A stretch of 33,915 bases of DNA from Candidatus Uhrbacteria bacterium (lineage in GTDB: Bacteria > Patescibacteriota > Patescibacteriia > 2-12-FULL-60-25), in assembly GCA_003231955.1 (NCBI GenBank), contig QIKL01000058.1:1-33915 (forward strand). Direction: 5' to 3'. A program made the position numbers and the translations under genes. Each line of letters begins with the position of its first letter. Position 1 is the stretch's first letter. The notes beneath the pieces are model-generated. The model saw only the letters and a program-made list of their open reading frames with translations. It was not told the origin of the DNA and searched no databases. Positions 1 to 33,915 of this stretch are shown in pieces.

Positions 1-1
1 C

Positions 2-130
2 GTAGCATTAGCAAAGGTGCGGAGGCAGGCAGCGGGGCGAGAGCGTATGATTTCGTTTCAAGCCACCACGCGCTCGGCGCGTGAGACATCATCTCCGATT
101 TTGGAAATAGGTTCGGATTTGGTAAAATAA
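2..130 (+). CDS. 3' end of a cut-off reading frame, unidentified
   Basis: A frame is open from the left edge and stops at TAA 128-130, giving about 42 residues that end in SSPILEIGSDLVK. No start is visible, the piece is rich in Arg, Ser and Thr, and I recognise no family. It could be the C-terminus of a gene starting outside the window or a chance open frame. The next 120 bases (131-250) are AT-rich and hold no gene. Confidence 0.3.
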   Translation, partial: VALAKVRRQAAGRERMISFQATTRSARETSSPILEIGSDLVK

Positions 131-250
131 AGGCACCAGAATAGATTTTATTTTTGAGACCAAATCAATCTCGCACATAAAATACAAGGCTTAAAAAAAT
201 TTTGACAAAAGGTATAAAAATCTTATCAGATAAAAAAGATCTTTTTGAGC

Positions 251-1504
251 TCACGGAAAAATTTTTTTGTAATGTGCACAGATTGCTTCGCCTGCAAGTC
301 GACCCGTAGCGAGTGAAGATTGAAGATTAAATCCCCCAGTAAAACCGTCGATATCTAGAATCTCCCCGCCAAAATAGAGTCCAGGGCAGATTTTTGATTC
401 CATGGTTTTTGAATCGACTTCTGTTAGTGGGATACCGCCAGCGGTGACGAATTCATCGCCAGCACCGCGTCCGATAGCGGAGAGGGGAATGGCCGTGAGC
501 CAAGTCGCGATACGATGAATATCCTTTTTTCCGTATTCAATTGCATGTTTCTCGGCGTTAAATTTTAGTTCGTGGCAAATAGTTTCTGCGAGCCGTTTTG
601 GCACGATATATCCCAGCACGGTCTGAAGGCGCTTTTTTGGGTTTGTCTTAATAATATCTGTTAATCGTTTTTGGAGATCGTCCGCGTATTCATCGGGAAA
701 AATATTGAGTACTAACTTAAGTGGAATTGAAGCATCGTAGTGTTCAAAGGCAGTGAGAGATGAGAGTTCAAAAACCACTGGGCCACTAATACCTTTGTGT
801 GTAAAAAGGAAGGGACCTGTTGCCGTGAATGTTTTTGATTTTGGAGAACGGATAGTCGCTCTTTTAAATGATATGCCAGATAATTCTTTTGGCCATGTTT
901 CTTTTATCATAAAAGAATTTAAACTTGCCGCAAGTGGCGTGATGGTGTGATCAAGATGTTCTGCAAATGTATATCCGTCACCCGTCGATCCTGTGTGCCG
1001 ATATGCCTGTCCGCCAGTCGCGAGCATTACGAGATTTGCGTCAAGAGGTTCTTGCGTTTGAAAACTGATATGAAAACCATTCTTTGTTTTTTTGATGTTT
1101 TGGACGGAATGGTATAGTTTTATCTGGACATTCGATGCAGATAAGAGTGTTTCAAATGCACGGATGATATCGTTTCCAAGGTCAGAAACGGGAAAGACTC
1201 GGAGATCTTTTTCCGTTTTTAGTGGAACGTAGTGCGCTTCAAACCAAGCAATCACCGCTCTTGGTGGAAAACGGTTCATTGCTTTGAGGAGGAATTTTGC
1301 TCCACGCGGATATTTTTTAAGGACGGTCTGGACATCTAAGATTCCCGTTGTAATATTGCAGCGTCCACCGCCAGAGATCATTACTTTTTTGCCGAGACTA
1401 TTATTACGATCAATTAAATAAACCTCTGCTAAAGGGCAGTTCTCACGGATTGTGGCTGCGGCCATGAGTCCAGCTGCGCCTCCGCCGATGATTGCGATTC
1501 TCAT
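251..1504 (-). CDS. BaiN/YhiN (HI0933)-family flavoprotein
   Basis: A 417-residue FAD/NAD(P)-dependent oxidoreductase of the HI0933/YhiN/BaiN family. The N-terminus carries the dinucleotide-binding glycine motif (IIGGGAAGLMAA, residues 5-16), followed by the family hallmark SGGGRCNIT near residues 45-53. A later ATGGQAYRHTGSTGDGY segment and a C-terminal GGEILDIDGFTGGFNLQ segment complete the FAD site. Length is normal. Members are cytosolic flavoproteins whose physiological substrate is mostly unknown; BaiN acts on bile acids in gut clostridia, which should not be transferred here. It is transcribed alone. On the minus strand CATACT ends 6 nt before the ATG, which fits a leaderless message. 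Confidence 0.9.
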   Translation of the reverse strand: MRIAIIGGGAAGLMAAATIRENCPLAEVYLIDRNNSLGKKVMISGGGRCNITTGILDVQTVLKKYPRGAKFLLKAMNRFPPRAVIAWFEAHYVPLKTEKDLRVFPVSDLGNDIIRAFETLLSASNVQIKLYHSVQNIKKTKNGFHISFQTQEPLDANLVMLATGGQAYRHTGSTGDGYTFAEHLDHTITPLAASLNSFMIKETWPKELSGISFKRATIRSPKSKTFTATGPFLFTHKGISGPVVFELSSLTAFEHYDASIPLKLVLNIFPDEYADDLQKRLTDIIKTNPKKRLQTVLGYIVPKRLAETICHELKFNAEKHAIEYGKKDIHRIATWLTAIPLSAIGRGAGDEFVTAGGIPLTEVDSKTMESKICPGLYFGGEILDIDGFTGGFNLQSSLATGRLAGEAICAHYKKIFP

Positions 1505-1635
1505 TATTGGCAGTATGAATGATGGCTAAGAGAGCGTCTAGGTCATCTGATCTATTTTATCGGTCGTTACTCTGGGAGACAAATGGATTTCAAATTGCTG
1601 ATGCGGCTCTTTGATGCTGAATAGCACATACTCGT

Positions 1636-1664
1636 TTGCAGCTGAGCAACAAAACACGTATCCT
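1636..1664 (+). promoter_or_regulatory. Promoter of the 78-residue ORFan
   Basis: TTGCAG at 1636-1641 and TATCCT at 1659-1664 are separated by 17 nt. Transcription would start near 1671, about 7 nt before the ATG at 1678. This supports that ATG over the in-frame TTG at 1636, which lies inside the -35 box. Confidence 0.5.
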
Positions 1665-1677
1665 CTCATTATATTAT

Positions 1678-1914
1678 ATGTCTATCCTGAACATGACTCA
1701 TGATGCTATCCGTTCTAAGATCCATGCGGTTTCGCCGTTAAATGACCATCAACATCAGGTCGTTTATGATCTCGTAATGCGGTTGAATCATGGTGATGAA
1801 TGGTATTTTGATCGGTTCCATCGCGAGATGTATATCCTCCAGCAAAATGGTATCATAACGGAGTTTGATCGAAAGGCAGTTGAGAAGGCGATGTTTCCCG
1901 AGCATGCATATTAA
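1678..1914 (+). CDS. Small hypothetical protein, 78 aa
   Basis: I do not recognise this protein. It is mostly helical by composition, soluble, without membrane segment or signal peptide, and rich in His, Asp and aromatic residues (for example NHGDEWYFDRFHREMY in the middle). The open frame extends upstream to a TTG at 1636, but the promoter placed there favours the ATG at 1678. It stands alone between the divergent flavoprotein gene and the tRNA-Thr promoter. The two halves of the sequence look like paired helices, as in small bacterial regulators or EF-hand-like folds, but no motif is good enough to assign. Confidence 0.55.
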   Translation: MSILNMTHDAIRSKIHAVSPLNDHQHQVVYDLVMRLNHGDEWYFDRFHREMYILQQNGIITEFDRKAVEKAMFPEHAY

Positions 1915-2038
1915 GTAATACGATTCATAGTTTCTTATGAATCGGTAAGACAGCCTACGCAATTTTTACGCTTCATTTCAAGTTTTTAGTCGGGATGCGG
2001 GTTGAGGAAGTGCCTCTGTTCATGGAGAAAAAGATTCG

Positions 2039-2067
2039 TTGACAGGTGGTCCATCATCCGCTATCCT
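2039..2067 (+). promoter_or_regulatory. Sigma-70-type promoter for tRNA-Thr/rpmG
   Basis: A perfect -35 box TTGACA (2039-2044) is followed after 17 nt by TATCCT (2062-2067), 36 nt upstream of the tRNA. It probably drives the tRNA and the ribosomal protein gene behind it as one unit. Confidence 0.75.
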
Positions 2068-2103
2068 CTGCGTACATTTATAGCTGACGCAGGAGCGGGC
2101 CAA

Positions 2104-2178
2104 GCCGATGTAGCTCAGCGGTAGAGCAGCGGTTTTGTAAACCGTTGGTCGCCGGTTCGATCCCGGCCGTCGGCTCCA
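2104..2178 (+). tRNA. tRNA-Thr (anticodon TGT)
   Basis: A full cloverleaf can be folded: acceptor stem GCCGATG/CGTCGGC, D-stem GCTC/GAGC, anticodon stem GCGGT/ACCGT with loop TTTGTAA (anticodon TGT), T-stem GCCGG/CCGGC with loop TTCGATC, discriminator T and an encoded CCA end. It lies directly before rpmG, a common arrangement. Confidence 0.96.
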
Positions 2179-2195
2179 CATCTTAATATAAATTT

Positions 2196-2351
2196 ATGTC
2201 ACAGGATAATCTCATCAAACTCGAGTGTACACAATGTCGAAGGGTTAACTACCACTCGACAAAGAATAAGAAGACGATCAAGGCGCGTCTGGAGCTTATG
2301 AAGTTTTGTAAGACTTGCAAAGGCCGGACGATACATAAGGAGACAAAATAA
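2196..2351 (+). CDS. rpmG: 50S ribosomal protein L33
   Basis: A 51-residue ribosomal protein L33, the small zinc-ribbon protein of the large subunit. The N-terminal half has CTQC and the C-terminal half has CKTC, the four-cysteine zinc site of the C+ form. The basic STKNKKT segment between them is typical, and the length is exactly right for the family. The ATG lies 17 nt after the tRNA-Thr CCA end with no Shine-Dalgarno sequence, so both genes are likely processed from one transcript started at the 2039 promoter. A hairpin follows the stop codon. Confidence 0.95.
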
Positions 2352-2372
2352 TCGATTCGGGTGGTTTTTGTA

Positions 2373-2400
2373 AAATATCCCGCCACGCTACGGGATATTT
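2373..2400 (+). terminator. Hairpin after rpmG
   Basis: AAATATCCCG (2373-2382) and CGGGATATTT (2391-2400) form a perfect 10-bp stem with an 8-nt loop. Only a weak T-run lies in the 3' arm, so it may be an imperfect terminator. The next gene's -10 box begins 5 nt later. Confidence 0.6.
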
Positions 2401-2401
2401 C

Positions 2402-2410
2402 TGTTACACT
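2402..2410 (+). promoter_or_regulatory. Extended -10 box adjoining the start codon
   Basis: TGTTACACT (TGn plus TACACT) ends 6 nt before the ATG at 2417, so transcription would begin at or next to the start codon. No good -35 box is seen. It is one of several with this geometry in the window. Confidence 0.55.
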
Positions 2411-2416
2411 AGGCTT

Positions 2417-2719
2417 ATGACATTCCCGTCTCCTCCGCCGCTTAAGCCGAAGCCGAGTTTTCCAGCTCCGACCGCTGCGTTAAAAATCAAGCATCCTAGT
2501 TATGCATCTCTGATTGTCGGTATTAGTATCGTGTTCTGGGTTATTGTCTTGCTTATTCCCGTATCTGTAGTTTTATACTTTATATCTCCTTGGTTATCTT
2601 CCTTGCCGGGTGCATGGCTCATAAAAGTCGTCGTATTGGGCATCGCATCCTGGATTGGTTTTTCGATCGGGTGGCGTGTCGGAAACGCTATTATCATCGT
2701 CGCGTTTCGGCGTAATTGA
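2417..2719 (+). CDS. Small two-pass membrane protein
   Basis: A 100-residue protein with a Pro-rich, basic cytoplasmic N-terminus (about residues 1-28) followed by two hydrophobic segments (about 33-58 and 66-92) and a basic tail ending FRRN. No family is recognised. It is the first gene of a compact unit: its stop codon overlaps the TTG start of the HD-domain gene, which in turn overlaps the nuclease gene. An extended -10 box directly before the ATG suggests a leaderless transcript. No catalytic residue pattern is visible. Confidence 0.75.
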   Translation: MTFPSPPPLKPKPSFPAPTAALKIKHPSYASLIVGISIVFWVIVLLIPVSVVLYFISPWLSSLPGAWLIKVVVLGIASWIGFSIGWRVGNAIIIVAFRRN

Positions 2720-3282
2720 AATCTATGATGTACCCACGCGTCGTTATGCGATCGCTTGAACTTGCCGCTCGTTGGCATAAAGGTCAAACGCGCAAGCATC
2801 CGTCCGAAGAAATTCCATACATTGCGCATCCCGCCGGTGTAGGCATGCTTTTGATGCGCGCAGGTTTTGATGACGAGATTATCGCAGCGGGGATCCTTCA
2901 CGATGTCGTGGAGGATTGTGGTGTTACTCTTGAAGATTTGGCTTCAGCAATGACTCCTCGCATTGCTGAGCTTGTTTCATGGGTTACAGAGCCGTCGAAG
3001 AGTGTTCCTTGGTCCGAACGCAAACGAGTGTATCGAGAACGTCTCGCTATGGCGCCTCATGGAGCCTTGGCTATTGCCACTGCCGATCATCTCCATAACA
3101 TGGAGAGCTTAATATCTTCGGTGCAGACTAGCGGGGATGTTTGGACATTATTTCATATAGATAAACAGACGAAGATGGTGCACGAACGGCAGGTCTTTAA
3201 TATTGTTCATAGCGGACTTGGTGCGTCGCCGCTCGTCGATCTTCTCGGCGTTGTTTTGGACAAGATTGAGCAACTTTCCTGA
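2716..3282 (+). CDS. HD-domain phosphohydrolase, SpoT/MESH1-like
   Basis: A 188-residue protein consisting of a single HD domain of the RelA/SpoT hydrolase type. Metal-ligand motifs appear in order: H21 in ARWHKG, IAHP (H38), the diagnostic HD pair with ED (LHDVVED, residues 61-67), and ADHLHNM (D124), the counterpart of the usual ADRLHNM. It has no synthetase, TGS or ACT domain, so it resembles small alarmone hydrolases (MESH1/SAH) that could cleave (p)ppGpp or a related nucleotide. That substrate is inferred from the family. The start is either TTG 2716, overlapping the previous stop, or ATG 2725. The stop overlaps the next start (TGATG), indicating translational coupling with the nuclease gene. 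Confidence 0.85.
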   Translation: MKSMMYPRVVMRSLELAARWHKGQTRKHPSEEIPYIAHPAGVGMLLMRAGFDDEIIAAGILHDVVEDCGVTLEDLASAMTPRIAELVSWVTEPSKSVPWSERKRVYRERLAMAPHGALAIATADHLHNMESLISSVQTSGDVWTLFHIDKQTKMVHERQVFNIVHSGLGASPLVDLLGVVLDKIEQLS

Positions 3283-4787
3283 TGGTAAAAATCATGCCAA
3301 ATACATACATTACAGCTACGGATATCTACAAATATTTTCAGTGTCCACATTGGCCGTATTACGATCGATTTGCGACGAAGGAAGAGAAAATATATAGGCG
3401 CGAACAGACTTCGGGGGAGAAGACGCGGCAGGAGGATGGTGTAGCGCATGAGGAGAAAATCATCAAAGAAGTTTTGAAGGGTCAGGAAGTCGCAAATGTT
3501 GAGGTCGGTATTGATCCGATTAAGGCTTGCGAAGAGACAATGCAATTTATGCGAAAAGGAGTTCATTGGATCTATCAAGGTACGTTGACGTACGGAAATC
3601 GAACTGGCCGTCCAGATCTGCTTGAACGACGTGAAGGCAGGAGTGATTTTGGATTATGGTATTATATCCCCGTGGACGTGAAGACATCGGTCCATCTACA
3701 GAAATATCAAAAAATGCAATTGACGTTTTATGCGGAGCTTCTTAAAGTTCTTCAGGGGAAAATGCCGGAAGAGGCTGTCATTATCAATATCAAAGGTGCC
3801 TGTATTTCTTTTGCACCGGCAGATATCTTGTCGGAATTCCATAGACTTATGAAAGATCTGGAGCGGAGCGTTTTTGGAGAGAAACCGCCCCCCGTTCTCC
3901 GAAAGAATTGTTATGATGTGGGCGTGTGGGGTCGGATTTGTCAGCGATACGCCGAAGAGACTGAGGATATCGCATTATTGTATAAAGTTGATATTCAAAA
4001 GCTGAAGTCACTTCGATCATTGGGTATTCGAAACATCCGCGACGCGGCGATGATAGATCCAGATACATTGGCCGGTCAGGCTAAGGGGCTTACACGCCAT
4101 GGGCTTGAAGTTATCGTTGCGCAGGCGCAGTCCTTGTTGCACCAGCATGTAATCATTCGTAAGCCTGTGGAGCTTGTATCAAAGGGTTTGGAGATTCATT
4201 TTGACATTGAGAGCGATCCGCCAAATGACGTGGATTATTTGTTTGGATTCTTGATCCGAGAAGAGGCAGGCGACCGGTATCAGGCATTTGTTGCGGAGTC
4301 ATTAAAAGAAGAGGAGAAAATGTGGCGGGGATTCCTTGCGTGGATTGAGACCCTCCCACTCGAATATACGGTTTACCATTTCGCGTCATTTGAACGAGTT
4401 CGTTTGGGGGTGATGGAACAACGATATGGCGGGAGCCATTGGCTAGATCTCTTTCGATCGCAGATGGTCGATTTGCGTGAATACGCGTCGTCATATGTGA
4501 CGTTCCCGCTCTATTTTTACGGACTTAAATATATTGCAAAGTTTCTCGGATTCCACTGGCGCAATACGGAGGTGACAACGGGCGGGGAGTCTGTTGATCA
4601 GTTTGAGAGATATCTCGAGACTGGAGATCGGGCGCTTCTCGATGCGATCGTTATGTACAACGAAGATGACGTCCGCGCGACTGCTCTTTTGAAAGATTGG
4701 CTTGTAAAGTATGCACATGAGTCAAGGGTCTACGAGAAACCGTTTCCATGGGAAACGGCGAAGAGCCCTTTTATTGATTATCGTTGA
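3282..4787 (+). CDS. TM0106-family RecB-like nuclease with RNase H-fold domain
   Basis: A 501-residue two-domain nuclease. The N-terminal half is a RecB/Cas4-type PD-(D/E)xK domain: H56, GRPD (109-112), VDVK (131-134) and QLTFY (146-150) match the motif series of that superfamily. A helix-hairpin-helix-like linker (about 236-290) follows. The C-terminal third is an RNase H/3'-5' exonuclease-like domain (YprB type) opening with HFDIES near 306-311 and closing with NEDDVRAT. C21, C210 and C220 could be remains of the iron-sulfur ligands common in this superfamily, but the full four-cysteine set is not obvious. The family is uncharacterised and presumed to act in DNA repair. The start ATG overlaps the HD gene stop; ATG 3294 is an alternative. 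Confidence 0.88.
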   Translation: MVKIMPNTYITATDIYKYFQCPHWPYYDRFATKEEKIYRREQTSGEKTRQEDGVAHEEKIIKEVLKGQEVANVEVGIDPIKACEETMQFMRKGVHWIYQGTLTYGNRTGRPDLLERREGRSDFGLWYYIPVDVKTSVHLQKYQKMQLTFYAELLKVLQGKMPEEAVIINIKGACISFAPADILSEFHRLMKDLERSVFGEKPPPVLRKNCYDVGVWGRICQRYAEETEDIALLYKVDIQKLKSLRSLGIRNIRDAAMIDPDTLAGQAKGLTRHGLEVIVAQAQSLLHQHVIIRKPVELVSKGLEIHFDIESDPPNDVDYLFGFLIREEAGDRYQAFVAESLKEEEKMWRGFLAWIETLPLEYTVYHFASFERVRLGVMEQRYGGSHWLDLFRSQMVDLREYASSYVTFPLYFYGLKYIAKFLGFHWRNTEVTTGGESVDQFERYLETGDRALLDAIVMYNEDDVRATALLKDWLVKYAHESRVYEKPFPWETAKSPFIDYR

Positions 4788-4789
4788 TT

Positions 4790-5149
4790 CTACCTGTCGT
4801 CGCCGTTTCCGTGGATTTTTCCACGGTGTAGTCGGGATAAAAGCTTATTCAGATTTGTAGAAGCGATATCCTCGAACTCTAAGCCAAGTTCAGTCGATAA
4901 TTGGGCGATATACCATAAAACGTCACCCAGTTCTTTTTTGATATGGTCAAGTGTTTCCGCATCCACAATGCCATCTTTATCACGAATGACTTTTTTGATT
5001 TTTTCTGCGACCTCGCCGGTTTCGCCACACAAGCCGAGCGTCGGATAGATATAATTTTTCCCAGGATTCGGATACTGTGCCGTCACACGGGATTTTTGTT
5101 GGTATTCTTCAAACGTCATAGGTTTGGACAGTGTGACGCGTCCGTCCAT
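4790..5149 (-). CDS. MazG-like nucleotide pyrophosphohydrolase
   Basis: A single-domain all-alpha NTP pyrophosphohydrolase of about 119 residues in the MazG/dCTPase-like family, which removes pyrophosphate from unwanted nucleoside triphosphates. Metal-binding signatures are GLCGETGEVAEKIKK and KKELGDVLWYIAQL, giving the ExxE...ExxD pattern of the superfamily. The ATG at 5149 is preferred; a TTG three codons upstream (5158) is in frame. It is convergent with the nuclease gene, with 2 nt between the stop codons. A house-cleaning function is the family expectation. Confidence 0.87.
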   Translation of the reverse strand: MDGRVTLSKPMTFEEYQQKSRVTAQYPNPGKNYIYPTLGLCGETGEVAEKIKKVIRDKDGIVDAETLDHIKKELGDVLWYIAQLSTELGLEFEDIASTNLNKLLSRLHRGKIHGNGDDR

Positions 5150-5447
5150 GTAATTCAAGTACGGGTTTCACGATACGCGGTAGCAATCAAAAATCTTATT
5201 ATATGCAATAAAATAAAAAATTCTTTCAAATTGTTTATTTTTTGTCAAACTAACAACTATGAATTATGGATTTCGTAATAAACAAGTTTGACGCGTCTTT
5301 TTTATCCATGGAGATTCTTTTCCTGAACGGTGCCTTTTAAGTCTATTTTTAAAATCTCCCATTGAACTATAATTCTTCGACTCCCTTTGATTGCTCAGGC
5401 ATTCGACTCCTTTTTTGGTCCGTGTTGGCGTGGTTGAATGTGTCGAT
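5150..5447. other. AT-rich intergenic stretch
   Basis: About 300 bases between the MazG-like gene and tRNA-Pro, with A/T runs around 5195-5240. It should contain the promoter of the leftward MazG-like gene and the end of the tRNA-Pro transcript, but I find no convincing -35/-10 pair, hairpin or coding frame. Confidence 0.4.
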
Positions 5448-5523
<76 letters not shown>

Positions 5524-5686
5524 TCACGTTTCTTTTTGTGGCAGGAGCATATCAGCTTTTATGTTTTTTGAAAAGTGGCAGGGTAATCTACTCAATGAGG
5601 CATGATGGGGGCGTATTGCCTTATTTTTATTCATTCTTATGACCAAAAAACTATAAAAAGCCCGATGATACTACTCTATGATCCCG

Positions 5687-5715
5687 TTGACGACCAAGGT
5701 ATCTCGACGTAGGAT
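5687..5715 (+). promoter_or_regulatory. Promoter of uppS
   Basis: TTGACG (5687-5692) and TAGGAT (5710-5715) are separated by 17 nt and lie 21 nt before the uppS ATG. This is a conventional promoter with a short leader. Confidence 0.6.
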
Positions 5716-5736
5716 GGATGGCACACACCCCGATAC

Positions 5737-6423
5737 ATGAATCCTTCTCCCAGACATATCGCCATCATCATGGACGGCAATCGCCGCTGGGCAAAAGACC
5801 GCGGACGTCCGACACTTGAAGGCCATCGCGCCGGATATGAACGTCTCAAAGAGGTGGGGGATTGGTGCCTAGATCGTGGTATTTCTATTCTTACTGTTTT
5901 TGCATTCTCAGTCGAAAATTGGAAGCGGACGCAGGATGAAGTTGGCTATCTCATGGACTTGATTGAGTATGGCGTCACTGCAGATCTCGATTATTATACG
6001 GATCGCGGTGTATGTCTCAAGATTATCGGTCGCCGCGACGGTCTGCGGCAATCCGTCCTCCGTGCAATCGAAAAAGCCGAGGCGGATACGGCAAAAAATA
6101 CGCGGGCGACATTTTGTATTTGCCTTAACTATGGAGGGCGTACGGAAATTGTAGATGCGTGTCGGAAGATTGTAGCGGATGGGTTTTCAGGTGATAAAAT
6201 TACCGAAGAGGCATTATCCGCGCGAATGTACTGGCCGGAAATGCCTCCGCCAGATCTTGTGATTCGTACATCTGGCGAAGAGCGGCTTTCTGGATTTCTT
6301 ACGTGGGAATCTGTGTATAGCGAGATTTATTGGTGTACCAAACATTGGCCAGATTTTGATGAGACAGAATTAGACAAAGCACTGGAAGAATATGCAACGC
6401 GCCAACGTAGATACGGAAAATAA
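5737..6423 (+). CDS. uppS: Undecaprenyl diphosphate synthase (cis-prenyltransferase)
   Basis: A 228-residue cis-prenyltransferase that condenses isopentenyl diphosphate units onto farnesyl diphosphate, forming the C55 lipid carrier for peptidoglycan. Conserved region I (IAIIMDGNRRWAK, with the catalytic Asp at 13), the FAFSVENWKR substrate loop and the terminal IRTSGEERLSGFLTWES ... SEIYW ... WPDFDE blocks are all present. Length is normal. It is a soluble or peripheral enzyme. A hairpin follows 1 nt after the stop, and rarA begins 135 nt further on, so it seems to be transcribed alone. UppP, which recycles the carrier, lies about 6.5 kb away on the other strand. Confidence 0.96.
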   Translation: MNPSPRHIAIIMDGNRRWAKDRGRPTLEGHRAGYERLKEVGDWCLDRGISILTVFAFSVENWKRTQDEVGYLMDLIEYGVTADLDYYTDRGVCLKIIGRRDGLRQSVLRAIEKAEADTAKNTRATFCICLNYGGRTEIVDACRKIVADGFSGDKITEEALSARMYWPEMPPPDLVIRTSGEERLSGFLTWESVYSEIYWCTKHWPDFDETELDKALEEYATRQRRYGK

Positions 6424-6450
6424 TTAACACCTCAAGATTTGGGGTGTTAA
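6424..6450 (+). terminator. Hairpin after uppS
   Basis: TTAACACC (6424-6431) pairs with GGTGTTAA (6443-6450), and TC/GG adds two weaker pairs inside; the loop is AAGATTT. There is only a short T-run after it (CGTTT), so termination may be partial. Confidence 0.6.
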
Positions 6451-6558
6451 CGTTTGAGTGAGAGTTCATGAGTAGGTTTAATCCAGTGGGCATATTTTCG
6501 GACATGCTGCTGGTGCTTCTTGCATCTGGAATGAGCTTGTTCTATCTTTGTTCTATCT

Positions 6559-7845
6559 ATGAAAACGCTGTTTGACGCCGCTGATAAGGAAGAAGGACAA
6601 AGAAAGTTTGCTCCATTAGCTGATCGGATGCGGCCAGTATCGTTTGATGAAGTCCTTGGACAGGTTGAGCTTGTGGCGCCGCATTCTGCATTTCGTGTCC
6701 TTATTGAGTCTGGGAATATTCCATCTATGATTTTTTGGGGGCCACCAGGATCGGGAAAAACAACGCTCGCTAAACTCATTGCAAACTATGCAGATCTAGA
6801 ATTCGTTGAGCTCTCGGCTGCGACATCTGGATTGTCTGATGTGCGTCAGGTCATCCAGGAGGCTAAAGCGCGTTTAGATCTCCGATCTCGGCGGACAGTA
6901 CTCTTTCTCGACGAGATTCATCGGTTTAATAAATCTCAGCAGGATATATTTTTGCCATTCGTAGAGAGCGGGGCTATTATTCTTGTTGGTGCGACAACTG
7001 AAAATCCGAGTTTTGAGGTGAATGCTGCGCTTTTATCTCGATGCAAGGTTTTTATTGTGAAGCGCATCGAGACGGACGACATTCGCATGATTATCCGCTG
7101 CGCCATGGAGGATCCAGAGCGGGGATACGGAAACTTTTTGTACGAACTCCCAGGTGATGTGATGGAGGAAATTATCGTCTCCGCAGATGGAGATGCACGG
7201 CGTGCTCTAAACACATTGGAGCTTCTTGTCGGGGCAACGTCGATTGCACACGATCCTAAGACCGATAAGCTAAAGAAGGTGCGACTTGAACTTGCACAGT
7301 TGCGTGCGTTGCTTCAACGGTCACATCATTTCTATGACAAGACGGGAGAGGAACATTATACTATTATCTCTGCACTTCATAAGTCTTTGCGTGGTTCTGA
7401 TGCGGATGCTGCGCTCTATTGGCTTGGACGTATGCTTGAGGGCGGTGAGGATCCGCTGTATGTCGCGCGGCGTCTTATTCGATTCGCATCGGAAGATATT
7501 GGACTTGCTGATCCGCAGGCACTTGTTCAGGCTGTCGCCGGCTATCAGGCATGCCACTTTATCGGTATGCCTGAATGCAACGTAATTTTGGCACAAGTCG
7601 TCGTCTATCTTGCGAAATCGGAAAAATCCAACGCGCTCTATGCCGCATATAGTGCGGTCCGTGAGGACATCGCGCATTTGCCTAATGAGCCAGTTCCGAT
7701 TCATCTTCGCAATGCGGAAAGTAATCTCATGAAAGACCTTGGATACGGGAAAGGGTATAAATATAATCCAAATTTTAAGGGCTCGGTCGAGCAAGATTAC
7801 CTGCCGGAGAAGTTAAAAAATAGGAAGTATTTGAATGGGACGTAG
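6559..7845 (+). CDS. rarA: Replication-associated recombination protein A (AAA+ ATPase)
   Basis: A 428-residue RarA/MgsA/WRNIP1-family AAA+ ATPase that acts at stalled replication forks. It shows the family opening PLADRMRPVSFDEVLGQ, Walker A GPPGSGKTT (61-69), Walker B VLFLDE (114-119), sensor-1 VGATTENPSFE and sensor-2 GDARRALNTLE. The C-terminal clamp-loader-like tetramerisation region follows, with SLRGSDADAALYWLGRMLEGGEDP and the closing YKYNPNF motif. Length is normal. The ATG at 6559 is preceded by a repeated TTCTATCT and no Shine-Dalgarno sequence. The next gene begins 29 nt downstream with its own -10 box. Confidence 0.96.
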   Translation: MKTLFDAADKEEGQRKFAPLADRMRPVSFDEVLGQVELVAPHSAFRVLIESGNIPSMIFWGPPGSGKTTLAKLIANYADLEFVELSAATSGLSDVRQVIQEAKARLDLRSRRTVLFLDEIHRFNKSQQDIFLPFVESGAIILVGATTENPSFEVNAALLSRCKVFIVKRIETDDIRMIIRCAMEDPERGYGNFLYELPGDVMEEIIVSADGDARRALNTLELLVGATSIAHDPKTDKLKKVRLELAQLRALLQRSHHFYDKTGEEHYTIISALHKSLRGSDADAALYWLGRMLEGGEDPLYVARRLIRFASEDIGLADPQALVQAVAGYQACHFIGMPECNVILAQVVVYLAKSEKSNALYAAYSAVREDIAHLPNEPVPIHLRNAESNLMKDLGYGKGYKYNPNFKGSVEQDYLPEKLKNRKYLNGT

Positions 7846-7859
7846 AGTCTGAGTTTTCG

Positions 7860-7868
7860 TGTTATCAT
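7860..7868 (+). promoter_or_regulatory. Extended -10 box adjoining the start codon
   Basis: TGTTATCAT (TGn plus TATCAT) ends exactly 6 nt before the ATG at 7875. The predicted transcription start falls on the start codon, which fits a leaderless message. Confidence 0.6.
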
Positions 7869-7874
7869 AGCCGC

Positions 7875-8909
7875 ATGAAGCGGTTTCTTATCGTGTTTTT
7901 CGTCGTCCTGGTGGCTGTCGCCGGTTTTACGATGTGGTGGCTGTCGCGTGATACCTCTACAAAGGTTATTCAAGATGCGGCACGATCAATTGCAACGCTT
8001 GAGAGCGTGCGGTCCATTGGTGCAGAGATTGCGATTACCAATATGGTATCACGCAGTACAAGCGGATTTTCCATCCTCGGGCAGTTGAATGCGACGGATT
8101 TGACAGATCTTAGTGGCCTTGCGGAGGTCCGGGTTGGTGCACGAACGCGGACCGGTCAGGATGAGACGATTGATGTTATTGTGACAACATCCACAATCTT
8201 GTTCCGTCCCGCAGATGTGACTGATGCGCATCGCTCACAATATCTCACGCTCACTGGAGATACGACTGGAACGGCATTTCTCTCGTTTGATCGTTCAGTA
8301 TTTTTGAAACATTTTGGATACAGCGCTCTTATCGCGTCTGGGAAGTCTTCAGATGTTCGTACGTTGCTTTCTTCTCTTCAGTCTGTGTTAGTTCCTATCG
8401 GACCGCTTGGGATATCTTCAATCAATGGTCGCTCTACGGTTAAGGTTTCGTTCCGTCTGGATGGTACATCGCTTCGGCCATTTCTCGTGGCTTTTATTCG
8501 GAGTTGGACGGGAAAGAGTCCCACATTGAACGGATATGCATGGGTCGAGCGCATGGTTGGCGATCTGGAACGAGGAACGTACACCGTCACGCTGGATAAA
8601 AAAACACGATCGCTTATGCAGGTTGCTGGATCGTTCCCGTTGTTGGACGCATCTCATGCTGTTGCACAAACTGTTCATTTTAGAATTGATATTGATGGTG
8701 TAAATGCGCCCGTGAAGGTCGTGATGCCGGTGCAGGTCATACAGGCGACAGCGTCTATCCGAACAGAGACTTTGCAGGGATTGCCGTTGTCACAGACGCG
8801 TGTTCCGCCGAAGGGTTTTAAGGAGTCTTCTATTGTTTCAACACCCGATCAACAGACGCAAATCGATTTGTTTTCCGAGCTTCAAGATGAGCTTCATCGA
8901 AAAAAATGA
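7875..8909 (+). CDS. Anchored exported protein of unknown function
   Basis: A 344-residue protein with one N-terminal hydrophobic segment (about residues 4-24), a signal anchor or uncleaved signal peptide, followed by an extracytoplasmic domain rich in Thr, Ser and Val with alternating beta-strand-like stretches. The pattern recalls the beta-sheet lipid-binding folds of the LolA/LppX group, but there is no lipobox cysteine and the resemblance is only structural impression. It is followed directly by a class B PBP whose likely start lies inside its last codons, so the two are probably co-translated and it may serve in envelope assembly. Its -10 box abuts the start codon. Confidence 0.7.
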   Translation: MKRFLIVFFVVLVAVAGFTMWWLSRDTSTKVIQDAARSIATLESVRSIGAEIAITNMVSRSTSGFSILGQLNATDLTDLSGLAEVRVGARTRTGQDETIDVIVTTSTILFRPADVTDAHRSQYLTLTGDTTGTAFLSFDRSVFLKHFGYSALIASGKSSDVRTLLSSLQSVLVPIGPLGISSINGRSTVKVSFRLDGTSLRPFLVAFIRSWTGKSPTLNGYAWVERMVGDLERGTYTVTLDKKTRSLMQVAGSFPLLDASHAVAQTVHFRIDIDGVNAPVKVVMPVQVIQATASIRTETLQGLPLSQTRVPPKGFKESSIVSTPDQQTQIDLFSELQDELHRKK

Positions 8910-10734
8910 GGCTTTTTCAATAAATGTTATGTTGGGAAGACGGATTACTCGGAGTGCTGTTAAAGGCACGGAACGCATCACGTGGCTCATGCGAATATTT
9001 GGTGTGCTTGGTGTCATTGTTATCCTGCGTCTCGGATATCTTCAGCTTATGGAATATGGAACTTATGCATTTCTTGCTTCTGATCAGCATGATCTTCGAA
9101 CTAAACTGCTTCCGACGCGTGGGCAGATTCTTGTCCAGGATCGAGCAGACGGCGAACTACATCCGTTGGCAACGAATCGTTTGACCTATCAAATCTATGT
9201 AGTTCCGCGTGAGATAAAGGATTTAGTTTCGGTCGCTCACACACTCGCGCAAGGGTTGGGGATGGATGATGCCAACATGGTCGCAAAACTTACAAATCAT
9301 CCAGATGGCGCGTATGTCCTGATTAAAAAAAATGTTCTTCCAGCTGCTGCAGACGCACTGAGATCTAAAAATATTAAGGGTATCGGATTCATCCAAACAA
9401 CATCCAGATATTATCCAGAAGATTCCATTGGAGGTCAGTTGATTGGGTTTGTTAGCCATGACAACAAGGGGAATGCGCGCGGTCAGTATGGAATCGAAGG
9501 GTCGCTAAATTCCGTTCTTGCTGGATCTCCTGGGTCGCTCTTTGCAGAAAAGGATGCCAGCGGCCGTCGGCTTGTGATCGGCAATACGAAACTGATTCAA
9601 GCGATAAATGGGTCGGATGTTGTCCTCACAATTGATCGATCAATCCAGTACAAGACCTGTAATGCCATTAAAAATGCCGTAAGTTCGTATGATGCGGATA
9701 GCGGTTCTATTGTTATTATGGATCCGAAAACGGGTGCGATCCTTGCGATGTGTTCGTCTCCCGATTTTAATCCGGCTACGTATAATCGAGTTAGGAATCT
9801 TTCTGTTCTTAATAATCCTGTAACATTGGATGCTTATGAGCCAGGTTCAATATTTAAAGCTTTTACTATGGCGGCAGGTCTGGATATGGGGAAGGTTCTG
9901 CCTGATACGACGTATGTCGATAAAGGTGTCGATAAGATTGATGGATTTAAAATTAAAAATTCCGATATGAGGGCACACGGTGTTCAGACTATGACGCAGG
10001 TGCTGGATAAATCTCTCAATACAGGAGCAATTTTTGTTCAACGCAAATTAGGTCATGATACTTTTCGAAAGTATGTCAGTGCATTTGGATTTGGTACATC
10101 GACGGGAATTGAGCTTTCCCCTGAATCTCCGGGCAATACAACATCGCTCGCTAAAAAAGGAAAAGTATTTGCGGCGACGGCATCATTTGGACAAGGAATT
10201 ACAACGACACCACTCCAGATTGTCGCGGCCTATGCGGTACTCGCGAATGGTGGACGCCTGATGCGGCCATATGTGGTGGATGAAATCATCCATCCAGATG
10301 GCACAATAAAAAAGACGAAGCCGCATGAGGTTAGGTCGCCGATTTCGACGCGCACATCACGACTTATTACTGGGATGCTTGTTTCGGTCGTCGAGAATGG
10401 ACATGGAAAGAAGGCAGGAGTCCCTGGCTACTGGGTAGCAGGCAAAACAGGTACGGCACAGGTTGCGAATCCTGAAAGCGGCGGCTACTATAAGGATATT
10501 ACGATTGGTTCCTTTGCTGGGTATGCGCCGTCCAGCGATCCAAAATTCGTTATGCTGGTTAAGATTGACCATCCCCGCGATGTACAATGGGCAGAATCGT
10601 CTGCCGCCCCAGTATTTGGTGAAATGGCTAAGTATCTGCTTACCTATTTGCAGATCCCTCCAGATCGGCCGCTATCTCCTCCTCCACCGTCACCACCACC
10701 ACCCGTCGCAACCTCAACGTCTTCAACATTTTGA
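8887..10734 (+). CDS. Class B penicillin-binding protein (PBP2/FtsI type)
   Basis: A peptidoglycan D,D-transpeptidase of about 615 residues. After a short cytoplasmic tail and one membrane segment (about 35-55) comes the non-penicillin-binding dimerisation domain, including the conserved RGQI. The transpeptidase domain holds the active-site SIFK (Ser321), SLN (376-378) and KTGTAQ (Lys520). The C-terminus ends in a Pro/Ser-rich tail. The frame is open back to 8800, but that would overlap the upstream gene by 110 nt. ATG 8887, with a GAG 7 nt upstream, or ATG 8929 are the realistic starts. Whether it serves division (FtsI) or elongation (PBP2) cannot be told; the neighbouring murF recalls a dcw-like cluster. 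Confidence 0.92.
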   Translation: MSFIEKNEAFSINVMLGRRITRSAVKGTERITWLMRIFGVLGVIVILRLGYLQLMEYGTYAFLASDQHDLRTKLLPTRGQILVQDRADGELHPLATNRLTYQIYVVPREIKDLVSVAHTLAQGLGMDDANMVAKLTNHPDGAYVLIKKNVLPAAADALRSKNIKGIGFIQTTSRYYPEDSIGGQLIGFVSHDNKGNARGQYGIEGSLNSVLAGSPGSLFAEKDASGRRLVIGNTKLIQAINGSDVVLTIDRSIQYKTCNAIKNAVSSYDADSGSIVIMDPKTGAILAMCSSPDFNPATYNRVRNLSVLNNPVTLDAYEPGSIFKAFTMAAGLDMGKVLPDTTYVDKGVDKIDGFKIKNSDMRAHGVQTMTQVLDKSLNTGAIFVQRKLGHDTFRKYVSAFGFGTSTGIELSPESPGNTTSLAKKGKVFAATASFGQGITTTPLQIVAAYAVLANGGRLMRPYVVDEIIHPDGTIKKTKPHEVRSPISTRTSRLITGMLVSVVENGHGKKAGVPGYWVAGKTGTAQVANPESGGYYKDITIGSFAGYAPSSDPKFVMLVKIDHPRDVQWAESSAAPVFGEMAKYLLTYLQIPPDRPLSPPPPSPPPPVATSTSSTF

Positions 10735-10761
10735 AGATGTCGGTACTATCTTTTAATCTTT

Positions 10762-12072
10762 ATGTCTCTTCAACGAATACTTGAACAATTCCTTGGATGG
10801 TGTACAAAAAAAATTATTGCTCGTGATCATCCAACAATTATCGCCGTGGCAGGTTCAGTTGGAAAATCATCGACAAAGACTGCGATTGGAATCGCTCTAG
10901 GTGTGGGTGAGAAGGGGAGCACTGTTGTCGCATCTGAAAAGAGTTATAACAACGAGCTTGGTGTTCCTATAACCGTTTTTGGTTCTCCAGCTCCAGGACG
11001 ATCGCTATGGAGATGGATTGTATTGATCACAAAGGCAAAGATGGCTGTATTCGGATTCACGAAGTTGCGCGCCCAGACGTTTGTTCTTGAGATGGCGACA
11101 GACCATCCCGGAAATCTTGCATATCTTACACGTATCGCACCGCCGTCGATTTCTGTATTGACCGCGATCGGTCCAGAGCATACGGAATATTTTGGGAGCA
11201 TCGAAGAGGTTATAAAGGAAGAGGCAATAATCTTGGCTGCACTTCCTAACAATGGTGTTGCTGTGACGAATGCTGATGATGATGCGATTCGTAAAACTGT
11301 GGCGCTTTATCCTGTGAAAGATGTTTCGTTCGGTATGGCGGATGATGCGACGGTTCATATACGTTCGACTAGAATTGTGATCAATCCACAGTCGCCAGAA
11401 GAATCTGGTATTGAAGTTGCCATTTCTCTCTACAGCGTTTTACGGACGTTTCTTATTTCTGGAACAATCGGACGTCCGCAAGCCTATGCGGCCGCAGCTG
11501 GGATTGCCGTCGGTAGCGTGCTTGATGTAGACACTGATGAGATAATTGATCGGCTCACAAAGCGATTCCATGGCATGTCTGGGCGCATGCGTTTGCTTGA
11601 GGGAATTAAACATACATGGCTCATTGATGATTCATATAATTCTTCTCCGCTTTCTGTACTTTCTGCTCTCCGAGATCTCGCCGCGTTTCCTGTTGCAGAG
11701 GGCGCACGCCGGATTGCTGCCATGGGTGATATGCTTGAGCTCGGGAATCTTACCGAGGAGGCGCACCGCGAGATGGGGCACGCCGCCGCCGAGAATGGTA
11801 TTGACATGTTCATCGCGTGTGGTACACTCGCGCACATCGCCGCGGAGTCAGCAGTCGCAGCGGGAATGCCCGTATCATCTGTGTTCACTTTTGCAAAAAG
11901 CTCAGATGTGGGTCTCTTTATTCAGGAACGTTTGCAGGAGCATGATGTTGTTCTCGTCAAGGGATCTCAGAGCGTACGAATGGAGCGGATTTGTAAAGAA
12001 CTTATGGCCCATCCAGATAAAGCAGATGAGCTGCTTGTCAGACATACGTCGGACTGGATCAATAGACCATAG
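10762..12072 (+). CDS. murF: MurF-type Mur ligase lacking the N-terminal domain
   Basis: A 436-residue Mur ligase most like MurF, which adds D-Ala-D-Ala to the UDP-MurNAc-tripeptide. The P-loop is AGSVGKSSTK (30-39), followed by NNELGVP, EMATDHPG, the IGPEHTEYF central-domain motif, SGRMRLLEG, DDSYNSSPLS and the MurF-typical AAMGDMLELG. The C-terminal domain includes VLVKGSQSVRME. Typical MurF proteins have an N-terminal UDP-binding domain of roughly 80-100 residues before the P-loop, which is absent here because the P-loop begins at residue 30. TACTAT lies 12 nt before the ATG. A tRNA-Glu gene follows 16 nt after the stop and probably shares the transcript. Confidence 0.88.
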   Translation: MSLQRILEQFLGWCTKKIIARDHPTIIAVAGSVGKSSTKTAIGIALGVGEKGSTVVASEKSYNNELGVPITVFGSPAPGRSLWRWIVLITKAKMAVFGFTKLRAQTFVLEMATDHPGNLAYLTRIAPPSISVLTAIGPEHTEYFGSIEEVIKEEAIILAALPNNGVAVTNADDDAIRKTVALYPVKDVSFGMADDATVHIRSTRIVINPQSPEESGIEVAISLYSVLRTFLISGTIGRPQAYAAAAGIAVGSVLDVDTDEIIDRLTKRFHGMSGRMRLLEGIKHTWLIDDSYNSSPLSVLSALRDLAAFPVAEGARRIAAMGDMLELGNLTEEAHREMGHAAAENGIDMFIACGTLAHIAAESAVAAGMPVSSVFTFAKSSDVGLFIQERLQEHDVVLVKGSQSVRMERICKELMAHPDKADELLVRHTSDWINRP

Positions 12073-12088
12073 TGCAATATATCATTTA

Positions 12089-12163
12089 GGCGCCATCGTC
12101 TATCGGCTAGGACACGTGGTTCTCATCCACGCAAGAGGGGTTCGACTCCCCTTGGCGCTACCA
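12089..12163 (+). tRNA. tRNA-Glu (anticodon CTC)
   Basis: Acceptor stem GGCGCCA/TGGCGCT (one G-T pair), D-arm GTCT...GGAC, anticodon stem CGTGG/CCACG with loop TTCTCAT (anticodon CTC), T-stem AGGGG/CCCCT with loop TTCGACT, discriminator A and an encoded CCA. It lies directly behind murF and ahead of a clear terminator. Confidence 0.95.
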
Positions 12164-12172
12164 ATACAAAAG

Positions 12173-12196
12173 ACTCCATTTAACAGGAGTTTTTTT
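12173..12196 (+). terminator. Rho-independent terminator after tRNA-Glu
   Basis: ACTCC (12173-12177) pairs with GGAGT (12186-12190), with an 8-nt loop and seven T residues counting the last stem base (12190-12196). It ends the murF/tRNA-Glu unit. Confidence 0.8.
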
Positions 12197-12225
12197 GTTA
12201 TTAATATGATGTATTCCCTACTATT

Positions 12226-13041
12226 TTAGTGTAAGGCAAGAACAGTGAAGATGATCGCAGCGAGTCCGACACGGTACCAGACGAACGCCATTAATGAGTG
12301 ATGTCTAAGATATTTTAGTAGCCAACCGATGGCAAAATATCCGAGGATTCCGGCAATTATAAAACCAATTGCGAGATTTGTCAGGCTAAAATCGGTTGGA
12401 GGCTGTTTTAAGATGTCATGCAGTTTGAGCAGTCCGCTTCCAGCGATGATCGGAAGTGAAAGTAAAAAACTAAATCGCGTCGCGGATTCGCGTGTCATTC
12501 CGAGCAAGAGTCCGCCACTAATCGTAGATCCAGATCGCGAGACGCCTGGGACGAGCGCAAGGGTCTGGAATACACCGACCCACCACGCTTGTTTAAGACT
12601 CGCAGAGTGATCGCGCTGTTTTGGCTTCCATTCCGCAGCGATAAAAAGAAGACTTCCTACTGCGAGCATAAGCGCAACAAGAAACGGACTTCGGAATAGA
12701 GTTTCCATTGTATGTTCAAGGAGAAGACCGAGAATCGCCGCTGGGATCGTGCCAATAATAATTCCCGTAAAAAGTGTTCGATTTATTTTAGATACGGTCT
12801 TCCATTTTCCTGAAACGAGGCGCCATGCAGTTACAAAGAGATCACGGAGGTCACGTCTAAAAAAGAGTAAGACGGCGATAGTCGTGCCTAGTTGAAGTAC
12901 GGCATCAAAGGCGAGTCCACTTTCCGTATTGATCCCCAGAACTGCGCGCGCCAGAATCAGATGGCCGGATGAAGAGATAGGGAGAAACTCCGTGATTCCC
13001 TGAACGGCACCTAAGATCGCGCTGTCGGCGAGGGTTAGCAT
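12226..13041 (-). CDS. uppP: Undecaprenyl-diphosphatase (BacA/UppP)
   Basis: A 271-residue integral membrane phosphatase that recycles undecaprenyl diphosphate to the monophosphate carrier. The first active-site motif GITEFLPISSSGHL (15-28) and the second, PGVSRSGSTISGGLLLGM, are intact. About eight hydrophobic segments follow the family pattern. Loss or overexpression alters bacitracin sensitivity in model bacteria. It is convergent with murF/tRNA-Glu and preceded by the glycosyltransferase gene, 39 nt upstream on the same strand. Confidence 0.96.
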   Translation of the reverse strand: MLTLADSAILGAVQGITEFLPISSSGHLILARAVLGINTESGLAFDAVLQLGTTIAVLLFFRRDLRDLFVTAWRLVSGKWKTVSKINRTLFTGIIIGTIPAAILGLLLEHTMETLFRSPFLVALMLAVGSLLFIAAEWKPKQRDHSASLKQAWWVGVFQTLALVPGVSRSGSTISGGLLLGMTRESATRFSFLLSLPIIAGSGLLKLHDILKQPPTDFSLTNLAIGFIIAGILGYFAIGWLLKYLRHHSLMAFVWYRVGLAAIIFTVLALH

Positions 13042-13080
13042 GGATGTTTGGCTGAAGAAACTTAGTAATAAAAAGGAAGC

Positions 13081-14436
13081 TTAGACAATAAGAGGGAGTT
13101 TTTCAAGCTCAATCTTTTCTCCGGTTATAATACTCTCGATGCGGTAAGACCCGTGTGTTGGCGCTTCAATGTATCCATCCCATGCAATTCGTGCCAACCC
13201 GCCGCTTTCAATCCAGTCGAATAACCATTCGTTGACATATCGCGGGTCGCCCTGGGTTACGCCGCCATTTACGGTGTCAAGCCATACATGATTAAAGTGT
13301 TCTTGTGAACCAATCGGAGGCGCCATGATAATGGGAACGCCTATTCCTGTATAAAAGGAAAGCTCACTCGGTTTGGTCCATAGGATATCCGTCTTGCGGA
13401 GGATTTTGCTGAATCCGAGGAAATAAGATTCTCTTTCTGGGAAATAGTCAACGAATAGGTTTTTACCGAGTCTTTTTTTCAATTTTAGCGCCGCGATTTT
13501 GCGAAAAAACAGTGTCTGAAGTTTCTTTTTTGTTCCAGCGATCAAACGAAACGTTATTTCGTTTTTATATATTTTTTTTCGGAGGCTTGTAAGAATCGTG
13601 ATGCCTAATGCACTCTGTGCACCCGCCCCGCCGATTGCGAATGTGAGTGTAAGTTGACGATTTGAACGGAGTGGACATGTCTTCGGACCTAGGTCGGCCT
13701 CAAGCGTCCGGTAATATTTGTTCATAAAGATTCCGTTGGGATCAAGATTACAGAGTCGCACAACAAGGTCCTTTTTGACAATAGTGCCATCTGCACCGCC
13801 GATAAGTTCTTGTGGGATAGGGAAACCCGTTAAAAAAATATTCTCCTGTTTAACACCATAGAGTTTTAACCGCTCTACGACTCGTCCGTTTGGCGCAAAA
13901 TATTTGATGCGACTTTTTGACGGATTTCGTGCAACCCATGAGCGACTTATATCTGCATCGCAGATCACGAGATATATTTCGCCTGGATAATTAAAGTATT
14001 CTGCAGCGAATGCGGGGATAAAAAATGTACAAATGAGCGGAAGTGGTTTTTTCGCAAGTTTTTTAATAAGATGCTCGCAGAGTCTGAGTTTTTCGATAAA
14101 ATAATAAGTCTGGTGGACTTGCAAACTAGGTCGTGAAAGATCCCGACGAGGATAGAATGGTGGGATTCGCTGCATTTTATCCATCACCTCGAATGCTGCA
14201 TCTCCAACGATCGGGATCGGTTTGAGGCGGGAGATGGTCTCGTAGATTTTTCGACTGTCGTCCCAAAGTTTTTTGTCTTTCGCAGGAATATCTGGATACG
14301 CATTGGCCGTCACGATGCCTCCGTAGGCGAGCTTGCGCAACCCGTAAGCAGCACGTTCATGCCCATACCCCATGTTCACCGATACAATGTAGGCATTTTT
14401 ATGTTGATGTTGTTTTTTTATTTTTATTTCTGGCAT
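13081..14436 (-). CDS. Putative GT-B glycosyltransferase (MGDG synthase/MurG-like)
   Basis: A protein of about 451 residues that resembles the GT-B glycosyltransferases of the MGDG synthase/MurG/DgdA group. Supporting features are the N-terminal AYIVSVNMGYGHERAAYGL segment (the glycine/His loop that opens these proteins), a middle IGGAGAQSA loop (a second Rossmann domain's start), and a late WTKPSELSFYTGIGVPIIMAPPIGSQEHFN segment placed like the donor-binding motif. No membrane segments are seen, so it is probably peripheral. The acceptor (lipid or other) cannot be read. The frame extends upstream to a TTG at 14475, but ATG 14436 is a better start. It is probably cotranscribed with engB, 45 nt upstream. 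Confidence 0.6.
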   Translation of the reverse strand: MPEIKIKKQHQHKNAYIVSVNMGYGHERAAYGLRKLAYGGIVTANAYPDIPAKDKKLWDDSRKIYETISRLKPIPIVGDAAFEVMDKMQRIPPFYPRRDLSRPSLQVHQTYYFIEKLRLCEHLIKKLAKKPLPLICTFFIPAFAAEYFNYPGEIYLVICDADISRSWVARNPSKSRIKYFAPNGRVVERLKLYGVKQENIFLTGFPIPQELIGGADGTIVKKDLVVRLCNLDPNGIFMNKYYRTLEADLGPKTCPLRSNRQLTLTFAIGGAGAQSALGITILTSLRKKIYKNEITFRLIAGTKKKLQTLFFRKIAALKLKKRLGKNLFVDYFPERESYFLGFSKILRKTDILWTKPSELSFYTGIGVPIIMAPPIGSQEHFNHVWLDTVNGGVTQGDPRYVNEWLFDWIESGGLARIAWDGYIEAPTHGSYRIESIITGEKIELEKLPLIV

Positions 14437-14481
14437 ATCGTATCCAATGATACCATGCGGTAGGAGAGCGACCAATGCGAC

Positions 14482-15054
14482 TCAGCAAAGCGTGTGTTGG
14501 ATGTGTTCCCATAACTGGTCTCGCCCAGCGCCAGTTACAGACGAGACAGGAACCACATCCGCTAGAACTCCTGCTTCGATTTTTTGTATGGCTGCTTGTC
14601 CTGCTGTTCTTGAGAGACCGTCGATTTTATTTGCGGCGATGACTACGGGGATTTGCAATCCGCCTAAAAGATCCAGCATATCTCGATCAAGATCCGTAAG
14701 CCCAATGCGCGCGTCCACGATAACGATCGCGAGCTTGAGTCGTTCGGCGTTCGCAAGAAAGTCATGAATCATCTCTTGGAGTACGACACGTTGAGCCTTT
14801 CCGGTTTTGGCGTAGCCGTATCCAGGGAGATCAATGAGATATAAGTTGTCATTGACGGAGAATAGATTGATGAACTGTGTACGGCCTGGTGTTCCGCTTA
14901 CACGACTGAGTCCTTTTTTCCCTGTGAGTGTATTGATGAGCGAGGATTTTCCTACATTTGAACGTCCAACGAGTGCAACCATCGGGCGAGAATCTTTTGG
15001 GAGGCCTTCTGTCTTTGGAACACTCTTAACAAATTCGGCTTTTTTGATTTGCAT
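14482..15054 (-). CDS. engB: Ribosome-biogenesis GTPase YsxC/EngB
   Basis: A 190-residue TrmE-Era-EngA-EngB-type GTPase that assists 50S subunit assembly. G1 GRSNVGKS (30-37), G2 TPGRTQ (55-60), G3 DLPGYG (75-80), G4 NKID (142-145) and the late VSSVTG (G5) are all intact. Length is normal for EngB. On the minus strand TACACT ends 7 nt before the ATG, suggesting a nearly leaderless transcript that continues into the glycosyltransferase gene. Confidence 0.96.
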   Translation of the reverse strand: MQIKKAEFVKSVPKTEGLPKDSRPMVALVGRSNVGKSSLINTLTGKKGLSRVSGTPGRTQFINLFSVNDNLYLIDLPGYGYAKTGKAQRVVLQEMIHDFLANAERLKLAIVIVDARIGLTDLDRDMLDLLGGLQIPVVIAANKIDGLSRTAGQAAIQKIEAGVLADVVPVSSVTGAGRDQLWEHIQHTLC

Positions 15055-15230
15055 ATAATCCTAAGTGTAGCCGAGAAACTTTCGTTTTGATAGATGCTTT
15101 TTGTTTTTGGCATGAGAAAAAAAATAGGACAGCAAAATCTACCCTAATAATCATGACGGTGCGCAATTCTATGTATTTTTAGTTCATTTAGGGCTAACTT
15201 CTCCAGATGATAGGTTTTAATGGTCAGGAC

Positions 15231-15259
15231 TTGAAATTACGGATGTTTCTTGATATTCT
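15231..15259 (+). promoter_or_regulatory. Promoter of tRNA-Trp
   Basis: TTGAAA (15231-15236) and TATTCT (15254-15259) are separated by 17 nt and lie 22 nt before the tRNA. Confidence 0.65.
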
Positions 15260-15281
15260 CCTCGCATAATTTTAAACACGT

Positions 15282-15355
15282 GGGGGCGTCGTATAATGGT
15301 AGTACAACGGTCTCCAAAACCGTTTGCGTAGGTTCGATTCCTACCGCCCCTGCCA
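15282..15355 (+). tRNA. tRNA-Trp (anticodon CCA)
   Basis: Acceptor stem GGGGGCG/CGCCCCT (one G-T pair), D-arm GTAT...GTAC, anticodon stem ACGGT/ACCGT with loop CTCCAAA (anticodon CCA), T-stem GTAGG/CCTAC with loop TTCGATT, discriminator G and an encoded CCA. The AT-rich ORFan island begins just behind it. Confidence 0.95.
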
Positions 15356-15358
15356 AAT

Positions 15359-15386
15359 AAAAGTTTGTTAACATTGGCAGACTTTT
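15359..15386 (+). terminator. Hairpin terminator after tRNA-Trp
   Basis: AAAAGTTTG (15359-15367) pairs with CAGACTTTT (15378-15386) across a 10-nt loop, with one G-T pair and four T residues at the 3' end. Confidence 0.65.
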
Positions 15387-15450
15387 GCTATGAGGTAGTA
15401 GTTAGGAGTAGATATCATTAATGTTGTTGGTGTTAATAGAATGGAAAAAT

Positions 15451-15477
15451 ATGATCTATTATTTATTAATAGATCAT
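15451..15477 (+). repeat. Perfect 10-bp hairpin
   Basis: ATGATCTATT (15451-15460) and AATAGATCAT (15468-15477) form a perfect stem with a 7-nt loop, about 100 nt beyond the end of the leftward ORFan gene. It could end that gene's transcript or be part of the island's left boundary. Confidence 0.5.
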
Positions 15478-15583
15478 TATGGCTAAGCTGGCTCTCATAA
15501 GAAATAATGCAATTTTAACGAGCGCAGCCTAATTCGCACGTTATAGAAGAATGGTAGGTCCGTGTTATCGAATGTAGATTTTT

Positions 15584-16042
15584 TTATTTTTTCCTCATTC
15601 CATACCTAACTTCCGTTTTAGTTTCGTTTTGTATTTCGTTTTTTATTTTGCCGAGTATGTGTATTGCTTCTTTTTCAAACTTTGGATGGTAACGTAGCCA
15701 TTTGTTGGAAGCCTCTGGAGTAAGCAACATAGGACAACCTTCTTCGATTTCGATTTTTTGTATAATTTTTTCAATTTCTTTATTTGTAAATCCTTTTTCT
15801 ATTAAGTCTTTTGAAATAAGTTTTTTCTGCTCTTCTAGAGAATGGTTGCCTTCCGCATTGTACATTTTACCGTCTACAAAATAATTTTCCCAATGTCCTG
15901 CAGGAAACCGAAACACGCCATTGTCTAACAGATAATTCTCTGGTAGGTGTTTCTCAATGAGACATTTATTTGCGCCGACGGAGATTATGATAGTTGCACG
16001 TACTGGCCGACGAGATAAAAAATCTAACTTTCTTTGTTTCAT
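15584..16042 (-). CDS. ORFan protein, 152 aa
   Basis: I do not recognise this protein. It is soluble, with a basic N-terminus (MKQRKLDFLSRRPVRAT), a central region rich in aromatic and acidic residues, a long Lys/Glu/Ile-rich helical stretch (about residues 75-105) and a Lys-rich C-terminus. Codon use is strongly A/T-biased (many AAA, ATT, TTT), unlike the genes on either side, which suggests recent transfer. It lies inside the 13-bp inverted repeat. The AT-rich TATATT about 11 nt before its ATG could be a -10 box. It could be a toxin or defence component given its isolation, but no motif supports this. Confidence 0.6.
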   Translation of the reverse strand: MKQRKLDFLSRRPVRATIIISVGANKCLIEKHLPENYLLDNGVFRFPAGHWENYFVDGKMYNAEGNHSLEEQKKLISKDLIEKGFTNKEIEKIIQKIEIEEGCPMLLTPEASNKWLRYHPKFEKEAIHILGKIKNEIQNETKTEVRYGMRKK

Positions 16043-16142
16043 AAAAAAGTAAAAATATATTTTCGATAACTAGAAATTTGTTGCGGAGAGCGGGGTATTA
16101 ATTTGACGGTCCATTCTATTAATAGCTGCGGAGCTGGCTTCT

Positions 16143-16151
16143 TGGTATGAT
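16143..16151 (+). promoter_or_regulatory. Extended -10 box adjoining the start codon
   Basis: TGGTATGAT (TGn plus TATGAT) ends exactly 6 nt before the ATG at 16158. No clear -35 box is present. Confidence 0.6.
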
Positions 16152-16157
16152 TGAATC

Positions 16158-16871
16158 ATGAAATTTGCATGGTTTATATGGAGCTTGGGGCTTCTAGCAA
16201 TTTGGTTGCTTATCTACTTTTGTTTACCGACGCGATCAGCTCGTCGTCAAATGCTTCGTGTTAGTTTGTGGACGTCGCTGCTCGGGCTGACTGAACCATT
16301 GTTCGTACCGCGTTATTGGAACCCGCCGTCGTTGTTCGGGTTGGCTCAGTCAACCGGTTTTGATATTGAAAGTTTAATATTTGCATTTGGGGTTGGCGGA
16401 ATATCCGTCCTGTATGATCTTATTTTTCCGCGGATACGCTGTAAGATGGCGGATCGGGAACGAATGTCTCCTAGACATCGGTTTCATTTGTTGGCTATTT
16501 GGAGCGGACCTATTGTGTTTATAGGCTTTTTTATTTGGGGACGCCTAAATCCCATTTACGATGTAATTATCGCTCTTACTATTGGATCAATCGCAACAGC
16601 ATTGTGTCGTCCAGATCTACTGCGAAAGATGTTATTTACCGGTCCGGCATTCCTCTTTATGTATTTTTTTTATTTCTCGACACTCGTGTGGGCATATCCC
16701 GCGTACGTTCGGACGGTGTGGAATCTAAAAGAACTTACAGGAATTTTTATTGGAGGGATCCCTGTTGAGGAACTCATTTTCGCATTAGTCCTCGGTTTTT
16801 ATTGGGCTAGCGTATACGAGCACCTGATGATGGTGAAGCTCCGAGTGTTGCCTAGAAAAACGATGCCGTGA
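16158..16871 (+). CDS. Lycopene-cyclase-domain membrane protein
   Basis: A 237-residue polytopic membrane protein with about seven hydrophobic segments, resembling the CrtYc/CrtYd (CarR-type) lycopene cyclase domain family. The key C-terminal motif GIPVEELIFALVLGFYWASVYEH (around residue 200) matches the PxEE(hydrophobic)F signature, and a degenerate counterpart, DIESLIFAFGVGGI, lies around residue 70, so both halves of a fused YcYd form seem to be present. Known relatives cyclise lycopene to beta- or epsilon-carotene. No phytoene synthase, desaturase or rhodopsin gene is in this window, so the substrate is open. It is transcribed alone behind an extended -10 box. Confidence 0.7.
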   Translation: MKFAWFIWSLGLLAIWLLIYFCLPTRSARRQMLRVSLWTSLLGLTEPLFVPRYWNPPSLFGLAQSTGFDIESLIFAFGVGGISVLYDLIFPRIRCKMADRERMSPRHRFHLLAIWSGPIVFIGFFIWGRLNPIYDVIIALTIGSIATALCRPDLLRKMLFTGPAFLFMYFFYFSTLVWAYPAYVRTVWNLKELTGIFIGGIPVEELIFALVLGFYWASVYEHLMMVKLRVLPRKTMP

Positions 16872-16916
16872 GAAGCCCCTAGCAAAGATTATTTTCTCTC
16901 TGAAGTAGGGACTTCT
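16871..16916. terminator. Possible bidirectional hairpin
   Basis: AGAAGCCCCTA (16871-16881) and TAGGGACTTCT (16906-16916) pair with one mismatch across a 24-nt loop. It separates the lycopene-cyclase-like gene from the convergent small membrane protein gene. Confidence 0.4.
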
Positions 16917-16932
16917 CTGATTCATGGAAGGG

Positions 16933-17202
16933 CTACTTTTTTGTCTGCTGTTTTTCGTAGTATGCATCAAGTGCGCCGAGGATCCATCCAGTTAGTGCGC
17001 CCCATGCGGCCCATTCAATGACAATGAGAATGAAGCTAACAAGGTTCATTCCACTCCAACCCAGGGTTGACATCTGAAGGAACTGCTGGTGATAGGCCTG
17101 AACATCTACTGGGAGGATATATCCCCAAAAGAAGCAGCCAATGGCAGCGAGTGCCCCGAATGTTGCGAGAGTCGGAATAAGAAGGTTTCGATGAAGTGTC
17201 AT
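16933..17202 (-). CDS. Small two-pass membrane protein
   Basis: An 89-residue protein with two hydrophobic segments (about residues 8-29 and 52-76) and a Lys/Gln-rich tail (YYEKQQTKK). No family is recognised. The reading frame is open a further 65 codons upstream, but that part is low-quality sequence overlapping the divergent gene's promoter, and the ATG at 17202 begins the plausible protein. It is divergent from the cysteine/metal cluster starting at 17396 and could share its control region (17203-17395), but the proteins show no obvious relationship. Confidence 0.65.
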   Translation of the reverse strand: MTLHRNLLIPTLATFGALAAIGCFFWGYILPVDVQAYHQQFLQMSTLGWSGMNLVSFILIVIEWAAWGALTGWILGALDAYYEKQQTKK

Positions 17203-17383
17203 ATATATTATGTATATTACTGCGTAAATATAGTCACGTTGGACGCAAGTTTTTATTTTTATGGATCTTTCCAAACAACAGTATTCAATAGCAGATCCTA
17301 TTTTTAGGATATTCCTTGCTTTCTTTTTAGGCAAATCAGCCATCTGGCGGTTTACTGTTGTTGTTCTTTTATCCTCCGCGGGA

Positions 17384-17389
17384 TAGCAT
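17384..17389 (+). promoter_or_regulatory. -10 box at the head of the cysteine/metal cluster
   Basis: TAGCAT ends exactly 6 nt before the ATG at 17396, the same spacing as at the stronger extended -10 boxes elsewhere. No TGn extension or -35 box supports it. Confidence 0.35.
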
Positions 17390-17395
17390 GTCCGC

Positions 17396-17824
17396 ATGAA
17401 ACGGTTGACACTCGGGATGATTATTGCCGTCTTGGCGTTATTTCAGGTTATGGCGCTCTTTTCGATATCAACGATGAATATGCACGGCGTCATGGAACCC
17501 TGCACAATATCCTCTATTTTTGGCACAGGATGCGCGGGTGACATGAATGGCATAGAAATGCTCAGCCATCACATACTGGCAGCTTTACATACAGTTCCAA
17601 CAGCGATGCATGGAGATGCGGCTGCTGAAGCTTTTTTTGCACTCCTTGTTCTATTCGCCTTTTCAGGGCAGCAAAGACGATCGTTCATTCAGTTTTTAGA
17701 AGATACGTCAAAGCCACTTGGCGGAGTATTACGAAATAGAGAAGGTTTATTTTTCGCTTACAGACGCAAACTTCGTTGGTCAGTAGTCCAGGATGATGGA
17801 TATGGTTTATCCATCTGTGCGTGA
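17396..17824 (+). CDS. Met/His/Cys-rich membrane protein, cluster gene 1
   Basis: A 142-residue protein with an N-terminal hydrophobic segment (about residues 5-25) and a second one (about 76-90). The loop between them is loaded with potential soft-metal ligands: six Met, five His and two Cys in about 55 residues, including MNMHG, a Cys pair (36 and 46) and LSHHI. Such composition is typical of copper-handling loops; the function is inferred from composition and neighbours. The C-terminal 50 residues are basic and probably cytoplasmic. It is the first of five same-strand genes ending at 20690. Confidence 0.65.
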   Translation: MKRLTLGMIIAVLALFQVMALFSISTMNMHGVMEPCTISSIFGTGCAGDMNGIEMLSHHILAALHTVPTAMHGDAAAEAFFALLVLFAFSGQQRRSFIQFLEDTSKPLGGVLRNREGLFFAYRRKLRWSVVQDDGYGLSICA

Positions 17825-17852
17825 GTGTGCATGTCTTGAATGGCTTAAACGG

Positions 17853-17906
17853 AAGTTGAGACGCACAGTTACGCTGAGAAGTTTTTTCTAATTCTCGTCT
17901 CAACTT
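17853..17906 (+). promoter_or_regulatory. Inverted repeat before the DUF411 gene
   Basis: AAGTTGAGACG (17853-17863) and CGTCTCAACTT (17896-17906) are perfect 11-bp complements. Inside, GAGAA (17876-17880) pairs with TTCTC (17892-17896) around a T-run. The element ends 8 nt before the DUF411 start codon. It may be a terminator/attenuator of gene 1, an operator or an mRNA structure. The outer arms resemble those of the dyad at 18465-18506. Confidence 0.65.
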
Positions 17907-17914
17907 ATGAAATT

Positions 17915-18427
17915 ATGGAAACGTCTAAAACGTCTAATAATAGGACGTATATCTTCTGGGCTGTCCTCCTAAGCGTCATCGCAACAGGCGGCCTTATCTA
18001 CTATGCCTTCAGTAATAGGTCGACGTCGGAAGCGCCTCAATCGGGTCATTCGCAGCTTCTCGTCAAGGCTACACTATATAAAGATCCAACGTGCAGCTGT
18101 TGCATGGGTTATGTCGCGTATCTTAAGCGGAACGGATTTGATGTTAATGTCGTCAAAGAGCAAGACATGGAACCAATCAAACAAAAATTCCACGTTCCAG
18201 CGGACATGGAGAGCTGTCACACGGTGGTCATCGGTGACGTCTTTGTCGAAGGTCATGTACCAATTAAAGCTGTCAGAAAGCTCTTGAATAATCCTCGTGG
18301 ATTTGCTGGTATCGCACTTCCAGGAATGCCAGCTGGTTCTCCTGGTATGCCTGGTGTAAAAGCCGCGCCGTTTGATGTTCACAGCGTGTCTGTGAATGGA
18401 AAAGTAGCGAATTATCTTGAGATATAA
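17915..18427 (+). CDS. CopG-like DUF411 copper-binding protein, cluster gene 2
   Basis: A 170-residue DUF411 protein, the family of the Pseudomonas copper-resistance protein CopG, whose thioredoxin-like fold binds a multicopper cluster through cysteines. A membrane anchor (about residues 12-31) puts the domain outside the membrane. The diagnostic YKDPTCSCCMGY gives the CxCC ligands (C60, C62, C63), and DMESCHT supplies the fourth (C101). VVEGHVP-like (VFVEGHVP) and GIALPGMPAGSPGM are typical downstream family motifs. Length fits anchored members. Copper binding is inferred from the family; no CopA-type ATPase or Cu regulator is in this window. Confidence 0.92.
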   Translation: METSKTSNNRTYIFWAVLLSVIATGGLIYYAFSNRSTSEAPQSGHSQLLVKATLYKDPTCSCCMGYVAYLKRNGFDVNVVKEQDMEPIKQKFHVPADMESCHTVVIGDVFVEGHVPIKAVRKLLNNPRGFAGIALPGMPAGSPGMPGVKAAPFDVHSVSVNGKVANYLEI

Positions 18428-18464
18428 ACGAGGTCTCGCGATCCTTAATTAACATAAACGAAAT

Positions 18465-18506
18465 GTTGTGATACGACCCCGTCGTATGGCAGGGTTGTAT
18501 CACAAC
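18465..18506 (+). promoter_or_regulatory. Two-state dyad before cluster gene 3
   Basis: GTTGTGATACGACCC (18465-18479) pairs with GGGTTGTATCACAAC (18492-18506) over 15 positions with one G-T pair. A competing perfect stem, ATACGAC (18471-18477) with GTCGTAT (18481-18487), uses part of the same left arm. The element ends 14 nt before the start codon at 18521. Mutually exclusive hairpins suggest attenuation or a ligand-sensing leader; a protein operator is the alternative. Confidence 0.65.
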
Positions 18507-18520
18507 TTAAGACAAAAAAT

Positions 18521-18826
18521 ATGAGTTGTTGCAATAAAGGTAATCCAAAAACAACGGCAGCAGAAGAACAGCAACAGCATGTTCTAGAGACGGCCGCGCC
18601 AGAAGAACATATATCGCCGCATCGTCGTTCAAAGGTATCGGCTGGGAGCGTACAAATTATCGTGCTTGTGCTTTTAATCGTCCTGGCGGGTATTCAGACT
18701 ACTGAACTCTTCGGTATTGAACGTGCATCTGCCTCTTTAAAGTCTTCCACTCCTAGCATCTCTACTGCGGCGGCGGCGTCTGTGGCACCGTCTAGTGCAT
18801 TACCCAAGCAGGTTGGAGGCTGTTGA
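18521..18826 (+). CDS. Small single-pass protein with terminal cysteines, cluster gene 3
   Basis: A 101-residue protein with a cysteine pair at the very N-terminus (MSCCNKG), a hydrophilic segment with three His, one membrane span (about residues 46-62) and an Ala/Ser-rich outer segment ending in VGGC. The charge pattern (HRRSK before the span) predicts the N-terminus inside and the C-terminal Cys outside, so it presents thiols on both faces of the membrane. No family is recognised. It lies 4 nt before the triple-thioredoxin gene, and its last codons (GGTTGGAGG) hold a Shine-Dalgarno-like GGAGG for that gene. Confidence 0.65.
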   Translation: MSCCNKGNPKTTAAEEQQQHVLETAAPEEHISPHRRSKVSAGSVQIIVLVLLIVLAGIQTTELFGIERASASLKSSTPSISTAAAASVAPSSALPKQVGGC

Positions 18827-18830
18827 CGTT

Positions 18831-19961
18831 ATGCCAATCATTTATCGAAATAGTCTTTTCGTCATTCTTATTCTTCTCCTCGCTGGAGGCGCAGTTTTTG
18901 GCGGCGAGGCATGGTTTCATCTTTCCCAAAAGCAAGTTAAAGTTGCCGAAGCACAGCGTCCGGCAGATGTTCAAATTACGGCGATTACCGTCTCGGATTG
19001 TCCGGATTGTTACAGTTTGAAGAGTGCTATCGACGCTATTGCGGCGCAGCCTTTTACTGTTCAGAAAGAGATAGAGGTTGCGTCCACGTCGACCGAGGCA
19101 CGGGCGTTAATTCAGAAATACAATATTCAGAGGCTTCCGACGCTCGTGATCACAGGTGAAATAGATAAGCAAAATGTCCACGTATTCCTCTCTGCTAATA
19201 CTGATTTACGAGATGGGGCGCTCGTGTGGTCTATCCCACAACCCGTTTATATTGATCCAGCAACTGGGAAGGCTGTTGGTCGTGTCACGGTTACTGTAAT
19301 TAATGATCCTGCTTGTACCGATTGTACGGATGTGGCGTCCTATCTCGATCAGCTGGATCACATGGGAATGAAACAGAAGGCCTCATCCACGCTCAATTGG
19401 CGGTCGCCGAAGGCACGTAAATTGATAGCGGCATACGGGCTGACGTCAATCCCTGCGTTAATTCTTTCACCAGAAGCCGGTTTGTATCCATCAATTAAAC
19501 GTGCGTGGAAACGATTTGGGACAAGCACTGCTGATGGAACATTTGTCGCGAGTATTCATCACCCACCGTATGTTGAGTTACCTCAGGGGAAGGTTCGGGG
19601 TCGTGTTTCCGTTACGTATGTGGCGGATGCTAGCTGCTTATCATGTTATAACGTAGCAATCCAACAAAAAATCCTTCAACAAAAATTTGGTGTATCTCTG
19701 TCGCATAAATCTACAGTCGATGTGATGTCAGCCAAAGGGAAGAGACTTATTAAGACGTATAAAATCACAAGCGTTCCGACCTTTGTATTGACGGGTGACT
19801 ATGAGGCATATCCAAGCCTTATGAAAGTTTTGCCGTCCGTCGGGTCCATAGAAGCGAATGGCTCATATGTCTTTCGTGATGACGCACAAATAGGTACCTA
19901 TAAAGATTTGACAACCGGCAAGGTCGTGACGCACGGTGCTACGTCCTCGACCGGAACCTGA
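18831..19961 (+). CDS. Anchored protein with three tandem thioredoxin-like domains, cluster gene 4
   Basis: A 376-residue protein anchored by one N-terminal span (about residues 8-24) and carrying three consecutive thioredoxin-fold modules of about 105 residues. Each begins with a beta strand leading to a CxxC (CPDC 57-60, CTDC 162-165, CLSC 269-272) and contains the cis-proline strand (LPT 102, IPA 207, VPT 315). Each module ends in a tyrosine- and glycine-rich segment. None has the usual WCGPC or WCxxC, so redox properties may differ from classic thioredoxins. ATG 18831 is chosen because it follows GGAGG by 11 nt and starts the hydrophobic anchor; the frame opens 36 nt earlier. It is 9 nt before gene 5. 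Confidence 0.85.
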   Translation: MPIIYRNSLFVILILLLAGGAVFGGEAWFHLSQKQVKVAEAQRPADVQITAITVSDCPDCYSLKSAIDAIAAQPFTVQKEIEVASTSTEARALIQKYNIQRLPTLVITGEIDKQNVHVFLSANTDLRDGALVWSIPQPVYIDPATGKAVGRVTVTVINDPACTDCTDVASYLDQLDHMGMKQKASSTLNWRSPKARKLIAAYGLTSIPALILSPEAGLYPSIKRAWKRFGTSTADGTFVASIHHPPYVELPQGKVRGRVSVTYVADASCLSCYNVAIQQKILQQKFGVSLSHKSTVDVMSAKGKRLIKTYKITSVPTFVLTGDYEAYPSLMKVLPSVGSIEANGSYVFRDDAQIGTYKDLTTGKVVTHGATSSTGT

Positions 19962-19970
19962 TGTACGACT

Positions 19971-20690
19971 ATGAAATTTCATCTCAACAGTTCTATAGTA
20001 ATTCTTACCTTTTTTCTCTTCATTCTTCTTGGTTTGAATCAATTTCTCATCGCATCCGTATCCACGTCGCTTGGTGGTTCATCAATGACGTCGATCGCGG
20101 GAGATTTTTTTCACATAAAGAGTGCGAGCGCGAAGGTGATTATTATGCCGATATTGAATCCGGATGGGAGGACGACTTCATTGAAATCAATGCCGACTAT
20201 TACGGATGTAGCTGCAGAGCCTAAAGGAAGAGATATTGCTCAGGATGCTATGCACGTGATGGTCGGGACGGGTTCACCGTTTTACGCACCGTCTGGTGTG
20301 AGCTTCGATAATCCTGTCGGCGCAGAGAAGGCTTGGGGCTCGTATCAGTCGCTGCAACTTACTGCGTCTCAGGAACAGCGATTTACCGCATTGACGCATA
20401 TTCTGACATGTAATTATTGTTGCGGTACGCCGATGCGTGTAACTATTAACGCATCAGGTTCTTGTGCTCATGCACAAGCAGCACGAGGATTTTTCCGTTA
20501 TATGTTGAAAAAATACGGCGACACCTACAGCAACAAACAGCTGCTTGGCGAAGCATTTCGGTGGCAGGCAATCTGGTTTCCGCAGGGTGTTGTTCAGGAT
20601 TATCTGCTTGCGACGGGGAGAGGAAACGTTCTTGGACACCAAACACATGGCGGTGCGGGTATTGATGGCAAGCACGGAATTACGCTGTGA
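19971..20690 (+). CDS. Exported CxxCC...CxH protein, cluster gene 5
   Basis: A 239-residue protein with an N-terminal membrane anchor or signal (about residues 8-29). The C-terminal half contains a conserved-looking ligand set C147-x2-C150-C151 and, 13 residues later, C165-A-H167, followed by a helical region (about 168-215) ending in a WFPQGVVQDYLL segment. The arrangement recalls metal-binding domains such as the PCYCGC motif proteins, but the spacing is different and I cannot assign it. Its position behind CopG-like and thioredoxin-like genes makes a metal- or heme-handling or thiol-exchange role plausible. This is inference only. Confidence 0.7.
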   Translation: MKFHLNSSIVILTFFLFILLGLNQFLIASVSTSLGGSSMTSIAGDFFHIKSASAKVIIMPILNPDGRTTSLKSMPTITDVAAEPKGRDIAQDAMHVMVGTGSPFYAPSGVSFDNPVGAEKAWGSYQSLQLTASQEQRFTALTHILTCNYCCGTPMRVTINASGSCAHAQAARGFFRYMLKKYGDTYSNKQLLGEAFRWQAIWFPQGVVQDYLLATGRGNVLGHQTHGGAGIDGKHGITL

Positions 20691-20824
20691 GTCGAATGTG
20701 ACATATTTGATGGCGGGAGATTTTAGATACATGCCGAAAATGGACATAATCTAATTTTTTCGTCCCCGTGGTTATCACAGGAGCCCTTTAGATCGTAGAG
20801 CGATACAAGAAGTAATTGTATTAA

Positions 20825-20854
20825 AAAAAGACTGGTTCTTGTACCAGTCTTTTT
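20825..20854. terminator. Strong bidirectional terminator
   Basis: AAAAAGACTGGT (20825-20836) and ACCAGTCTTTTT (20843-20854) form a perfect 12-bp stem with a 6-nt loop. The A-run and T-run let it work on both strands: for the cysteine/metal cluster to the left and the leftward CBS gene to the right. Confidence 0.88.
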
Positions 20855-20922
20855 GATTCTGAGGATCTCATTTACGTTTCTATTCATATCGTCATATCGT
20901 CGATCTTTATAAAAATAAAAGC

Positions 20923-21375
20923 TTAGTGGATTTCAAAGTGGTTCTCGAGGATTCGGCGGTAGATATCTGTCCGGCTGATGATACCTACGAGTTTTTTGCC
21001 TTCAACTACTGGAAGACGGTTGATATTGTGCGCGAGCATAAGTGCGCCAGCACGCATAATCGGTGCGTCTGGATTTATAGTTAGGACATCCCGTGTCATA
21101 AATCGATGGACAGGATGGGTGCGGATTTCATTAATTTTATTCTCTCGTTCCTCGTAGTCTGTGTACGATTCTGGATTTACATAGTAGCTTCGGTAAAACG
21201 GATACATGATCCGGAAAAGATCTTTTTCCGAGACCGTTCCAATCATTCGCCCCGTTTCGTCTAAGACTGGCATACCGCTGATTTTGCGGTTTGCAAGAAT
21301 ACGAGCTACATCCTCATATGTCGCGTTTGCATGAACCGTGATCACACTAAGTTTCATAACGTCTCGGACTTTCAT
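20923..21375 (-). CDS. Two-CBS-domain protein
   Basis: A 150-residue protein made of one CBS pair (Bateman module). The first CBS (about 1-60) has VRDVMKLSVITV, ISGMPVLDETGRMIGTVSEKDL; the second (about 90-145) has RFMTRDVLTINPDAPI and NRLPVVEGKKLVGIISRTDI. There is an inserted Tyr/Glu-rich linker between them. Such proteins sense adenine nucleotides or S-adenosylmethionine; the ligand is not predictable. It is transcribed alone from the promoter at 21385-21414. Confidence 0.93.
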   Translation of the reverse strand: MKVRDVMKLSVITVHANATYEDVARILANRKISGMPVLDETGRMIGTVSEKDLFRIMYPFYRSYYVNPESYTDYEERENKINEIRTHPVHRFMTRDVLTINPDAPIMRAGALMLAHNINRLPVVEGKKLVGIISRTDIYRRILENHFEIH

Positions 21376-21384
21376 ATTGTTTTT

Positions 21385-21414
21385 AGCATAACTCTAGGTA
21401 TCTAGATTTGACAA
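21385..21414 (-). promoter_or_regulatory. Promoter of the CBS-domain gene
   Basis: On the minus strand, TTGTCA (21414-21409) and TATGCT (21390-21385) are separated by 18 nt. TATGCT ends 9 nt before the ATG, giving an almost leaderless message. Confidence 0.55.
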
Positions 21415-21556
21415 TGGTAATAATTTTGTTTGGACGAGATGATTGTGACCGTTATTTTTTAGTCTAGAGTCTGGTGATGCGGGTGGATAATATATGTACA
21501 TAGGATCTGTTCTAGACAAAATTTTTTTCTCATCTCTCATTCTAATTTGTGTCACG

Positions 21557-21565
21557 TGGTACACT
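21557..21565 (+). promoter_or_regulatory. Extended -10 box adjoining the start codon
   Basis: TGGTACACT ends 7 nt before the ATG at 21573. The same nine bases occur before the ATP synthase relic at 28948-28956. Confidence 0.6.
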
Positions 21566-21572
21566 GCGTGCG

Positions 21573-22415
21573 ATGTATATTGTGATTGATATTGGGGGGA
21601 CCTTCATTCGTCTTGCGCGAGCGTCGTCATCCCGTAAAGATTCGCTTGATTTGCGGCACGTTCATATTTTTCAAACGCCACGGACATATGAGCGGATGAT
21701 TGCGATTTTACATACGGAGGTGCGCGCTTTTGGCGGATCAAAAATCCGCGGGATCGGTGTGTGTATTAAAGGCGTTGTTGATCGGAATCAGGGGACCGTC
21801 ACACGAGTCACACAATCTGGCAAACAAGTCTTATTGATCGCGAGTGATATTCGGAATTTTTTTCATTGTCCAGTCATTGTGGAAAATGATGCGACTGCGG
21901 CCGCAATCGGCGAAGCAGAATTCGGTAAAGTCGGCAGAGATTTTCTCTTCGTGATTTGGGGAACAGGCATCGGCGGTACACAAATCTATCAACACGGTAA
22001 AAAACTTTTTGTTTCTTCATTTGAACCTGGTGGGCAACTTCTTTTATATGGGAATCATCGATCTCATCTTACATTCGGACAAATTTGTTCTGGAAAAGGC
22101 ATCGTGCGGCGGTTTAAACGCCCAGCAGAACAGTTGAATGCGTCTCAGTGGTCAGCTATTCTTTCAGATATGGCTATTGGTATCTCAAATCTTTTAACCA
22201 TTCGACCGAGTGCTACAGTGATTTTCGGCGGCGGTGTTGCTCTTCATCACCCAGAGCTCATTCGGCGGCTTCATCGGATGCTAAAGCAGGACATACGTTT
22301 GCTCCCGAAGTGCGCGCCACCACGTACGATGCAACTTGCGGCGACTAAAGACATGGCCGGTCTTAGTGGCGCTTTCGTGTGCCTTACAATGTCTAAAAAA
22401 ATACTTTTTTTATGA
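21573..22415 (+). CDS. ROK-family sugar kinase, zinc motif degenerate
   Basis: A 280-residue ROK protein. The phosphate-1 motif IDIGGT (5-10), the catalytic Asp in ENDATAAA (D106) and the GTGIGG loop (130-135) are present, so ATP-dependent sugar phosphorylation is likely. The usual zinc motif (Glu-x-Gly-His ... CxCGxxGC) is replaced by EPGG and QICSGKG, so the structural zinc is probably missing; this weakens a specific glucokinase call. The C-terminus lacks a DNA-binding domain, so it is not a NagC-like regulator. Its TGA overlaps the ATG of the TreT-like gene (ATGA), indicating coupling. It could phosphorylate glucose released by reverse TreT action. Confidence 0.85.
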   Translation: MYIVIDIGGTFIRLARASSSRKDSLDLRHVHIFQTPRTYERMIAILHTEVRAFGGSKIRGIGVCIKGVVDRNQGTVTRVTQSGKQVLLIASDIRNFFHCPVIVENDATAAAIGEAEFGKVGRDFLFVIWGTGIGGTQIYQHGKKLFVSSFEPGGQLLLYGNHRSHLTFGQICSGKGIVRRFKRPAEQLNASQWSAILSDMAIGISNLLTIRPSATVIFGGGVALHHPELIRRLHRMLKQDIRLLPKCAPPRTMQLAATKDMAGLSGAFVCLTMSKKILFL

Positions 22416-23620
22416 ACCATATCAACGATTACAAGCAGATTGTTGGGGGAGAGACGATTTTGCGCATCAAAAAGAAAGCAAAACGTCTTCGCGGCAAACA
22501 TATTGTGATGGTTAGTTCGACTCACCACGGTGGTGGTGTCGCAGAAATTCTTAATTCAATTATTTTTCTCTTTAATGATCTTGGAGTTGAATGCGGATGG
22601 CGAATTATTCATGGAACATCCGATTTCTTTAGCATAACAAAAAAACTTCATAACGATCTGCAAGGAGAGCATCTACCGTTAACCGATGTGGAACGGGAAC
22701 ATTACCTTGAGACGAATAAACGTTTTTGTGTCTTTACACATCTCCGTCATCACGATCTTGTTGTTGTGCACGACCCACAGCCTGCGCCGCTCGTTTTATG
22801 GGAAAAGAGTAGACGACAACCGTGGATCTGGCGTTGTCATTTGGACCTCTCGCATCCAGATTCGGATGCGTGGGCGTTTCTTCGTCCGATTGTTAACAAG
22901 TATAGTCGCGTTGTCGTTTCCCACGAAGGCTATAAGCAAGAGATCAAGCCACTGCAACGTATCATCCATCCAGCGATTGACCCTTTGTCCATAAAGAACA
23001 AACCATTGTCCCAAAAGGAAATGCATCAGATCTTAAAAGAATACGATATAGATTCAACGCGTCCATTCATCGCGCAGGTTTCGCGGTTTGACGCATGGAA
23101 AGATCCAGAAGGTGTCATCCGCGTTTTCGAGCGCGTGAAGCATAAAGTTTCGTGTGATCTTGTTCTCTTGGGAAATACGGCAAATGACGATCCAGAAGGT
23201 GTTGAAATGTACAATCGGATTAAAAGTCGTTATGGGCGACGAAAGAATATACATCTTCTTGTGGATGTGCCGAATGGTAATCGAGTTGTAAATACGATTC
23301 AAACCTTGGCGCAAGTAGTGATCCAAAAATCGATTCGTGAAGGATTTGGACTGACGGTTTCTGAAGCATTATACAAAGGAACGCCAGTCGTTGGTTCCAA
23401 TGTGGGTGGAATCCCATTACAGGTTATTGACAATGCGAGCGGATTTTTGCACGATCCCAGAGATGAACAGAGGTTTGCCGATAGCGTTATCAAACTCTTG
23501 AAAGATCGAAAATTGAGAACATCATTCGGTAAGCGTGGGAGCGAGTATATTCGTACGCACTTCCTTATGCCTCGTCTTATTGAGGACTGGTTAGATCTCT
23601 TTATCGAAGTATTGTGCTGA
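22412..23620 (+). CDS. treT: TreT-like trehalose glycosyl-transferring synthase (GT4)
   Basis: A 402-residue GT-B glycosyltransferase of family GT4, close to the trehalose synthase TreT group that reversibly joins NDP-glucose and glucose to trehalose. It begins with VMVSSTHHGGGVAEIL, the GGVAE loop typical of TreT/trehalose-phosphorylase proteins, and has HDPQPAPL, WRCHLDLSHPD, HPAIDPLS, VSRFDAWKDPEGV and the donor-binding IREGFGLTVSEALYKGTPVVGS with the EGFGLTVSE motif. Length is normal. The start overlaps the ROK gene stop by 4 nt. The pair suggests synthesis or breakdown of trehalose or a related disaccharide. Substrate specificity within GT4 is a homology inference. Confidence 0.82.
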   Translation: MNHINDYKQIVGGETILRIKKKAKRLRGKHIVMVSSTHHGGGVAEILNSIIFLFNDLGVECGWRIIHGTSDFFSITKKLHNDLQGEHLPLTDVEREHYLETNKRFCVFTHLRHHDLVVVHDPQPAPLVLWEKSRRQPWIWRCHLDLSHPDSDAWAFLRPIVNKYSRVVVSHEGYKQEIKPLQRIIHPAIDPLSIKNKPLSQKEMHQILKEYDIDSTRPFIAQVSRFDAWKDPEGVIRVFERVKHKVSCDLVLLGNTANDDPEGVEMYNRIKSRYGRRKNIHLLVDVPNGNRVVNTIQTLAQVVIQKSIREGFGLTVSEALYKGTPVVGSNVGGIPLQVIDNASGFLHDPRDEQRFADSVIKLLKDRKLRTSFGKRGSEYIRTHFLMPRLIEDWLDLFIEVLC

Positions 23621-23700
23621 AAGAAGAAAGAATAACGTATTCATTTTTAACGACAGAAACTAAGAAAAAGTAGTATAAGATAATCTTGTTGATTTCATTC

Positions 23701-24522
23701 ATGCAAAAACATTTCAAAAAAAGATCGCAATTGCATTCGAAAGCTTCGTCTGACGGATCAGTCGCGTCTAATGAATTCGTAAAGCATGCACTTTTTGTTC
23801 GTGATCTTAATGTTTTTTTTGGTGATCATCATGTTTTACAGGATGTTTCGTTCACCTTAAAAAGGGGTGAGACATTCGTGATCATCGGACCTAATGGATC
23901 AGGGAAGACGGTTTTGCTTAAATCGCTTTTACATCTAATTCCGTTTAGCGGTTCTGTCACATGGTCCCCAGACACACGGATCGGATACGTCCCGCAGAAA
24001 ATCGACGCGGATCGGCATCTCCCCATTAATCTAGAGAATTTATTGGGAGCAAAAGCTGCGATTCTTGGATGCTCACGCAAGGAAATTTTTTCTGTATCAG
24101 AGGATGTTGGTTTAGATGCTGAAACATTAAAAACACCTGTCGGCCATCTTTCTGGAGGAAATTTTCAAAAAGCGCTTATCGCGTTTGCACTCCTCGGCGA
24201 TCCCACAGTAATCATCTTTGATGAGCCGACGGCTTCCCTAGATGAGCTTGCTGAAGAGCATGTATACGATCTTATGGATGTACTGAGAAAGAAACGAGGG
24301 TTGACTATCGTTTTAGTCTCGCACGATTTGAGCCTTGTACCAGCTTTGGCGAATACAGTGCTTTGTCTCAACAAGGTTGCAATCTGCCTTGGTCCGCCGC
24401 AGGAGGCATTGACAAAGGAAATTTTTGCTAAATTGTATCAGGGACCGCACAAGTTTTATTCACACTCTTCGTCTCACCGTAAAATTTTGGACCAGAGACA
24501 CCATGATGATCATCTTGAATGA
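23701..24522 (+). CDS. Metal ABC transporter ATP-binding protein (ZnuC/MntB-like)
   Basis: A 273-residue ABC ATPase of the zinc/manganese uptake type. Walker A GPNGSGKT, Q-loop in YVPQK, signature LSGGNFQK, Walker B IIFDEPT and the switch His (SHD) are in order. The C-terminal tail is His-rich (HSSSHRK, HHDDH), as in several metal transporters. ATG 23701 begins the sensible protein, but two TTG codons at 23686 and 23689 are in frame and TATAAG ends 6 nt before the first, so a leaderless TTG start is possible. Its stop overlaps the permease start (ATGA). Confidence 0.88.
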   Translation: MQKHFKKRSQLHSKASSDGSVASNEFVKHALFVRDLNVFFGDHHVLQDVSFTLKRGETFVIIGPNGSGKTVLLKSLLHLIPFSGSVTWSPDTRIGYVPQKIDADRHLPINLENLLGAKAAILGCSRKEIFSVSEDVGLDAETLKTPVGHLSGGNFQKALIAFALLGDPTVIIFDEPTASLDELAEEHVYDLMDVLRKKRGLTIVLVSHDLSLVPALANTVLCLNKVAICLGPPQEALTKEIFAKLYQGPHKFYSHSSSHRKILDQRHHDDHLE

Positions 24523-25292
24523 GTATGGGACTGACCATTACACCTGCATTTCTTCTCGCTATATCCGCCGCTGTCGCAACGGGTATCATGGGCGCATTCG
24601 CACAAATGAAGAAAATGACGTTGGCGGGGGACACAATGTCACACATTGCTCTTCCTGGAATTGGAATCGCGATTTTGTGGAATATAGATCCATTGATCGG
24701 TGCCGCTGTCGCGCTCGCTATTGGCGCGATTTTTATTTGGAAACTCGAGAAGGCAACGGGGCTTTCGACAGAGACGATGATTGGTGTGATTTTTGCCTCA
24801 GCTCTTGCGTTAGGAACTCTTGTGACGCCATCTGAAGCGCTCATAGGAGCATTATTTGGCGGTACGGGTGCGGTATCTCTTATGACGCTTTTTACGTATG
24901 TCGCACTCTCCCTTCTCGTAATCGCGTATGCATGGATTGAACGAAATCGTTTAATCCTCACACTCTTTAACGCAGACCTCGCGAATGTGACTGGGGTCAA
25001 CGTAAGCCGTGTTAATTTTTTATTTTTGCTTGCATTTGCGCTCACACTTGTTCTTGGTCTTCGATTCCTAGGAGCGATTCTCGTTGGTGCACTTGTTATT
25101 ATCCCCGCAGCGATTGGCCGACAGCTTACAGAGACACTACCAAGCTTTCTTTTCATTTCCGCAGGTTCGAGTGTCCTTTCTGTTATTTTTGGTTATTGGA
25201 TTTCCGCAGTATATGGGTTTCAGCTCGGACCGACGGTCGTTCTCGCCGCCTCCGCGATATTTCTTGTGAGCTTACTTAAAAAAAGAATGTGA
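24519..25292 (+). CDS. Metal ABC transporter permease (ZnuB/MntC-like)
   Basis: A 257-residue polytopic ABC-3 family permease with about eight membrane segments. Conserved signatures include GAFAQMKKMTLAGDTMSHIALPG (the cytoplasmic loop that meets the ATPase) and RFLGAILVGALVIIPAA near the C-terminus. It is coupled to the ATPase gene by ATGA overlap. No substrate-binding ZnuA-type protein is encoded next to it, so metal preference cannot be told and the binding protein must lie elsewhere or be absent. Confidence 0.93.
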   Translation: MSMGLTITPAFLLAISAAVATGIMGAFAQMKKMTLAGDTMSHIALPGIGIAILWNIDPLIGAAVALAIGAIFIWKLEKATGLSTETMIGVIFASALALGTLVTPSEALIGALFGGTGAVSLMTLFTYVALSLLVIAYAWIERNRLILTLFNADLANVTGVNVSRVNFLFLLAFALTLVLGLRFLGAILVGALVIIPAAIGRQLTETLPSFLFISAGSSVLSVIFGYWISAVYGFQLGPTVVLAASAIFLVSLLKKRM

Positions 25293-25622
25293 GATATTCG
25301 TATATCTATCGGACTGTCTAAATTATTGCAGTTATTGATTGAAATACGCTTCGGTGCCGCAGTTTGCTTCCATCATTTTTCTATTCGATATTTTTTTGAT
25401 ACGTTTGATACGGGAGATATACCTGACGGTACAAGGGGGATCCTTTTTAGGAGGATGGAAGCGTTATTTCATTTGTTTAATAGGAATCAATTTTGTATAT
25501 GAGGCAGCTTGTCGTGAGGCATAGGTATGAAACCATATAAAACATGTCTATGAAGCCAATAATTTGGTTTTTTACATGACAAAACCATGACCCTGTGTTA
25601 GCTTTGACCGGTAACTCTATAT
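25293..25622. other. 330-base intergenic region
   Basis: No convincing gene, tRNA or hairpin is seen. Short open frames (25339-25524) have no plausible start or protein features. TTGACC at 25604 and TATATA at 25617 are too close together to be a promoter pair. The control region of the following exported protein must lie here. Confidence 0.4.
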
Positions 25623-26363
25623 ATGAAAAAAACTGTTTCTCTTCATCTCATAACCGCATCGGCGGTTTCGTTTGCAATAGTGTTAGGTCTTACGGTTATT
25701 CCTCTCCAAGTTTTCGCGAGCGCTCCTCCAGCGACGCGGTGCATAATGTCTAGAACTATCTCGATGCACAGGGTGGTCCAAGCGCATTTTGCGAGAGACA
25801 CAGCACAGTATACTAAGGTTGGTGCGGCACAAAAAGCGATCGCAAAGTATCGTATGGATCTGAACGAGGCGTGGACTGCCATGGAATTACCGTATTGCGG
25901 GTATGGTGCGTACGGAACGGCTTCTGCAATCAAATCTTATTGGAAGACAGTGGAGCGGGGTCGTGCGGCGTTTTTCTCGGCTGCAAGATCGTTCCATACT
26001 TCTAAAAGATCATTTCATCCGAAAAAGATTATTGTCACCGCTGCGATGATTTCTGCATCCGAACGTACCCCGGCGCGGCACGTGGCGCGTACGCATATTC
26101 GTGTATCGAGTATTTCGAATATCGTCATTCATAAAGGTTTGCATCGCGGTATACGATCCAGCGCAGTCAGGAATCTTCAACTTCTTTTAACATCTTATTT
26201 TGGTATTCCTCCTGATGGCAATCATGTGACTGGATACTTTGGTCCAGTGACAGAGGGCCTTGTTCTGAGGTTTCAGCTTAAACGTGGTGTGATCCCCACG
26301 GCGACCTCGCCTGGAGCTGGCATGGTCGGACCGTTGACCAGTGCAGCGTTAAATAAAATCTAA
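25623..26363 (+). CDS. Exported peptidoglycan-binding-domain protein
   Basis: A 246-residue exported protein. Residues 1-33 form a signal peptide (basic start, hydrophobic core, likely cleavage after VFASA). A helical, basic middle region rich in Arg, His and Ala follows. The C-terminal 70 residues are a PG_binding_1 repeat: LHRGIRSSAVRNLQLLLTSY, then GYFGPVTEGLVLRFQ and a closing VGPLTSAALNKI. The domain attaches proteins to peptidoglycan; no catalytic domain is visible, so it probably acts as a wall-associated structural or scaffold protein. It ends at a strong terminator and stands alone. Confidence 0.85.
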   Translation: MKKTVSLHLITASAVSFAIVLGLTVIPLQVFASAPPATRCIMSRTISMHRVVQAHFARDTAQYTKVGAAQKAIAKYRMDLNEAWTAMELPYCGYGAYGTASAIKSYWKTVERGRAAFFSAARSFHTSKRSFHPKKIIVTAAMISASERTPARHVARTHIRVSSISNIVIHKGLHRGIRSSAVRNLQLLLTSYFGIPPDGNHVTGYFGPVTEGLVLRFQLKRGVIPTATSPGAGMVGPLTSAALNKI

Positions 26364-26391
26364 AAGAAGGTCTTAGTTAGATAGAAGGCAG

Positions 26392-26423
26392 CGCCCGAGA
26401 CTGGACCAGTGTCGGGCGTTTTT
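26392..26423 (+). terminator. Rho-independent terminator
   Basis: CGCCCGA (26392-26398) pairs with TCGGGCG (26412-26418), with inner pairs ACT/AGT after a mismatch, followed by TTTTT (26419-26423). It ends the peptidoglycan-binding gene. Confidence 0.85.
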
Positions 26424-26526
26424 GTATCAGCGGATCCAGATTCCACACGGATGGTTGTATGCGAAACGAATGTTGGTCTGCTAGACTTCCTATGATTTTC
26501 ATTCTTGAAAGAATTAAAAGAATCGT

Positions 26527-27225
26527 ATGAGTCTACAAAGTCTTTTTGCTGTCGACAGTGCGGCTAGGACAGCATTTGCAGAAAAACTTATTGAAGATAG
26601 CGCTCCGAATACGGATTTTTATTTACTTCTTGTTTTGTCTATTCTCATTGTTGTTCCGGGGCTACTGCTTAATAATGTAGCGGTCGTGATTGGCGGGATG
26701 GTTGTTGCGCCGCTTCTCTCCCCGATTTTGAGTTTTGGAATGGGCGTCGTAACTGCGGATTTTCGGCTTCTCCGACGTGCGACACGAACGATTGTTTTTG
26801 CCGTCCTTCTTGCGATTCTTGCTGGGTTTATCATGTCTTTATTTTCAACGGGTCATGAGCTGAACGCGGAGATTACCTCCCGATCGTCCATGTCTATTGC
26901 CTATCTTGTCGTCGCGATTGCATCAGGCGCCGCTGCATCATTCGCTATTATTAAACCTACTCTTTCTGCGACTATCACTGGCATTGCCGTCTCCGTCTCC
27001 CTTTTGCCGCCCATTGCCGTCGTTGGGATTGGTCTTGCTTTTGGTGATTGGAGTTTGGCCGTACAGGCGTTGGCGCTTTTTTCTGTCAATTTTGTGGGAA
27101 TTGTTTTTTCATCGATTATTATTTTTTCGCTAAGCGGATTCTCCCGTCAAAAAAGGGCAGTAGAAAAGAAATTGGTTAAAGAGGAGAAACAACTGCAACA
27201 GCAACAAAAGCAGCACAAAGTTTGA
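26527..27225 (+). CDS. DUF389 membrane protein
   Basis: A 232-residue DUF389 (TIGR00341-type) membrane protein with about six hydrophobic segments. The family core LLLVLSILIVVPGLLLNN, VVIGGMVVAPLLSPILSFGMG and the later SVSLLPPIAVVGIGLAFG are all clear. The soluble C-terminal tail is Gln/Lys-rich (LQQQQKQHK). Some members carry a further cytoplasmic domain, which is missing here. Function is not established; transport has been suggested for the family. The GlcD-type gene follows after 21 nt and may share a transcript. Confidence 0.88.
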   Translation: MSLQSLFAVDSAARTAFAEKLIEDSAPNTDFYLLLVLSILIVVPGLLLNNVAVVIGGMVVAPLLSPILSFGMGVVTADFRLLRRATRTIVFAVLLAILAGFIMSLFSTGHELNAEITSRSSMSIAYLVVAIASGAAASFAIIKPTLSATITGIAVSVSLLPPIAVVGIGLAFGDWSLAVQALALFSVNFVGIVFSSIIIFSLSGFSRQKRAVEKKLVKEEKQLQQQQKQHKV

Positions 27226-27246
27226 GTAGAGGTTTCATTTCACGAC

Positions 27247-28932
27247 ATGGAGGAGTACGATTACAATCATATGACAATCGAAAAACGACAGGAACTGGAG
27301 CATGACATCAAAGCTTTTTTTAAAGGTGATGTTATGGATGACGCGAAGAGTATTGAAGATGCTAGCCGAGATGCAAGTATGTTTCAGGTCCGGCCGGAGC
27401 TGATTTTGTGTCCGAAAGACGTTAAAGACATTTGCGCGCTCGTTTCATTTGTTAGTAAACAGCGTCAGGAGGGGGAGGATGTTTCCATTACAGCTCGGAG
27501 TGCGGGAACGGACATGACAGGTGGACCGCTTACAACGTCGCTTGTACTCTCGATGACAAAGTATTTTCATCACATCAAGGAGATTGGTAAGGATTTTATC
27601 GTGACAGAACCGGGTGTGTATTATCGCGACTTTGAGAAAGATACACTTGCCCACGGTTTATTGCTTCCGTCGTACCCAGCATCACGCGAGATTTGCACGA
27701 TTGGTGGAATGGTGGCCAACAATTCTGGCGGAGAAAAGACACTGACATACGGAAAGACTGAAAAATTTATCCGGCGGATTAAGATGGTTATCCATGACGG
27801 AATAGAAGAAGTGTTTGAACCTCTGACCATGGCGGAACTGGAAGAAAAAAAGAAGAGGCAAGATGCGGTCGGGGAGATCTATCGTAAGATGTTTGATATT
27901 ATTGACGGGAATTATGATGAGATTATGGCCGCTAAGCCAAATGTTTCTAAGAATTCTGCAGGATACTATTTGTGGAATGTGTATGATAGGGAAAATGGGA
28001 TTTTTGATCTCACAAAGATGATTGTGGGTTCTCAGGGAACATTCGGTATTATAACTGAAGCAACACTTGGTCTCATCAAGCCGGAGCCGCATTCGCGCTT
28101 GCTCGTTATTCTCCTGCGGAATATTGGAGATGTTGCGAAAATTGCTAATCACATCCTCAAATACAAACCGGAAAGTTTTGAATCTTATGATGACCATACC
28201 TTCCGGGTCGCGCTTAAGTTCCTTCCTGATATCGCAAAGCGTCTTGGATCCGGTATAGTGAAGATCGCGTATGATTTTCTTCCAGAGTTTTGGATGGTTC
28301 TAACAGGTGGAGTGCCGAAGCTCATATTGATTGCGCAATTCACGGGAGAGACCGGAAAAGAAGCCGAGGCATTGGCACGGGAAGCTCAGAAGAGTCTTGT
28401 AATGTTCCATGTCAAGTCAAACGTGACGCATTCGGAGAAAGAAGGGGAGAAATATTGGATTATTCGTCGTGAGAGCTTTAGTCTGCTCCGCCATCATATG
28501 CACGGTTTGCGAACGGCGCCATTTATTGATGATTTTGTCGTGCGTCCAGAATATTTACCCGAATTTTTGCCGAGACTATATAAGATCCTTGATGCGACGA
28601 AGCTTCTCTTTACGATCGCTGGTCATGTTGGTGATGGGAATTTTCACATTATTCCTCTTATGGATTTTTCGAAACCTGGTGTTGGGCAGATCATTGAGGA
28701 CTTGTCAAAAAAAATCTATGCTCTGGTACTATCGTACCATGGGTCCATTACTGGAGAACATAATGACGGATTGATCAGGACGCCATTTCTCAAAGAGATG
28801 TATGGGGAAAGGATTTACGCGCTATTTGAGCAGACAAAAAAGATTTTTGATCCAGATGATATTTTTAATCCTGGAAAGAAGGTTGACGCTTCATTAAAAT
28901 ATGCTTTTGACCATCTTGATACCAAGATGTGA
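27247..28932 (+). CDS. FAD-linked oxidase/dehydrogenase (GlcD/D-lactate dehydrogenase type)
   Basis: A 561-residue FAD-binding dehydrogenase of the GlcD/vanillyl-alcohol oxidase-like family, acting on 2-hydroxy acids such as D-lactate or glycolate. The PCMH-type FAD domain shows ARSAGTDMTGG, ICTIGGMVANNSGGEKTLTYGKT and IVGSQGTFGIITEATL; the C-terminal domain has the metal/substrate-binding AGHVGDGNFHII and SITGEHNDGLIR. There is no iron-sulfur C-terminal domain, so electrons would pass to another acceptor. No membrane segment is seen. The exact substrate is not readable. A fermentative organism without a working ATP synthase might use it for lactate/pyruvate interconversion, but this is inference. 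Confidence 0.88.
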   Translation: MEEYDYNHMTIEKRQELEHDIKAFFKGDVMDDAKSIEDASRDASMFQVRPELILCPKDVKDICALVSFVSKQRQEGEDVSITARSAGTDMTGGPLTTSLVLSMTKYFHHIKEIGKDFIVTEPGVYYRDFEKDTLAHGLLLPSYPASREICTIGGMVANNSGGEKTLTYGKTEKFIRRIKMVIHDGIEEVFEPLTMAELEEKKKRQDAVGEIYRKMFDIIDGNYDEIMAAKPNVSKNSAGYYLWNVYDRENGIFDLTKMIVGSQGTFGIITEATLGLIKPEPHSRLLVILLRNIGDVAKIANHILKYKPESFESYDDHTFRVALKFLPDIAKRLGSGIVKIAYDFLPEFWMVLTGGVPKLILIAQFTGETGKEAEALAREAQKSLVMFHVKSNVTHSEKEGEKYWIIRRESFSLLRHHMHGLRTAPFIDDFVVRPEYLPEFLPRLYKILDATKLLFTIAGHVGDGNFHIIPLMDFSKPGVGQIIEDLSKKIYALVLSYHGSITGEHNDGLIRTPFLKEMYGERIYALFEQTKKIFDPDDIFNPGKKVDASLKYAFDHLDTKM

Positions 28933-28947
28933 GAGCAGATGAAGGAG

Positions 28948-28956
28948 TGGTACACT
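28948..28956 (+). promoter_or_regulatory. Extended -10 box before the ATP synthase relic
   Basis: TGGTACACT ends 6 nt before the ATG at 28963, identical to the box at 21557-21565. The promoter sequence survives although the operon behind it is dead. Confidence 0.55.
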
Positions 28957-28962
28957 TCTTTC

Positions 28963-29073
28963 ATGGATCAGAAAAATGAATTCATCAAGGTCGCCTATAC
29001 GATCTCGTTTGGACTTCAATTGGGGTTTTTGATTGCCATTCCGGTTGGGATTTTTCTCAAGTTGTCACCCTAA
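28963..29073 (+). pseudogene. AtpZ/AtpI-like fragment, start of the dead ATP synthase operon
   Basis: A 36-residue frame with one hydrophobic segment, containing SFGLQLGFLIAIPVGIF, then a stop at 29071-29073. This resembles the first membrane span of the AtpZ/AtpI proteins that open many ATP synthase operons. The second span and the genes for subunits a and c, and most of b, are not found. The remaining bases to 29276 carry only short broken frames. The identity is tentative on sequence alone but fits the order of the pieces behind it. Confidence 0.5.
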
Positions 29074-29276
29074 CTTTTGTGAATGGGAATCTGAATTTTT
29101 TTGATAAGCTTCTGAAAAATATTATGGCTCTGCCGCTTGTGACGCTTCAGGAAAGCGCCCCACGTATCTTTCGGGAGGTTGGGAGTTTTAGCGGAACGTA
29201 GTGCAAAAACACTGTGTGGCACTCAAAAGACGTAGATTATTGAAAAATTTCATCTGCCCCTTCCCTGTTCCTATGA

Positions 29277-29387
29277 AGGCAAAAAAAGAACGAGAAGCTG
29301 CTCGCTGGTTTTCGCTTAGAAATTTGGGGCGTGTTGCTTGAACACTACTTCGCGAAAGAATTGACGTATGACATCTCAAACGCCTAA
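29277..29387 (+). pseudogene. atpH: ATP synthase delta-subunit C-terminal remnant
   Basis: The frame from 29277 encodes KLLAGFRLEIWGVLLEH, corresponding to the C-terminal IGGfrl-x-g-x-x-D-S segment of the delta subunit, and stops at TAA 29385-29387. A TGA directly upstream (29274-29276) cuts it from the rest of the gene. Its end overlaps the start of the alpha remnant, as in intact atpH-atpA junctions. Confidence 0.65.
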
Positions 29388-29675
29388 ACTTCAAGAAATT
29401 GGGTGTGTGGTTGCCTTTTATTCGGGTGTAGGGAAGATCCGGGGTTTACCATTCGTCCAAATGCATGAAACATTGCAAACAGAAGATGGTGAAACGGTTG
29501 CGCTTGTCATTGGGTATGACGATGCGACGGTTGATGCACTTTTTTTGTGACCATGTCGATTTGGGGCAGGCGTTGTATCATATGGGGGAGATTATTTTTG
29601 TGCCCAGTGACGCAGCGAGTCAAAGGACGAGTCTTGGATACATTTGCTGCGCCGCGCGATGGGCGGGCCGTACTG
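29368..29675 (+). pseudogene. atpA: ATP synthase alpha-subunit N-terminal remnant, frameshifted
   Basis: ATG 29368 opens a 60-codon frame with EIGCVVAFYSGVGKIRGLPFVQMHE, matching the beta-barrel N-domain of the alpha subunit, ending at TGA 29548-29550. The homology continues in the next frame (LGQALYHMGEIIFVP) and then in a third frame as VKGRVLDTFAAPRDGRAVL (29619-29675), the GRVvdalG-PiDG motif. The nucleotide-binding domain, C-terminal domain and whole gamma gene are missing, because beta-like sequence begins within about ten bases. Confidence 0.85.
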
Positions 29676-29683
29676 CGCGCAAA

Positions 29684-30158
<475 letters not shown>

Positions 30159-30218
30159 GCTGGGTAAAAACGTTCTGGGGTTGCTTTTTATACTAAAAGA
30201 CGTAAAATATTGTTGATT

Positions 30219-31349
30219 ATGGCATCAGCGAACATTCAGCGCCTGCGTCAGCGCTTGCAGTATATCCTTAAAGATTCTGGAATTATTTTGAATGGCCCGA
30301 ATCCATGGGATCCACAGATTAAAAATGATCGTTTTTATGCACGTATTTTTGCAAATGGGTCGCTCGGTCTTGGTGAGTCTTATATGGATGGATGGTGGGA
30401 GTGTGACCGCATTGATGATCTTATCACACGAATTTTTCTCTATAATATCAAGTCCACATTCAAAATTAATCTTCCAGTAATTAAAGACGCAATTCGCGCG
30501 CGGATCATGAATCGTCAGAACAGGCAGCGCGCATATTACATCGGCGAGAAGCATTATGACATTGGGAATGATTTATATCAGGCGATGCTTGATGCGCGCA
30601 TGGTATACACATGTGGATATTGGAAGGATGCACAGGATCTCGACACCGCTCAGGAGAACAAACTTGATCTTGTCTGTCGTAAGATTGGTGTAAAACCTGG
30701 GCAGACCATTCTTGACATCGGCTGTGGATGGGGAAGTTTCGCTAAGTTCGCGGCAGAGCGTTATGGTGCGCATGTCACAGGGATCACTGTCTCAAAGGAG
30801 CAGGCTAAGCTCGCTGAAGATCGCTGTGCTGGCTTGCCCGTTACGATCCGTCTACAGGATTACCGCGATGTTAATGAGAAGTTTGATCATGTTATTTCAC
30901 TTGGGATGTTTGAGCACGTTGGTTATAAAAATTATCGGACGTATTTTAATGTTGCACGACGGTGTATTAAGGATGATGGATTTTTTCTTTTGCATACGAT
31001 TGGTGGGAACATTTCTACAACATCGACAGATCCATGGATTGAACGGTATATTTTTCCGAATTCAATGATTCCGTCGGTCAAACAGATCGCCGTGGCGGGG
31101 GAGGGGCTGTTTGTGATGGAGGATTGGCATAATTTTGGTTCGGATTATGATAAGACGCTTCTTGCTTGGTATCACAATGTTGAATCACATTGGAATGAGT
31201 TAGAAGATCATTATAATGATCGCTTTCATCGCATGTGGCGATTTTATCTCTTATGTTGTGCTGGAACGTTTCGTTCACGATTAAATCAGCTATGGGAGGT
31301 GGTATTTTCTCCTAATGGTGTACCTGGCGGATATGTTTCTATCCGATAG
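30219..31349 (+). CDS. cfa: Cyclopropane-fatty-acyl-phospholipid synthase family methyltransferase
   Basis: A 376-residue SAM-dependent enzyme of the CFA/mycolic-acid cyclopropane synthase family, which methylates the double bond of unsaturated phospholipid acyl chains. The N-terminal part has GLGESYMDGWWECDRIDDL; the Rossmann domain has the family's HYDIGNDLY, the SAM motif LDIGCGWGSFAKFAAE, GITVSKEQ and FEHVGYKNY. The conserved late block (around WYHN...RMWRFYL) is present. Length is normal. ATG 30219 is chosen over the TTG at 30210. CPR cells generally lack fatty-acid synthesis, so it would act on lipids obtained from elsewhere; this is general knowledge, not shown here. Confidence 0.93.
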   Translation: MASANIQRLRQRLQYILKDSGIILNGPNPWDPQIKNDRFYARIFANGSLGLGESYMDGWWECDRIDDLITRIFLYNIKSTFKINLPVIKDAIRARIMNRQNRQRAYYIGEKHYDIGNDLYQAMLDARMVYTCGYWKDAQDLDTAQENKLDLVCRKIGVKPGQTILDIGCGWGSFAKFAAERYGAHVTGITVSKEQAKLAEDRCAGLPVTIRLQDYRDVNEKFDHVISLGMFEHVGYKNYRTYFNVARRCIKDDGFFLLHTIGGNISTTSTDPWIERYIFPNSMIPSVKQIAVAGEGLFVMEDWHNFGSDYDKTLLAWYHNVESHWNELEDHYNDRFHRMWRFYLLCCAGTFRSRLNQLWEVVFSPNGVPGGYVSIR

Positions 31350-31361
31350 CTTGCATTTCAG

Positions 31362-31862
31362 ATGTTGATTATGTTTCTTGCGGCTGTTTTTGTTGCATTT
31401 GATGTGGTTGTATTGTGGTTCGTCTGGACTGGCGCGCCGTATGTACCTACGAGTACACTGGGTATGGAGAAGATTCTTGCCGCTTCGCATATAAAACCCG
31501 GGATGCGGATTGCGGATATCGGTTCTGGTGATGGTCGCATCTTAATTGTCCTCGCACGGACTGGCGCGGAGGCACACGGATTTGAGATTAATCCGATTCT
31601 TGTGTGGTGGTCGCGTCGTAAGATTTTGAAGAATGGCTTGTCATCTCGCGCGTTTGTACATTTGAAGAATATGTGGCGTGTTAATTATGCGTCTTACGAT
31701 ATTGTGACTGTGTTTGGGGCACCGCAGTTTATGTGTCGTCTCGGACGTAAACTTCGGCGTGAGCTCAAACCTGGCGCACGGGTAATCTCTGTTGGTTTTA
31801 AGATCCCAGAGTGGACGCTAGTCGAGAATTTCGGAGGTGTGTATGTTTATGATAATATTTAG
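31362..31862 (+). CDS. FAM173-like membrane-anchored methyltransferase
   Basis: A 166-residue class I SAM methyltransferase with one N-terminal span (about residues 3-22) followed by GAPYVPTS, the SAM loop IADIGSGDGRILIVLAR, FEINPILVWWSRRK and a closing GARVISVGFKIPEW. This layout matches the FAM173/ATPSCKMT family, whose mammalian members methylate lysines in ADP/ATP carriers and ATP synthase subunit c. Bacterial substrates are unknown. It lies 12 nt after cfa, probably in the same transcript, and ends before a strong terminator. It is noteworthy beside a destroyed ATP synthase operon. Confidence 0.78.
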   Translation: MLIMFLAAVFVAFDVVVLWFVWTGAPYVPTSTLGMEKILAASHIKPGMRIADIGSGDGRILIVLARTGAEAHGFEINPILVWWSRRKILKNGLSSRAFVHLKNMWRVNYASYDIVTVFGAPQFMCRLGRKLRRELKPGARVISVGFKIPEWTLVENFGGVYVYDNI

Positions 31863-31920
31863 ATTCGCGCAAGCCGTTGTTTGACGGTTGTAATATAAGA
31901 TTTTAACTGTATTTATTTTT

Positions 31921-31964
31921 AACACAAAAAACTCCCAGCACATGCTGGGAGTTTTTTTTGTGTT
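31921..31964. terminator. Strong bidirectional terminator
   Basis: AACACAAAAAACTCCCAGC and its near-perfect reverse complement GCTGGGAGTTTTTTTTGTGTT form a long stem around a short CACAT-type loop (core stem 31931-31939 with 31944-31952). A-run and T-run flanks let it stop both the cfa/methyltransferase transcript and the convergent cold-shock gene. Confidence 0.92.
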
Positions 31965-31968
31965 GTGC

Positions 31969-32166
31969 TTAAACGCGTTTTACGTTAACGGCGTTTGGCC
32001 CTTTGTCGGATTGTTCGACATCAAACGATACAGCGTCGCCTTCACGAAGCTCGTCGTATGTGACGCCGATGAGGGACTTTCCATGGAAGAAAAGGTCCTT
32101 CTCAAGGCCTTCTCCGCCGATAAAGCCGAATCCACGATCGGTCAACTTTTTGATGGTACCATTCAT
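31969..32166 (-). CDS. Cold-shock-domain RNA chaperone (CspA type)
   Basis: A 65-residue single cold-shock domain protein that binds single-stranded RNA and DNA. RNP1 is RGFGFIGG (residues 11-18) and RNP2 is DLFFHGKSL (24-32); the closing VSFDVEQSDKGPNAVNVKRV is typical. Length is normal. The canonical IW of some homologues is absent, but the aromatic residues (F13, F15, F26, F27) are in place. It has its own conventional promoter with a leader of about 70 nt, the longest clear leader in this window, as is usual for cold-shock genes. Confidence 0.95.
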   Translation of the reverse strand: MNGTIKKLTDRGFGFIGGEGLEKDLFFHGKSLIGVTYDELREGDAVSFDVEQSDKGPNAVNVKRV

Positions 32167-32246
32167 AGGTATTGTCAGTTGAGATGAATTATAGAGAACA
32201 GCGAGGATTTGTTAGTTCAACGACTTCTTACAAAATCTTCGGAGCA

Positions 32247-32275
32247 ATGATAGCGCATAATAAGGGGAATGTCAA
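32247..32275 (-). promoter_or_regulatory. Promoter of the cold-shock gene
   Basis: On the minus strand, a perfect TTGACA (32275-32270) is followed after 17 nt by TATCAT (32252-32247). The transcription start would be near 32240, giving an untranslated leader of about 70 nt. Confidence 0.8.
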
Positions 32276-32512
32276 TTGAATCTCCCTTTATGACATTAAA
32301 CGTCAAACGGTGGATATCGCGAGTGTGTATTTGATGTGCTCAACGGGTATTCCATGTTTGTTGTACCTTAAGAGGTCTGGGTCTCCGCGAAGGTAAAATT
32401 GGTTGTTATCAGACGATTAAAGACGTGGAAGAGTCCATTAAACTGTACAATAAAGCAGAACGGACAGAACGCTATATAAAAAATATTAGAATATTCCTGT
32501 GTGTTGTATTCC

Positions 32513-32518
32513 TATGCT
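32513..32518 (+). promoter_or_regulatory. -10 box before the GH130 gene
   Basis: TATGCT ends exactly 6 nt before an ATG at 32525, the recurrent leaderless geometry of this window. It supports that start over the GTG at 32501 or the ATG at 32576. Confidence 0.4.
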
Positions 32519-32524
32519 AGGAAT

Positions 32525-33913
32525 ATGCTTCTAAAATGTGTATACTTAATTTGTTCCTTTATTCACCAAAGATGTATGACAAAAAGAAAAGGGCGGAATA
32601 GATGGTGGCAACATCTCTTCTTAAGAATATCATTGATATTTAACCCAAAAAAAAGCCGTTATCAGCAGACACGATCTCGCGCCAAAGAGTTAGAGCTGAA
32701 AAAGTTGATCTCGTCCAATCCTGCTGTACTCAATCCATTCAAGAAAGCTCGGCGTGTTGTAAAGAAAATTCGAAAAACATGTACAAATCCATTCAAGAAC
32801 TTCGTTCAAGCAACGGAATCTCATAAAAAGATCAAAAGCGAGATTCCGTTTAGACTTGAGCGTCCTGAATCAAATCCGATTTTAAAGCCTTACGAACGGA
32901 ATTTGTGGGAATCACAGGCTACGTTCAATCCCGCAGTAATCTATGCGGATAAGAAGGTCCATTTAATTTATCGAGCTGTGGGTACGGATGACGTTTCCGT
33001 ACTTGGCTACGCGTGTAGCTATGATGGTCTGCATATACATGAACGCCTGGCGGATCCAGTATTCCGTTCACGTCGGAAAGATATGAATGAGCACACGGGG
33101 ACGCGCATTGCGTTTGCATCTGGAGGAGGCTGGAACGGTGGATGTGAAGATCCACGTATGACCTGTATCGACGATGTCGTTTATTTACTTTATACAGCCT
33201 TTGACGGATGGGGATCGGTCCGAATCGCATTGAGCTCAATTCCGTTAAAACATTTTTTACATAAACAATGGGACTGGACAGATCCAGTTCCGATTTCGTC
33301 CTTAGGGAGCGTAAATAAGAATTGGGTTATATTTCCTGAGAAGATTCACGGGAAATTTGCTATCCTGCATAGTATCTCGCCAAAGATTCGTATTCATTAT
33401 TTTGAGAGTATGGATGATTTCCAAGACGAGAATTATTTTATCGAAAGCGCGTACGTTAAAACTCCACGAAGCAGATCATGGGATAATTGGGTACGCGGGG
33501 CCGGACCGCCGCCAATCAAGACAGAGGCTGGATGGTTGCTTCTTTACCATGCGATGGATTATAAGGATCCAAACAGGTACAAGCTTGGCGCCATGCTCTT
33601 AGATCTATCGGATCCGACAAAGGTACTTTATCGTTCCAAAGGGCCGATTCTCGAGCCAGAAGCTTGTTATGAAAACGAAGGGTTTAAATCGGGTGTTGTC
33701 TACTCGTGTGGAGCAGTGGTGGTAGATGGCCGCCTTTACGTTTACTATGGAGGTGCGGATACCGTTACATGCGTCGCAGTGGCAGATTTGGATCATTTCC
33801 TGAAAGATTTGATGTCAACCGGAAAACCAAAGATCTGCGGTGTTGCAAAACTAAAACAAACTAAGTATGCCCCTCGTAAAACGATCAAGAAAAAATCCTA
33901 TTCTGTGGCATAA
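32525..33913 (+). CDS. GH130 family beta-mannoside phosphorylase/hydrolase-like protein
   Basis: A protein of about 462 residues with a very basic N-terminal extension (about residues 1-110, many Lys/Arg, one hydrophobic patch near the start) followed by a five-bladed beta-propeller of glycoside hydrolase family 130. The family motif GGCEDPRM lies near residue 208 and carries the Asp expected to act as general acid; FNPAVIYADKKVHLIYRAVG, WVIFPEKI, AGPPPIKT and the C-terminal YYGGADTVTCVA block fit as well. Characterised members phosphorolyse or hydrolyse beta-1,2- or beta-1,4-mannosides. The basic extension is not part of the family and may bind RNA, membrane or wall polymers. The start is uncertain: GTG 32501, ATG 32525 or ATG 32576. 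It ends two bases before the window edge. Confidence 0.83.
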   Translation: MLLKCVYLICSFIHQRCMTKRKGRNRWWQHLFLRISLIFNPKKSRYQQTRSRAKELELKKLISSNPAVLNPFKKARRVVKKIRKTCTNPFKNFVQATESHKKIKSEIPFRLERPESNPILKPYERNLWESQATFNPAVIYADKKVHLIYRAVGTDDVSVLGYACSYDGLHIHERLADPVFRSRRKDMNEHTGTRIAFASGGGWNGGCEDPRMTCIDDVVYLLYTAFDGWGSVRIALSSIPLKHFLHKQWDWTDPVPISSLGSVNKNWVIFPEKIHGKFAILHSISPKIRIHYFESMDDFQDENYFIESAYVKTPRSRSWDNWVRGAGPPPIKTEAGWLLLYHAMDYKDPNRYKLGAMLLDLSDPTKVLYRSKGPILEPEACYENEGFKSGVVYSCGAVVVDGRLYVYYGGADTVTCVAVADLDHFLKDLMSTGKPKICGVAKLKQTKYAPRKTIKKKSYSVA

Positions 33914-33915
33914 TC

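Follow-up and report, generated by a model that had tools for sequence, protein, structure and literature searches.

The window (the whole stretch of DNA analysed, 33,915 nucleotides of a Candidatus Uhrbacteria contig) contains five consecutive genes on the forward strand, which are flanked and punctuated by the following features:

16158..16871, + strand: lycopene-cyclase-domain membrane protein (Pfam); genes of the same type lie near the module in loci L008, L103 and L104
16933..17203, - strand: divergent DUF5676-like gene with two transmembrane segments (sub-threshold Pfam match, E 0.0018)
17396..17824, + strand: gene 1 (accessory), two-pass membrane protein with an outward Met/His/Cys loop (transmembrane count by sequence inspection)
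17915..18427, + strand: gene 2 (accessory), membrane-anchored DUF411/CopG copper protein with CSCC, SCHT and GMP..SPGM (Pfam and PDB matches)
18465..18506, no strand assigned: intergenic hairpin with a 15-bp stem in the gap between genes 2 and 3 (RNA fold z = -6.3)
18521..18826, + strand: gene 3 (core), short single-pass protein with a flexible linker and a C-terminal LPKQVGGC tail (50 proteins share the plan)
18831..19961, + strand: gene 4 (core), membrane-anchored tandem (triple) thioredoxin-like protein (Pfam Thioredoxin_3, 8.1e-09)
19971..20690, + strand: gene 5 (core), exported, N-terminally anchored C-x2-CC-G...C-x-H protein of an unnamed family with conserved ligands and an H-x2-HGGAG-x4-HG tail
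20825..20854, no strand assigned: terminator-like inverted repeat 3' of gene 5

All five reading frames occupy the positions and strand given in an earlier note on this DNA, and the ligands described there are present as well: the Met/His/Cys loop of gene 1, CSCC and SCHT in gene 2, CPDC, CTDC and CLSC in gene 4, and CNYCC...CAH in gene 5. For gene 4, the mechanical open reading frame begins at GTG 18795, and the ATG at 18831 is the likelier start. Gene 3 was said to have cysteines at both ends, and it does, but only the terminal VGGC is conserved; a cysteine preceding the transmembrane segment occurs in 8 of 50 homologues. DUF5676-like genes are repeated neighbours of gene 5 loci.

Genes 2 and 4 are the only two of the five that exceed Pfam cut-offs. 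Gene 2 scores 75.3 bits for DUF411 (2.9e-21; curated cut-off 27) and matches the CopG structure 6wis (2.5e-22), with the CxCC motif and the downstream Cys/Met residues aligned, and by sequence is a member of this family. CopG binds a tetranuclear copper cluster, and its reviewed contexts are cutFOG, copA and cusCBA (PMC7558416). The present protein differs in being anchored by an N-terminal transmembrane segment and in adjoining genes 3-5, which are unmentioned among the CopG contexts of that review. Gene 4 matches thioredoxin families (35.8 bits for Thioredoxin_3, cut-off 24.8) and the PDO structure 1a8l (1.1e-07). The CxxC motifs of its first and last domains (four cysteines) and a proline are kept in 44/44 homologues, and the middle domain is confined to triple-domain members.

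Gene 5 has no significant match among Pfam, NCBIfam or PDB sequences. Its ligands C150, C151, C165 and H167 are kept in 52/53 homologues, and the same core ligands occur in Burkholderia relatives. One further cysteine, kept in 51/53 homologues, is lost from the window protein, which has G163 in its place. Single-sequence AlphaFold models of genes 5 and 4 had mean pLDDT values of 45 and 36, respectively, too poor for use or for fold search.

Gene 5 is present in 48 of 381 class-sampled genomes, and 53 loci were read for their neighbourhoods. At 49 of these, a short single-pass VGGC protein is encoded in the same orientation as gene 5 and no more than 2.5 kb from it; gene 4 lies beside gene 5 at 44, and DUF411 is found at only five. 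The conserved unit is therefore a three-gene core (genes 3, 4 and 5), with gene 1 and DUF411/CopG forming an accessory pair; the check set out in the earlier note, on co-occurrence in relatives and conservation of cysteines, turns out in favour of gene 3 (terminal VGGC), gene 4 and gene 5, but co-occurrence does not extend to that pair. Within the accessory pair, the CxCC motif of gene 2 and its downstream Cys/Met residues are conserved in five loci. In 5/5 DUF411-bearing loci, the gene ahead of DUF411 is either a weak homologue of gene 1 or its counterpart by position (L008 and L107 by profile, L044 and L045 by position and alignment), and a cysteine pair is retained in most.

The linkage of genes 3-5 is far above chance. 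A separate search of the 381 genomes for gene 4 gave 14 matches, 11 of them in gene 5-positive genomes (Fisher p 5e-17), and a twelfth match, L140, carries the whole set in divergent form. Gene 4 and gene 5 distances are correlated (r = 0.51, compared with a permutation maximum of 0.15). Gene order is variable (g5-g3-g4, g3-g4-g5 and g4-g3-g5) and the module is missing from most genomes, as might be seen if these were loosely associated cysteine proteins without a joint function, ordered by chance in a small genome. We find that reading scarcely credible, since it is already contradicted by co-location across many families, by the Fisher test and by the restriction of the tail to gene 5 loci; the distance correlation also stands against it. 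No relative was found in viral contigs searched with A4, in phages searched with the RPCCG-type protein of L049, or in plasmids searched with gene 4 and with gene 5 of L044. A gene 5 contig search gave a single match (L007, Rhodocyclaceae), which was read and set aside: it spans 39 residues and runs antisense to a gene of another kind.

The feature that we consider most telling, and which the earlier note overlooked, is the VGGC tail of gene 3. All 50 proteins of the gene 3 plan end in VGGC, and a DNA-pattern search of 332 genomes for the tail gave 11 matches, all of them gene 3 or gene 5 ends in gene 5 loci (the reversed-pattern control gave 2). Gene 5 itself ends in VGGC in 25 proteins, and in 21 others it carries H-x2-HGGAG-x4-HG instead (kept in 21/21), so that exchange of the tail cysteine for a conserved histidine leaves ligands for a metal in place while giving up the chemistry of a thiol. 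The tail is present in cis or in trans in every gene 5 locus read without a contig-end cut, a count that takes in the CxxCC type together with the RPCCG-type loci L047-L050 and L140 (tail GGxCG(A/V) or VGGCG). Sorting of the LPxTG kind, as the string LPxMVGGC might bring to mind, is unsupported because the tail is the very C-terminus, with no hydrophobic segment after it. In mercuric reductase and thioredoxin reductase, an active site receives its metal or electrons from a mobile C-terminal cysteine tail; here the arm is a separate, membrane-tethered protein with a fixed VGGC end, which is often found on gene 5 too. We tentatively propose, at somewhat less than even confidence, that VGGC is a dedicated transfer tail, that is, a membrane-tethered thiol arm ending in a fixed tetrapeptide. 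The tail would come from a separate protein (gene 3, in trans), from the end of gene 5 itself (in cis) or from both, and would dock at the CC...C-x-H site in gene 5 to transfer Cu(I) or electrons on the surface of the cell. In the literature accessible to us, nothing was found on a VGGC tail or on this gene set.

Copper-type genes recur among the neighbours of these loci. A heavy-metal P-ATPase lies within 10 kb of the module in 16/40 genomes (1.1 expected), and several of the adjacent ATPases have Cu+-type CPC and YN/MxxSS motifs; others nearby are of the CPH type, and many loci have no copper ATPase within 10 kb. CsoR adjoins gene 5 in L042 and L043, and cupredoxins are among the neighbours in relatives. 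Many loci are instead tied to BlaI/M56, ArsR-like regulators or DUF1573 rather than to a copper regulator. The claim that no copper ATPase, CcdA, VKOR or regulator accompanies the cluster is correct locally, but the same genome encodes all of these elsewhere, and among the relatives a CcdA-like gene lies within 8 kb in 35/53 loci. DUF1573 (21/53), ArsR-like (12/53) and TlpA-like (10/53) genes also recur near gene 5.

Distant relatives of gene 5 occur in Burkholderiales plasmid copper islands (with cueR, DUF411, SCO, CcdA and P-ATPase) and mercury islands (merA/merB). These hypothetical proteins and those of L047-L050, all of RPCC(G/D)...DCNHG type, share the invariant CC...C-x-H core; CcdA accompanies the plasmid copies in their Cu/Hg islands, and DUF411 is present as well beside one of them. 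They differ from gene 5 in being larger, and those of L047-L050 carry a cis cysteine tail (GGGGCGA/GGSCGA type). A separate VGGC protein was seen only in L140, where the cis tail is missing and a QVGGCG protein is encoded apart.

The same neighbourhood could be taken to mean that the module serves resistance to, or uptake of, a soft metal or metalloid other than copper (Hg, Ag, As), and that copper genes lie nearby because resistance islands are shared. A merA-like gene (by inspection) and an ArsR-type gene (by profile) stand beside the module in L012, the Paraburkholderia copies adjoin merA/merB, and ArsR-like genes recur as above. We regard this as quite improbable: neighbours of copper type are commoner, inspection showed a MerA-like gene at just one locus, and neither MerP nor MerT was noticed.

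The CcdA-like, DUF1573 and TlpA-like neighbours, together with the two invariant CxxC domains of gene 4, would also suit a dedicated thiol-disulfide relay, in which CcdA would feed the tandem thioredoxin and this in turn a hairpin protein resembling CcmH, with VGGC as a redox shuttle and the reduction or isomerisation of surface proteins, not metal handling, as its purpose. The gene 5 profile aligns with CcmH around the CxxC by hhalign (76%, E 2.2e-05; 48%, E 1.9e-04). The CcmH profile (PF03918) matched 2/37 family members (best E 0.0022), none above the curated cut-off (L012 scores 16.8 against 25), and did not match the window protein. The arrangement resembles the CcdA-CcmG-CcmH branch of cytochrome c maturation in having a CcdA-type carrier (in relatives), a membrane-anchored thioredoxin and a cysteine protein (gene 5, whose profile match to CcmH is weak), but gene 5 has CC and C-x-H rather than LRCxxC, and the VGGC protein is an addition. 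Cytochrome c maturation or oxidase assembly as the purpose was rejected for the host genome, which has no match to the cytochrome c assembly protein (PF01578) or to haem-copper oxidase (PF00115). A relay of thiols alone seems unlikely to us, given the association with copper ATPase, CsoR and CopG, the conserved histidine in place of the tail cysteine in 21 gene 5 proteins, the invariant histidine and CC pair, which are unlike a CxxC reductase, and a host without cytochrome c assembly.

We consider it fairly probable that genes 3-5 form a conserved module outside the cytoplasm which takes up and hands on Cu(I), or a different soft metal, while keeping its thiols reduced, and which is joined here to CopG/DUF411 and gene 1. 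The original proposal of a copper or thiol-relay function gains independent support from the relatives' neighbours (Cu ATPases, CsoR, CopG, CcdA and cupredoxins), but its dedicated five-gene module does not stand. Reducing power would enter by way of a CcdA-type protein, which adjoins the module in most relatives and is encoded elsewhere in the host genome, and would be carried outside the membrane by the tandem thioredoxin of gene 4. The CC...C-x-H site of gene 5 would be the acceptor of metal (or of metal and thiol), and the terminal VGGC cysteine of gene 3, on its flexible membrane-tethered linker, would act as a mobile arm that reaches this site and either completes it or moves metal or electrons. 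The metal may be other than copper, as CPH-type ATPases and mercury genes occur beside some of the relatives' loci. The TlpA/Sco/PCuAC pathway of copper-site assembly is comparable, in that an extracytoplasmic thioredoxin reduces copper-binding cysteines (PMC7558416), but the present host has no haem-copper oxidase, and neither Sco nor PCuAC was identified in the window.

Three cysteine proteins that face outward thus recur as a set, repeatedly beside copper genes, and have the look of a surface system, so far undescribed, that handles copper or its thiols. Small-genome bacteria of this kind are mostly without respiratory oxidases, yet a fraction across the phylum retain this copper-linked envelope system built of unnamed families, in which the invariant VGGC tail and the CC...C-x-H site provide exact residues for mutation. 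If the arm mechanism is true, it would constitute a new way for Cu(I) or a reactive thiol to be presented on the outer side of the membrane, and the hypothetical proteins of Burkholderiales copper and mercury islands would gain a suggested function.

The five genes at 17396-20690, which the earlier note had read as an envelope cluster of cysteine and metal-ligand proteins for copper sequestration or a thiol relay, are present as five consecutive same-strand ORFs. They comprise a core module, genes 3-5 (a short single-TM protein ending in VGGC, a tandem thioredoxin and a C-x2-CC-G...C-x-H protein), and an accessory pair, genes 1 and 2 (a two-pass Met/His/Cys protein and a DUF411/CopG protein). 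Genes 3 and 4 are separated by 4 bases and genes 4 and 5 by 9 (taking ATG 18831 as the gene 4 start); the gaps between genes 1 and 2 and between genes 2 and 3 are about 90 bases each and contain inverted repeats, possibly for transcript processing or as operators. Pfam assigns gene 2 to DUF411 (2.9e-21) and gene 4 to thioredoxin, and gives no significant family for genes 1, 3 or 5; the solved structure of the copper protein CopG (6wis) also matches gene 2 (2.5e-22).

Features flanking and separating the genes
16158-16871, lycopene-cyclase-domain membrane protein
16933-17203, minus strand, DUF5676-like protein with two TMs, divergent from gene 1
17853-17906, inverted repeat between genes 1 and 2, before gene 2
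18465-18506, very stable hairpin between genes 2 and 3, directly before gene 3 (15-bp stem, RNA z = -6.3, without a T-run)
20825-20854, terminator-like repeat after gene 5
23686-25292, ABC-type metal transporter pair (ATPase and ABC-3 permease)
30210-31349, cyclopropane-fatty-acid synthase-like protein (CMAS, 1.1e-86)

Among close genomes, 6 of 57 contain relatives of gene 5; for the samples by phylum and by class, each of 381 genomes, the counts are 21 and 48 (the host genome counted). More than 50 neighborhoods were fetched and read with profiles built in this analysis. A same-strand VGGC-ending protein of <160 aa lies within 2.5 kb of gene 5 in 49 of 53 loci. Among the four others, L010, L042 and L117 are near contig ends, and in L042, L043 and L117 gene 5 itself carries the VGGC tail. 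Gene 4 is present in 44 of the 53 loci. When gene 4 was searched for independently in 381 genomes, 14 scored positive, and 11 of these also have gene 5 (Fisher p 5e-17); in a twelfth, G121 (locus L140), gene 5 is divergent and of the RPCCG type, and gene 3 has the QVGGCG form. Protein distances of genes 4 and 5 correlate with r 0.51 (best among 2000 permutations, 0.15), a value to which shared ancestry contributes.

Fifty gene 3 proteins are built alike: an N-terminal segment, one TM, a Ser/Thr/Ala/Pro/Gly-rich linker of roughly 30-57 residues, and VGGC as the final residues. Cysteines had been proposed at both ends; the C-terminal one holds in all 50, and the pre-TM one, which the window's protein has, is found in only 8. 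The tail was also sought in 332 genomes, gene 5 not being consulted, with a degenerate DNA pattern (P-x-[M/Q-type]-V-G-G-C-stop) that catches only part of the tails. Its 11 matches, at gene 3 or gene 5 ends, fall in 8 genomes, all 8 gene 5-positive; a reversed control gave 2.

In gene 5, C150, C151, C165 and H167 are kept in 52 of 53 sequences (the exception, L051, has an interrupted frame) and show no variation either in a set of 37 sequences that takes in Burkholderiales relatives. Of the 53, 47 keep C147 and 51 keep a Cys two before C165, which is missing from the window's protein. The C-terminus is VGGC in 25 loci, H-x2-HGGAG-x4-HG in 21 (as in the window; each of the three His is kept throughout) and mixed in seven. 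In gene 4, the CxxC motifs of two thioredoxin domains are invariant in 44 of 44, and some members, including the window's, have an extra middle domain. The main rival to metal handling is a pure redox relay; metal ligation would account for the Cys-for-His exchange in the gene 5 tail better than thiol exchange alone. We consider it rather probable that the module performs extracytoplasmic Cu(I)/soft-metal handling and would be kept reduced by a CcdA-thioredoxin relay. More tentatively, and with some doubt, the VGGC tail might be a mobile arm that serves the CC...CxH site.

Within 8 kb of the 53 gene 5 genes, profiles built from neighbor clusters (M56, BlaI, CsoR and DsbD_TM representatives checked against Pfam, remaining labels assigned by inspection) identify CcdA-like proteins (35), HMA-type membrane proteins (24), DUF1573 (21), M56 (19), BlaI (18), P-type ATPases (14), ArsR-like (12), TlpA-like (10), CsoR (9), cupredoxins (8) and DUF411 (5). 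A curated heavy-metal ATPase model has 54 matches across 40 gene 5-bearing genomes, with one <=10 kb from gene 5 in 16 of the 40 (1.1 expected), and several module-adjacent ATPases have Cu+-type CPC and YN/MxxSS signatures. In L042 and L043, CsoR immediately precedes gene 5 and shares its strand. A BlaI-type repressor and M56 peptidase pair adjoins the module in L039-L041, L035, L036, L095, L099, L100 and others, which suggests a role in sensing the exterior and not in responding to beta-lactams. Two more unnamed families accompany the module (L008, L011, L035, L037, L046 and others): one is a TM protein whose motif is of the ACCMHN type, and the other, ~150 aa long, has a GGHH motif. A GCPxCGA-bearing TM domain occurs with it too, in some cases as a fusion with gene 5.

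Some of the window's other genes recur as well: DUF5676-like genes close to several of the gene 5 loci (L047-L049, L089, L092 and L104 among them), the lycopene-cyclase-domain protein near the module in three further loci (L008 1498-2226, L103 1241, L104 10131), and similar metal ABC genes near it in two loci of the same family, L008 and L010. The host genome is 0.84 Mb (completeness rating 100%), consistent with the Patescibacteria assignment; the CMAS-like protein is notable in so small a genome. On other contigs, this genome encodes a CPC ATPase carrying two HMA motifs, CsoR paired with a CPH ATPase, CcdA adjoining a CPYC protein, and VKOR. Searches of it for cytochrome c assembly proteins and haem-copper oxidases gave no match, which agrees with a report that oxygen reductases are rare in Patescibacteria (PMC7507113).

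Gene 5 has no significant match in Pfam, NCBIfam or PDB sequences. It could be a distant CcmH-like hairpin (hhalign 76%) but does not qualify as a CcmH member in Pfam. We found no paper in the open literature on the VGGC tail or the gene set. The parts are of known kinds (CopG, thioredoxin, CcdA); the one that could go further is the shared VGGC tail. Distant RPCC-type relatives sit on Burkholderiales plasmids, in islands that also carry cueR, CcdA, TlpA, DUF411, SCO and a P-ATPase, or near merA/merB. The CC...C-x-H core is common to hypothetical proteins of these copper/mercury plasmids (L128 8884-9801; L129 8875-9825), which are candidates for annotation.
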